DNA of 35,646 nucleotides from positions 1 to 35,646 of IMG/VR virus record IMGVR_UViG_3300037248_000486; one strand, 5' to 3'. The translations under genes were made by a program, and so were the position numbers. The notes under the pieces were generated by a model. The model was not told the DNA's origin, searched no databases, and saw only the letters and a list, made by a program, of their open reading frames with translations. The DNA is from a virus. Of the stretch, positions 1-35,646 are shown in pieces (position 1 is the stretch's first letter; each line of letters opens with the position of its first letter).

Positions 1-3000
1 TTAGTAAGCCGCGCGTTCTCGATTGAACCGTACAATCTGATCGTTCACGGATTGAATCTGGCGCGGGGTCTTGTCTCCCCGTCCAACCTGCTTGCCCCAC
101 GATGCAATCTTCTTCTGAATGATCGGGTCAAGCTTGCGGCGCTCTGACATGCTCGCCGTGGCGTACACGGTGAAGGCATCTTCTAGCGGAAGCTTTTCCA
201 CTGAGGCAAGCAGTCGCGTTGGGTAGACGTTGGCGTCCTTGATTATCTTCGCGGCTTGCTCACGGCTGATGGTTGCGTTCGCTCCCGTGGAAGCGTCGGT
301 GATTGCTTTCGTCGCAGCCTGTTTAGCGGTCGCATCGCCCGTAGAATTGAAGAGCGAGATAGCGGAGCGCAGATCATCTTCCAGCTTGAAACGCTGCTGC
401 GCGGACGCAAGGGCGTTTCCCTCAAGTGGACCGGAGTCGTTACGCTTCGAGCCAATCTGCAATGCCAACGTCTCTGCGGGCGTAAACACTTTCTGGGCGC
501 GTACACCGAAACCTTGTAGGGCTTGGTCTGTAAGCGTCGGCTGAGTGATTTGCTGTCTTGGATACAACCCCTGCAATGGGATAGGCGTAGTCTGGCGCAG
601 TGTGTCAAAGAGCTTCTGATCGTTGCTAACCCGGTGTCCTTGCTGGTCAACGCCGAGCGCCAATTCTGTTGGAACGCGAACGAGCGCCGGGTTGACGCGG
701 TTCATCGCGAAGTCCCACGGCTTTTCGGCGAAGTGGAGGAAGTCTCCAAGAGTCGTTCTGAGGTTGTACTGCTTCTTGCCGTCCGGCGAGAGTACGGAGA
801 ATCCCGTTTCGGGATGTGTGTCTCCGGTCGGCGATGTCAAATAGTTCAAAGCCCTAGCAGCCATCCAGTGAGCTACGTTGAAAGCGACGAATGACTTTAC
901 AAGACCGCTACCGTGTGACTGCGCGATGTCTCCCATTGATCGGACGGTGGACTCCAAGAAGTCGGGAGCCAGAAACATGAGGCGAAGTGCCCGCTGCGTT
1001 CCCGCAGAGCGTCCCAGAAGTTCGTAGTTGAGTCCGCCATATTTGTTGTTGACTTGCTCGGCGGCGAGGCGTCCAGCCTGTTCATCGGTGAACGTCGGAT
1101 TGGATTTTAGAATTTCGCCCTTCAAGTTGTCGTAAGTCTTGAACTTCAAGCGAGTGATGTAGCCTTGGGGTCCGAACAGTTTCTCTTCGACGAATTTGTT
1201 CCATCCACCGAGCAAGGGAATCTTATTGACGATGGATTTCGGGTCGGAGGTTACACCCTCGGATTCGAGATAGCCGCCCGATGGTCGCCCGTTGCCTGTA
1301 GTGATACCGTCGCGGATTGCTGCTTTCTGATTGTCCGTGAGGTTGAAATAGTCAATCGGCTCCGCGCCTGTGAACGGATTCGTTCCTGATTCGAGAGCGC
1401 GGTTAAAGATCGTAGCAAAGTGAAACGGGGACAGCGACAACAGCGCGGACTTGGCAAACCCCGACGCACCTAGAGCGCCGCGAAGGAATCTGTTCTGAGA
1501 ACCTGTACGGTCGAGCATGTCGAGTAGGTGAGGTGCAATCTCCGGCGCTGCATACACAGGGACGCGCTTGTAGTAAGTCGGCTGCGCCCCTTGTGCGGCA
1601 TCGGCTCCGGGGATTCCACGCATACCCGGCTCTATGATCGCCTGATTCGGAAATGGGGTATCGTTTGCACGGACGAGAGTCCCCGGCGTAACCTGTCCCG
1701 CTCGTTCTGCTGCGCCAAGCTGTGCTGCCTCCTCTGCGGAAATAGGCAGGAGCTTGCTCAGTCCGGTCTTAACGTAATTGTCCTGCACCCAAACGTATTG
1801 TTTTTGCTCGGGAATGGTTCCCTTAATGAACCGCGCTTGCTGCGGCGTATCTTCTCCGCCCGGAAGTTCGTTACCGGGACGCCACGGGATGATCGCCTCG
1901 CCCGTTGGCGGCATCGTGATCGTCTGCGCCGGGATGGGTTCGACTTCACGCATCCTGCCGGACGTGAGGTTGCGGAAAAATTGCGCGGGAGTCATCGCCG
2001 CGAGTTCCGTTGGAGTGACAGGTGTATTTTCCGGGGGAGCCGTAAATCCCGGCATGATTCTTCCGGGAGCGGCCAACGGTGCGCCATCGTTCAGCTTACC
2101 CGCTGCAAGATTGTCGGCTAACTCGGTGCGCGCAACTAGACGTTGAACTTTCTCGTGGTAGTCGGCAACCAGTCTGCTGAAATTGAGAGTGAGAGGTTTT
2201 AGCCCCGCAGCCAGAGCGTCACCGATGCGCGGGAAAATTCTCTTATCCAAGAAGTTGCTAGGGTCGGTTTCCTCTCCTTCATACGCGCTACGTGGCACGT
2301 AGTTGGGCTTGCGTGCTTCTTCCGGTAAAAGGTGAAGCTGGTCGAGAAGGCGGGAAGTAGCGTCCAGTCTGGCTGCATCAATGTCCCGGACTGCAATCTG
2401 TTTCTCGGTGAGGTTCTTGGCGTCGCGGAACATCTGAGCCAAGTGCCTCGTTGCCGGATTCTGTTCCATGAGTTGCGCTTCGCTTTCTAGCTCTCTCACA
2501 TCTCCGCCAACGTCTCTGTTCAAAGCGATAAGACTCTGCTGATAGTCGTCGGGAACGGCTCTGATGCCTTCATTGAATATCTGTGTGGCTTGTCCTTCCA
2601 CACCAGTTCGCAGTGCCTCGGAGTACGGAAGCACAGATTTCTCTCCGTAGTCTGTCTGAGCGAGCGCCTGTCCCTTCGGACTCGCTGCGTGAATCGCTTC
2701 GGCGTCGTGAACGATGCCTTTGAAAGCAACTGCGGCTGAGAGAGCACCTAGAACGGACTCGGTTCCAAACTCCTCGAAGCGGTCAAGAGCCTTCTCTTTG
2801 TCCGCGTCAGTTTTGGCATTCTGATAATCGTTCCAATACATCTGCGCTTGAGGAAGTGTGCGAGTACCGAAGTCAATTCCATACTTTGAAAAGAAGCCTA
2901 CGTCGGCTGCGAGCTTCGCCTTACTAACGAGTCCCGCTGCATCCACGGCTTCCACTCCGGCTTTGACTAATCCTGCTTCAACCGCGCTCGTGCCGAACGA

Positions 3001-3432
3001 TGCAATCGCCAGTCCGAGAGACAGAGGCGAGGTTAGTCCTGATGCAAATTCTTCCACACCCGTTTCGATTGGACCCGCACCCTCGCGGTGAGTCGGCAAT
3101 CCCGCCATTTGAGTGATCGGCTCGTTGAGCCAGTTCCAAGCCTTGCTTGTAAATGACCCGTCATCGGTAGGCTGGGCGACGGACTGAGAAGATGGAGCGG
3201 GAGAAGCAGCGCCGGACGAAACAACCGGGAATCCCAATGCGTCCGTAGTCTGCGGCTGCGGAGCGGTCGGCTGAGAGGCAGACGTAGCAGACGAAGACAC
3301 AATCGGGAATCCAAGCGCATCCTGAGTTTGCGTTGGTGTCGCAGCGGGCTGAGGCGTATTGGAAACCGCTGATGCTGCTTGCGGGGTAGCAGACACAATG
3401 GGGAATCCAAGCGCATCTGTTTGCTGGGGCAT
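1..3432 (-). CDS. Large internal-virion-like protein (1143 aa)
   Basis: This is the last and largest gene of the virion operon and is complete, its TAA stop being the first three bases of the window. A strong AAGGAG ribosome site precedes the ATG and overlaps the end of the upstream gene. The first 75 residues are low complexity and hold three copies of DALGFPIVS or DALGFPVVS (residues 6-14, 38-46, 64-72) separated by Ala/Ser/Thr/Pro/Gln linkers. The rest is mostly helical, with a hydrophobic stretch after residue 640 (FAKSALLSLSPFHFATIF) and a C-terminal half recalling large polyvalent or internal virion proteins of podoviruses. By position and size it is probably packaged in the capsid and ejected into the host. 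The family match is from memory and position, not from a search. Confidence 0.7.
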   Translation of the reverse strand: MPQQTDALGFPIVSATPQAASAVSNTPQPAATPTQTQDALGFPIVSSSATSASQPTAPQPQTTDALGFPVVSSGAASPAPSSQSVAQPTDDGSFTSKAWNWLNEPITQMAGLPTHREGAGPIETGVEEFASGLTSPLSLGLAIASFGTSAVEAGLVKAGVEAVDAAGLVSKAKLAADVGFFSKYGIDFGTRTLPQAQMYWNDYQNAKTDADKEKALDRFEEFGTESVLGALSAAVAFKGIVHDAEAIHAASPKGQALAQTDYGEKSVLPYSEALRTGVEGQATQIFNEGIRAVPDDYQQSLIALNRDVGGDVRELESEAQLMEQNPATRHLAQMFRDAKNLTEKQIAVRDIDAARLDATSRLLDQLHLLPEEARKPNYVPRSAYEGEETDPSNFLDKRIFPRIGDALAAGLKPLTLNFSRLVADYHEKVQRLVARTELADNLAAGKLNDGAPLAAPGRIMPGFTAPPENTPVTPTELAAMTPAQFFRNLTSGRMREVEPIPAQTITMPPTGEAIIPWRPGNELPGGEDTPQQARFIKGTIPEQKQYVWVQDNYVKTGLSKLLPISAEEAAQLGAAERAGQVTPGTLVRANDTPFPNQAIIEPGMRGIPGADAAQGAQPTYYKRVPVYAAPEIAPHLLDMLDRTGSQNRFLRGALGASGFAKSALLSLSPFHFATIFNRALESGTNPFTGAEPIDYFNLTDNQKAAIRDGITTGNGRPSGGYLESEGVTSDPKSIVNKIPLLGGWNKFVEEKLFGPQGYITRLKFKTYDNLKGEILKSNPTFTDEQAGRLAAEQVNNKYGGLNYELLGRSAGTQRALRLMFLAPDFLESTVRSMGDIAQSHGSGLVKSFVAFNVAHWMAARALNYLTSPTGDTHPETGFSVLSPDGKKQYNLRTTLGDFLHFAEKPWDFAMNRVNPALVRVPTELALGVDQQGHRVSNDQKLFDTLRQTTPIPLQGLYPRQQITQPTLTDQALQGFGVRAQKVFTPAETLALQIGSKRNDSGPLEGNALASAQQRFKLEDDLRSAISLFNSTGDATAKQAATKAITDASTGANATISREQAAKIIKDANVYPTRLLASVEKLPLEDAFTVYATASMSERRKLDPIIQKKIASWGKQVGRGDKTPRQIQSVNDQIVRFNRERAAY
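3217..3417 (-). repeat. Three-copy DALGFP(I/V)VS coding repeat
   Basis: Three nine-residue repeats lie in the N-terminus of the 1143-residue protein, at bases 3391-3417, 3295-3321 and 3217-3243. The first two are nearly identical in DNA as well (GGGAATCCAAGCGCATC on the plus strand). The spacing is uneven, about 32 and 26 residues, so this looks like short peptide motifs on a flexible tether and not a folded repeat domain. Confidence 0.9.
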
Positions 3433-3445
3433 CTAGTGGTGCTCC

Positions 3446-5233
3446 TTACTGAGCGGCTGTGTAGCCGTGGCTTTTTGCGAAGTCCAGCTTGTCGGGAGTA
3501 ACTTGAACCATCTGCCCTTGAGGGTTTCGCATCGTGACGGCTTGTGCTGGAACGCCGGATTGACGAATCGCCGCGCGGTCTGGTCCGCTTAGTTCTGGGT
3601 GATCGGCGATATACGCTTCCGCCTCATTGAAGTTGGGGTTCGGGACATTCACTACTCCCTGTCTACCGCGAGATTGCGTGATTGTTCTCGGCGCTGCTGG
3701 TGCCTCTGATACTGCCCTTGCAGCGTCATCAACGGCTTTTTGCTGCGCGGCTGCCTTAGTCTGTTGATCTTTCTTGAAAGCAGCCACGGCAGGGACATCT
3801 ACCGGAACCGGAGGCGCGACTGCGGCGTTCCCAGATAGCCCAAGATACTTAGCCCGCATCGCTCTGGATTGCTGGATTTCGTCCTGCAAATCTTTCAGTT
3901 CGTCGGCAGGTAGCGGAGTAGCACCCGGAGTAGAGTGTTCGTCAATTTCCTTGGTGTTCTTTTCGATTACGGTTTCGAGCGACTTGACCGTATCCTCGCG
4001 TGCCTTCGTCAAATTGCCGGGACCGTAGAGTTCTTCCACCAAGCCAAGATTCTTCTGTTGCTTCGGGTCAGAACCCATTAGCTGAATGGCGAGCAATGGG
4101 TCGCCGTTTGTCTTCGCAAGATACGGCGCGAAGATCGTCCGCGCTTGGACGTTGCGTTGCTTTTCAGCAATCGTGAGATTCGCTTCCTGTGTCTGTGCTT
4201 TGTTTCTTTCGGCTTCGGTTTTGCTTGCGTCTATGCGCGCGTTCAGTTCCTTTACGTTCAGGTCAACGGTCTGGGCTTCCTGCGCCTGTTTTGCGAGCGT
4301 GTAATAAGTCTCGCCCTTCATCGTCGTCCCCTCTGTGAATGTTCCTCCCGAATGTGGAGCGTACTTTTGCAGAAGGTCAGCCTGTGCTTTATTCAGTGTG
4401 ACTTGCGGCACGGGACTGAGAAGCTGAAACGTCGGACGCTGCGCATGAAGTCCAGTCTCCGGGTCTACCTGCGGCTTGCCGTCCTTATCAAGAACGTCCA
4501 CATAACCGTCAACGAATGAATGTGCTTGCGTAGGGTCAAGACTTCCGTCCTTGATTCGCTGCTGTACTTCTTCGGAAGTCAGATGCTCGCCCAACACTGC
4601 CGCGCCTTTATCCTTGAACGGCTGCGACATCGTGCTTGCGTGCTCTTGAATTTCTGCCTGAGACTTACGGTCTGCGTCGCGGGCAATGGTCATGGCGTTA
4701 ACTTCGTGGGCGTGCGCTTCTGCAATCTGCGCGCCCTGTAACGTCTTTTCGTTGTCGTTTCTTTCTTTCTCCAAGGCGAGCCGCTGTTTTCCCTCGTTCT
4801 CCGCTGCTTGCGCTTTCCGCTGCTCAAGCTCCATCGCTTGTTTCCTGTGGCGACCGGGTAGTTTCGCAAGCATGTCAACATCGTCCATCGCTGATGCGGT
4901 AGCTTCGCTCGTGTCGCCGGGAGCGGTTGTCTTGTTCGAGTTCGCGATAGCTGAGGTGACGCCAGAGACGGCTGCACGCGCCCAATCTGCGGGGTCGCTG
5001 CCCATTGCTGCCGCCATACCCTGCGCGGCTTGGACGTGAATCGGAGGCTGTTCGTCGGGTACGGGAGTCGGGGGTGCGCCGGGGATACTGATCGGCATAC
5101 CGGGAACAGGCTGTCCGGTCGTGTTGATTTCTGGTACTTGAGGAGCGACCGTTGGAGGTGCTACCGGAGCGGTTCCGTCGCCAGTTCCAAGCGAATCCAT
5201 GAGTCCTGTGATTCCGTTTGCTGCGCTGTCCAT
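3446..5233 (-). CDS. Internal-virion-like protein with coiled coils (595 aa)
   Basis: No specific family is recognised. The first 110 or so residues are rich in Pro, Gly and Ala. They are followed by long charged Ala/Glu/Gln/Lys helices at about 125-200 and 315-365 that look like coiled coil, and a Pro/Ala-rich tail. No signal peptide or membrane segment is seen. It sits between a 126-residue gene (3 bases upstream) and the 1143-residue gene (13 bases downstream), so it is in the same transcript. In short-tailed phages this position after the fibre genes usually holds internal core or ejection proteins, which is the basis for the call. Confidence 0.65.
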   Translation of the reverse strand: MDSAANGITGLMDSLGTGDGTAPVAPPTVAPQVPEINTTGQPVPGMPISIPGAPPTPVPDEQPPIHVQAAQGMAAAMGSDPADWARAAVSGVTSAIANSNKTTAPGDTSEATASAMDDVDMLAKLPGRHRKQAMELEQRKAQAAENEGKQRLALEKERNDNEKTLQGAQIAEAHAHEVNAMTIARDADRKSQAEIQEHASTMSQPFKDKGAAVLGEHLTSEEVQQRIKDGSLDPTQAHSFVDGYVDVLDKDGKPQVDPETGLHAQRPTFQLLSPVPQVTLNKAQADLLQKYAPHSGGTFTEGTTMKGETYYTLAKQAQEAQTVDLNVKELNARIDASKTEAERNKAQTQEANLTIAEKQRNVQARTIFAPYLAKTNGDPLLAIQLMGSDPKQQKNLGLVEELYGPGNLTKAREDTVKSLETVIEKNTKEIDEHSTPGATPLPADELKDLQDEIQQSRAMRAKYLGLSGNAAVAPPVPVDVPAVAAFKKDQQTKAAAQQKAVDDAARAVSEAPAAPRTITQSRGRQGVVNVPNPNFNEAEAYIADHPELSGPDRAAIRQSGVPAQAVTMRNPQGQMVQVTPDKLDFAKSHGYTAAQ

Positions 5234-5236
5234 ATC

Positions 5237-5617
5237 TTATTGCTCCATGAAAAAAGAAATTCTAGTGCTGGGTCTCACGCCGATTGCGACTTCGTGTTCC
5301 GCGAGGAGAGACCGATTTATAAAACTCACAGCGTGATTAACTTTCTCGTCCGAGAATCCAAACGTTGCAAGCAACGTCGTGACGGTTCGCTCACCCTCGT
5401 ACTTGCATCGCTTCTCAATGCGATTCAAGAGCGCCTTGTATCCCGATTGATGGCTCTCGAAAATTCTTAGGCAATCGTCGGTTGAGTTCGCCAGTGACGC
5501 GAGAGTCTTGGCGTGGAGTAATCCCGGATTCCGTAGCTTGTAAGCTTGGGAGTCCGGGTTGTGATACTCGTTCAATTCCGCGATGGCATCTGCCAATGCT
5601 TCAAGTCGTTTAATCAT
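5237..5617 (-). CDS. Hypothetical virion-operon protein (126 aa)
   Basis: This is an unrecognised soluble, mostly helical protein with no signal peptide or membrane span. It starts 2 bases after the stop of the 205-residue gene and ends 3 bases before the next start, so expression is surely coupled to the neighbours. A plus-strand open frame overlaps it but has no ribosome site and breaks the operon pattern. A structural or assembly-accessory role is inferred from position only. Confidence 0.65.
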   Translation of the reverse strand: MIKRLEALADAIAELNEYHNPDSQAYKLRNPGLLHAKTLASLANSTDDCLRIFESHQSGYKALLNRIEKRCKYEGERTVTTLLATFGFSDEKVNHAVSFINRSLLAEHEVAIGVRPSTRISFFMEQ

Positions 5618-5619
5618 TC

Positions 5620-6237
5620 TTAAAGCTGTGCGTACCCTTCCATAGCACTACCTGCCGCTTTTACAGCATTTGAACCTGCGTTGATGTATCCGGTGATCTG
5701 CTGCTCGGACTGCATGGCGTCCTGTTCTGCCTCGCTGTACGCGGCTGAGGCACCACTGTTCGCTACGCTCGCGCTGCCGTTCGGGTTGTACTGCGCGGCG
5801 ACTCCGCCAAGACCGGAAACGGCGTTGTTAAAGTTCGCGCGTCCAGTGGCGTAGTCCGCCTGTTCGATCTGATTTTCTTCCGTGCTTGCTTGACCCGCCG
5901 CTTGCGATGCGATGCTCGCGTTAATTTGCTGGTCAACGCCAGACTGTGGACCGCCCGGTGTACCGCGTCCGCTTAGCTGTCCCTGAACAGCACGCGCGGC
6001 GTTGTTGTAGTTCGCGCCCGTGGTGTCAATGGCGTTCGTGTTGAGCGTCGCCTTTTCGCCCGCGCTGAACCCCTGTTGGTTCGGTCCTGCCTCCGCGATG
6101 GGGGTAAGGACGTTCGTCAAGTGGCCGAGAATCGCCTCGTTATTGGCGAAATTTGTGTTGTAGTTAGCCTGTAGCGTCTGCGCGAAAGCTTCTTGGCTCG
6201 CGGCTTCGGCTGTTTGCTGGGGTGATGGTCCGCACAT
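5620..6237 (-). CDS. Small internal-virion-like protein beginning MCGPS (205 aa)
   Basis: The protein starts MCGPSPQQ and is Ala/Gln/Asn-rich and helical throughout, with Gly-rich turns near the middle. Short Ala/Gln-rich proteins starting MCG or MCD are common among internal or ejection proteins in short-tailed phages, and the location just before two larger candidate internal proteins supports this. An AGGAG ribosome site lies about a dozen bases upstream of the ATG. There is no hydrophobic segment before Cys2, so a lipoprotein is unlikely. The role is inferred. Confidence 0.65.
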   Translation of the reverse strand: MCGPSPQQTAEAASQEAFAQTLQANYNTNFANNEAILGHLTNVLTPIAEAGPNQQGFSAGEKATLNTNAIDTTGANYNNAARAVQGQLSGRGTPGGPQSGVDQQINASIASQAAGQASTEENQIEQADYATGRANFNNAVSGLGGVAAQYNPNGSASVANSGASAAYSEAEQDAMQSEQQITGYINAGSNAVKAAGSAMEGYAQL

Positions 6238-6255
6238 TCTGTGTTTGACTCCTAG

Positions 6256-6654
6256 TTATGAAACCGATAGTTGGTGCCTAAGCTCTGCCCGGAACCCAAA
6301 GCGGAGCATGAACTTGATGAGCGGCATGGATACGCTCTCGAAAACGACTTGCTTGAATCCCCGGCTCAGAGCATCCCGCGCGACTTGGGGGTACGCTTCC
6401 GCCAGAGCGATAGCTACGCGCGCCTTGTTCGCGGGCAAAAACTCCGTGTGAAGCCGCAACGTATCGTTGGCTTCGGTGTCGGCGCGCACGAAAATTACAG
6501 TTCCCATTTCGTCGTCAATCGCGAAGCAGTGAGAATTTTCCCCACACTCGGTATAGAAACGGCTGTCCATCTTCCCCGCGTGATCTGGCTCCGCGAGAAT
6601 CCACGTACCAATAAGCGGAACGTCGTCTTCGGTGATCTGGCGAAACGTGACCAT
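6256..6654 (-). CDS. GNAT-like protein, possible gp13-type assembly factor (132 aa)
   Basis: I take the start at MVTFRQITEDD because its ATG overlaps the TAA of the upstream gene (TAATG), which implies coupled translation; the frame stays open further upstream. The opening 'FRxITxDDVPLIxxW', a central beta region and the end 'FESVSMPLIKFMLRFGFR' resemble the GNAT acetyltransferase fold, the last part being the usual 'N..a...Y.k.GF' position. The acetyl-CoA binding loop (Q/RxxGxG/A) is not obvious, so it may be catalytically inactive. T7-type phages carry a GNAT-like gene 13 product near their internal virion genes, which fits this location. Confidence 0.55.
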   Translation of the reverse strand: MVTFRQITEDDVPLIGTWILAEPDHAGKMDSRFYTECGENSHCFAIDDEMGTVIFVRADTEANDTLRLHTEFLPANKARVAIALAEAYPQVARDALSRGFKQVVFESVSMPLIKFMLRFGFRAELRHQLSVS

Positions 6655-6911
6655 TAAAGTCCTAGCTTTTTGAGAATGCCCTTCACGAGCATTGAAATTC
6701 CCGCGATGATCGGCACGGCTGTCCATGTTCCGTACTGCACGATGCGGTCGTGCTGTTCCACTTTCTTTTTCAGAGCGGGGATAGCCGACGTTTGATCGCT
6801 AATCTTTTGGAGATACTGGACGACACCCGTGCGAAAACTCGCGTCGTTCGTCACGTCTATGTCCACCATTTCAAAATGCCCGTTGATGCCGTTCCCGTTG
6901 TTCTCGTCCAT
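6654..6911 (-). CDS. Small membrane protein, holin/XhlA-like (85 aa)
   Basis: The protein has a polar N-terminus, a short helical, possibly coiled segment (about residues 30-58), and one C-terminal hydrophobic span (about 60-78) ending in KKLGL. That one-span layout, coil then membrane anchor then basic end, is like XhlA-type or small holin-like phage proteins. An AAGGGA ribosome site precedes the ATG, and the stop overlaps the next start. A lysis role is a guess: no endolysin is recognised nearby. Confidence 0.5.
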   Translation of the reverse strand: MDENNGNGINGHFEMVDIDVTNDASFRTGVVQYLQKISDQTSAIPALKKKVEQHDRIVQYGTWTAVPIIAGISMLVKGILKKLGL

Positions 6912-6956
6912 CGTGCGGTCCCTTTCGCTAAACTTTCCTCGCTTGAGATTTGAAAA

Positions 6957-7421
6957 TTAGTACGGATAAATCTGTCCCGTCGTCGTGCCGCCGCTGTTTG
7001 GAACTGGAAACAGTTGCCCGCTGTACGGCGTTGTAAGTGACTCGTCCCAATAATCGCGGGTGAGCACGGCGACGTTCTTGAGCCACGTCAATCCGAAGAA
7101 GCCGCCGAACAACGGCGGAACGATGCCGCTTTCACTCGGCGGAACGGGTGCTGGTGGAAACAAAGGGTTGGTAGGAAGCCCTGTGTCCTGCCAGTAGACC
7201 AATGACGCTGGAATCCACGCTCCCGCCGTATCTAGTTGTCCTAGCCAGCCAAGCTGTTTCAGCGTGCCTTCGTAAAGCAGAGAGCTAGGAATCCATGCGC
7301 CCGCCGTGTCGTTCGCACCAATCCATCCGAGAGCTTTCTTCGTGCCGGAGTACAGGAGCGATGGCGCGATGTACGCGCCGCCCGTGTCGTTTTGTCCAAG
7401 CCATGCTGAGTTCGTCGGCAT
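6957..7421 (-). CDS. Tail-tip/fibre-associated protein with 26-residue repeats (154 aa)
   Basis: The N-terminal half consists of two and a half to three tandem copies of an exactly 26-residue unit: Trp at 7, 33 and 59, Asp at 12, 38 and 64, and Tyr at 24, 50 and 76. Each copy carries a core like DTAGAWIPxSL. A Pro-rich linker and a Gly/aromatic C-terminus follow. It comes 3 bases after the two fibre-like genes, so a fibre tip, adhesin or decoration role is likely but inferred. I do not recognise a named family. Confidence 0.65.
   Translation of the reverse strand: MPTNSAWLGQNDTGGAYIAPSLLYSGTKKALGWIGANDTAGAWIPSSLLYEGTLKQLGWLGQLDTAGAWIPASLVYWQDTGLPTNPLFPPAPVPPSESGIVPPLFGGFFGLTWLKNVAVLTRDYWDESLTTPYSGQLFPVPNSGGTTTGQIYPY
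7191..7403 (-). repeat. 26-residue tandem coding repeat, period 78 bases
   Basis: Codons for residues 7-32, 33-58 and 59-77 of the 154-residue protein repeat with a period of 26 residues. Positions for W, G, D-T, G-A, P, S-L and Y are kept in every copy, while the DNA has diverged between copies. Confidence 0.85.
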
Positions 7422-7424
7422 GGT

Positions 7425-8978
7425 TTAGTCCCACCGGAGACAAATAGCGGTCGTACCTGCCCCGGCGAGAGAGATTTCCAAGGGTAGCCAGCCCACAAGG
7501 TAGGTGTGCTCCGTCCCGTACAAGACGGTATTAACGAACACACCGTTCGGAGCGTCCTTCTGAAGCATGACCCCCGCCTGAAGGCAGGGGTTTGCAACGT
7601 AACCGAGAATGGGAAAGACGGGAAGGAAAGCTCCGTTGTTACTCCATTGCGTCGATGCCAGACCACAGGAAGACACGACTGTCCAAGATTCGTTGAGTGC
7701 GTTTCCATCGGTGAAGGTCAAAAAAGGCATCGTGCTCCCCGCCGAGGGTTTGAAGATCACCTGAGAGTCGGAAGTAGATGGGGTGGCGACGAGTACCTGT
7801 TCGTAGGTGTCTAAGTCGTTTCCAAAATTGTCCTTCGCCCGGTCGATGGCAAGAAAACAAGGTATCTGCTGTGAGGCTGCGTATGCCGAGCGCCACAGGA
7901 ACATTCCGAAGCTGCCTTGGTACTGCGAGAAGTCGCACTCAAAGAGAGCGTTGCCCTGCGCGAGTGCGCTGGTGCTGAGTATAATTTCCGTTCCGGCGTT
8001 CATCACGTTAGCGCCGTTGATAAAACCCGTACCCGAAGTCTGTCCGCCGCCGATTTGAATATAAATTGCTGGTTCAGTGTTGCCGCCGTTGCTTAGATAA
8101 AGCAGACGAATGAAAATCGGATTCGTGGTCGAAAGGCTGTCGCCGCTCTTCCAGACTTCGTAGTTGTAGGGCAGCCAGTGAATCGTGTCGCTCGCCGGGG
8201 CTTGATTGCCCACCGTCGCCGTACCTGCTGCTACGGTGTTCGTACCCGTCGCCGTGACTGCGAAAGCTGTGTTCGATGAACTTGTTACCGTGAAAGTTCC
8301 GCTGTTGCCGCTGCCGGACATGGACACGACAAGTGGGTAGCCTACGAACGCATTACCCACCCCACTTGGATTGTTCCAGAAGAAAGAGAGCACGCTGGTT
8401 GAAGAGACAGCGGTCGGTGAACCTGTAACGGATGCCTGTGCGGTGCCGCCGGGATTCGAGAGCGCGATGCTCGTCGTGCCGGAAGTCGCCACACAAATGA
8501 ACGTCCCGGTGTTGTTTGCGGTGAGGGAGCCGCCACTAACAACGAACTGCTGACCGGCCATGCTCGAAGTGACGCCGGACGCAACGGTGTAAGTAGTAGT
8601 GCCGCCCGCTACCGCCCCAACAGCCGTGATCGTGAGACTCGCCGAAGAGTTCTGCAAAGCCTGTGTGAGAGCTATCTGTGTGTTCAAGATGCAGATGTAA
8701 GTCAAACCGGAGTTCGTCACCACGCTCGCCGTCGAACCACCTGCTGCCGCAGAGACGTAAGCCGTCCCCGCTGTCCAAGACGAATTGTAGACGTAGCCCG
8801 AAATTGTGTTCGGAAGACCGTTCACAACACTCGTCACGTTTGACCAATTCACTTGCCCGGAATCCGTGGTCTTCGTCCAGCCGAGCGTAGACAAGGCACT
8901 GCCAATGCCCATCGCCCACGCTTTGTAATTCGTGACGGTTGAACAGTCGAACGGCAAAAATAATTGAAGCTTCGCCAT
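7425..8978 (-). CDS. Tail fibre/spike-like protein with inserted beta domains (517 aa)
   Basis: The start is MAKLQLFLPF, whose ATG overlaps the TGA of the upstream paralogue (TGATG). The frame is open further upstream, but that stretch is Arg/His-rich shadow sequence. The N-terminal 98 residues and the C-terminal 260 match the 383-residue neighbour in order: a segment ending Y-I-C-I, then 'HWLPYNYEVW', then 'LPVFPILGYVANP' against 'LPVFPLVGYSGNP'. Residues about 99-258 are an insertion of two Gly/Ser/Thr-rich beta units. The composition (Ser, Thr, Gly, Asn, few charges) is typical of phage adhesins. Receptor binding is inferred. Confidence 0.65.
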   Translation of the reverse strand: MAKLQLFLPFDCSTVTNYKAWAMGIGSALSTLGWTKTTDSGQVNWSNVTSVVNGLPNTISGYVYNSSWTAGTAYVSAAAGGSTASVVTNSGLTYICILNTQIALTQALQNSSASLTITAVGAVAGGTTTYTVASGVTSSMAGQQFVVSGGSLTANNTGTFICVATSGTTSIALSNPGGTAQASVTGSPTAVSSTSVLSFFWNNPSGVGNAFVGYPLVVSMSGSGNSGTFTVTSSSNTAFAVTATGTNTVAAGTATVGNQAPASDTIHWLPYNYEVWKSGDSLSTTNPIFIRLLYLSNGGNTEPAIYIQIGGGQTSGTGFINGANVMNAGTEIILSTSALAQGNALFECDFSQYQGSFGMFLWRSAYAASQQIPCFLAIDRAKDNFGNDLDTYEQVLVATPSTSDSQVIFKPSAGSTMPFLTFTDGNALNESWTVVSSCGLASTQWSNNGAFLPVFPILGYVANPCLQAGVMLQKDAPNGVFVNTVLYGTEHTYLVGWLPLEISLAGAGTTAICLRWD

Positions 8979-10129
8979 CAGTCGAACCTCGTACCGACCG
9001 CATAAGAGGTAGTCTGCCCCGAACCACCGAACGCCTGTGCGAACGTCGTCTTGGTCATAATGAAATTGTGCGAGGCTCCGTAAACGGTCAAGGCTTGCGT
9101 GGTGCCTTCTGTGGAGTCCGCTTCTTGCTGTGCGATTAAAACTGTCATCGGATTTCCGCTGTAGCCGACGAGAGGAAACACGGGGAGTGCGGGTGTCGTA
9201 TTGTTCACGATGAGAGACGCGGTAGCAGCGCCTAGTGTCATCGTGTTCGCGTAATTCACACGGACTGCCGTGACCGGAGTGCCGGACAGGAAGATGGATT
9301 GCTGCCACCAGTTACCTGCGGCTGCGTAACCCTTCACGTAGGTAACGTAAGCGGAGTTGTAGACCGGAGCGTTTGACACCGTGCCAGAGATTGCGCGCTC
9401 GATTGCGTAGATCGCGGGACCGGGGTTGGCCGCGCCGCCGCGAAACAAATTCATCGCGAGGTAGTTGCTTCCGTCCCCGGCGAAGTCGCATTCGGTTGCT
9501 GCAATCGTGCCGGAGCCGTTGAAGCACTGTTCGGCGAGCGAGACGTTGCCAGTGAGGAAGCCGCTCGCACCCGTGCTGTATCCCGTCCCCACCTGAATGA
9601 ACATCAAAGGGTCGGTGGTCGCGGTGGTTGAGTTGCCATACTCAATCTTCAAATAGAACGGCGTGAGTGAACCAGAGCCGCCAGTGAATTCCCAAACTTC
9701 CATGTAATACGGAGTCCAGTGCGTAGCATCGGAGCCGGGAGCCGTGGAGCCTGAGACTGCGAGGATACACATGTACACCAGCGCCGAAGACCCGCTACCG
9801 GATGTGACAACATTGCCCGCGATGTAAGAAGTTCCTGAAACCCAAGCGCCAAGGAAATTTGAGGAAGCGAGCGCCGTGCGCGCGGTGTTTGAGACGGTTG
9901 GAAATGCCGTACCGTTCAATGCACCAACGGTCGTGGCGTTCGGCAAAGCGCCGGAGCCGATGCTGATTGCGTTACCCCATTGCGCGGTGTACGTGTCCGC
10001 CATGAGAGTGAAGCCAAGCTGCCCTAGCGCGTAGGAGATTCCTTGGCTTGCGCCGCTGTTTCCTGCCCAGCCGACGAACGCTGCGACGGTGGCTTGTGAC
10101 CCTGCGAGTGATAGCTGAATCTTGCTCAT
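8978..10129 (-). CDS. Tail fibre/spike-like protein, shorter paralogue (383 aa)
   Basis: The protein begins MSKIQLSLAG and is beta-rich with few charges. A segment at about 96-140 (W-V-S-G-T-S-Y ... Y-M-C-I ... APGSDATHW) resembles the chitin-binding CBM5/12-type repeat common in phage tail proteins: W..G..Y..G..V, then Y.C, then P....W. The C-terminal 240 residues align with the neighbouring 517-residue protein. The stop overlaps that neighbour's start, so the pair is translated together. Together they may form alternative or hetero-oligomeric fibres; this is inference. Confidence 0.65.
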   Translation of the reverse strand: MSKIQLSLAGSQATVAAFVGWAGNSGASQGISYALGQLGFTLMADTYTAQWGNAISIGSGALPNATTVGALNGTAFPTVSNTARTALASSNFLGAWVSGTSYIAGNVVTSGSGSSALVYMCILAVSGSTAPGSDATHWTPYYMEVWEFTGGSGSLTPFYLKIEYGNSTTATTDPLMFIQVGTGYSTGASGFLTGNVSLAEQCFNGSGTIAATECDFAGDGSNYLAMNLFRGGAANPGPAIYAIERAISGTVSNAPVYNSAYVTYVKGYAAAGNWWQQSIFLSGTPVTAVRVNYANTMTLGAATASLIVNNTTPALPVFPLVGYSGNPMTVLIAQQEADSTEGTTQALTVYGASHNFIMTKTTFAQAFGGSGQTTSYAVGTRFD

Positions 10130-10143
10130 ATTCTAAGGTTTCC

Positions 10144-10323
10144 TTAAACGCTGTTTGGTGTTGCCGCTGTAGCTGTGCCCGCCAAGACGAGAGCCGCACA
10201 TGCGGAAAAATCGAGTTCTGTTCCTGAAGCCGACGTGAAAACGTAGTAGTTCCCAAGCTCGTCTTTCGCGAGGCACGTCGTGTGGTCTTGGCTCCAATCG
10301 GTGATGATTGCCTGAGTAGCCAT
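10144..10323 (-). CDS. Small hypothetical virion-operon protein (59 aa)
   Basis: A short gene fills the gap between the 240-residue protein and the fibre gene. Its ATG is preceded by AAGGAAAACGAA, a good ribosome site that overlaps the stop of the upstream gene, and it ends in TAA 14 bases before the next start. The protein begins MATQAIITDWSQDHTTC, has two Cys (17 and 42) and an Ala/Thr-rich end, and resembles nothing I can name. Position suggests a small virion or fibre-assembly protein. Confidence 0.7.
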   Translation of the reverse strand: MATQAIITDWSQDHTTCLAKDELGNYYVFTSASGTELDFSACAALVLAGTATAATPNSV

Positions 10324-10333
10324 TTCGTTTTCC

Positions 10334-11056
10334 TTAGTTCGGAGTCGAGTCGCCGACGTAACTGATCGTCGCGGTCGGTGAAGCTGTGCTTCCGCTCAAG
10401 TTCGTGATGCTGCAATAAATCTGGTTGCTGATGCTCGCGTTGCCGTTGAAGCCGGGTGCTGCGGGACTGAGCGTCCAATTCGTCCACTGAGTCATGGTCT
10501 GCAAGTACAGATCGCAGATGACTCCGTGATCGGTTCCCGGTGTCGGTGGTACGCTGTTCGGTCGGCTTAGATCGGCGGTCTGCGCAGCCACCGTTGAGTA
10601 AAGCCGCAAGCGCAAGGGACCGCTACAAGCCACACTCAAGACCGTAAAAGCGCGTGCCATCCCTACAACGGTTTGGCTAATCGCTCCGCTCGCGATTGAA
10701 ACCCCGCCCGCCGTGACGTTCTTGACGTTGTTCGGCAAGGTGAAGGTTGGCGTGCTGGCTGCGACAACGGCGCTTGCCGCTGCGGTAGCCGTTGCATTGA
10801 TCGCTGCGTTACCGCTCGCTGCGACGGGCATGATTGGAATCGTTGCTAGCTGTCCTTGTTGCGTTTGCCTCGTGAGGTACGGTTCGAGTTGCAAGTTGAG
10901 AGGCAGAGTTCCGCGCAAATTCGGGTTAACCGTGAGTTGTGTGGGCGGTGGAATCGGAGCGTTGGGTCCGCTAGGAATAAGCGGAGAAGTTTCCTTCACT
11001 TCCCACTGTTCCGGGTCTAGTCCGTAATCCGCCGCGTTCTCTGTGTTATTCGGCAT
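10334..11056 (-). CDS. Hypothetical structural protein (240 aa)
   Basis: The first 75 residues are polar and Pro-rich. An Ala/Thr stretch follows, then a beta-rich domain (about 100-240) with few charges, ending 'ATISYVGDSTPN'. It lies 2 bases after the nozzle-like gene and ahead of the fibre genes. A tail-tip or fibre-adaptor role is plausible. No family is recognised, and no membrane or signal sequence is convincing. Confidence 0.6.
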   Translation of the reverse strand: MPNNTENAADYGLDPEQWEVKETSPLIPSGPNAPIPPPTQLTVNPNLRGTLPLNLQLEPYLTRQTQQGQLATIPIMPVAASGNAAINATATAAASAVVAASTPTFTLPNNVKNVTAGGVSIASGAISQTVVGMARAFTVLSVACSGPLRLRLYSTVAAQTADLSRPNSVPPTPGTDHGVICDLYLQTMTQWTNWTLSPAAPGFNGNASISNQIYCSITNLSGSTASPTATISYVGDSTPN

Positions 11057-11058
11057 TT

Positions 11059-14000
11059 TTATTTTTCAACCAGAGTCCTGCCGTAAATCGTCAAGTCGTA
11101 GATTTCGTTCTTCACGGTGTCGGTGTTGCCGTAGTCCACCTTGATGAAAATGAATCGCCCGCGATTGAGTCCACCCGTCTGTGCAAAGTAGTAGCGGTTC
11201 GCGTAGTAGCTGGTCGGTGCGCCAGTTGCTCCGTATACGGACGGCGGGTCACTCTGGAAAGCCGTGAATGCTGTGTAGGCTCCGGGGTCTACTTCGCCAA
11301 TGCGTGCGGATACCGTAGGCTGGCTGCCGCGTCCCGCGAAGTTGCACTCAAGGAATCCGTACACGCTGATTTCGCCGGGGTGTGCGGTGACAATGCCGCC
11401 CATGACGAAGAAGCTTGAGTACGCGGTGCCGTTGTCGGTGAAGACCGTGGTGTCGCGCTTCAAAATGTTTTGGTTCGTGCCTGTTCCGCCGATGAGCAAG
11501 TTCTTGCTGCCATTGGCAAGCTGGATGGACTGAATCATCTTGCAGCCGCCGACAATCGCGCGGAACGGAGACCAAATCGCCTCGCCCTGCGGAACTTGGT
11601 GCGGGTTCAAGCGGTAGAAGCCCGTGGCTCCATCGCCGACCGCAACCATGTTGTCGGTGCCGTTCTCAAACACGGCGACGTACACGTTCGCCGGGTTAAA
11701 CGCGGCTAGCTTGTCGCCGATAGGGAATCCTGTGCGCGTCATCTGCAACTGCGGCGTCACGGTTAGGTATTGACTGTCCGATGAGAAGAAGGAAATTTCC
11801 CCGGCGTGAACGTCAAGCGCGTTGTAGCTCTGCAAGCCGACACCCGGTACGAGCGTCGTTGAGTAGAACGAAAGGGTTGTAGGTCCGCCCGCGATGATCT
11901 GCACGTCCGAAGTCAAAAACGTAATCAAGCCGGATGGCGTGTGAACCATGTTCGTGATCGTTGACAGGAAAGGCCAGTCGTCTGCCGGGTTGAAGCACTC
12001 GTTCGGATTTCCAACCACAATGTCGGGACCGCCGCTGTTGTAGCCTGTGTTTCCAACCGCGCCCCAGATGCGCTGGAAGTGGTTTGCGAACGGAATAAAT
12101 CCTGCGGGTGGCGGGTCGTTCTCGTCGTCCTGCGGTGCTTCGATAAGATTGTTGAGACCCGGATACGTGATGCTGCCAATCGTCGTCGCAACGTCCGGCA
12201 GATAATCTTGAAAACTCCAAGGCTGCGCGTTGCCGCCGATGGGCTTCGGGTTCGGAATTTCGGTGAGCCAGAAAAGTTCGGACGAAGGTCCGCCGTCTGC
12301 TGTGCGGAAAATAATGATCGTGTCGCACTGCGGGTCTGTGCTTCCAAGCCCACTGATCGTATTGACCGCGCCGTTGTTAGAAGAGTTCGCCAGCGTCGAG
12401 TTGAACGGAGACATCGTGCTGATGCTTCCGGTCATCGCGCCAAACGGCACGCCAAGCGGGGAGGACAATCCCGGTGGGATGTTCGTGTTCCAAAAATCGT
12501 TTGAGAGTCGGTTCGCGTAGCTGAAGCCGTAGTAAAAACCGTTGCTCCATGCGAGAGAAAAATCGCTTGGGTTGTACGCGGAACTGTTCGTCCATGTGAT
12601 CTGGTTGTCTGTCGTCGTGTTGCCAATCGTGGTTGACCATACGGGTTGCGTTGAACCGCTCAAGCCGCTCTGCGTTACGAATTGAACGAACGCGCTGCCG
12701 ATGACATCGGCTCCGCCGAAAGGCGCGGATGACTGAGGCGGCGCGAATCCTGATGCGGGTAGAAACCAAGTTGTGTTCTTGACCCAAGTGGAGTTCGCGG
12801 CGGTTCCAACGTTCGTCCAAGTGGCTGAACCGTCCGAAGTGGACGCGCCGTAGTTCTGTCCCCATCCGGGAACAGCGGACAAGCCGTTGCTCGTCCATGT
12901 GATTCCGTTGTCTGTGGTCGTTCCGCCGGACGTGAAGTTCCAAGAAGGCTCGCTCGTTCCCGAAGTTCCGCCAGATGTCGCGGTGAATTGCGTTACGCCA
13001 GCGACACCCGTTACGGCAATCTTCGCGCTCGTAGAGAATGCTGTGGACGCAACCCAACCGTTAAGCGGGACGTGCGTGCCGGATACTCCGGTGACGGTGC
13101 AAACTTGGAAGTTTCCGTTGCCATCAATCACAGCGGAAAAGTTGGGGTCGCCCGCACTCCATGCGGAGTAGTCAGTTGTGGCTGCCCAAGTGTTCGAGCC
13201 GAGACATACCCACTGCAATTCGTTGTCGTTCGTTTCCAATCCCGCCGTCGTCGCCCATTGAGGCGTGTAGTTGGTGCCAGTCGTGCCGGGAGTGTTGTTA
13301 GACCCGGTAGTCTGGTCGTTATTGGTCTCGATGAAGATCGGCTGCGTGACGGTCGTGAGGTTCGCCACGGTCGGCAAGATCGGGTAGCAAATCATTTCCG
13401 GGTTGTGTTCCCACCATGAGTTGAACAGGGTGGATGGAGTCCACAAGCGCGGTGGACCGATGTACTGCCACTTGATGCCGTTGTCGCCCGTGTGTGTGTT
13501 GAACGTCGGGGTGAAGTTCGGGCGACCGCTACCGCTCGTACCCGGAGAGCCGAAGTTGTTGTAAATTCCGTTTGACGCCTGATCGAAAATCACGGAGTCG
13601 GCGGCGAACGCATGTCCGCTCTGCCAGAGTTGAAGCTGCCCGTGTGAAGTCCAGTTGCAAGTGTTGTCGGTTGTGATGCTGCCCTGCGTCGTGTTGAAGT
13701 TCGGCGTACCCTGTCCCGTTGCCCCAAACTGCGTGGTGTTGCTGTTCTGCATCGTGCTGACAAGGAACTGAATGTTGGTGCCGTCGTTGAGCAAACCCAT
13801 CGTGGTGAACATCGTGTTCGCAACCCACGTAGTGGCTGACACGGCGGATTCGACGGGCACTACTGTTGGCTGTGCTGTAGGAGCGGCGAGTCCCCAATTC
13901 CAAAGCTTGCCGTTCGGGTTGAGCGGCGTGTACTTGAATAGGTCAACGCCATCGCCCATGTAGCAAACGTCGCCCACGGCTTGGAAGTACGTCTGCCCTG

Positions 14001-14391
14001 CGCCCGCTGCTTTCGTAAAGATGAGCGTCTTGCTGCCGTTCTGTTCGTCCCAATAAACGGCGGCTGTGGTGTCAATCAAAATTTGTACAGTGCCGTTGGA
14101 AAGCTGGAAACGGAACGCGCGGTCTGGCGAAGTCGGATAGGTGGTCGTGGAAAATTCAGACGTGCCGTAGGAACGAATCAGAGTGAGTTCATTCGATAGC
14201 TCAACGTTGAGTCCGTCCCAAAGAGCATCGGGGCGTCCGCCGTAAAAGCGTGACGTGACTAGATCGCTTGGGTCGTGGTATGGCGCACGCTGCGTGAACA
14301 AACCTGTGAAGGTGCGGTCAACGAATAGCGGTGTCCATTTCGGTTGCTTCTGCGGCTGTCCGCCAGCCTGTGCGAATAGATTCTGTGGCAT
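11059..14391 (-). CDS. Tail nozzle-like (tail tubular B-type) protein with inserted repeats (1110 aa)
   Basis: Near the N-terminus (about 57-80) it has 'WDGLNVELSNELTLIRSYG', close to the 'G.N.EL....L..R.G' signature seen in T7 gp12-type tail nozzle proteins. The C-terminal 500 residues look like a beta-propeller or fibre-docking region. Residues about 180-605 hold six copies of a W...(T)TDN..W repeat unit, making the protein longer than T7 gp12 (about 790 residues). It follows two adaptor-like genes (gap 3 bases), the order expected for adaptor then nozzle at the portal end. The call rests on signature and gene order. Confidence 0.6.
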   Translation of the reverse strand: MPQNLFAQAGGQPQKQPKWTPLFVDRTFTGLFTQRAPYHDPSDLVTSRFYGGRPDALWDGLNVELSNELTLIRSYGTSEFSTTTYPTSPDRAFRFQLSNGTVQILIDTTAAVYWDEQNGSKTLIFTKAAGAGQTYFQAVGDVCYMGDGVDLFKYTPLNPNGKLWNWGLAAPTAQPTVVPVESAVSATTWVANTMFTTMGLLNDGTNIQFLVSTMQNSNTTQFGATGQGTPNFNTTQGSITTDNTCNWTSHGQLQLWQSGHAFAADSVIFDQASNGIYNNFGSPGTSGSGRPNFTPTFNTHTGDNGIKWQYIGPPRLWTPSTLFNSWWEHNPEMICYPILPTVANLTTVTQPIFIETNNDQTTGSNNTPGTTGTNYTPQWATTAGLETNDNELQWVCLGSNTWAATTDYSAWSAGDPNFSAVIDGNGNFQVCTVTGVSGTHVPLNGWVASTAFSTSAKIAVTGVAGVTQFTATSGGTSGTSEPSWNFTSGGTTTDNGITWTSNGLSAVPGWGQNYGASTSDGSATWTNVGTAANSTWVKNTTWFLPASGFAPPQSSAPFGGADVIGSAFVQFVTQSGLSGSTQPVWSTTIGNTTTDNQITWTNSSAYNPSDFSLAWSNGFYYGFSYANRLSNDFWNTNIPPGLSSPLGVPFGAMTGSISTMSPFNSTLANSSNNGAVNTISGLGSTDPQCDTIIIFRTADGGPSSELFWLTEIPNPKPIGGNAQPWSFQDYLPDVATTIGSITYPGLNNLIEAPQDDENDPPPAGFIPFANHFQRIWGAVGNTGYNSGGPDIVVGNPNECFNPADDWPFLSTITNMVHTPSGLITFLTSDVQIIAGGPTTLSFYSTTLVPGVGLQSYNALDVHAGEISFFSSDSQYLTVTPQLQMTRTGFPIGDKLAAFNPANVYVAVFENGTDNMVAVGDGATGFYRLNPHQVPQGEAIWSPFRAIVGGCKMIQSIQLANGSKNLLIGGTGTNQNILKRDTTVFTDNGTAYSSFFVMGGIVTAHPGEISVYGFLECNFAGRGSQPTVSARIGEVDPGAYTAFTAFQSDPPSVYGATGAPTSYYANRYYFAQTGGLNRGRFIFIKVDYGNTDTVKNEIYDLTIYGRTLVEK
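12586..13701 (-). repeat. Six degenerate W-TTDN-W coding repeats
   Basis: In the nozzle-like protein, units at about residues 231-251, 291-312, 376-398, 481-503, 508-529 and 582-602 share a pattern of P-x-W or F, a Gly/Thr turn, TDN or a close variant, and a closing W-x-x-x-G. They are spaced unevenly, with Gly/Ser-rich loops between. They look like repeated small beta domains inserted as a block. Confidence 0.75.
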
Positions 14392-14394
14392 AGG

Positions 14395-15111
14395 TTATTG
14401 GGCACGCGCCTGTGTCCCTGTCTGCACGCGCAACGGGGTTGCCATCTGCTGAATGTTTCCGCCCATTGCTGCTTGCATGTAGAGGTTCTTCTGTGTCTCG
14501 GTGAGTCCTTCAACCTTGGCAATTAGCGCCGCCATACCGCGCACGCGGTACTTCTGCGCGTTCACGTCGTCTAGTGTTTGAGCGAAAGCTTCGGCGAGAA
14601 AAAGATTGTTGTAGATGTCCGAATACGTGTCGGGAATCCCGCTCCATCCATTTGAAAGCGAAGTCACTTCCACGGGCAATTTTTGGTACGTGATGTTGAT
14701 GACGTACACGGCGTCCGGCACAAGTGAGAAACGAATCGCGTTCGTCCCGGCAAGATTGTTCGCTTTGACGGCGACACTCTTGGGGCGTCCCTGCGTAGCT
14801 TGCACGGAGAGCGCAGCGGAGTTGTAGACGTTCTCTACTTCGTAGATTTTTCCGCCTGTGTCCGTGAGCGAGACACGCTCGATGAAGTTCAAGTCCGAAA
14901 TGTTGATCGCGTAGTCCTGCGTCCCGGCAACCGTACTCGTTGACGTGTTCTCGTTGCGATTGAAAGCCCAAACGTTCGGCGGGCTAAAAATCGTGTTGAT
15001 AATCATATTCGCCGTGGTGATCGCGGGTTCGTTGGACACACCTGCGGTGAGCGGCGAGTAGCCGACGTAGGGTTGCGAAAAATTGATTGAAGTTGTGATC
15101 GTATTACTCAT
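14395..15111 (-). CDS. Tail adaptor-like protein (tail tubular A-type, 238 aa)
   Basis: The features 'EPAITTANMIINTIF', 'VWAFNRNE', 'GTQDYAI' and a late helical stretch 'IYNNLFLAEAFAQ' are like the head-to-tail adaptor (T7 gp11-type) proteins: about 200-240 residues, with a conserved helix pair that docks on the portal ring. A GAGGA ribosome site is present. The gene sits between a longer paralogue and the nozzle-like gene, as expected for a connector. Confidence 0.6.
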   Translation of the reverse strand: MSNTITTSINFSQPYVGYSPLTAGVSNEPAITTANMIINTIFSPPNVWAFNRNENTSTSTVAGTQDYAINISDLNFIERVSLTDTGGKIYEVENVYNSAALSVQATQGRPKSVAVKANNLAGTNAIRFSLVPDAVYVINITYQKLPVEVTSLSNGWSGIPDTYSDIYNNLFLAEAFAQTLDDVNAQKYRVRGMAALIAKVEGLTETQKNLYMQAAMGGNIQQMATPLRVQTGTQARAQ

Positions 15112-15129
15112 GTGTCCTCAAGGAAAAAA

Positions 15130-16194
15130 TCACCAGTTGTACATCAACGGATTAGCTGGTCCCAACCATCCGAAACGTCCGCCGCGTCCGCGCTGTTGAA
15201 TCGAAGTCTGCGGAACGAAACGGTATTCGTCGCGCTCGCGTTCGGTCTTGGTACGCGCGTCCATGAGTCCTTGCATCCAAAGCCCGTGCATCTTCTCGAA
15301 CTTGGCGTTGATTTTTGCTTCGGGCGAGTAGAGGTAGCACTGCGCGATAAGTCCGCGACGGAAGTGCGGCTCAAAGTCGTCCGTGATCGGGTACAGAGTT
15401 TGTGAAAGCGATGTGAAGCGAATGGGCTTCATCTGGTAGACCAAACGGAATTGCCAGACAACGCCAGACGGTGCGGGCGGGCAGTCAATGCGAATGCCCA
15501 CGGCTTGCGGGTCAAGTACTGTCCATGTGGTCGTCGCGCCGGAGCCGGGAGTTGCTACCACGCCGGGTGCGGAGTTCGCGGGAGCCACGGGAGCCGTAGT
15601 TCCTTCGGTGCCGTATCCGGTGAGTTGCAGCAAGTTGCCGTTCGCGTCCTGAATCTGCGTGATCGGGTTGTTAGGCATCGCTCCGCCAGCGGAATACGGG
15701 CTGGTGTAAACGCTGCCGCTGACTGGATTGTTTCCAAGCGACGGATTGCCTGTCTGCGCGTCTCCCCAAGTGCCGTAGTAAAGCTGCGAGTTGGGCAGGT
15801 AGTTGATGGTGAACTTGCGAAGGAATCCGAGTTGACGCCACTGATACGCGCCCGTGTTCTGTTGCTGATCGCGTCCTACTTCAACGTAGGCTTGCGGCTT
15901 TTGAATCGCGGTGTTGTTGATGTCAACGGCAATGCTGCGCTGCATCCATGCGAGGTTCGTTACCGTGCTGGCGTAATCTTGCTGACAGCTATTCAGAACG
16001 AACGGCGGGAACAGAGCCTCGTTGAATTTCCAAGGAACACCCGTCGCGAACATTTCGGTGATGACATCGTTTGCCATCGTGCAAATTGGTTCGGGCAAAC
16101 CTTGAGCGACATCCAAGACGGGATGGATGTCGCCGATGTTTGAGATTGCATCCACTTCGTTTTGAAGTGTGATGGTTGATTGCGTGTTAGCCAT
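15130..16194 (-). CDS. Second tail adaptor-like protein, longer paralogue (354 aa)
   Basis: It aligns in order with the next gene: 'EPICTMANDVITEMF', 'PWKFNEALFPP', 'QQDYA', later 'YQMKPIRFTSLS' and a helical end with 'INAKFEKM'. It is about 115 residues longer, mainly through a Gly/Pro/Ser-rich insertion at about 150-225. The Arg/Gly-rich C-terminus (QQRGRGGRFG) is unusual. It probably stacks with its paralogue in the connector, or one copy has taken another role such as head completion. Both are inference. Confidence 0.6.
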   Translation of the reverse strand: MANTQSTITLQNEVDAISNIGDIHPVLDVAQGLPEPICTMANDVITEMFATGVPWKFNEALFPPFVLNSCQQDYASTVTNLAWMQRSIAVDINNTAIQKPQAYVEVGRDQQQNTGAYQWRQLGFLRKFTINYLPNSQLYYGTWGDAQTGNPSLGNNPVSGSVYTSPYSAGGAMPNNPITQIQDANGNLLQLTGYGTEGTTAPVAPANSAPGVVATPGSGATTTWTVLDPQAVGIRIDCPPAPSGVVWQFRLVYQMKPIRFTSLSQTLYPITDDFEPHFRRGLIAQCYLYSPEAKINAKFEKMHGLWMQGLMDARTKTERERDEYRFVPQTSIQQRGRGGRFGWLGPANPLMYNW

Positions 16195-16197
16195 CTG

Positions 16198-16686
16198 TTA
16201 CTCCGTAGGGTTCGCGAGTGTCTGAGTCACGTTCACGCGCACCCAAGCCTTGCTAGGCTTGTTCGCTCCGAAGCCACTGTTTTCAATCGTGTGGCGCACG
16301 GCGTCCGCGTAGGACATCTTGGTCGGGTTCACTTCTTTGTTTCCGTTGCGAATCAGATATTCCTGCGTGTCCTGTGCGAACCAACGGAAGCCGCACTTCA
16401 AGCAACGGAGACGGTTGACGCCGTTGTTGAACAAGTGTTCGTACAACGCGCTAACCCGGCGCATCGGCGCTTCGCCGCGCTTGTGATTGCCTTGGAGGTG
16501 ATCGCAGTTCTTGTACTTGCGATTGATGTTCGCGGTCTTTTCCGCGTCGGCTTTCTGGCGCTCCGCAAGTTTCTGTGCGTAGTTCGCTTTGTCTGCCTGA
16601 GTCTTCGCGCTCTTCTCTGCCTTATCTTCGAGTGCCAGACGCGCGAGAATTTCTACTGCTGATTCCTTCTTTTCTTTCCTGCTCAT
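16198..16686 (-). CDS. Zinc-motif protein with basic helix (162 aa)
   Basis: The first 55 residues form a Lys/Ala/Glu-rich charged helix. A likely zinc site follows, with Cys61, His63 and His68 and then a C-x2-C knuckle at Cys95 and Cys98 (RCLKCGFRWF). Such ribbons usually bind nucleic acid or stabilise small folds. It is embedded between capsid and tail genes, 3 bases before the adaptor gene, so a role in assembly is possible. The family is unknown. Confidence 0.6.
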   Translation of the reverse strand: MSRKEKKESAVEILARLALEDKAEKSAKTQADKANYAQKLAERQKADAEKTANINRKYKNCDHLQGNHKRGEAPMRRVSALYEHLFNNGVNRLRCLKCGFRWFAQDTQEYLIRNGNKEVNPTKMSYADAVRHTIENSGFGANKPSKAWVRVNVTQTLANPTE

Positions 16687-16717
16687 TTTGTTTTCCTTTT
16701 GGGGTTTCGTTCCCCGT

Positions 16718-17359
16718 TTAGCTGAGTTGCTTGCGGTTACGGTGTTGCCATAACGTCTTGCGGTATCTCCGGGAGACTTCGTTCATGCGAGGCTCGCCGA
16801 AAATTTCGTGTGCCTTCTGTTCCGTGAGCGCGCCCTTGGTGATGAGCGAGCAAAGCGCGGTACGCCAGCCGATAAACTTTTCGCCTTGGGAGACTCCCCA
16901 TTCGTCTAGGCGGAGGATTGACCATTCGTACATCGCGGGGATTTGAATGGCTCCGATGCAAACGGGCTTCTTGCCTTCGGGGGTCTTGCAGATCGCCCAC
17001 AACCCGGCAAGCTGAGGCTCGCCTTGAATCTCGGTTGCGCCGACATGGATGCCGTTGTCTTTGAGCATCCTGAGAAATTTGTAGGTAGGCAGGACGTTGA
17101 CGCGGCGTGGACCTTCATCGCTGAGGAGTTCTTGGTCTTCCATGTGGTACTCGGACGAAAGGTTGCAAGAGATTTCCTTCTGAGCTAGGTACTCTTCACG
17201 CGCGAAATTTTTGTATTCTTCGGGGCGCTTGAACCAATCCGGGGTGCCTCCTTTGAGCATTTCCTTGATGGTGGCGTCGGTGAGCTTGTTCGCCATCCCC
17301 ATACTGCGAATTGGATCGTCTACAGAGACGAGATTTGACTGTTCTTTGGGTTTCTTCAT
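16718..17359 (-). CDS. Hypothetical protein in morphogenesis operon (213 aa)
   Basis: A soluble mixed alpha/beta protein with a basic C-terminus (RRYRKTLWQHRNRKQL) that may touch nucleic acid. No ribosome site is obvious before the ATG. It lies directly downstream of the HNH gene, so before that insertion it would have followed the capsid gene. No family is recognised. Head-completion or accessory functions are possible. Confidence 0.55.
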   Translation of the reverse strand: MKKPKEQSNLVSVDDPIRSMGMANKLTDATIKEMLKGGTPDWFKRPEEYKNFAREEYLAQKEISCNLSSEYHMEDQELLSDEGPRRVNVLPTYKFLRMLKDNGIHVGATEIQGEPQLAGLWAICKTPEGKKPVCIGAIQIPAMYEWSILRLDEWGVSQGEKFIGWRTALCSLITKGALTEQKAHEIFGEPRMNEVSRRYRKTLWQHRNRKQLS

Positions 17360-17388
17360 GGGTCTAAATAGGGTTGGAAAGCTAGAAA

Positions 17389-17946
17389 TTAGGCGGCTCT
17401 GCCTCGAAGGAATTCATTTTTCTTGCGGCGTTCCGCGCTCTGTTCGGCGCGCGTCATCCACCTACAATTTCCCGGCTCGTAGTTGCCTATGTCCATGAAT
17501 CTGCCGAGAGTTGTGCCCGGTGGACGCTCGCCTACATCGGCGAGAAAATCTGCAAAGGAATTGAGCCAGCGGTTACAGGGTGTGACGCCTTTGGCACCAT
17601 AGCGGGGGTAGTTTGTGTTGCTAGGATTGGTACAACGCTGAATCATGTTTTCCCAAGAATGGTAGGTAGGTGTGCCGCGTTTCTTGGGGCTATAGCCGTG
17701 AATCGTGTTGATGACGGATGCGTTCGCGGTCATTGAGGGGAGTCGTTCTGCGATGCTCTCCCATCTAAGGCATCCACAGCTTTGAACCTGTCCACCCGTG
17801 AGATGAGAACCACGGATGACCTTTACGTTCTTGCACTCGCAAAGGCAGCGCCAATGTCTACTGCGGTTCTTACCCCTGTGAGCGGCGCGTCGGATAACGG
17901 TAAGGCGTCCGAAAACCTTTCCAGTCAGATCGAGAGCGGCTCCCAT
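17389..17946 (-). CDS. HNH endonuclease-like homing protein (185 aa)
   Basis: The N-terminus has the phage HNH-family opening 'DLTGKVFGRLTVIRR', then a four-Cys zinc module (C-L-C-E-C ... SCGCL). A middle helix 'TYHSWENMIQRC' leads to a C-terminal HNH-like end 'GNYEPGNCRWMTRAEQ'. The usual I-D-R-I-D motif before it reads L-G-R-F-M-D, so the conserved aspartate is a glycine; activity may be reduced or the variant natural. It lies behind the capsid-gene terminator with no clear ribosome site, as expected of a free-standing homing endonuclease dropped into a late operon. Confidence 0.75.
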   Translation of the reverse strand: MGAALDLTGKVFGRLTVIRRAAHRGKNRSRHWRCLCECKNVKVIRGSHLTGGQVQSCGCLRWESIAERLPSMTANASVINTIHGYSPKKRGTPTYHSWENMIQRCTNPSNTNYPRYGAKGVTPCNRWLNSFADFLADVGERPPGTTLGRFMDIGNYEPGNCRWMTRAEQSAERRKKNEFLRGRAA

Positions 17947-17960
17947 TTCATCTAATACCG

Positions 17961-17999
17961 GAAAAAGAAAAAGCCGTCCGATTTGTGGTCGGACGGCTT
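17961..17999 (-). terminator. Intrinsic terminator after the major capsid gene
   Basis: On the minus strand an 11-bp stem (AAGCCGTCCGA with TCGGACGGCTT, loop of 7) is followed by a T-rich tract, TTTTTCTTTTT. It lies 26 bases past the capsid stop and 15 bases before the HNH start. It should reduce transcription into the tail genes and so set a high capsid dose. Confidence 0.85.
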
Positions 18000-18024
18000 C
18001 TTAGTTTTGAGTCTGTTTGGTCGG

Positions 18025-19062
18025 TTACTGGATGGCGGGGATGCTATCCATGTACCTGTAGCGCTGAGTTCCCACACCGCTGCCCGGAGGCAGAACCACG
18101 GTCTGGTGGAAGCGGTACCACCACCACGCGCCGATTGTCGCGGTAGGGTCAACAACGCTGGAAGGCGCGTCGTTCACGACACCGCAAGAGATCGTGCGCC
18201 AGTCGCCGTCGTGCAGGTCCGTGTCGCCGGGGACTTCCAGCCAGATACCGATGTGGCTGTAGTTTCCTTCGACGTAAGTACGGAACGCGATGCTTCCGGT
18301 TGACTGGTAGTTGGAAGTCTGCTTCACGAAAGGCGTGACGTAGAACTTGAGGTTCGTGGTCGGCAGAATGAATTCCTTCGTCTGCGGCGACGTGGCGATT
18401 TCCTCAAACTTCGCCTGTCCTTCTTTCGTGTACTTGTAGAAGTCGTAGATCGTCTGCTCAGTCGTGCTCACCCCGGCGTAAATGTCGTTCTTTACGTTCG
18501 GAGAGATTTGCCCGCAGAACATGTCGCCCTTGCAAGGCAACACATCAATGGAGATGAGTTGGTTGACAAGAGTGCGAACGTTTCCGAGAGAGAGCGGAGT
18601 TGAGTAGTCTGCGGAAAGCAGTGAAGACTGGTTGACGCTGGAGTCCGTGGACGAACCATTGTCAAGAGTTTCGCTGTAGAGTTCCGAGATTGTCTGCGCA
18701 GCCTGATAAGCGCCTTCGATAGCGGAGTTGCCTACCGGGTCGTCAATCGCGGCTGCCACAACCATCGCGGAGAAGTTGCCGAAGTTATTCCATTCGCCAA
18801 CCTGCGCGGGAGTTGTGAGTTGACCGACAAACTCAGGAGAGCCAATCACGCCGTCCGTTGTTTCGGTCAAGTCTGCGCCAAGCTCTTCATACATGAAAAG
18901 CTGACGGTTGATACCAGTGCCAAGCTTCTGAATGCGACGCTGCGCTGGCTCAAGGAAAGCCTTAGTGTTTCCCTTGAGGTTCGGAATTAGTTCCGAGTCA
19001 AAATCTACTGCCTGTGCGGTCAATACGTTTCCGACGTTTGCCGCTGAGTTTGAAACACCCAT
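18025..19062 (-). CDS. Major capsid protein (345 aa)
   Basis: Placement directly after a scaffold-like gene and before a strong terminator, a length of 345 residues, and an N-terminal arm followed by mixed alpha/beta sequence with a Trp-rich C-terminus are all typical of an HK97-fold capsid protein. The N-terminus 'MGVSNSAANVGNVLTAQ' has no signal. No clear ribosome site precedes the ATG, odd for the most abundant late protein; coupling from the scaffold gene 61 bases upstream is possible. The fold cannot be proven by eye, but no other candidate fits. Confidence 0.75.
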   Translation of the reverse strand: MGVSNSAANVGNVLTAQAVDFDSELIPNLKGNTKAFLEPAQRRIQKLGTGINRQLFMYEELGADLTETTDGVIGSPEFVGQLTTPAQVGEWNNFGNFSAMVVAAAIDDPVGNSAIEGAYQAAQTISELYSETLDNGSSTDSSVNQSSLLSADYSTPLSLGNVRTLVNQLISIDVLPCKGDMFCGQISPNVKNDIYAGVSTTEQTIYDFYKYTKEGQAKFEEIATSPQTKEFILPTTNLKFYVTPFVKQTSNYQSTGSIAFRTYVEGNYSHIGIWLEVPGDTDLHDGDWRTISCGVVNDAPSSVVDPTATIGAWWWYRFHQTVVLPPGSGVGTQRYRYMDSIPAIQ

Positions 19063-19123
19063 GAGGGTATCCAGTTAAAAAATTGTTTGGCGTGAAAGTG
19101 GAGCGTCCTGCCAGATCGCGGGA

Positions 19124-19933
19124 TTAGGAAGCCAGAGCCTTATCGAGTTGCGCGCGTAGATTCGGGTCTTGCATCCACTTGCGATACTCTGCCGGGTTCG
19201 TGTGCTTCGCCCTGATGATGGCGATTGCTGCTTTCTTGGTAAGCCCCGCGCCCTTGATCGGTTTGACTCCATTGAGTCCACCCGGAACAATGCCGGAAGA
19301 TGCTGACCTAGCCGGGGCGGGATTAGCCGCTGGTGGCGTTACTTCTGCGGGCGGAACAACTGGCGATTGGGCTAGTTGGTCTGCCAAGGCTGTAAACGCT
19401 ACTTCGATTGAATCAACGGACGTGATGTCATAGCCGTTGGCTATAATCCACTCGCCCATCATTTTCCCGTTCGCGTGACAGTCGTAAAAATCGTGAAGGT
19501 GACGACGGCAGAATTCGTACATTGCTGCCTGTGCCCCTGCCTTGCGGCGGGCGGCTGCGGTTTCCCGCGCGTCCTTCTCTATATCGGTGATGGGTAGTCT
19601 GGATTTTACGAGTTTCAGAACGGCATCCCCGGCTGTTGCGGGGTTCTGCAATTCCAATCCAGCCTGATACTCCGCATCCGCCGTGAGCGGTTCCGGTTCA
19701 AACTTGCGCTCCGGCTTCGCTGCTACGGGCTTCTGGTTCTTGATACGGAACAGAGCGCGCACGGCTTCCGTGTTCGCCTTTTCCATCTTCTGCTGAAATT
19801 CTTCGATGCTGCTGTACTCGAAGCGAGTAGGGCGACCGATTGGGTTTCCTTGCTCGTCTACTGGTTGATACTGATAAACTTGCTTTTCCGGTGTTTCTTC
19901 TACGGGCGGATTGACCGCGTCTAGCTCTGCCAT
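19124..19933 (-). CDS. Scaffold-like protein (269 aa)
   Basis: A hydrophilic, Glu/Lys/Ala-rich protein with long helices at about 40-75 and 110-165, a Pro/Ala linker at about 195-220, and a basic C-terminal helix (AEYRKWMQDPNLRAQLDKALAS). Scaffolds end in such a small capsid-binding helix and sit between portal and capsid genes. It lies 61 bases ahead of the capsid gene. No protease domain is visible. The call rests on position and composition. Confidence 0.65.
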   Translation of the reverse strand: MAELDAVNPPVEETPEKQVYQYQPVDEQGNPIGRPTRFEYSSIEEFQQKMEKANTEAVRALFRIKNQKPVAAKPERKFEPEPLTADAEYQAGLELQNPATAGDAVLKLVKSRLPITDIEKDARETAAARRKAGAQAAMYEFCRRHLHDFYDCHANGKMMGEWIIANGYDITSVDSIEVAFTALADQLAQSPVVPPAEVTPPAANPAPARSASSGIVPGGLNGVKPIKGAGLTKKAAIAIIRAKHTNPAEYRKWMQDPNLRAQLDKALAS

Positions 19934-19951
19934 TGTTTCCTCTTTGGGCGA

Positions 19952-20260
19952 TTAAGCCGTGTACTGTGCTGCCTGTGCTTGCTGGATATTCTTTGCTGCA
20001 TCTTGCTGGCACTGCATGTCCTTGAGTACTTCGGACACAAAACGGTTCACGCCATAGGCGTAAAGCTGTAGCGCCGCGATGGTATCCGCGCGGTCTTTCA
20101 AATCCGCATCGGGTGGCACCTTGATGACTTCCTCGGTCGCTAGGCGAGCGCGGGGCATCAAGATTTTCTCCACGAAGACTTTCCAGCCGTCGTACTGCAT
20201 CATCATGGCTAGCTGGATGCGTTCGGTCGGGTTTAGATCGGTAGCGTGTCCGGGGGTCAT
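19952..20260 (-). CDS. Hypothetical small helical protein (102 aa)
   Basis: An all-helical, acidic protein with a Gln/Ala-rich C-terminus. Its ATG overlaps the stop of the 61-residue gene by four bases (ATGA). It lies between portal and scaffold, where short-tailed phages often keep small conserved proteins of unknown role. Confidence 0.65.
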   Translation of the reverse strand: MTPGHATDLNPTERIQLAMMMQYDGWKVFVEKILMPRARLATEEVIKVPPDADLKDRADTIAALQLYAYGVNRFVSEVLKDMQCQQDAAKNIQQAQAAQYTA

Positions 20261-20442
20261 TTCAGTGCCTCAAACGAAAGCATCGGCGGAAGATTCGCCT
20301 CCTCAGCGGGGACGGTTATTGTCTCTTCGGGGTCTTGCGGGAAAGACTTCAAGACCGCGTCAATTTGCATGGGGGTGCAAGCCACGCTCACTAGCGACCA
20401 ATGGAGTCTGCGGCGGAATGCCGCGCTGTAAACTTTTGCCAT
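20257..20442 (-). CDS. Hypothetical small protein (61 aa)
   Basis: The ATG has a GGAG ribosome site about nine bases upstream and the stop overlaps the next start (ATGA). The first 52 bases overlap the end of the 83-residue gene in another frame, a long overlap for a phage, so one of the two starts may be misplaced. The protein has a basic N-terminus and an acidic, Pro-rich end. Function is unknown. Confidence 0.55.
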   Translation of the reverse strand: MAKVYSAAFRRRLHWSLVSVACTPMQIDAVLKSFPQDPEETITVPAEEANLPPMLSFEALK

Positions 20443-20642
20443 TGGATTTGCTCCACAATCTCTAGGCGTATGATTTCAGCGCCCTGTTCCGAAACACATT
20501 GCTCTATCAGCACTTTGTGCTTGTCCGGGTTCTCGAAGGCTTCACGGACAAAGCCGCAACATAGCTCTATCCCGTCTTTGCGTTGTTGTTCGGTCAACAC
20601 AGTTGTTCCTGTCCGGGAGACTTTGCGTTGTTCGGTCAACAT
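20391..20642 (-). CDS. Hypothetical small protein coupled to portal gene (83 aa)
   Basis: The ATG overlaps the portal TAA (TAATG), which supports the start. Residues 1-20 contain two LTEQ-Arg/Lys segments encoded by a near-duplicate DNA stretch (CTTTGCGTTG...TTCGGTCAAC on the plus strand). The rest is helical with two Cys pairs that do not form a clear zinc site. Function is unknown. Confidence 0.6.
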   Translation of the reverse strand: MLTEQRKVSRTGTTVLTEQQRKDGIELCCGFVREAFENPDKHKVLIEQCVSEQGAEIIRLEIVEQIQWQKFTARHSAADSIGR

Positions 20643-22729
20643 TAGAGTTCTTCCTCGCCGGGAGAGCCTTCACCCTGCCCGCCCGCTTCTCCGGTGAGGA
20701 GTTCGGGGGTCAGAGCCTTTTCCGTTATCTGTCTAATACTCTCGCCGCCAGCCTTTTCGAGTTGCATTTCGGACTGTAGCTTGGACTGGTTCTCAAACTT
20801 CTGCTGTTCCAAGTCCTGCGCAGCCTTGTTCTTCTGTGCTTGGATTGCTGACGGGGATTCCGCCTGTGCTTCTTGGATTTCCTGCGGAGTCATGTCCACT
20901 AGGAACGGCTGGTCAAACTTCCAACCCGCCAGATCGGACATCGCGTCAAAGAAGCTGCCAAGAACGAACTTCTTCTTTTCCTTGAGCGCCATTTGCTGAA
21001 TCACGGGGTTAATCATCAATTGCTCCACGAACGGTAGGAATTGAGCCATCTGTGCCTTGGCTCCAAGCTTCGCGCCGCCTAGTACTTCGTACTCCATCTG
21101 CGCGGAACGAAATTCGATTGAGTCAACCTCCAATCCCTTTGCCTCGGTCTGAGACAAGGAATCGCGGAGAGACTTGGTCGGGAGCAAGTCGTTGTTCAAT
21201 TCGTCCATGATGTAAATGAACGGAATAAAAATCTGACGCATGAAGCGTCCTGCGGGACCGTCAAGACGCGAGGCGTTGGCTGCGATAACAGCCTGTGCGC
21301 CTGTTCCTGATCGCGCGCCTGTAGAGACGGAACCTGCGGTCTGCCCGCCCATTGAAAAGTTTTCGTTCGCGCCGGACGAACTAGCTCCGGTTGACTTGGC
21401 GTTCATCAACCATTGCATCGCTGCCGCTGGCGGTTCCGGCCATTTCAGGAAGCCGAATGCTTTTCCGATGTCGCCTTCAACGTCAATGATGCCGCCGTCT
21501 TTCAGCGAAATATCCTGCGTTGGGGTGTTGAATCCGCGTGCGCGTAGTGCGGTCGGGAGCAACGCCTTGCTGAGTAGGTCAAGCGACATGTTGCTGATTC
21601 CCTGCTCAGTCGTTTGCTGGAATCCTTCGAGCAAGCCCAAGCCCTGCCCATAGAAGCAGTCGGGGATGTCGCGCCAGTTCGCGGAGAGGAAAGGAATCGG
21701 GTAGCGCATCTTGCGGTACGGGTTCTCTTCGTTGCGGATGCAGAAGTTATCTGTGCCGTGGCGGAGAATCACGATGACGCGGTTCTTGTCCCAACGTTCG
21801 ATAATCTCCATGCCGTTCGCGAGCGGGTCGGCAGAATCTTTTTGGTTGCGCGGCAAGGCGTGCTGCAAATATCCCCGCATGTTTTCGGGGATGGTCATGC
21901 TGAGGTTGTCGCCCTGCGGTGTGGTTTCGTCGCGGATGAAAAACTCGCGAAGCTGCTCTTCGTCCGGGATGTCGTATCCGGGTTCGTCGCGCAGATCGTT
22001 CAAGTCTTCGTAGGTCGCGTAGTCGCGGTAGACAACGTGCTTTGCCTTGCGAACGTCGCCGACACGTAGTCCGGCGTTCGGCATAACGGCTGCGATGTCG
22101 CAGCACTTAATCCACGGGCGGTGAACTTCTACTTCGTCGTACTCAATGGAGAATGAATCGGACTCCGGTGTGTGAACCGTGGATGTGAAACCCATCGGTG
22201 ACGAAATTGTGATCGGTGATTCCTTACGCTTGTAAACCTTGACGGTCTTCCTGAGATTGAGGAAACCCCACTTCATAATCGTGGTGCCCTTCAATGCCAT
22301 CTGCGTGATGCTGCGTTCGCACTCTTCCTCGTATTCCATTTGAATCATCTGGAAAGTGAAGAGCGCGGCTTTCGCCTTGACTACTGCTTGCGGAACTTTG
22401 GGAGCGGGGCGAAGCAAGAACGGAGGGTCGCCGTAGAAAAGTCCCTCAACCATTTTCGGCACAAGTGCCGACATGTGATCGGAAACCATGTAAGACGGCA
22501 CTTGAGACTCGCCGCCATCGAAGCTACTGCCAATCGGGGATTGGTAAATCTCGTCGGCGTCCGTCCAGCGTGCTGCCCACTCGTTGATATTGTGGTAGGC
22601 GTCTGCGGCGTCTAGGTCGTCCAAAACGAGCCGGGTAGCGGCTTCGTCGTCAAACATTTCGATGCCCGTTTGGGCATCGGTGTGGAGGTTATCTTCGGTG
22701 ATTTCTGCTACTGGTACGATGGGTTCCAT
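20642..22729 (-). CDS. Portal protein (695 aa)
   Basis: This dodecameric head-tail portal forms the DNA entry channel. Evidence is the position directly after the large terminase, the length usual for short-tailed phage portals, and typical stretches: 'SDHMSALVPKMVEGLFYGDPPF' split over the early helices, 'ANWRDIPDCFYGQGLGLLEGFQQTTEQ' around residues 355-385, and a Gln-rich helical C-terminus. It starts 4 bases after the terminase stop. The C-terminal barrel region at about 600-660 is Glu/Gln/Ala-rich. Confidence 0.85.
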   Translation of the reverse strand: MEPIVPVAEITEDNLHTDAQTGIEMFDDEAATRLVLDDLDAADAYHNINEWAARWTDADEIYQSPIGSSFDGGESQVPSYMVSDHMSALVPKMVEGLFYGDPPFLLRPAPKVPQAVVKAKAALFTFQMIQMEYEEECERSITQMALKGTTIMKWGFLNLRKTVKVYKRKESPITISSPMGFTSTVHTPESDSFSIEYDEVEVHRPWIKCCDIAAVMPNAGLRVGDVRKAKHVVYRDYATYEDLNDLRDEPGYDIPDEEQLREFFIRDETTPQGDNLSMTIPENMRGYLQHALPRNQKDSADPLANGMEIIERWDKNRVIVILRHGTDNFCIRNEENPYRKMRYPIPFLSANWRDIPDCFYGQGLGLLEGFQQTTEQGISNMSLDLLSKALLPTALRARGFNTPTQDISLKDGGIIDVEGDIGKAFGFLKWPEPPAAAMQWLMNAKSTGASSSGANENFSMGGQTAGSVSTGARSGTGAQAVIAANASRLDGPAGRFMRQIFIPFIYIMDELNNDLLPTKSLRDSLSQTEAKGLEVDSIEFRSAQMEYEVLGGAKLGAKAQMAQFLPFVEQLMINPVIQQMALKEKKKFVLGSFFDAMSDLAGWKFDQPFLVDMTPQEIQEAQAESPSAIQAQKNKAAQDLEQQKFENQSKLQSEMQLEKAGGESIRQITEKALTPELLTGEAGGQGEGSPGEEEL

Positions 22730-22732
22730 TCT

Positions 22733-24577
22733 TTAGGCTCTCTTAAACCAACGGGACATACGGTTCGTCGGTGCTACCGTCACGGGCATCGCGGGCTTCA
22801 CAGAGGGATTCAAAAGTTCAAGCCCACTCGTTTGATTTGCCCGTAGAGCCTCAATGGCTTCCGGGTTGAATGTCAGTTCGGGATTGGCTTGTTGCTGATT
22901 CCACGCGGCGAGCATTGCTTCCTTGCGCGAGGCGTTAATTTCGGCGTCGTTCGATGGCTCCGCCGCAGCGTCCTTCTTTTTCTCCGGTGGCATGACGAAC
23001 GTGATGTAGGAGAGCGCGTCGGGAATGTCGTCCTTACGCTTCTTCTTCAAATCGTTGCCCGTCGTGCCGACAAGCTGGCTGAACGTCAAGTCAATCCACG
23101 GACCTTGCACGAAGTAGAGGCGGTCGGAATTGAGGAGCGTTTCGAGTCCCTTGATGCGGTTGCGCTTGGCGTCCTTCTCGTTGGAGGGTTGACGCCACAT
23201 GATGTTGTTGAGCGGGAGCCGATACTTGTTCGCTTGACGGCGTAGCTCTAGCTGCAAGAGTTCGGAGCCGTTGGATTTTTCAATGATCGTGAGGAGCGGC
23301 TTCCACTTCTTGTTGAGCGCGACAATCTGGTAGGCGAGTTCGGATGACTTGAACTTGTCGCAGACTACTTCTAATACCCAAGCGTCGCGGTCTGGACCGA
23401 TTTTCACTACCACGCCAGCGGAGTAATCGGAGTACTTGCCGGACGTGAGCGCCCAATCCCAAAGGACGTAAATGTTCCCGGTCTGCGGGACGCGCGATTG
23501 CTGGCACTCGTGAGCGCGGAGAGTTTCAATGTCAAAGTTGAGCGAGACTTCGCCGCCAGCGGGTTCGTTCAATTGCTGACAGCGGAAGTCAATCTCGTTC
23601 TTGAGTAACTTCGCGCGGCAGGATTTGTAGGTGAGCTTTTCCGGGAAGAGCAAGTCCACCATGTGTTCCTCTAGCTGGCGGAGCTTGAGGTGCTTAAATT
23701 CCGGCTTGACCGTCCAAGCTGCGGCGCACATGTACTTGAGCGGTGCTTCTTTCATCACGGCAAGGCGGGTGCCGTACCAGTCGTCTTCGGCGTAGCGCGT
23801 GCCGATGTGATCTTCGTAACCCCATTCGTCCAAGAGGTTCGCTACGTTGTCGTACTTGTTCTTGAGCTTGAGGCGCGCATCTTCGGTCTGCGAGTTACGG
23901 TCGGAAACTACGTCGTCGCCTTTCTTGATGTCACAGTGTTTCGAGGCGAGCGTGGAGATTACGGCGTCAACCCAAAGCGTCGGCTCTTCTACTTCGGCGC
24001 GGAGTACACGCGCGGGAGTTTCAAGCGGAGAATCGCTATAACCGTCTTTTCCACGGAGGATGTATTCTGGAAAAAGCCGCTGCAAGTCAGTAAGCGGAGC
24101 GTCGTCGGGCTTGTAGAAATACTTTTTGATTTGGTGCAAGAATTTAAGAGCATTGTCTTCCTTCGCTGAGAGAACGAAAATTCGGATGTCCGGGCAGTTG
24201 AGCATCCACTGCAAGCAATCCACGCCGTCAATGTCGGACTTGTAGGAGCCGCGAGGCCAAAGCAGCATCCGCTCCTTGCATTCGTCCTGTTTGCCGATGC
24301 CACGGCGAACGTCGCCTAGCGTGTAGCCTTCGTAATAAATTCCATCGAAGTTTTTCTGAACGAAAAAATCGCAGATGACTTGGTGACGGTGCGGGAGCCA
24401 ATCTTTCTTGAGGACGGAGACGCCTAGCCAGAAAAGGTTCTTGCGTGCCTTGTCGCGGAGTTCAAGCCACTGCTCGAACGTGACTTTGCTCTCAGCCTCA
24501 GCGTGTAACGCGCGTAGGACTTTCTCGGAGCGGCATTCTGATTTGTGGAAGTACTGCTTAGTGTCAGACTTCGGCAT
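22733..24577 (-). CDS. Terminase large subunit (614 aa)
   Basis: The DNA-packaging motor ATPase and nuclease. The ATPase domain has a viral-type Walker A 'WPRGSYKS' (residues 107-114) and an acidic Walker B-like 'GDDVVSD' (about 220-226). The C-terminal RNase H-like nuclease domain shows acidic residues in 'LWDWA' (Asp374), 'IIEKSNG' (Glu433) and 'KDDIPDALSY' (Asp520), at the usual spacing. Length fits podovirus terminases. It is directly upstream of the portal gene. Confidence 0.9.
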   Translation of the reverse strand: MPKSDTKQYFHKSECRSEKVLRALHAEAESKVTFEQWLELRDKARKNLFWLGVSVLKKDWLPHRHQVICDFFVQKNFDGIYYEGYTLGDVRRGIGKQDECKERMLLWPRGSYKSDIDGVDCLQWMLNCPDIRIFVLSAKEDNALKFLHQIKKYFYKPDDAPLTDLQRLFPEYILRGKDGYSDSPLETPARVLRAEVEEPTLWVDAVISTLASKHCDIKKGDDVVSDRNSQTEDARLKLKNKYDNVANLLDEWGYEDHIGTRYAEDDWYGTRLAVMKEAPLKYMCAAAWTVKPEFKHLKLRQLEEHMVDLLFPEKLTYKSCRAKLLKNEIDFRCQQLNEPAGGEVSLNFDIETLRAHECQQSRVPQTGNIYVLWDWALTSGKYSDYSAGVVVKIGPDRDAWVLEVVCDKFKSSELAYQIVALNKKWKPLLTIIEKSNGSELLQLELRRQANKYRLPLNNIMWRQPSNEKDAKRNRIKGLETLLNSDRLYFVQGPWIDLTFSQLVGTTGNDLKKKRKDDIPDALSYITFVMPPEKKKDAAAEPSNDAEINASRKEAMLAAWNQQQANPELTFNPEAIEALRANQTSGLELLNPSVKPAMPVTVAPTNRMSRWFKRA

Positions 24578-24614
24578 TCGGTTCGGGATTGACCCGCCTC
24601 AAATTTCTTGCTGC

Positions 24615-25013
24615 TTACGCTTGCGCGGGCATTGCTGCTGCGGGCGCTGCTCCTGCTTCTTCTGCTTCTGCCGGGGCGGGCTGTGTGCCGCCGCCAAGCT
24701 GTGCTTGCATGTCGCCCATCGCGGATTCCAGATCGGGGTGAGCCGAAGTCATGTCCATCTTTGGGTCGCCGGACTCGTGGTGATGAGTCTTGGTCTGCGA
24801 GCCGTCCGAGTGGTGCTGAACGGTGGTATGCGAGTACTCGTGCTTTTTCTTGTGCTTCATTTCCTTACTCATGCTCGTGTGCTCCGGGAGTTTTACTCCC
24901 TTGGTGCTCTCGTCTTTGCCGTGTACATCCTCAGCACCCAGAGCCTTCATGCCGGAAGGTGTGTGCGCCCAGCGGCGCTGTGCATCGGAGGCGTATGGCT
25001 TGTAAGGCGGCAT
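24615..25013 (-). CDS. His/Lys-rich small phage protein (132 aa)
   Basis: I choose the ATG giving MPPYKPYASDAQRRWAHTPSG, an opening I know from small proteins encoded near phage terminase genes; a GTG seven codons upstream is possible but has no ribosome site either. The centre is Lys/His-rich (KHKKKHEYSH ... KTHHHESG) and the tail is Ala/Glu/Pro-rich. The start lies within one base of a terminator T-tract, so expression must come from read-through. A role in packaging is possible from position; it is not recognisable as a small terminase. Confidence 0.6.
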   Translation of the reverse strand: MPPYKPYASDAQRRWAHTPSGMKALGAEDVHGKDESTKGVKLPEHTSMSKEMKHKKKHEYSHTTVQHHSDGSQTKTHHHESGDPKMDMTSAHPDLESAMGDMQAQLGGGTQPAPAEAEEAGAAPAAAMPAQA

Positions 25014-25053
25014 AAAAAGTGGCGGGGCGACCACCGTTGCCGATGACCGCCCC
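25014..25053 (-). terminator. Intrinsic terminator after the decoration-like gene
   Basis: On the minus strand a 12-bp stem (GGGGCGGTCATC with GGTGGTCGCCCC, loop GGCAAC) is followed by GCCACTTTTT. Several pairs are G-U in minus-strand RNA and would be A-C mismatches on the other strand, so it is built for leftward transcripts. It ends at the next start codon. Confidence 0.75.
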
Positions 25054-25063
25054 GTCGTTTCGT

Positions 25064-25651
25064 TTAGGCTTCCGCGTAGAAGGACATCAGGCTTGCGGTA
25101 TCGAGCGCATCGCCGACACCGAACTTGATGCCCAAGCAGAGCGAGAGTGCCGCGCCGCCGCCAGCCGGAGCCGGGAACGCCGGACCGCCGAAAGTGATTC
25201 CGGTAAGATCGGTGTTCGTGAGCGTGCCGCTGACGCCGTTGCAGTAGAACGTCGCGCCAATCACCTGCACAACGCCGGACGTGCTATCGCCCTGAAGCGT
25301 GGCTTGGTAGCTGAACGGGTACGTTGCTGCTGTGGTGAGTGACTGTGCGGAGGTTAGAGTGCTGATCGCGGTACCGTTGGAAGCAGCGGTGAGGCTGGTG
25401 CCGTTGTACAGCGCGAAGTTGATCGTCGGGCTTGAGCCGTGGACGAAGACGTTACCGGAAGCGTGAACGCTGAACGGGACGCCGTTCATAGCTCCGTTTG
25501 CCGGAACAAAGAGTTGAGCCGGAGCGGTCGGGGCGACTTGGAAGCCAAGTCCCAAACCTACTGCCGGGAAGATTTGCATTGTGGTGCTGTTGATCGGTCC
25601 AACTACGGACGGCTGCGCCGGGTTGATACCTGCTGTAGCGAATTTCAACAT
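25064..25651 (-). CDS. Decoration/head-fibre-like structural protein (195 aa)
   Basis: The start is MLKFATAGINPAQPS with a clear AAAGGA ribosome site; upstream codons in frame lack one. The protein is beta-rich, with few charges and many Thr, Ser, Gly and Ala, including 'FALYNGTSLTAASNGT', consistent with a jelly-roll outer capsid protein. It is followed by its own terminator, suggesting high expression. It lies first downstream of the 736-base control region. The role is inferred from composition and context. Confidence 0.6.
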   Translation of the reverse strand: MLKFATAGINPAQPSVVGPINSTTMQIFPAVGLGLGFQVAPTAPAQLFVPANGAMNGVPFSVHASGNVFVHGSSPTINFALYNGTSLTAASNGTAISTLTSAQSLTTAATYPFSYQATLQGDSTSGVVQVIGATFYCNGVSGTLTNTDLTGITFGGPAFPAPAGGGAALSLCLGIKFGVGDALDTASLMSFYAEA

Positions 25652-25969
25652 ATCGTAATTTCCTTTATCGAAAGTCGCTCGGTACCCCGCAGCGCGAGGC
25701 TCGGGAGCGGACATTCAGAAATGGATTTGGAAGTTGCGGAATTGAGGCGGGTGTTCCATGTCGGACTACGCCCAGCCGCGCTATGCGACGCTAGGTTTAA
25801 CCGAGTCGTAGGCTCTCCCTACGCCCCACGCCCGCCCCTACAAATGAAACGGGTAGCGAGCCGAAGAGCGCCCACTGTGGACTGAGACCGTGGGCACGCC
25901 GCCCTTGTTACGAGCGCCCTTTTGAAGTACCCGCTCAGTCAACGGCGTTCGGCTTCTCTGGTCTAATAC

Positions 25970-26004
25970 TGCTGAGGCGGGTCACTTACGATTTGCTGAG
26001 GCGG
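25970..26004 (+). repeat. Direct repeat TGCTGAGGCGG, period 24
   Basis: Two identical 11-base copies start at 25970 and 25994. Related TGAGGCGGGT sequences occur at 25743-25752 and, inverted, near 24593-24602 just upstream of the terminase gene. The pattern may mark a shared regulatory site. Confidence 0.7.
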
Positions 26005-26078
26005 TGTCGGAAAAAAATAAAAAAATTTTCTAGATCGGTCTGAAATTCGAGGGGTGCCTTTGCTAGGGAATACCCCAC

Positions 26079-26100
26079 CCCCGTGCGTGGTGCCACGGGG
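26079..26100. other. Hairpin-forming inverted repeat
   Basis: CCCCGTG at 26079-26085 and CACGGGG at 26094-26100 form a perfect 7-bp stem with an 8-base loop. It sits about 45 bases from the AT tract. No T-tract follows on either strand, so it is not a simple terminator. Confidence 0.6.
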
Positions 26101-26128
26101 CGACCTACCCCCGGCAGGTGGCTCAAAG

Positions 26129-26147
26129 CTAAAACCATCCTAAAACC
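26129..26147 (+). repeat. Direct repeat CTAAAACC, period 11
   Basis: Identical 8-base copies lie at 26129-26136 and 26140-26147, one helical turn apart, and a degenerate AAACCC follows. Phasing by 11 bases suggests protein binding on one face of the DNA. Confidence 0.6.
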
Positions 26148-26245
26148 GCAAACCCTTTAGAATCGCACAGAGAAGCGCGGGCAGTTCTGGGAGAGAATCT
26201 GGCACTCTCCGCCACGCGATGAGGGGAAAAGAGTTAACGAGGTTC

Positions 26246-26276
26246 TGTTACCGATGTGTTACCGATTGTTGCCGAT
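26246..26276 (+). repeat. Three iteron-like repeats TGTT(A/G)CCGAT
   Basis: Copies lie at 26246-26255, 26257-26266 and 26267-26276; the third has G for A. The period of 10-11 bases is one helical turn, as in iterons or stacked operators. They lie in non-coding DNA 110 bases beyond the end of the small-terminase-like gene. Confidence 0.75.
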
Positions 26277-26387
26277 TGCCAAGGCTTGCGCGGCAGATCG
26301 CCGGGACATTACGCGGGGATGTTTCGGGGAGTTTTCTTGCTTCACTGAATTGCCAGACGTTCACAGAATGTTTGCGCGGTCGCATCA

Positions 26388-26624
26388 TCATTCATTTTCT
26401 ACAGATTTTTCGGAGATTTCAGAACCAATCAACGTTGATAATCCCGCGTCGCTCTGCGCGGTCTCTCGCTCTGTTCTAGGCATCATAGAATCCGCTGTGA
26501 GTTTTCCATCTAGCAACATGATTAGCTCGATGGCGCGCAAGCGAATGCGTTCTACCTTGGCAGTCTGTGCCAATCCTTGGAGCAGTTGTCTTGCGCTGAT
26601 TCGTCCGCGTCTTGGTTGAGCCAT
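26388..26624 (-). CDS. Small-terminase-like helical protein (78 aa)
   Basis: The start MAQPRRGRISARQLLQGLAQ is an ATG; a TTG start 18 codons upstream is unlikely. The stretch 'AKVERIRLRAIELIMLLDGKLTADS' matches what I know of short phage small-terminase or helix-turn-helix proteins of the 'RLRAxELIxKLxGKL' type. Leftward orientation and position upstream of the late module fit a packaging or DNA-recognition role. The ribosome site is poor (AGTAGG too close to ATG). Another possibility is a small regulator. Confidence 0.55.
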   Translation of the reverse strand: MAQPRRGRISARQLLQGLAQTAKVERIRLRAIELIMLLDGKLTADSMMPRTERETAQSDAGLSTLIGSEISEKSVENE

Positions 26625-26650
26625 CCTACTTATTACTGCAAAAACCGTGT

Positions 26651-26716
26651 GACAAAACTTGTCTCTTGACAAACCCAAAGGCTTTTGGGATAGTCAACGC
26701 ATCGGATACTTCCGAT
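26651..26716 (+). promoter_or_regulatory. Sigma70-like promoter with overlapping dyads
   Basis: The -35 TTGACA (26666-26671), a 17-base spacer and the -10 GATAGT (26689-26694) lie 35 bases ahead of the clamp-loader-like gene. Dyads surround it: GACAA-AAC-TTGTC at 26651-26663 sharing an arm with TTGTC-TCTT-GACAA at 26659-26672, CCCAAA-GGCT-TTTGGG at 26674-26689 filling the spacer, and ATCGGA-TACT-TCCGAT at 26701-26716 at the start site. The last two have identical 6-4-6 geometry. They look like operators. Confidence 0.75.
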
Positions 26717-26728
26717 AGGAGAAAAGCG

Positions 26729-27391
26729 ATGGCGACTGGCACACTGTTTCAAATGGAAGCGCAGACCGGGATGGAATTCCCCAAACCGTTGACGGAAGAG
26801 TTTAAGCCCGTGCGTCTGGCGGATTTTGTGGGGTTGGAAAAGCAAAAGAAGATACTGGCGAATCTTGCCAAGGCTCCGCGCCCGTGCGCTCTACTGTTCA
26901 AGGGCAGTTCCGGCACGGGTAAGACTTCGATGGCGTATGCGTTTGCGGCAGAGCTAGATGCCGATGTCTGGCACATCGGCAGTCAAGAATGTAAGGTTGA
27001 AAAATTGCAAGAGACCGTCGCTCGTTGCCACTATGTACCGCGTGCGGGTCTCAAAGCTTTCCACGTTGTGATTTGCGATGAGGCGGATTGCATGTCCGAT
27101 GCCGCGCAGAAGTATCTATTGTCCAAGCTTGACGGCACGGAAGCTTGCCCGAATACCATCTGGATTTTTACGTGCAATGCCGTGGAGAATTTCGCAGATC
27201 GGTTCTTGTCTCGTTGCATCGCGTTGCCGGATTTTAACTCTTACGGCTCTGGCGATGCGATTGCAGACTTCCTTGCGCGCGTCTGGCAAGCCAAGGCTCC
27301 TAGCGCAACCTGCCCGAACTTCAAGAAAATTGCCTGTGGAAACGTCCGGGAATCGTTGCAGAGACTTGAAACGGAATTGCTCGGTGTATAA
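26729..27391 (+). CDS. Clamp-loader-like AAA+ ATPase (220 aa)
   Basis: The start MATGTLFQME follows a strong AGGAG ribosome site; in-frame codons upstream would put the promoter inside the gene. Motifs in order are 'ADFVGLEKQKKILANL' (box II-like), Walker A 'GSSGTGKTS' (about 58-66), Walker B 'VVICDEAD', sensor 1 'FTCN' and an 'SRC' arginine-finger motif, as in RFC small subunit and DnaX. The third, collar-forming domain of clamp loaders is missing or very short: the C-terminus has only about 55 residues after SRC. It may load a host or phage clamp, or remodel another replication protein. Confidence 0.8.
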   Translation: MATGTLFQMEAQTGMEFPKPLTEEFKPVRLADFVGLEKQKKILANLAKAPRPCALLFKGSSGTGKTSMAYAFAAELDADVWHIGSQECKVEKLQETVARCHYVPRAGLKAFHVVICDEADCMSDAAQKYLLSKLDGTEACPNTIWIFTCNAVENFADRFLSRCIALPDFNSYGSGDAIADFLARVWQAKAPSATCPNFKKIACGNVRESLQRLETELLGV

Positions 27392-27398
27392 TTCGGCG

Positions 27399-27620
27399 AT
27401 GAAAGCCCCGAAAGAAGTCCGGGAATTTATTGCGGCTCTTGGACGGCAAGGCGGAAAGATCGGTGGAAAGTCCAAGAGCAAAGCCAAGGTTACGGCTGCG
27501 AGAGAGAACGGCGGGCTTGGCGGTCGCCCGCGTCAATTCCCTAAATGCCCTAAGTACCGCGCGCATCGCTTCTCTCCGTCCACGGGTAAATGCCCGTGCG
27601 GATTCGTTCGCTCCGAATAG
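27399..27620 (+). CDS. Basic protein with C-terminal zinc motif (73 aa)
   Basis: The ATG is 7 bases past the stop of the ATPase gene. The N-terminal 45 residues are basic and Gly-rich (GRQGGKIGGKSKSKAK, ARENGGLGGRPRQ), like small DNA-binding phage proteins. The end is C-P-K-Y-R-A-H-R ... G-K-C-P-C-G, a C-x5-H...C-x-C set that could bind zinc. The end is closely matched by that of the HNH protein at the right edge of the window. Confidence 0.65.
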   Translation: MKAPKEVREFIAALGRQGGKIGGKSKSKAKVTAARENGGLGGRPRQFPKCPKYRAHRFSPSTGKCPCGFVRSE

Positions 27621-28083
27621 TGTAGGTCACACGATTCTTTGCCGTCCGGCATTTCGTAGACCGTCTCGCGTTTACAGTTCTTGACCCAACACGCCATCGG
27701 TTGACAACCCTTGACCCAAACGTCCTGCCATTGCCCTAATCCCCAAAATGAATCAGCGCGGCAAGCCGCGTTTCCAGCGATGAGATACCCGACTTTGCTT
27801 CGGCATCGCTTTCCGCTTCGGACTCACTGCCGCGCCGAACTTGTAATGCGTAAAAACGCCATATAATAGACGCCGCCGCAGAAGTATCTATCTGGGGTAA
27901 TCTCTATCATTGTGTATTACGCGCGCTTTACTATAGACACGATTCGATTAAGTCTTTATTTATTAATAATATACACTCTATATCTGCGGCGGGACTTATA
28001 TACTACCCTTTACTGCGTTATGACCGCGCGCGGGCGCGGTGACACAAGATCGCCCCGAAATAACGCGGTAACGCTGCGTTACG
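27621..28083. other. AT-rich non-coding convergent spacer
   Basis: There is no credible gene. TTGAC occurs at 27681, 27701 and 27711 (CTTGACCCAA twice, 30 bases apart). An AT-rich block at about 27900-27990 lies between inverted 10-base arms, CCGCCGCAGA at 27873-27882 and TCTGCGGCGG at 27983-27992. Dyads ACCGCG-CGCGGT (28023-28040) and GTAACG-CTG-CGTTAC (28068-28082) follow. The last is one base beyond the primase gene's stop and could slow transcripts, though it has no T-tract. An origin or a transcription barrier is possible. Confidence 0.55.
27873..27992. repeat. Long-range inverted repeat around an AT-rich block
   Basis: Perfect 10-bp arms (CCGCCGCAGA and its reverse complement) are separated by 100 bases of mostly A/T sequence including TTTATTTATTAATAATATA. 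In otherwise GC-rich DNA this contrast is striking. Confidence 0.7.
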
Positions 28084-30492
28084 CTACTCAGGCTTCCACC
28101 CCACGATGCGAACCCAGACGTTGTCTGCTTCATCTTTGATGTGCGCGCCCTGCTCGTCAAAGATCGGGTCGTACTTGTATTCGAGCGCCCCGCCGCTGAC
28201 CAAAGTGCGAATCGTTTTCTCCACGTCCACGCCGTGTTCATGCCAGCGCCCCGCGTTGGACATCCCCTTCCAGCGGATGTAGACCCGCCGCTTGCCGTTC
28301 TCGTCGGTGACAACGTCAATGTTCTTGTCCTTGCCGGATTCCTTGCTCAAGCCATTCTTCGTGCGCTTCTGAACTTCGCGGATGACGATGTCGTTGAATT
28401 CCGCCTGAGTCGTACTCTTCGCGCGCCCCGGCGTGAAGGCTTGCCGGATGCGTCCTTGCCATCCCATGAACGCCACGGCGAATTTCCAATCCGTCTCCTC
28501 AATCCGCTTGTGACCTTGGAGGATGGCGCACAACGCCGCAACCTTGAGGACGTGGTAGGTGTCGCGCCCGCTCCAATCCTTTTCCGGCTGCCAGTTCAAG
28601 TAAAGTTCCTCAACACCCGGCGCGAAGCCGTCGCATTTCGCGTCTTGAAACTGGCTTTCCAGTGTGCTGCGAAAATCCACCGTCACCACGCCGAAGTCTA
28701 GTTCCTTCTCTTCAACTTGCCCCATGAGTGTCGTTGGTGCTTCCCAATTGCGAGTCTTGCGGCGGTCAAACCTTTCTTCCGCGAAGCCGAAGATCATGCG
28801 GCTCACAAAGCCGTGGCTGGAAGAGTCGCCGAACGCCTTGCGGTACACCAGTTCATCAATCTCGCTGTCACCCACGGGCAGCGCCGTGAGCCACGACAAG
28901 CGGCAGTTCACAATCTGCTTGTGGCGATATTTCGAGTCGCTGTATTCCTTCCCGTTGTGATCGTAGAAGTGTTGGAGCGCGGGGAACACGCCGGAAGTTT
29001 CGCCCTTGTTCTTGCGCAGCGTTTCCTCAAGTTCGTAAGTGACCATGCAGTGCGTGCGGGGACCGGGAGTCCTCGCCGGATTTTCCTTGGTGCCCGGTTG
29101 GTCTCCAATCAGCGTTGAAATGCTACGCTCGCCGGACGGCGTATAGACAGTCACCGCGCGGGATGTCCATCCCACTTCGTTGTTGCGAAGCCCTAGCATT
29201 GAGCCAGCGCGGTCTATCGCCGTGTCCTTGCCCGCACCTACCATCGCGAGTAACGTCACGTAAAAATTGATTCGCGCGCCTTCCACGCGGTCTTGAAGCG
29301 GTAGGCTGGAAACGAGCGCCATAAGTGCGGGTACAACCAACCCCGCCGACAGTCCGCCTTCGCAAGCTTTGTCCGTTAGTTCCTTGAAGCGTCCGGGCGG
29401 AAGTGCATCGTAGGGAAACGCCAGCGCCGGGTACTTGAGCCTCGATTCTGGTTCCGGTTCCGGCGCTTCTTCTTCAACTTTTCTGTCGGCTACTTTGGCT
29501 TTCAGTTTCGCTACCGTCTCAGCGGAAGATTTCTCGTTCCACTCCTTCACCTCTTGTGCCGTTTCCGCGACCGCGCCAAACTCTGCTACCAGTTCTTCGG
29601 CGGGTTGTTCATTCCAGATCGTGCCTTCGTAGGGTTGGTGTTCTTTGCTGAGGAAAGACACCAAGAAGCCGATGCCGGACTGATTGTGTTTGCGGTCTGT
29701 ATTGCTTGGGCATCCCTGTGCGTGACACTTGAATCCGAGTCCGCCGCCGTCCCAAAACAGCGCGCAGCCTCGCGCGCCTTGACCCTCATGCCTGTGTCCT
29801 GCAACCGGGCAGGTTAGAAACGGAATCCATGAGCCGTCCTCAACGCCTAGATTGCAGCCACACTCTTCAAGCCATTCAAAGAATGCTTCGTCGTCAAATT
29901 CCTCGCTCGTCTGGCGTAGACCCTCGGAGAATTTCTGTTCGCTCACGCCGCTCTTGGCAATCTTCGCTACCAGCCAATCGGGGATTGGAGTCGGCTCCAT
30001 ATCAAGCTCAACGGTGTACTCTCGTTTGGAATCGGGATGCACCGATGGTGGTGCGACAACGTAGCGCCTGTCGGCACGGAAGCTGAACCATTCGAGTCCG
30101 GCATACATGCCGTTGACGTTTCCAAGCTCAAGCGATTTTTCGGTGTGACTGAAAATGTAGTGCGGAGAATCCTTTCCCCCGGACTTGTGTAGGCGAGTGA
30201 GCGGCTTTTTTTGGTTCTCTTCTTTAGCCCACGCGGGAAGCCACGGACGTTGGTCAAACTCAAGGAAGCACGCGCCGCCAACCTTAAACTCCGGCGCGAG
30301 TCCGATACCGTAGTCTGAGTTCTCTTCTTCCCACCATGTGCGAATCTGCTTCTCGTCTTTGGTCGCGTCTTTTACGCCGTTGACGGTCGCGGGAATCTTG
30401 GTGCCGGGTATGAGCGGGAACACGCAGAGTCCAATGCTCGCGTATTTCAGCGCGTATTCGAGCGGAGTTGTCGCGATGGTTTCAATTGCCAT
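28084..30492 (-). CDS. Primase-polymerase/helicase fusion (802 aa)
   Basis: The N-terminal 175 residues match bifunctional prim-pol domains: 'ALKYASIGLCVFPLIPGTKIP', an acidic motif in 'CFLEFDQ' (Glu78, Asp80) where relatives often have D-x-D, 'SPHYIF' (His111) and 'YVVAPPSVHP'. A probable zinc module follows (Cys228, His233/235, Cys256, Cys261). A charged linker (about 310-350) leads to a DUF3987-like helicase part with Walker A 'MVGAGKDT' (417-424). It would prime and unwind at the phage fork. It ends the minus-strand replication block. Confidence 0.8.
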   Translation of the reverse strand: MAIETIATTPLEYALKYASIGLCVFPLIPGTKIPATVNGVKDATKDEKQIRTWWEEENSDYGIGLAPEFKVGGACFLEFDQRPWLPAWAKEENQKKPLTRLHKSGGKDSPHYIFSHTEKSLELGNVNGMYAGLEWFSFRADRRYVVAPPSVHPDSKREYTVELDMEPTPIPDWLVAKIAKSGVSEQKFSEGLRQTSEEFDDEAFFEWLEECGCNLGVEDGSWIPFLTCPVAGHRHEGQGARGCALFWDGGGLGFKCHAQGCPSNTDRKHNQSGIGFLVSFLSKEHQPYEGTIWNEQPAEELVAEFGAVAETAQEVKEWNEKSSAETVAKLKAKVADRKVEEEAPEPEPESRLKYPALAFPYDALPPGRFKELTDKACEGGLSAGLVVPALMALVSSLPLQDRVEGARINFYVTLLAMVGAGKDTAIDRAGSMLGLRNNEVGWTSRAVTVYTPSGERSISTLIGDQPGTKENPARTPGPRTHCMVTYELEETLRKNKGETSGVFPALQHFYDHNGKEYSDSKYRHKQIVNCRLSWLTALPVGDSEIDELVYRKAFGDSSSHGFVSRMIFGFAEERFDRRKTRNWEAPTTLMGQVEEKELDFGVVTVDFRSTLESQFQDAKCDGFAPGVEELYLNWQPEKDWSGRDTYHVLKVAALCAILQGHKRIEETDWKFAVAFMGWQGRIRQAFTPGRAKSTTQAEFNDIVIREVQKRTKNGLSKESGKDKNIDVVTDENGKRRVYIRWKGMSNAGRWHEHGVDVEKTIRTLVSGGALEYKYDPIFDEQGAHIKDEADNVWVRIVGWKPE

Positions 30493-30495
30493 GAG

Positions 30496-30765
30496 TTATT
30501 CTTTTCCTTTTTCGTCCGCTAACGCGGACGCGATGGTCTCAAACTTGGCGGTCGTGATGATGTAAGGGTCGTCGTCGCCTTTTACTTGGATAGTCGCGAG
30601 TGTCGTGATGAGCGCCGCGCCCCATGTGGACGGGCAAACGTCAATGATGTGGGCTACGTTGATGATGATCGGACGCGGGTCTGACCATCTCTTCGTCGGC
30701 TCTTCATCGACGAAATTGTCTCCATCTGAGAGCCGCCAAACTTGGTTTACGCGAATAAAGCCCAT
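30496..30765 (-). CDS. Small FlbD-like-fold protein (89 aa)
   Basis: The start MGFIRVNQVW overlaps the TGA of the upstream gene (TGATG) with AAGGGG upstream. The pattern 'PIIINVAHIIDVCP ... PYIITTAKFETIASAL' is like small phage proteins related to FlbD, with a beta strand, a short loop, another strand and a helix. It is 3 bases ahead of the primase gene. Function is unknown; a DNA-replication accessory is possible from context. Confidence 0.55.
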   Translation of the reverse strand: MGFIRVNQVWRLSDGDNFVDEEPTKRWSDPRPIIINVAHIIDVCPSTWGAALITTLATIQVKGDDDPYIITTAKFETIASALADEKGKE

Positions 30766-30977
30766 CACAGTCCCCCTTCCATCGCCCGGTCTATCTCCGC
30801 GCGGCACAGCGGGCACTCCGAAGCCGCGCCATGTTCCCAAAAGCCGTGGGCGCACAGCGGTACTCCGGCTTCTTCTAGAAGAAACCTGAGAACTTCCGCG
30901 AATTTCCCGGTGCGGAAATTTTCCGCGACCGTCCTCATTTTCTCGTTGTATTCGTGTTGCATGAGAATTGTGCTCAT
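30765..30977 (-). CDS. Small zinc-motif protein (70 aa)
   Basis: The start MSTILMQHEY overlaps the stop of the 50-residue helix-turn-helix gene by four bases (ATGA) and has GGAG upstream. An N-terminal helix (about 8-37) leads to C-A-H-G-F-W-E-H-G then E-C-P-L-C-R (Cys42, His44, His49, Cys55, Cys58), a probable zinc site. No named family is recognised. Confidence 0.6.
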   Translation of the reverse strand: MSTILMQHEYNEKMRTVAENFRTGKFAEVLRFLLEEAGVPLCAHGFWEHGAASECPLCRAEIDRAMEGGL

Positions 30978-31126
30978 AGTTTTCTCCGTCCGCGCGTCCG
31001 GCGCGGCAAATTCAACTCCGAACGCCACTTGAACAGGGAACGGCTCGATACGTTGAGCGCCTTGGCAATGTCGGCGAACGTTAAACCCACCGCCCAGAGC
31101 TTTTTGAATTTTGTTCGAGTGGTCAT
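30974..31126 (-). CDS. Helix-turn-helix DNA-binding protein (50 aa)
   Basis: A short gene with a GGGAGAG ribosome site. The protein MTTRTKFKKLWAVGLT is followed by F-A-D-I-A-K-A-L-N-V-S-S-R-S-L-F-K-W, a clear helix-turn-helix like the resolvase or sigma-region-4 type (G-x-x-x-x-x-I-A ... L-x-V-S-x-x-T/S-V/L-x-x-W). The C-terminus is very basic (PRRTRGRRKL). It heads the transcript that carries the zinc-motif, FlbD-like and primase genes, so it may regulate them or bind the origin. Confidence 0.7.
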   Translation of the reverse strand: MTTRTKFKKLWAVGLTFADIAKALNVSSRSLFKWRSELNLPRRTRGRRKL

Positions 31127-31170
31127 CTCTCTCCCTAATACTGATAGTTCACAAAAAAGTCACAATTCTT

Positions 31171-31197
31171 CGGGGGAACGCTAGGGACGTTCCCCCG
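31171..31197. other. Perfect 10-bp hairpin
   Basis: CGGGGGAACG at 31171-31180 and CGTTCCCCCG at 31188-31197 pair fully with a 7-base loop. It lies between the 227-residue gene and the helix-turn-helix gene. A run of six T on the minus strand comes only about ten bases later, so it could be a weak terminator, an mRNA-processing site or an operator. Confidence 0.6.
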
Positions 31198-31239
31198 CTT
31201 GCGGCTGTGCCAACGCGGAGAGCGAGTCCGCGCCTTCTC

Positions 31240-31263
31240 CGCCGTGAAAGGAGGAACACGGCG
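31240..31263. other. Hairpin with AAAGGAGGAA loop
   Basis: CGCCGTG (31240-31246) and CACGGCG (31257-31263) form a 7-bp stem. The 10-base loop on the plus strand is AAAGGAGGAA, a perfect Shine-Dalgarno sequence, yet no plus-strand gene starts after it. It is in the spacer beyond the 227-residue gene. Confidence 0.6.
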
Positions 31264-31296
31264 TTTCTACAAGACCGGACGGTCGTTAGCTTTTTT

Positions 31297-31980
31297 TCAT
31301 TGCGGACTCCCGACTAATGCCCGCAGCGCGAGATTTCTCGCCGTCTTCGCCTTAGCAATCGCGTCTTCTTTTTTCCATCCGGCTTGGATGCGAAGGGTGT
31401 CTGCGCATGACTTGCAAGTCGGTGCTTCGCCGGATGCAGCCATCGCGACCTTGCCGCTGTCCCGCCCACACGCCGTTTCACCACCGATGAAGTCTTGATC
31501 GTAAGAAGGACCGCTGGTGTTCGCCCACTGCATTCCGAGGACGTGGGTGATCTTGGCTTTAGCCTTCGGTGTGATGACCACAACACCGCCGCGTACGACG
31601 AGCGTCGGCGCGCCTTGCGCGTCTTGCACTACGTCGTACTCGACGCCTTGGATTCGCACGACATCGCCCAAGTCAAGTGACTTGACCTTGCCCTTGTTTT
31701 CGTTGCCGGATTTTCCGGTGATGATCTGCCGGACGCGAGCGTAGGTGTAGCAGCCTTGCGGTTTGTACATCTCGCAGTACTGCTTGAAGCTGGTGCATCC
31801 GCCGATGGTTGCGCCAATCTCAAACCGCTCCTGCATCTCGGCGAGAATCGGCTTGAGCTTCTTGGTCAGTTCCTTCCGGCGTTTGTTGTAGTCGGTGATG
31901 GTTTTACTCGGCTGTATCTCCCCGAAGATAGCGAGAGCCTCTTCGTGGAGCTTCGAGTAATTCTTATTGTTTCTTGCCAT
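31297..31980 (-). CDS. Hypothetical protein with zinc-ribbon end (227 aa)
   Basis: The first half is a charged, helical region (about 10-95), with Cys at 'GGCTSFKQYCEMYKPQGC'. The C-terminus has a likely zinc ribbon, 'ETACGRDS' then 'TCKSCAD', of the kind phage proteins use for DNA or RNA contact. A GAGG ribosome site lies about ten bases before the ATG. The leader contains hairpins and a full terminator, so expression may be attenuated. The family is unknown. Confidence 0.6.
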   Translation of the reverse strand: MARNNKNYSKLHEEALAIFGEIQPSKTITDYNKRRKELTKKLKPILAEMQERFEIGATIGGCTSFKQYCEMYKPQGCYTYARVRQIITGKSGNENKGKVKSLDLGDVVRIQGVEYDVVQDAQGAPTLVVRGGVVVITPKAKAKITHVLGMQWANTSGPSYDQDFIGGETACGRDSGKVAMAASGEAPTCKSCADTLRIQAGWKKEDAIAKAKTARNLALRALVGSPQ

Positions 31981-31998
31981 GAATTTTGTCCTCGGAAA

Positions 31999-32045
31999 AT
32001 AAAAAAGCCCGCCGACTCCAAGGATGTCCTTGGAATCAGCGGGCT
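31999..32045 (-). terminator. Long intrinsic terminator
   Basis: Minus-strand RNA would pair 19 bases (AGCCCGCTGATTCCAAGGA with TCCTTGGAGTCGGCGGGCT) with a 2-base loop, followed by TTTTTT. Two of the pairs are G-U in the minus transcript and would be A-C mismatches on the other strand, so it acts leftward. It ends 19 bases before the start of the 227-residue gene. Confidence 0.9.
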
Positions 32046-32125
32046 TATCAGTTCGCCAGCCGCGCCGGATTTACCCGGCGACTTGTATGATGGCGCTAAC
32101 GCGCCAGCAGGTCGGAATCACTGCC
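32000..32125 (-). ncRNA. Candidate structured leader or small RNA
   Basis: Between a sigma70-like promoter and the terminator lies about 125 bases with four successive hairpins on the minus strand: GCAG-CTGC, TGGCGC-GTTA-GCGCCA (32091-32106), CGCCGG-GTAAAT-CCGGCG (32063-32080), and the terminator stem. GCTGGCG and TGATTCC each occur twice, allowing alternative pairings. No reading frame of note is inside. It may be a free small RNA or an attenuator leader for the 227-residue gene. It matches no RNA family I know. Confidence 0.45.
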
Positions 32126-32131
32126 ACCAAT

Positions 32132-32161
32132 AGTATACAGGCGAGCCTCGAAAATTGTCTA
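32132..32161 (-). promoter_or_regulatory. Sigma70-like promoter, leftward
   Basis: On the minus strand the -35 TAGACA, an 18-base spacer and the -10 TATACT each match consensus at five of six positions. Start of transcription is expected near 32125. It lies in the spacer between the stop of the 217-residue gene and the terminator. Confidence 0.7.
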
Positions 32162-32167
32162 GGGGGG

Positions 32168-32821
32168 TTAGGGCACAATTCTGACGCGGTCGGCTAGGGA
32201 TGACGCGCCATATAGATCGTACTCAGAGATAGGCGGCATCTTACCCTGAGGGTAAGTTGGGGGTACAAGCGGGGTACAAGGTTTAGGTACGGATTTAGGT
32301 ACATTTAGGTCGCGTCGCTTCATCGTCGCCATCGCCTTTAGGTCAATCCGCTCGATTCGGTTCCCGTCGTCGTCCACGGCTATGAACGGCTTCTTTGGCT
32401 CCGGCTCTTTCCACGTACCGCGCTCAATCTTCCGCGCCTCAAACTCCACGCGCTCCCATCGGTACTGGTACATCCGGCGCTTTAGGTCGTTAAACTCCGG
32501 CGATTTGTCGGGGTAAAGAACTTCGGGAATGGGGAAGGTGATCGGCACGCAAAATCTTGGGCGCTTGACGCGGTTGGGATTGGGTCCGAAGAAAAGGCAC
32601 TCTTTGTTCCAACATCCGCACGATTGAACGCCGCCATGCCCTTTACGTTGACCGCTGGCGTACCGCTGTCCGGCGTGTACTTGGTTCTGGGTGGCTTGGA
32701 ATCCCTTCGTGCCGCAGTCGCAATTGAAAGTCCATAGCGCCTTACCCCACTTGGTGCCTACGCGCTCTACGGCGGTAAGCCGTCCGAATCGCATCCCGGC
32801 GATATTGACCATCTTGGGCAT
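32168..32821 (-). CDS. HNH-family-like zinc protein lacking the nuclease end (217 aa)
   Basis: The N-terminal 70 residues match those of phage HNH proteins: 'GMRFGRLTAVERVG', then C-D-C-G and S-C-G-C-W. Beyond residue 75 the sequence becomes unrelated, basic and Pro-rich with no H-N-H or 'NYEPGNCRW' motif. It may be a homing endonuclease remnant reused as a DNA-binding protein or regulator. An AGGT ribosome site is weak. The upstream neighbour is divergent, only 26 bases away. Confidence 0.6.
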   Translation of the reverse strand: MPKMVNIAGMRFGRLTAVERVGTKWGKALWTFNCDCGTKGFQATQNQVHAGQRYASGQRKGHGGVQSCGCWNKECLFFGPNPNRVKRPRFCVPITFPIPEVLYPDKSPEFNDLKRRMYQYRWERVEFEARKIERGTWKEPEPKKPFIAVDDDGNRIERIDLKAMATMKRRDLNVPKSVPKPCTPLVPPTYPQGKMPPISEYDLYGASSLADRVRIVP

Positions 32822-32847
32822 GTGTACCTAATACCCATTCCTTGGGC

Positions 32848-33084
32848 ATGGACTGGAACAAGGTTTTAGACGTAATCGTCAACAAGATTCACATCGCCCT
32901 AGCAGCCGTATGCCAAGGCGTCATTCTGCTATTCCACTTCAAGACCGGGAAGGACATCGGCTCCGGCGTACAGAACACCGTGTACGCCTACTACGCTTTC
33001 CTCGCGGGGCACAACCTCACGAATCAGAAGTTCCCCGACCCGCCAGACCCGCCAGCAACCGGAACAGACACGCCAAAGGGCTAA
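32848..33084 (+). CDS. Small membrane protein, holin-like (78 aa)
   Basis: The ATG giving MDWNKVLDV is chosen; a TTG two codons earlier also exists, and neither has a good ribosome site. Two hydrophobic segments, about 14-31 (IHIALAAVCQGVILLFHF) and 43-54, flank a 'KTGKDIGSG' turn, and the C-terminus is Pro-rich and polar. This layout resembles small phage membrane or holin proteins. It heads the plus-strand cluster of tiny genes. The promoter would lie within the divergent gene. Confidence 0.5.
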   Translation: MDWNKVLDVIVNKIHIALAAVCQGVILLFHFKTGKDIGSGVQNTVYAYYAFLAGHNLTNQKFPDPPDPPATGTDTPKG

Positions 33085-33116
33085 TTTCGCAGTATTGATT
33101 CTAGGGAGAAACAACG

Positions 33117-33356
33117 ATGCAAATCAGTTTTAGCTGGACAAGCGACCTAATCACTCTGCCGGACAGCCTACCGCTGGCACTGATCGCCGATGTTCTGCGG
33201 ACGGTCTCCACGTATGCCGAAGCTCACGGGAACCGGGCGAGCATCGCGACGACACAAGAACAGAGCTACAGCTACGTCTACACCTACCGCAAAGGGGACG
33301 ACAACGAACAGGAAATCCAAGGGCAGCAAGCGCAGAAATTCCAAGAGGAGAAATAA
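33117..33356 (+). CDS. Hypothetical small protein (79 aa)
   Basis: An AGGGAG ribosome site precedes the ATG. The N-terminal half is amphipathic and the C-terminus is Gln/Glu/Lys-rich with a Tyr-rich stretch (SYSYVYTYRKG). It ends 2 bases before the next gene. No family is recognised. Confidence 0.6.
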   Translation: MQISFSWTSDLITLPDSLPLALIADVLRTVSTYAEAHGNRASIATTQEQSYSYVYTYRKGDDNEQEIQGQQAQKFQEEK

Positions 33357-33358
33357 CG

Positions 33359-33547
33359 ATGGCAAACGAAACACCAGTCACACCCGCAGCACCAGTAGCA
33401 CCCGCAACACACGAGAAGGCAGACGCCGGATGGGTTGCCAATCTAGAAGCACGCCTCAAGGCTCTTGAGACATCGGTGGAGTCCGGCTTTGTCGCGGTCG
33501 CCCATCACTTGGGCGCAGACGCCAAGGCGTTCGTAAAGAAAGTCTAA
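33359..33547 (+). CDS. Hypothetical small protein (62 aa)
   Basis: The ribosome site GAGGAG overlaps the end of the previous gene. The start is Pro/Ala/Thr-rich, followed by one amphipathic helix (about 24-60). It could be an oligomeric or adaptor peptide. Its stop is directly followed by the ATG of the next gene. Confidence 0.6.
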   Translation: MANETPVTPAAPVAPATHEKADAGWVANLEARLKALETSVESGFVAVAHHLGADAKAFVKKV

Positions 33548-33730
33548 ATGTGGACGCGACACGACGCGGTTATGTCGCTGTTCCTACAACGCTGCGGGAT
33601 TCGCAAAGAGGATGTGCCGGAATTTCGCGCGCGTCCGAAGCGAGCCAAGAACGATGACTCGCCATGCGCACACCACATCTACGTCCCGCCCGCGCGTACC
33701 ACGGTTCAAAACATTTTAGAGGAGTACTAG
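33548..33730 (+). CDS. Hypothetical small basic protein (60 aa)
   Basis: The ATG follows the previous TAA without a gap. It has two Cys (16 and 40) and basic residues (RARPKRAKN) in the centre. Its final codons contain the AGAGGAG ribosome site of the following gene. Function is unknown. Confidence 0.6.
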   Translation: MWTRHDAVMSLFLQRCGIRKEDVPEFRARPKRAKNDDSPCAHHIYVPPARTTVQNILEEY

Positions 33731-34078
33731 ATGGGAATTACAACAGCCAAGGTCGTCCAGCGGTTCGTCTGCAACTACTGCAAGGATGTATTCGAGTACG
33801 ACTCTCCAATTCAACCCACGGACAAAATCCCGGAAGCGGTCGCCAATCGGCTCAAGAGTTTGGTCTGTATCAGCGACCCGAACGGCGGACGCCAGCCTTA
33901 CGAAACCACGTACTGCAATGACACCTGCGCGGTCAAAGGTATTCAGCGGGAAGATCATCGCGTCACGGTTCAACTGAAAGTCGCGCCCAACATTGCACTG
34001 GCGGGCGAAGCCGATGTCCGGGCTGCAATCGCGGGCGACAACGCGGTCAAGAAATTTAAGAAGAGGAGCATTAACTAA
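33731..34078 (+). CDS. Zinc-finger-like protein (115 aa)
   Basis: It begins MGITTAKVVQRF and has C-N-Y-C (residues 14-17) and later C-N-D-T-C, a four-Cys zinc-ribbon arrangement with a long insert, followed by a helical basic end (VKKFKKRSIN). It probably binds nucleic acid. A frame on the other strand spans this and its neighbours but lacks any ribosome site. Confidence 0.65.
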   Translation: MGITTAKVVQRFVCNYCKDVFEYDSPIQPTDKIPEAVANRLKSLVCISDPNGGRQPYETTYCNDTCAVKGIQREDHRVTVQLKVAPNIALAGEADVRAAIAGDNAVKKFKKRSIN

Positions 34079-34297
34079 ATGCAAGGTTATTTCAGCCGGG
34101 ATGCGCGGGACATCGTGAGCGACGAATTTAAGCCTCGCGAGATTACAGCGCAGCGGGTTTACGAAATTCAGAACAGCGACGCTTTCATGGGAGATGTCTA
34201 CCCGGTCGCGCCTTTCAGCCAGTTGTATCCGGGTGCTGTGGCTCATTGGCAGATGTGCGCCGACAAGATTAACGAATTTTTCAAGGGAGAAAAGTAA
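34079..34297 (+). CDS. Hypothetical small protein (72 aa)
   Basis: The ATG follows the previous TAA directly, with GAGGAG inside the upstream gene. The protein is soluble and mixed, with 'REITAQRVYEIQNSD' and an aromatic-rich centre. It ends TAATG, sharing a base with the next start. Function is unknown. Confidence 0.6.
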   Translation: MQGYFSRDARDIVSDEFKPREITAQRVYEIQNSDAFMGDVYPVAPFSQLYPGAVAHWQMCADKINEFFKGEK

Positions 34298-34509
34298 TGG
34301 GAACAGGTTCGGGAGATAGGCTCGCATCCGGTCGGAATCAAAAGGCAAGTTGGGGACCGCTTGAGGGAGTCTCGGAAGAGACATTCAACAAAGCGATGCC
34401 GCGCGTCAAGAAGGAAAAGAAATTGTTCTGTGAGTGTCGCGACTGCGGACGCAAGTTTTACAGCGTGACAGATTTCTCGCAGCATGTTGCGGACTGCCCT
34501 ACAAAGTAG
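34297..34509 (+). CDS. C2HC zinc-finger protein (70 aa)
   Basis: The C-terminus has Cys47-x2-Cys50, then 12 residues, His63, 3 residues, Cys67 ('CRDCGRKFYSVTDFSQHVADC'-type spacing), the classical C2H2/C2HC finger. The N-terminal half is Gly/Ser-rich and basic. It is translationally coupled to the previous gene by TAATG. It may be a DNA- or RNA-binding early protein. Confidence 0.7.
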   Translation: MGTGSGDRLASGRNQKASWGPLEGVSEETFNKAMPRVKKEKKLFCECRDCGRKFYSVTDFSQHVADCPTK

Positions 34510-34538
34510 TCCCGCATCTGGCAAGGGACTAAATCATC

Positions 34539-34706
34539 ATGCAATGCGAACAATGCAAGGAAGAGTACGAACAGTGGGAAGAGCCGTGTGACAACGGTCT
34601 CTGCCGCGAGTGCGCATCGCACTACGATTTCCTTGAGGTGATCAAAGAGTGTGGGCCTCTGCGGTACGACCCATTGACCCAGAAGCCAGATGGGTCGCCG
34701 AAATGA
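34539..34706 (+). CDS. Cys-rich small protein (55 aa)
   Basis: The ATG has AAGGGA about a dozen bases upstream. Residues are C3-x2-C6, then Cys17, Cys22-x2-Cys25 and His28 (MQCEQCKEEY ... LCRECASHY), consistent with one or two zinc knuckles. It ends 15 bases before the convergent glycosyltransferase gene. Its membership of the cluster is inferred from strand and style. Confidence 0.6.
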   Translation: MQCEQCKEEYEQWEEPCDNGLCRECASHYDFLEVIKECGPLRYDPLTQKPDGSPK

Positions 34707-34721
34707 CGATTTGGCAGGAGA

Positions 34722-35405
34722 TTAGACGCGCGCGAGGAAGTAGTCGCGCCATTTTGGTAGATCGGCTTGTACCACGGCGGCATCGTGCATGAACGGAACG
34801 CAATGTGGACACAAGCAATCGAGGAAAGTTCTGTAGCCAATTTGCTCCGGCACAATCCCCGCATCCCGCGCAATAAAGCCCATACAGTAGTCCTCACGAT
34901 TGCCCTGCTCGCCGGGTGGACGGACGGTGTTCTTGACAAGAGACATGAACCGCCTATCCACCCAATAGCAGAATCCATTCGCATACGGCGGGTCATTCGA
35001 CGGGTCGTCGGCACGCAGTTTGTGTCCGATAATATTTCCCGCGTAGGTGTACGGCTTTACCAAACTCAAAAACTTGTCAACGTGGATGTAGGTATCATCA
35101 TCAACCTTCGCCGCCTGATCGTATCCGTGGTCAAGCGTCCACTGCCACATCCCCTGTACCTTATCGAAAACGTCTATGTATCCGTCGCCGCAGTCTAGTT
35201 GAACTTCGTCCGGCAATAACTCCCGCTGCTGTTCTCCGCCGTAGAAAAATCTGGTATCAATTTTGCCCACGGTGTCGGGCAGCCATGTGTCACGTATCCA
35301 CTGCACGCGGTCGTTGGGTCTGTCCCGATGTATGCCGCTATTGGAGTAGGTTGAGTACGTCCGGTTCCAACACGTAGGAATCGCTATGAGGAGTCTAGGC
35401 TTCAT
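34722..35405 (-). CDS. GT31-type (galactosyltransferase-like) glycosyltransferase (227 aa)
   Basis: The motifs of Galactosyl_T/Fringe-like GT31 enzymes appear in order: 'IAIPTC' start, 'RVQWIRDTW' (RxxIRxTW), the metal-binding D-x-D region 'KVDDDTYIHV', 'YANGFCYWVDRRF', and 'REDYCMGFIARDAGI' (the E-D-V-x-x-G motif). No signal anchor is present, so it would act in the cytoplasm. Possible substrates are phage virion proteins, modified DNA bases or host surface sugar precursors. The ATG overlaps the end of the HNH gene by 11 bases. The family is common in eukaryotes and rare in phages. Confidence 0.75.
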   Translation of the reverse strand: MKPRLLIAIPTCWNRTYSTYSNSGIHRDRPNDRVQWIRDTWLPDTVGKIDTRFFYGGEQQRELLPDEVQLDCGDGYIDVFDKVQGMWQWTLDHGYDQAAKVDDDTYIHVDKFLSLVKPYTYAGNIIGHKLRADDPSNDPPYANGFCYWVDRRFMSLVKNTVRPPGEQGNREDYCMGFIARDAGIVPEQIGYRTFLDCLCPHCVPFMHDAAVVQADLPKWRDYFLARV

Positions 35406-35646
35406 TGCTCACCGAACCACACTTACATAGACCGTTGTAGTACTGATGTCGCTTCGAGTAGATGGGACACGGCGGGCGGTTGTAGTCTCCCCGGTTGTCG
35501 CTTTGTTCTTTTGCGGTCGCCCAATGGCAGTTACCCGGCTCGTAGTTGCCGTCGTTCTTGATGCGGTCAATGGAGTAGAGGCGTTTGGGTTCGGGTTTCT
35601 GTCCCATGTCCGCAAAGAAGTTCTCGAATGAGTTAAGCCAATGGTC
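35395..35646 (-). CDS. HNH endonuclease, C-terminal part, cut by the window edge
   Basis: The frame is open from the right edge to a TAG at 35395. It reads 'DHWLNSFENFFADMG', then 'YSIDRIKNDGNYEPGNCHW' with an intact D-R motif, and aligns well with the end of the HNH protein at 17389-17946. The tail C-P-I-Y-S-K-R-H ... G-L-C-K-C-G is an extra zinc-like motif matching that of the 73-residue protein at 27399-27620. The start is outside the window. Confidence 0.8.
   Translation of the reverse strand, partial: DHWLNSFENFFADMGQKPEPKRLYSIDRIKNDGNYEPGNCHWATAKEQSDNRGDYNRPPCPIYSKRHQYYNGLCKCGSVSNEA

What the first reader, a model, noticed from the sequence alone, without database searches (positions are those of the whole stretch)
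34722..35405. GT31-like glycosyltransferase encoded by a phage
All hallmark motifs of the Galactosyl_T/Fringe type (RxxIRxTW, VDDDTY, EDxxxG) are present in a 227-residue soluble protein between a block of tiny phage genes and an HNH gene. Phage glycosyltransferases usually belong to other families (GT2, GT4, beta-glucosyl DNA transferases). It could glycosylate a virion protein, hypermodified DNA or a host receptor.
Basis: partly seen in the sequence, partly recalled or inferred. Interest (0 to 1): 0.7.

Follow-up and report, generated by a model that had tools for sequence, protein, structure and literature searches.

The report
Phage-encoded GT31-family glycosyltransferase gene
An uncultivated soil-type phage carries a small gene for a sugar-transferring enzyme of the same family (GT31) that builds human blood-group-like sugar chains, and related phages carry it inside larger sugar-building gene clusters, so it probably helps the phage put its own sugar decoration on its particles or on its host's surface.

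Summary
The finding holds. A 227-aa ORF lies at 34722-35405, on the MINUS strand. It passes Pfam's Galactosyl_T cut-off (25 vs 23 bits, E 1.9e-5). A profile of it and its relatives matches C1GalT1, B3GalT5/6, B3GLCT and B3GNT2 in the PDB (E down to 1.5e-14). Its AlphaFold2 model (pTM 0.81) has the GT-A fold; the 17 top realigned entries are all GT31-type enzymes (Z 15.3-18.7; best other family 12.9).
It is not unique. It belongs to a phage-borne GT31 group, single domains or fusions with GT2/GT11; the window protein has no PHROG and no match in 50,697 phage records. The virion genes are collinear with Acidobacteriota podovirus Tunturi_3. Seven of eight long (36 kb or more) records of its terminase lineage carry GT31 genes. 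Three have GT31, GT6 and GT11 together with sugar-nucleotide genes, an enzyme set resembling ABH blood-group synthesis.
Best reading: a cytosolic, Mn/UDP-sugar-dependent inverting beta-1,3-glycosyltransferase that extends a phage-specified glycan, most likely on the virion. Donor, acceptor and target are inferred, not shown. Absence of thymidylate-synthase-type and GtrA genes in 13 records weakens the DNA-modification and gtr-type readings.
New member of a known kind; moderately interesting.

The parts
34722..35405 (-). GT31-like glycosyltransferase, 227 aa, single GT-A domain, no predicted membrane segment
35283..35294 (-). RDTW (residues 38-41), the R-x-T-W motif at the N-terminal helix, conserved in the phage relatives
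   Evidence: alignment A2, (T40, W41 at least 90% conserved)
35088..35108 (-). KVDDDTY (residues 100-106), DxD metal/UDP-sugar motif
   Evidence: D104 and T105 invariant in 14 sequences
34878..34895 (-). EDYCMG (residues 171-176), GT31 'EDxxxG' motif; D172 inferred catalytic base
   Evidence: D172 invariant in 14 sequences; role inferred from the GT31 family
35395..35646 (-). HNH endonuclease ORF, cut off by the contig end, overlapping the GT31 start by 11 bases; a related HNH ORF lies just upstream of GT31 in L200
   Evidence: 55% identity over 49 aa
33117..34706 (+). block of short convergent ORFs of unknown function (two with zinc-finger-like Cys patterns), ending 15 bases before the GT31 stop codon
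22733..24577 (-). terminase large subunit, used to place the phage

Best explanation
The gene encodes a genuine GT31-family, GT-A-fold enzyme working in the infected cell's cytosol. By family precedent it binds a UDP-sugar through Mn2+ held by the DxD (D102/D104), D172 acts as base, and it transfers the sugar with inversion, giving a beta-1,3 link on a sugar acceptor. In this phage group it extends a phage-specified glycan, most likely one attached to a virion protein (capsid, tail or collagen-like fibre). SHOWN: family, fold, motif conservation, phage context, and occurrence inside phage glycan-synthesis clusters in relatives. INFERRED: activity, linkage, donor, acceptor and the virion as target.
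For: Family and fold: Pfam; PDB profile matches only to GT31-type enzymes at E <= 0.01 (C1GalT1 1.5e-14, B3GalT6 1.5e-10, B3GalT5 2.1e-10, B3GLCT 3.3e-10, CHSY3, B3GNT2, Manic Fringe); AF2 pTM 0.81; the 37 top Foldseek rows are all GT31-type; VIA Z 18.7 for B3GalT5, 15.3 for C1GalT1, next family 12.9. Maintained in phages: relatives in other phage contigs and in 7 of 8 long records of the window's terminase lineage. Context: GT31 with GT2, GT17, GT6, GT10, GT11, GDP-mannose dehydratase, epimerases, aminotransferase and methyltransferases. Virion link: in L125 two GT31 genes flank a collagen-repeat protein and lie downstream of the capsid gene; in L126 three lie beside large tail-module-like ORFs. 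No multi-TM flippase or polymerase by a crude scan of the cluster loci; no thymidylate-synthase family or GtrA in 13 records. Precedent: virion glycosylation in mycobacteriophages (Freeman et al. 2023, as cited in PMC11256854 and PMC12619734).
Against: In the window itself the gene stands alone at a contig end beside an HNH gene and tiny ORFs, not in a virion module or a sugar cluster, so the target rests on relatives only 25-33% identical overall. No donor or acceptor specificity can be read from the sequence. Residues 194-212, near where GT-A enzymes usually place the metal-binding His, have pLDDT under 50. Host flippases could carry the product to the cell surface instead.
Confidence: 0.5

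Rival explanations
1. Host-surface remodelling: the enzyme adds a beta-1,3 sugar to lipid-linked or LPS/exopolysaccharide glycans of the host, altering the receptor (superinfection exclusion or serotype conversion).
For: Sugar-nucleotide and multiple GT genes cluster in relatives; bacterial chromosomal relatives occur in about 8% (22 of 289) of sampled genomes of the Akkermansia phylum, mostly as domains of larger proteins.
Against: No GtrA in 13 records, no multi-TM flippase/polymerase seen in clusters, the protein has no membrane segment, and some relatives are embedded in the virion module.
Confidence: 0.27
2. DNA hypermodification: the enzyme glycosylates a hydroxymethylated base in phage DNA.
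For: Viral GTs that glycosylate DNA are known (Pyle et al. 2024, cited in PMC12619734).
Against: No thymidylate-synthase-family hydroxymethylase in the window or 12 related records (most records are fragments); the best structural matches are sugar-on-sugar or sugar-on-protein enzymes; the neighbours make sugars, not nucleotides.
Confidence: 0.07
3. Passenger or decaying gene hitch-hiking with the upstream HNH homing-type endonuclease.
For: HNH directly upstream, overlapping 11 bases; the same neighbour pair in L200; some relatives have lost the DxD (L125 13486-14121 'FRAFSDTC', L126 13753-14514 'FRCFPDTF').
Against: In the window copy every tested motif is intact and the frame is open; GC and GC3 resemble the phage's other genes; the gene recurs across the lineage, mostly without an HNH neighbour.
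Confidence: 0.1
4. Not GT31 but another GT-A family (GT2, GT6, GT8, GT25) with a chance DDD motif.
For: All GT-A enzymes share the fold; Z values to glycogenin are about 12.5.
Against: Sequence profile and fold both rank only GT31-type enzymes at the top, and Pfam's own cut-off is met.
Confidence: 0.03

Closest known systems
Eukaryotic GT31 beta-1,3-glycosyltransferases (B3GalT5, B3GalT6, B3GNT2, C1GalT1, B3GLCT, Fringe)
   Same: GT-A fold over the whole chain (Z 15-19), RxTW, DxD and EDxxxG motifs, profile E 1e-14 to 6e-4
   Different: 227 aa with no membrane anchor or stem; 18-21% identity; cytosol of a phage-infected bacterium rather than Golgi/ER; substrates unknown
Fringe-like protein A0A8S5QEQ3 [Myoviridae sp. 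ctn8H20] (BFVD)
   Same: A database phage protein whose predicted structure matches the model (E 1.7e-9); shows that automatic GT31/Fringe annotation in phages already exists
   Different: 612 aa; 14% identity; no functional data seen
GT31 domains of metagenomic phage contigs (L121, L123, L125-L128; L199-L205)
   Same: Same domain and motifs, 25-33% identity; the window falls among them in the tree (90/86, branch not starred)
   Different: Often several copies, fused to GT2 or GT11, or set in sugar-nucleotide clusters
Virion-glycosylation enzymes of mycobacteriophages (Che8, Rita) and of chlorovirus PBCV-1
   Same: Virus-encoded GTs linked to virion glycans
   Different: Mycobacteriophage GTs were not compared here; the PBCV-1 enzyme (2p72/2p73) shares only the GT-A fold (Z 12.1)
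Tunturiibacter phages Tunturi_3 and Tunturi_5
   Same: Tunturi_3: collinear virion genes at 25-37% identity, so probably a related Acidobacteriota podovirus
   Different: No GT31 found in either by tblastn; the two Tunturi_5 'galactosyl transferases' do not match the GT31 profile

Membership tests
GT31 / Pfam Galactosyl_T (PF01762) | Score above the curated cut-off | tested here: met
   25.0 vs 23 bits, E 1.9e-5, residues 35-119
GT31 / Pfam Galactosyl_T (PF01762) | Profile similarity to biochemically known GT31 enzymes | tested here: met
   C1GalT1 1.5e-14, B3GalT6 1.5e-10, B3GalT5 2.1e-10, B3GLCT 3.3e-10 with the family profile; the single sequence alone gives only E 0.32 to C1GalT1
GT31 / Pfam Galactosyl_T (PF01762) | GT-A fold, GT31 enzymes as nearest structures | tested here: met
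GT31 / Pfam Galactosyl_T (PF01762) | RxTW, DxD and EDxxxG motifs in order | tested here: met
GT31 / Pfam Galactosyl_T (PF01762) | C-terminal metal-binding His | tested here: inconclusive
   A His occurs near residue 207, but the region has pLDDT under 50 and the alignment is unsure there
GT31 / Pfam Galactosyl_T (PF01762) | Inverting UDP-sugar beta-1,3 transferase activity | not testable with these tools
   needs an enzyme assay
Fringe (PF02434) | Score above the curated cut-off | tested here: not met
   11.9 vs 21 bits; some relatives do pass
Phage PHROG or NCBIfam glycosyltransferase families | Match to an existing profile | tested here: not met
   no PHROG (E <= 1), no NCBIfam
gtr-type serotype-conversion system | GtrA flippase gene in the genome | tested here: inconclusive
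   0 of 13 records, but the records, the window included, are fragments
Glycosylated hypermodified phage DNA | Thymidylate-synthase-type hydroxymethylase in the genome | tested here: inconclusive
   0 of 13 records, but the records are fragments, and other routes to a modified base were not tested

The most novel reading that the evidence does not exclude
The GT31 belongs to a phage-owned pathway that makes a histo-blood-group-like glycan: GT31 lays a beta-1,3 link, GT11 adds alpha-1,2-fucose, GT6 adds an alpha-1,3 Gal/GalNAc-type sugar, with phage-encoded GDP-fucose-type synthesis. Such a decoration would be worn by phages of soil bacteria. The GT31/GT6/GT11 neighbourhood is seen in four phage records (three of the window's terminase lineage plus L127), but the window contig ends before it could show such a cluster.
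Probability: 0.15. Interest if true: 0.75.

Novelty: new member of a known kind. Interest (0 to 1): 0.5.

Why it matters
GT31 is usually discussed as a eukaryotic Golgi family; no phage GT31 was found described in the open papers searched. A compact group of phage GT31 enzymes, present in most long genomes of one uncultivated lineage and often multiplied and clustered with GT6/GT10/GT11, gives a testable entry to phage-made complex glycans: what they are, what carries them, and whether they shield virions. Small soluble GT31 enzymes could also be useful beta-1,3-glycosylation tools.

Tried and rejected
Single-sequence look-ups found nothing: phages, plasmids, IMG/VR and genome contigs by short peptides, PHROGs, NCBIfam; a KVDDDTY DNA pattern plus phmmer then found the relatives. 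Tunturi_5 gp300/gp301, annotated 'galactosyl transferase', do not match the GT31 profile. A contig extending the window to the right was sought by a 30-mer near its end and not found. Relatives of a virus record are not drawn by the genome search. DNA modification and gtr conversion were tested by marker genes and not supported. A TM scan for flippases in the clusters was negative but crude. Papers: GT31 with phage gave no relevant record; two searches gave only papers on other systems.

Full report
OBSERVATION. The ORF at 34722-35405 exists as described but on the minus strand: 227 aa, ATG start, open to its stop. The motifs are at residues 33-41 (RVQWIRDTW, so RxxxIRxTW), 100-106 (KVDDDTY) and 171-176 (EDYCMG). 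To its right, on the same strand and overlapping by 11 bases, an HNH ORF runs off the contig (PHROG HNH endonuclease, E 1.4e-18). To its left, convergent + strand ORFs of about 55-115 aa end 15 bases from its stop.

FAMILY. Pfam Galactosyl_T is matched above its gathering score (25.0 vs 23, E 1.9e-5), Fringe is not (11.9 vs 21). PHROGs, NCBIfam, the INPHARED phage records and PLSDB plasmids give nothing, and the single sequence reaches the PDB only at E 0.32. A scan of IMG/VR for DNA encoding KVDDDTY, followed by phmmer, gave true relatives (E down to 7e-26, blastp 29-41% identity), and a search with the first alignment confirmed nine loci. With the family profile the PDB matches at E <= 0.01 are all GT31-type enzymes: C1GalT1 1.5e-14, B3GalT6, B3GalT5, B3GLCT, CHSY3, B3GNT2, Manic Fringe and chondroitin synthase 2. 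The matches to sulfotransferases at E about 0.9 in an earlier, looser search are noise.

FOLD. AlphaFold2 with 14 aligned sequences gives pLDDT 79.6 and pTM 0.81; weak stretches are 18-27 and 194-212. The top 37 Foldseek rows in the PDB are GT31-type (E 6.7e-11 to 1.1e-5). After realignment, B3GalT5 has Z 18.7 (193 residues, 3.6 A) and C1GalT1 Z 15.3; the best other family has Z 12.9. In the viral library the best rows include an elephant herpesvirus B3GNT-like protein and a 'Fringe-like' protein of Myoviridae sp. ctn8H20, so such annotations in phages already exist in databases.

THE PHAGE. Among listed isolates the terminase scores highest with Tunturiibacter phage Tunturi_3 (E 1e-32). About ten window ORFs, including portal (33%), MCP (34%), a 354-aa structural ORF (37%) and the 1110-aa ORF (32%), match its virion module. 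An Acidobacteriota host is therefore likely but not shown. GC and GC3 of the GT31 gene resemble those of the phage core genes.

DISTRIBUTION. Of 22 records related by terminase, seven have a GT31 match, all among the eight records of 36 kb or more; G318 and G320 look near-identical, so the number of independent cases is nearer six. One record (G317) has about five copies. Short fragments without a match say nothing. In the wider set, G003, G005, G006 and G007 carry two or three each. In a sample of 289 genomes of the phylum of an Akkermansia MAG, 22 have a match, mostly as a domain of large proteins. In a tree of 41 domains the phage rows group together (92/80) apart from the bacterial and PDB rows, and the window falls with L121, L123, L125 and L126 (90/86); neither branch is starred and the window's branch is long, so this is suggestive only.

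CONTEXT IN RELATIVES. L123 has GT31, methyltransferase, GT17, GT2-like, GT31, GT2, FkbM methyltransferase, epimerase and GT2 in a row. L125 has a GT31-GT2 fusion and a second GT31 flanking a collagen-repeat ORF, downstream of the capsid gene. L127 has GT6, GT31, GT11, epimerase, DegT aminotransferase and GDP-mannose dehydratase. L199, from the window's terminase lineage, has GT2-like, GT31, GT6, GT11, transketolase-like, epimerase, dTDP-sugar isomerase, DegT and GDP-mannose dehydratase. L202 has five GT31 genes with GT2, GT10, GT11, epimerase and GDP-mannose dehydratase. GT6 lies beside GT31 in G304, G308, G314 and G007. In L203/L204 (G318/G320), by contrast, the GT31 gene stands alone, as in the window.

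MECHANISM. Following GT31 precedent (own knowledge of the family), D102/D104 hold Mn2+-UDP-sugar, D172 is the base and the product is beta-1,3 linked. These steps are inferred; conservation of D104, T105 and D172 across 14 sequences is shown. The absence of a membrane segment in the protein and of flippase-like ORFs in the clusters, the lack of thymidylate-synthase and GtrA families, and the virion-module location in L125/L126 favour a virion glycan over DNA or a gtr-type surface change. Mycobacteriophage capsid glycosylation is the nearest precedent. The weight on the virion target is modest, because the window gene itself is isolated at a contig end.

VERDICT. A real, well-supported GT31 enzyme in a phage; new member of a known kind; the lineage-wide pattern and the ABH-like enzyme set in relatives are what make it worth following.

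Noticed in passing
L199 2-9739; L200 69-9882; L201 8657-11557; L127 1622-8830: GT31, GT6 and GT11-type genes adjacent or nearly so in phage records, with GDP-mannose dehydratase in L199 and L127: the enzyme types needed for ABH-like antigens. The GT6 copies carry DxD (DSD, DVD) rather than the metal-independent form reported for the bacterial GT6 of PMC3961637; the GT11 of L200 and L201 was recognised by eye only.
   Followed up: partly
L202 4962-13941: Five GT31 genes in one 9-kb stretch with GT2, GT10, GT11 and GDP-mannose dehydratase: a local multiplication of one GT family.
   Followed up: partly
L125 13486-14121; L126 13753-14514: GT31 paralogues in which the DxD region has become FSD or FPD; possibly metal-independent, inactive or lectin-like.
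   Followed up: no
window 17389-17946, 32168-32821, 35395-35646: Three HNH-type or related ORFs on the minus strand; the third overlaps the GT31 start, and L200 has a related HNH beside its GT31.
   Followed up: partly
L143 16959-18697 (Tunturi_5 gp300, gp301): Annotated 'galactosyl transferase' in the record but not related to GT31 by profile; gp300 looks like a polysaccharide pyruvyltransferase by eye.
   Followed up: partly
window 26612-27391: A clamp-loader-like ATPase ORF with lower GC3 (0.58) than the other phage genes tested.
   Followed up: no
L129 4696-6621: Akkermansia MAG protein with a GT31 domain at the C-terminus of a 642-aa open frame; the N-terminal part, unmatched in Pfam, looks GT25-like by eye.
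   Followed up: no
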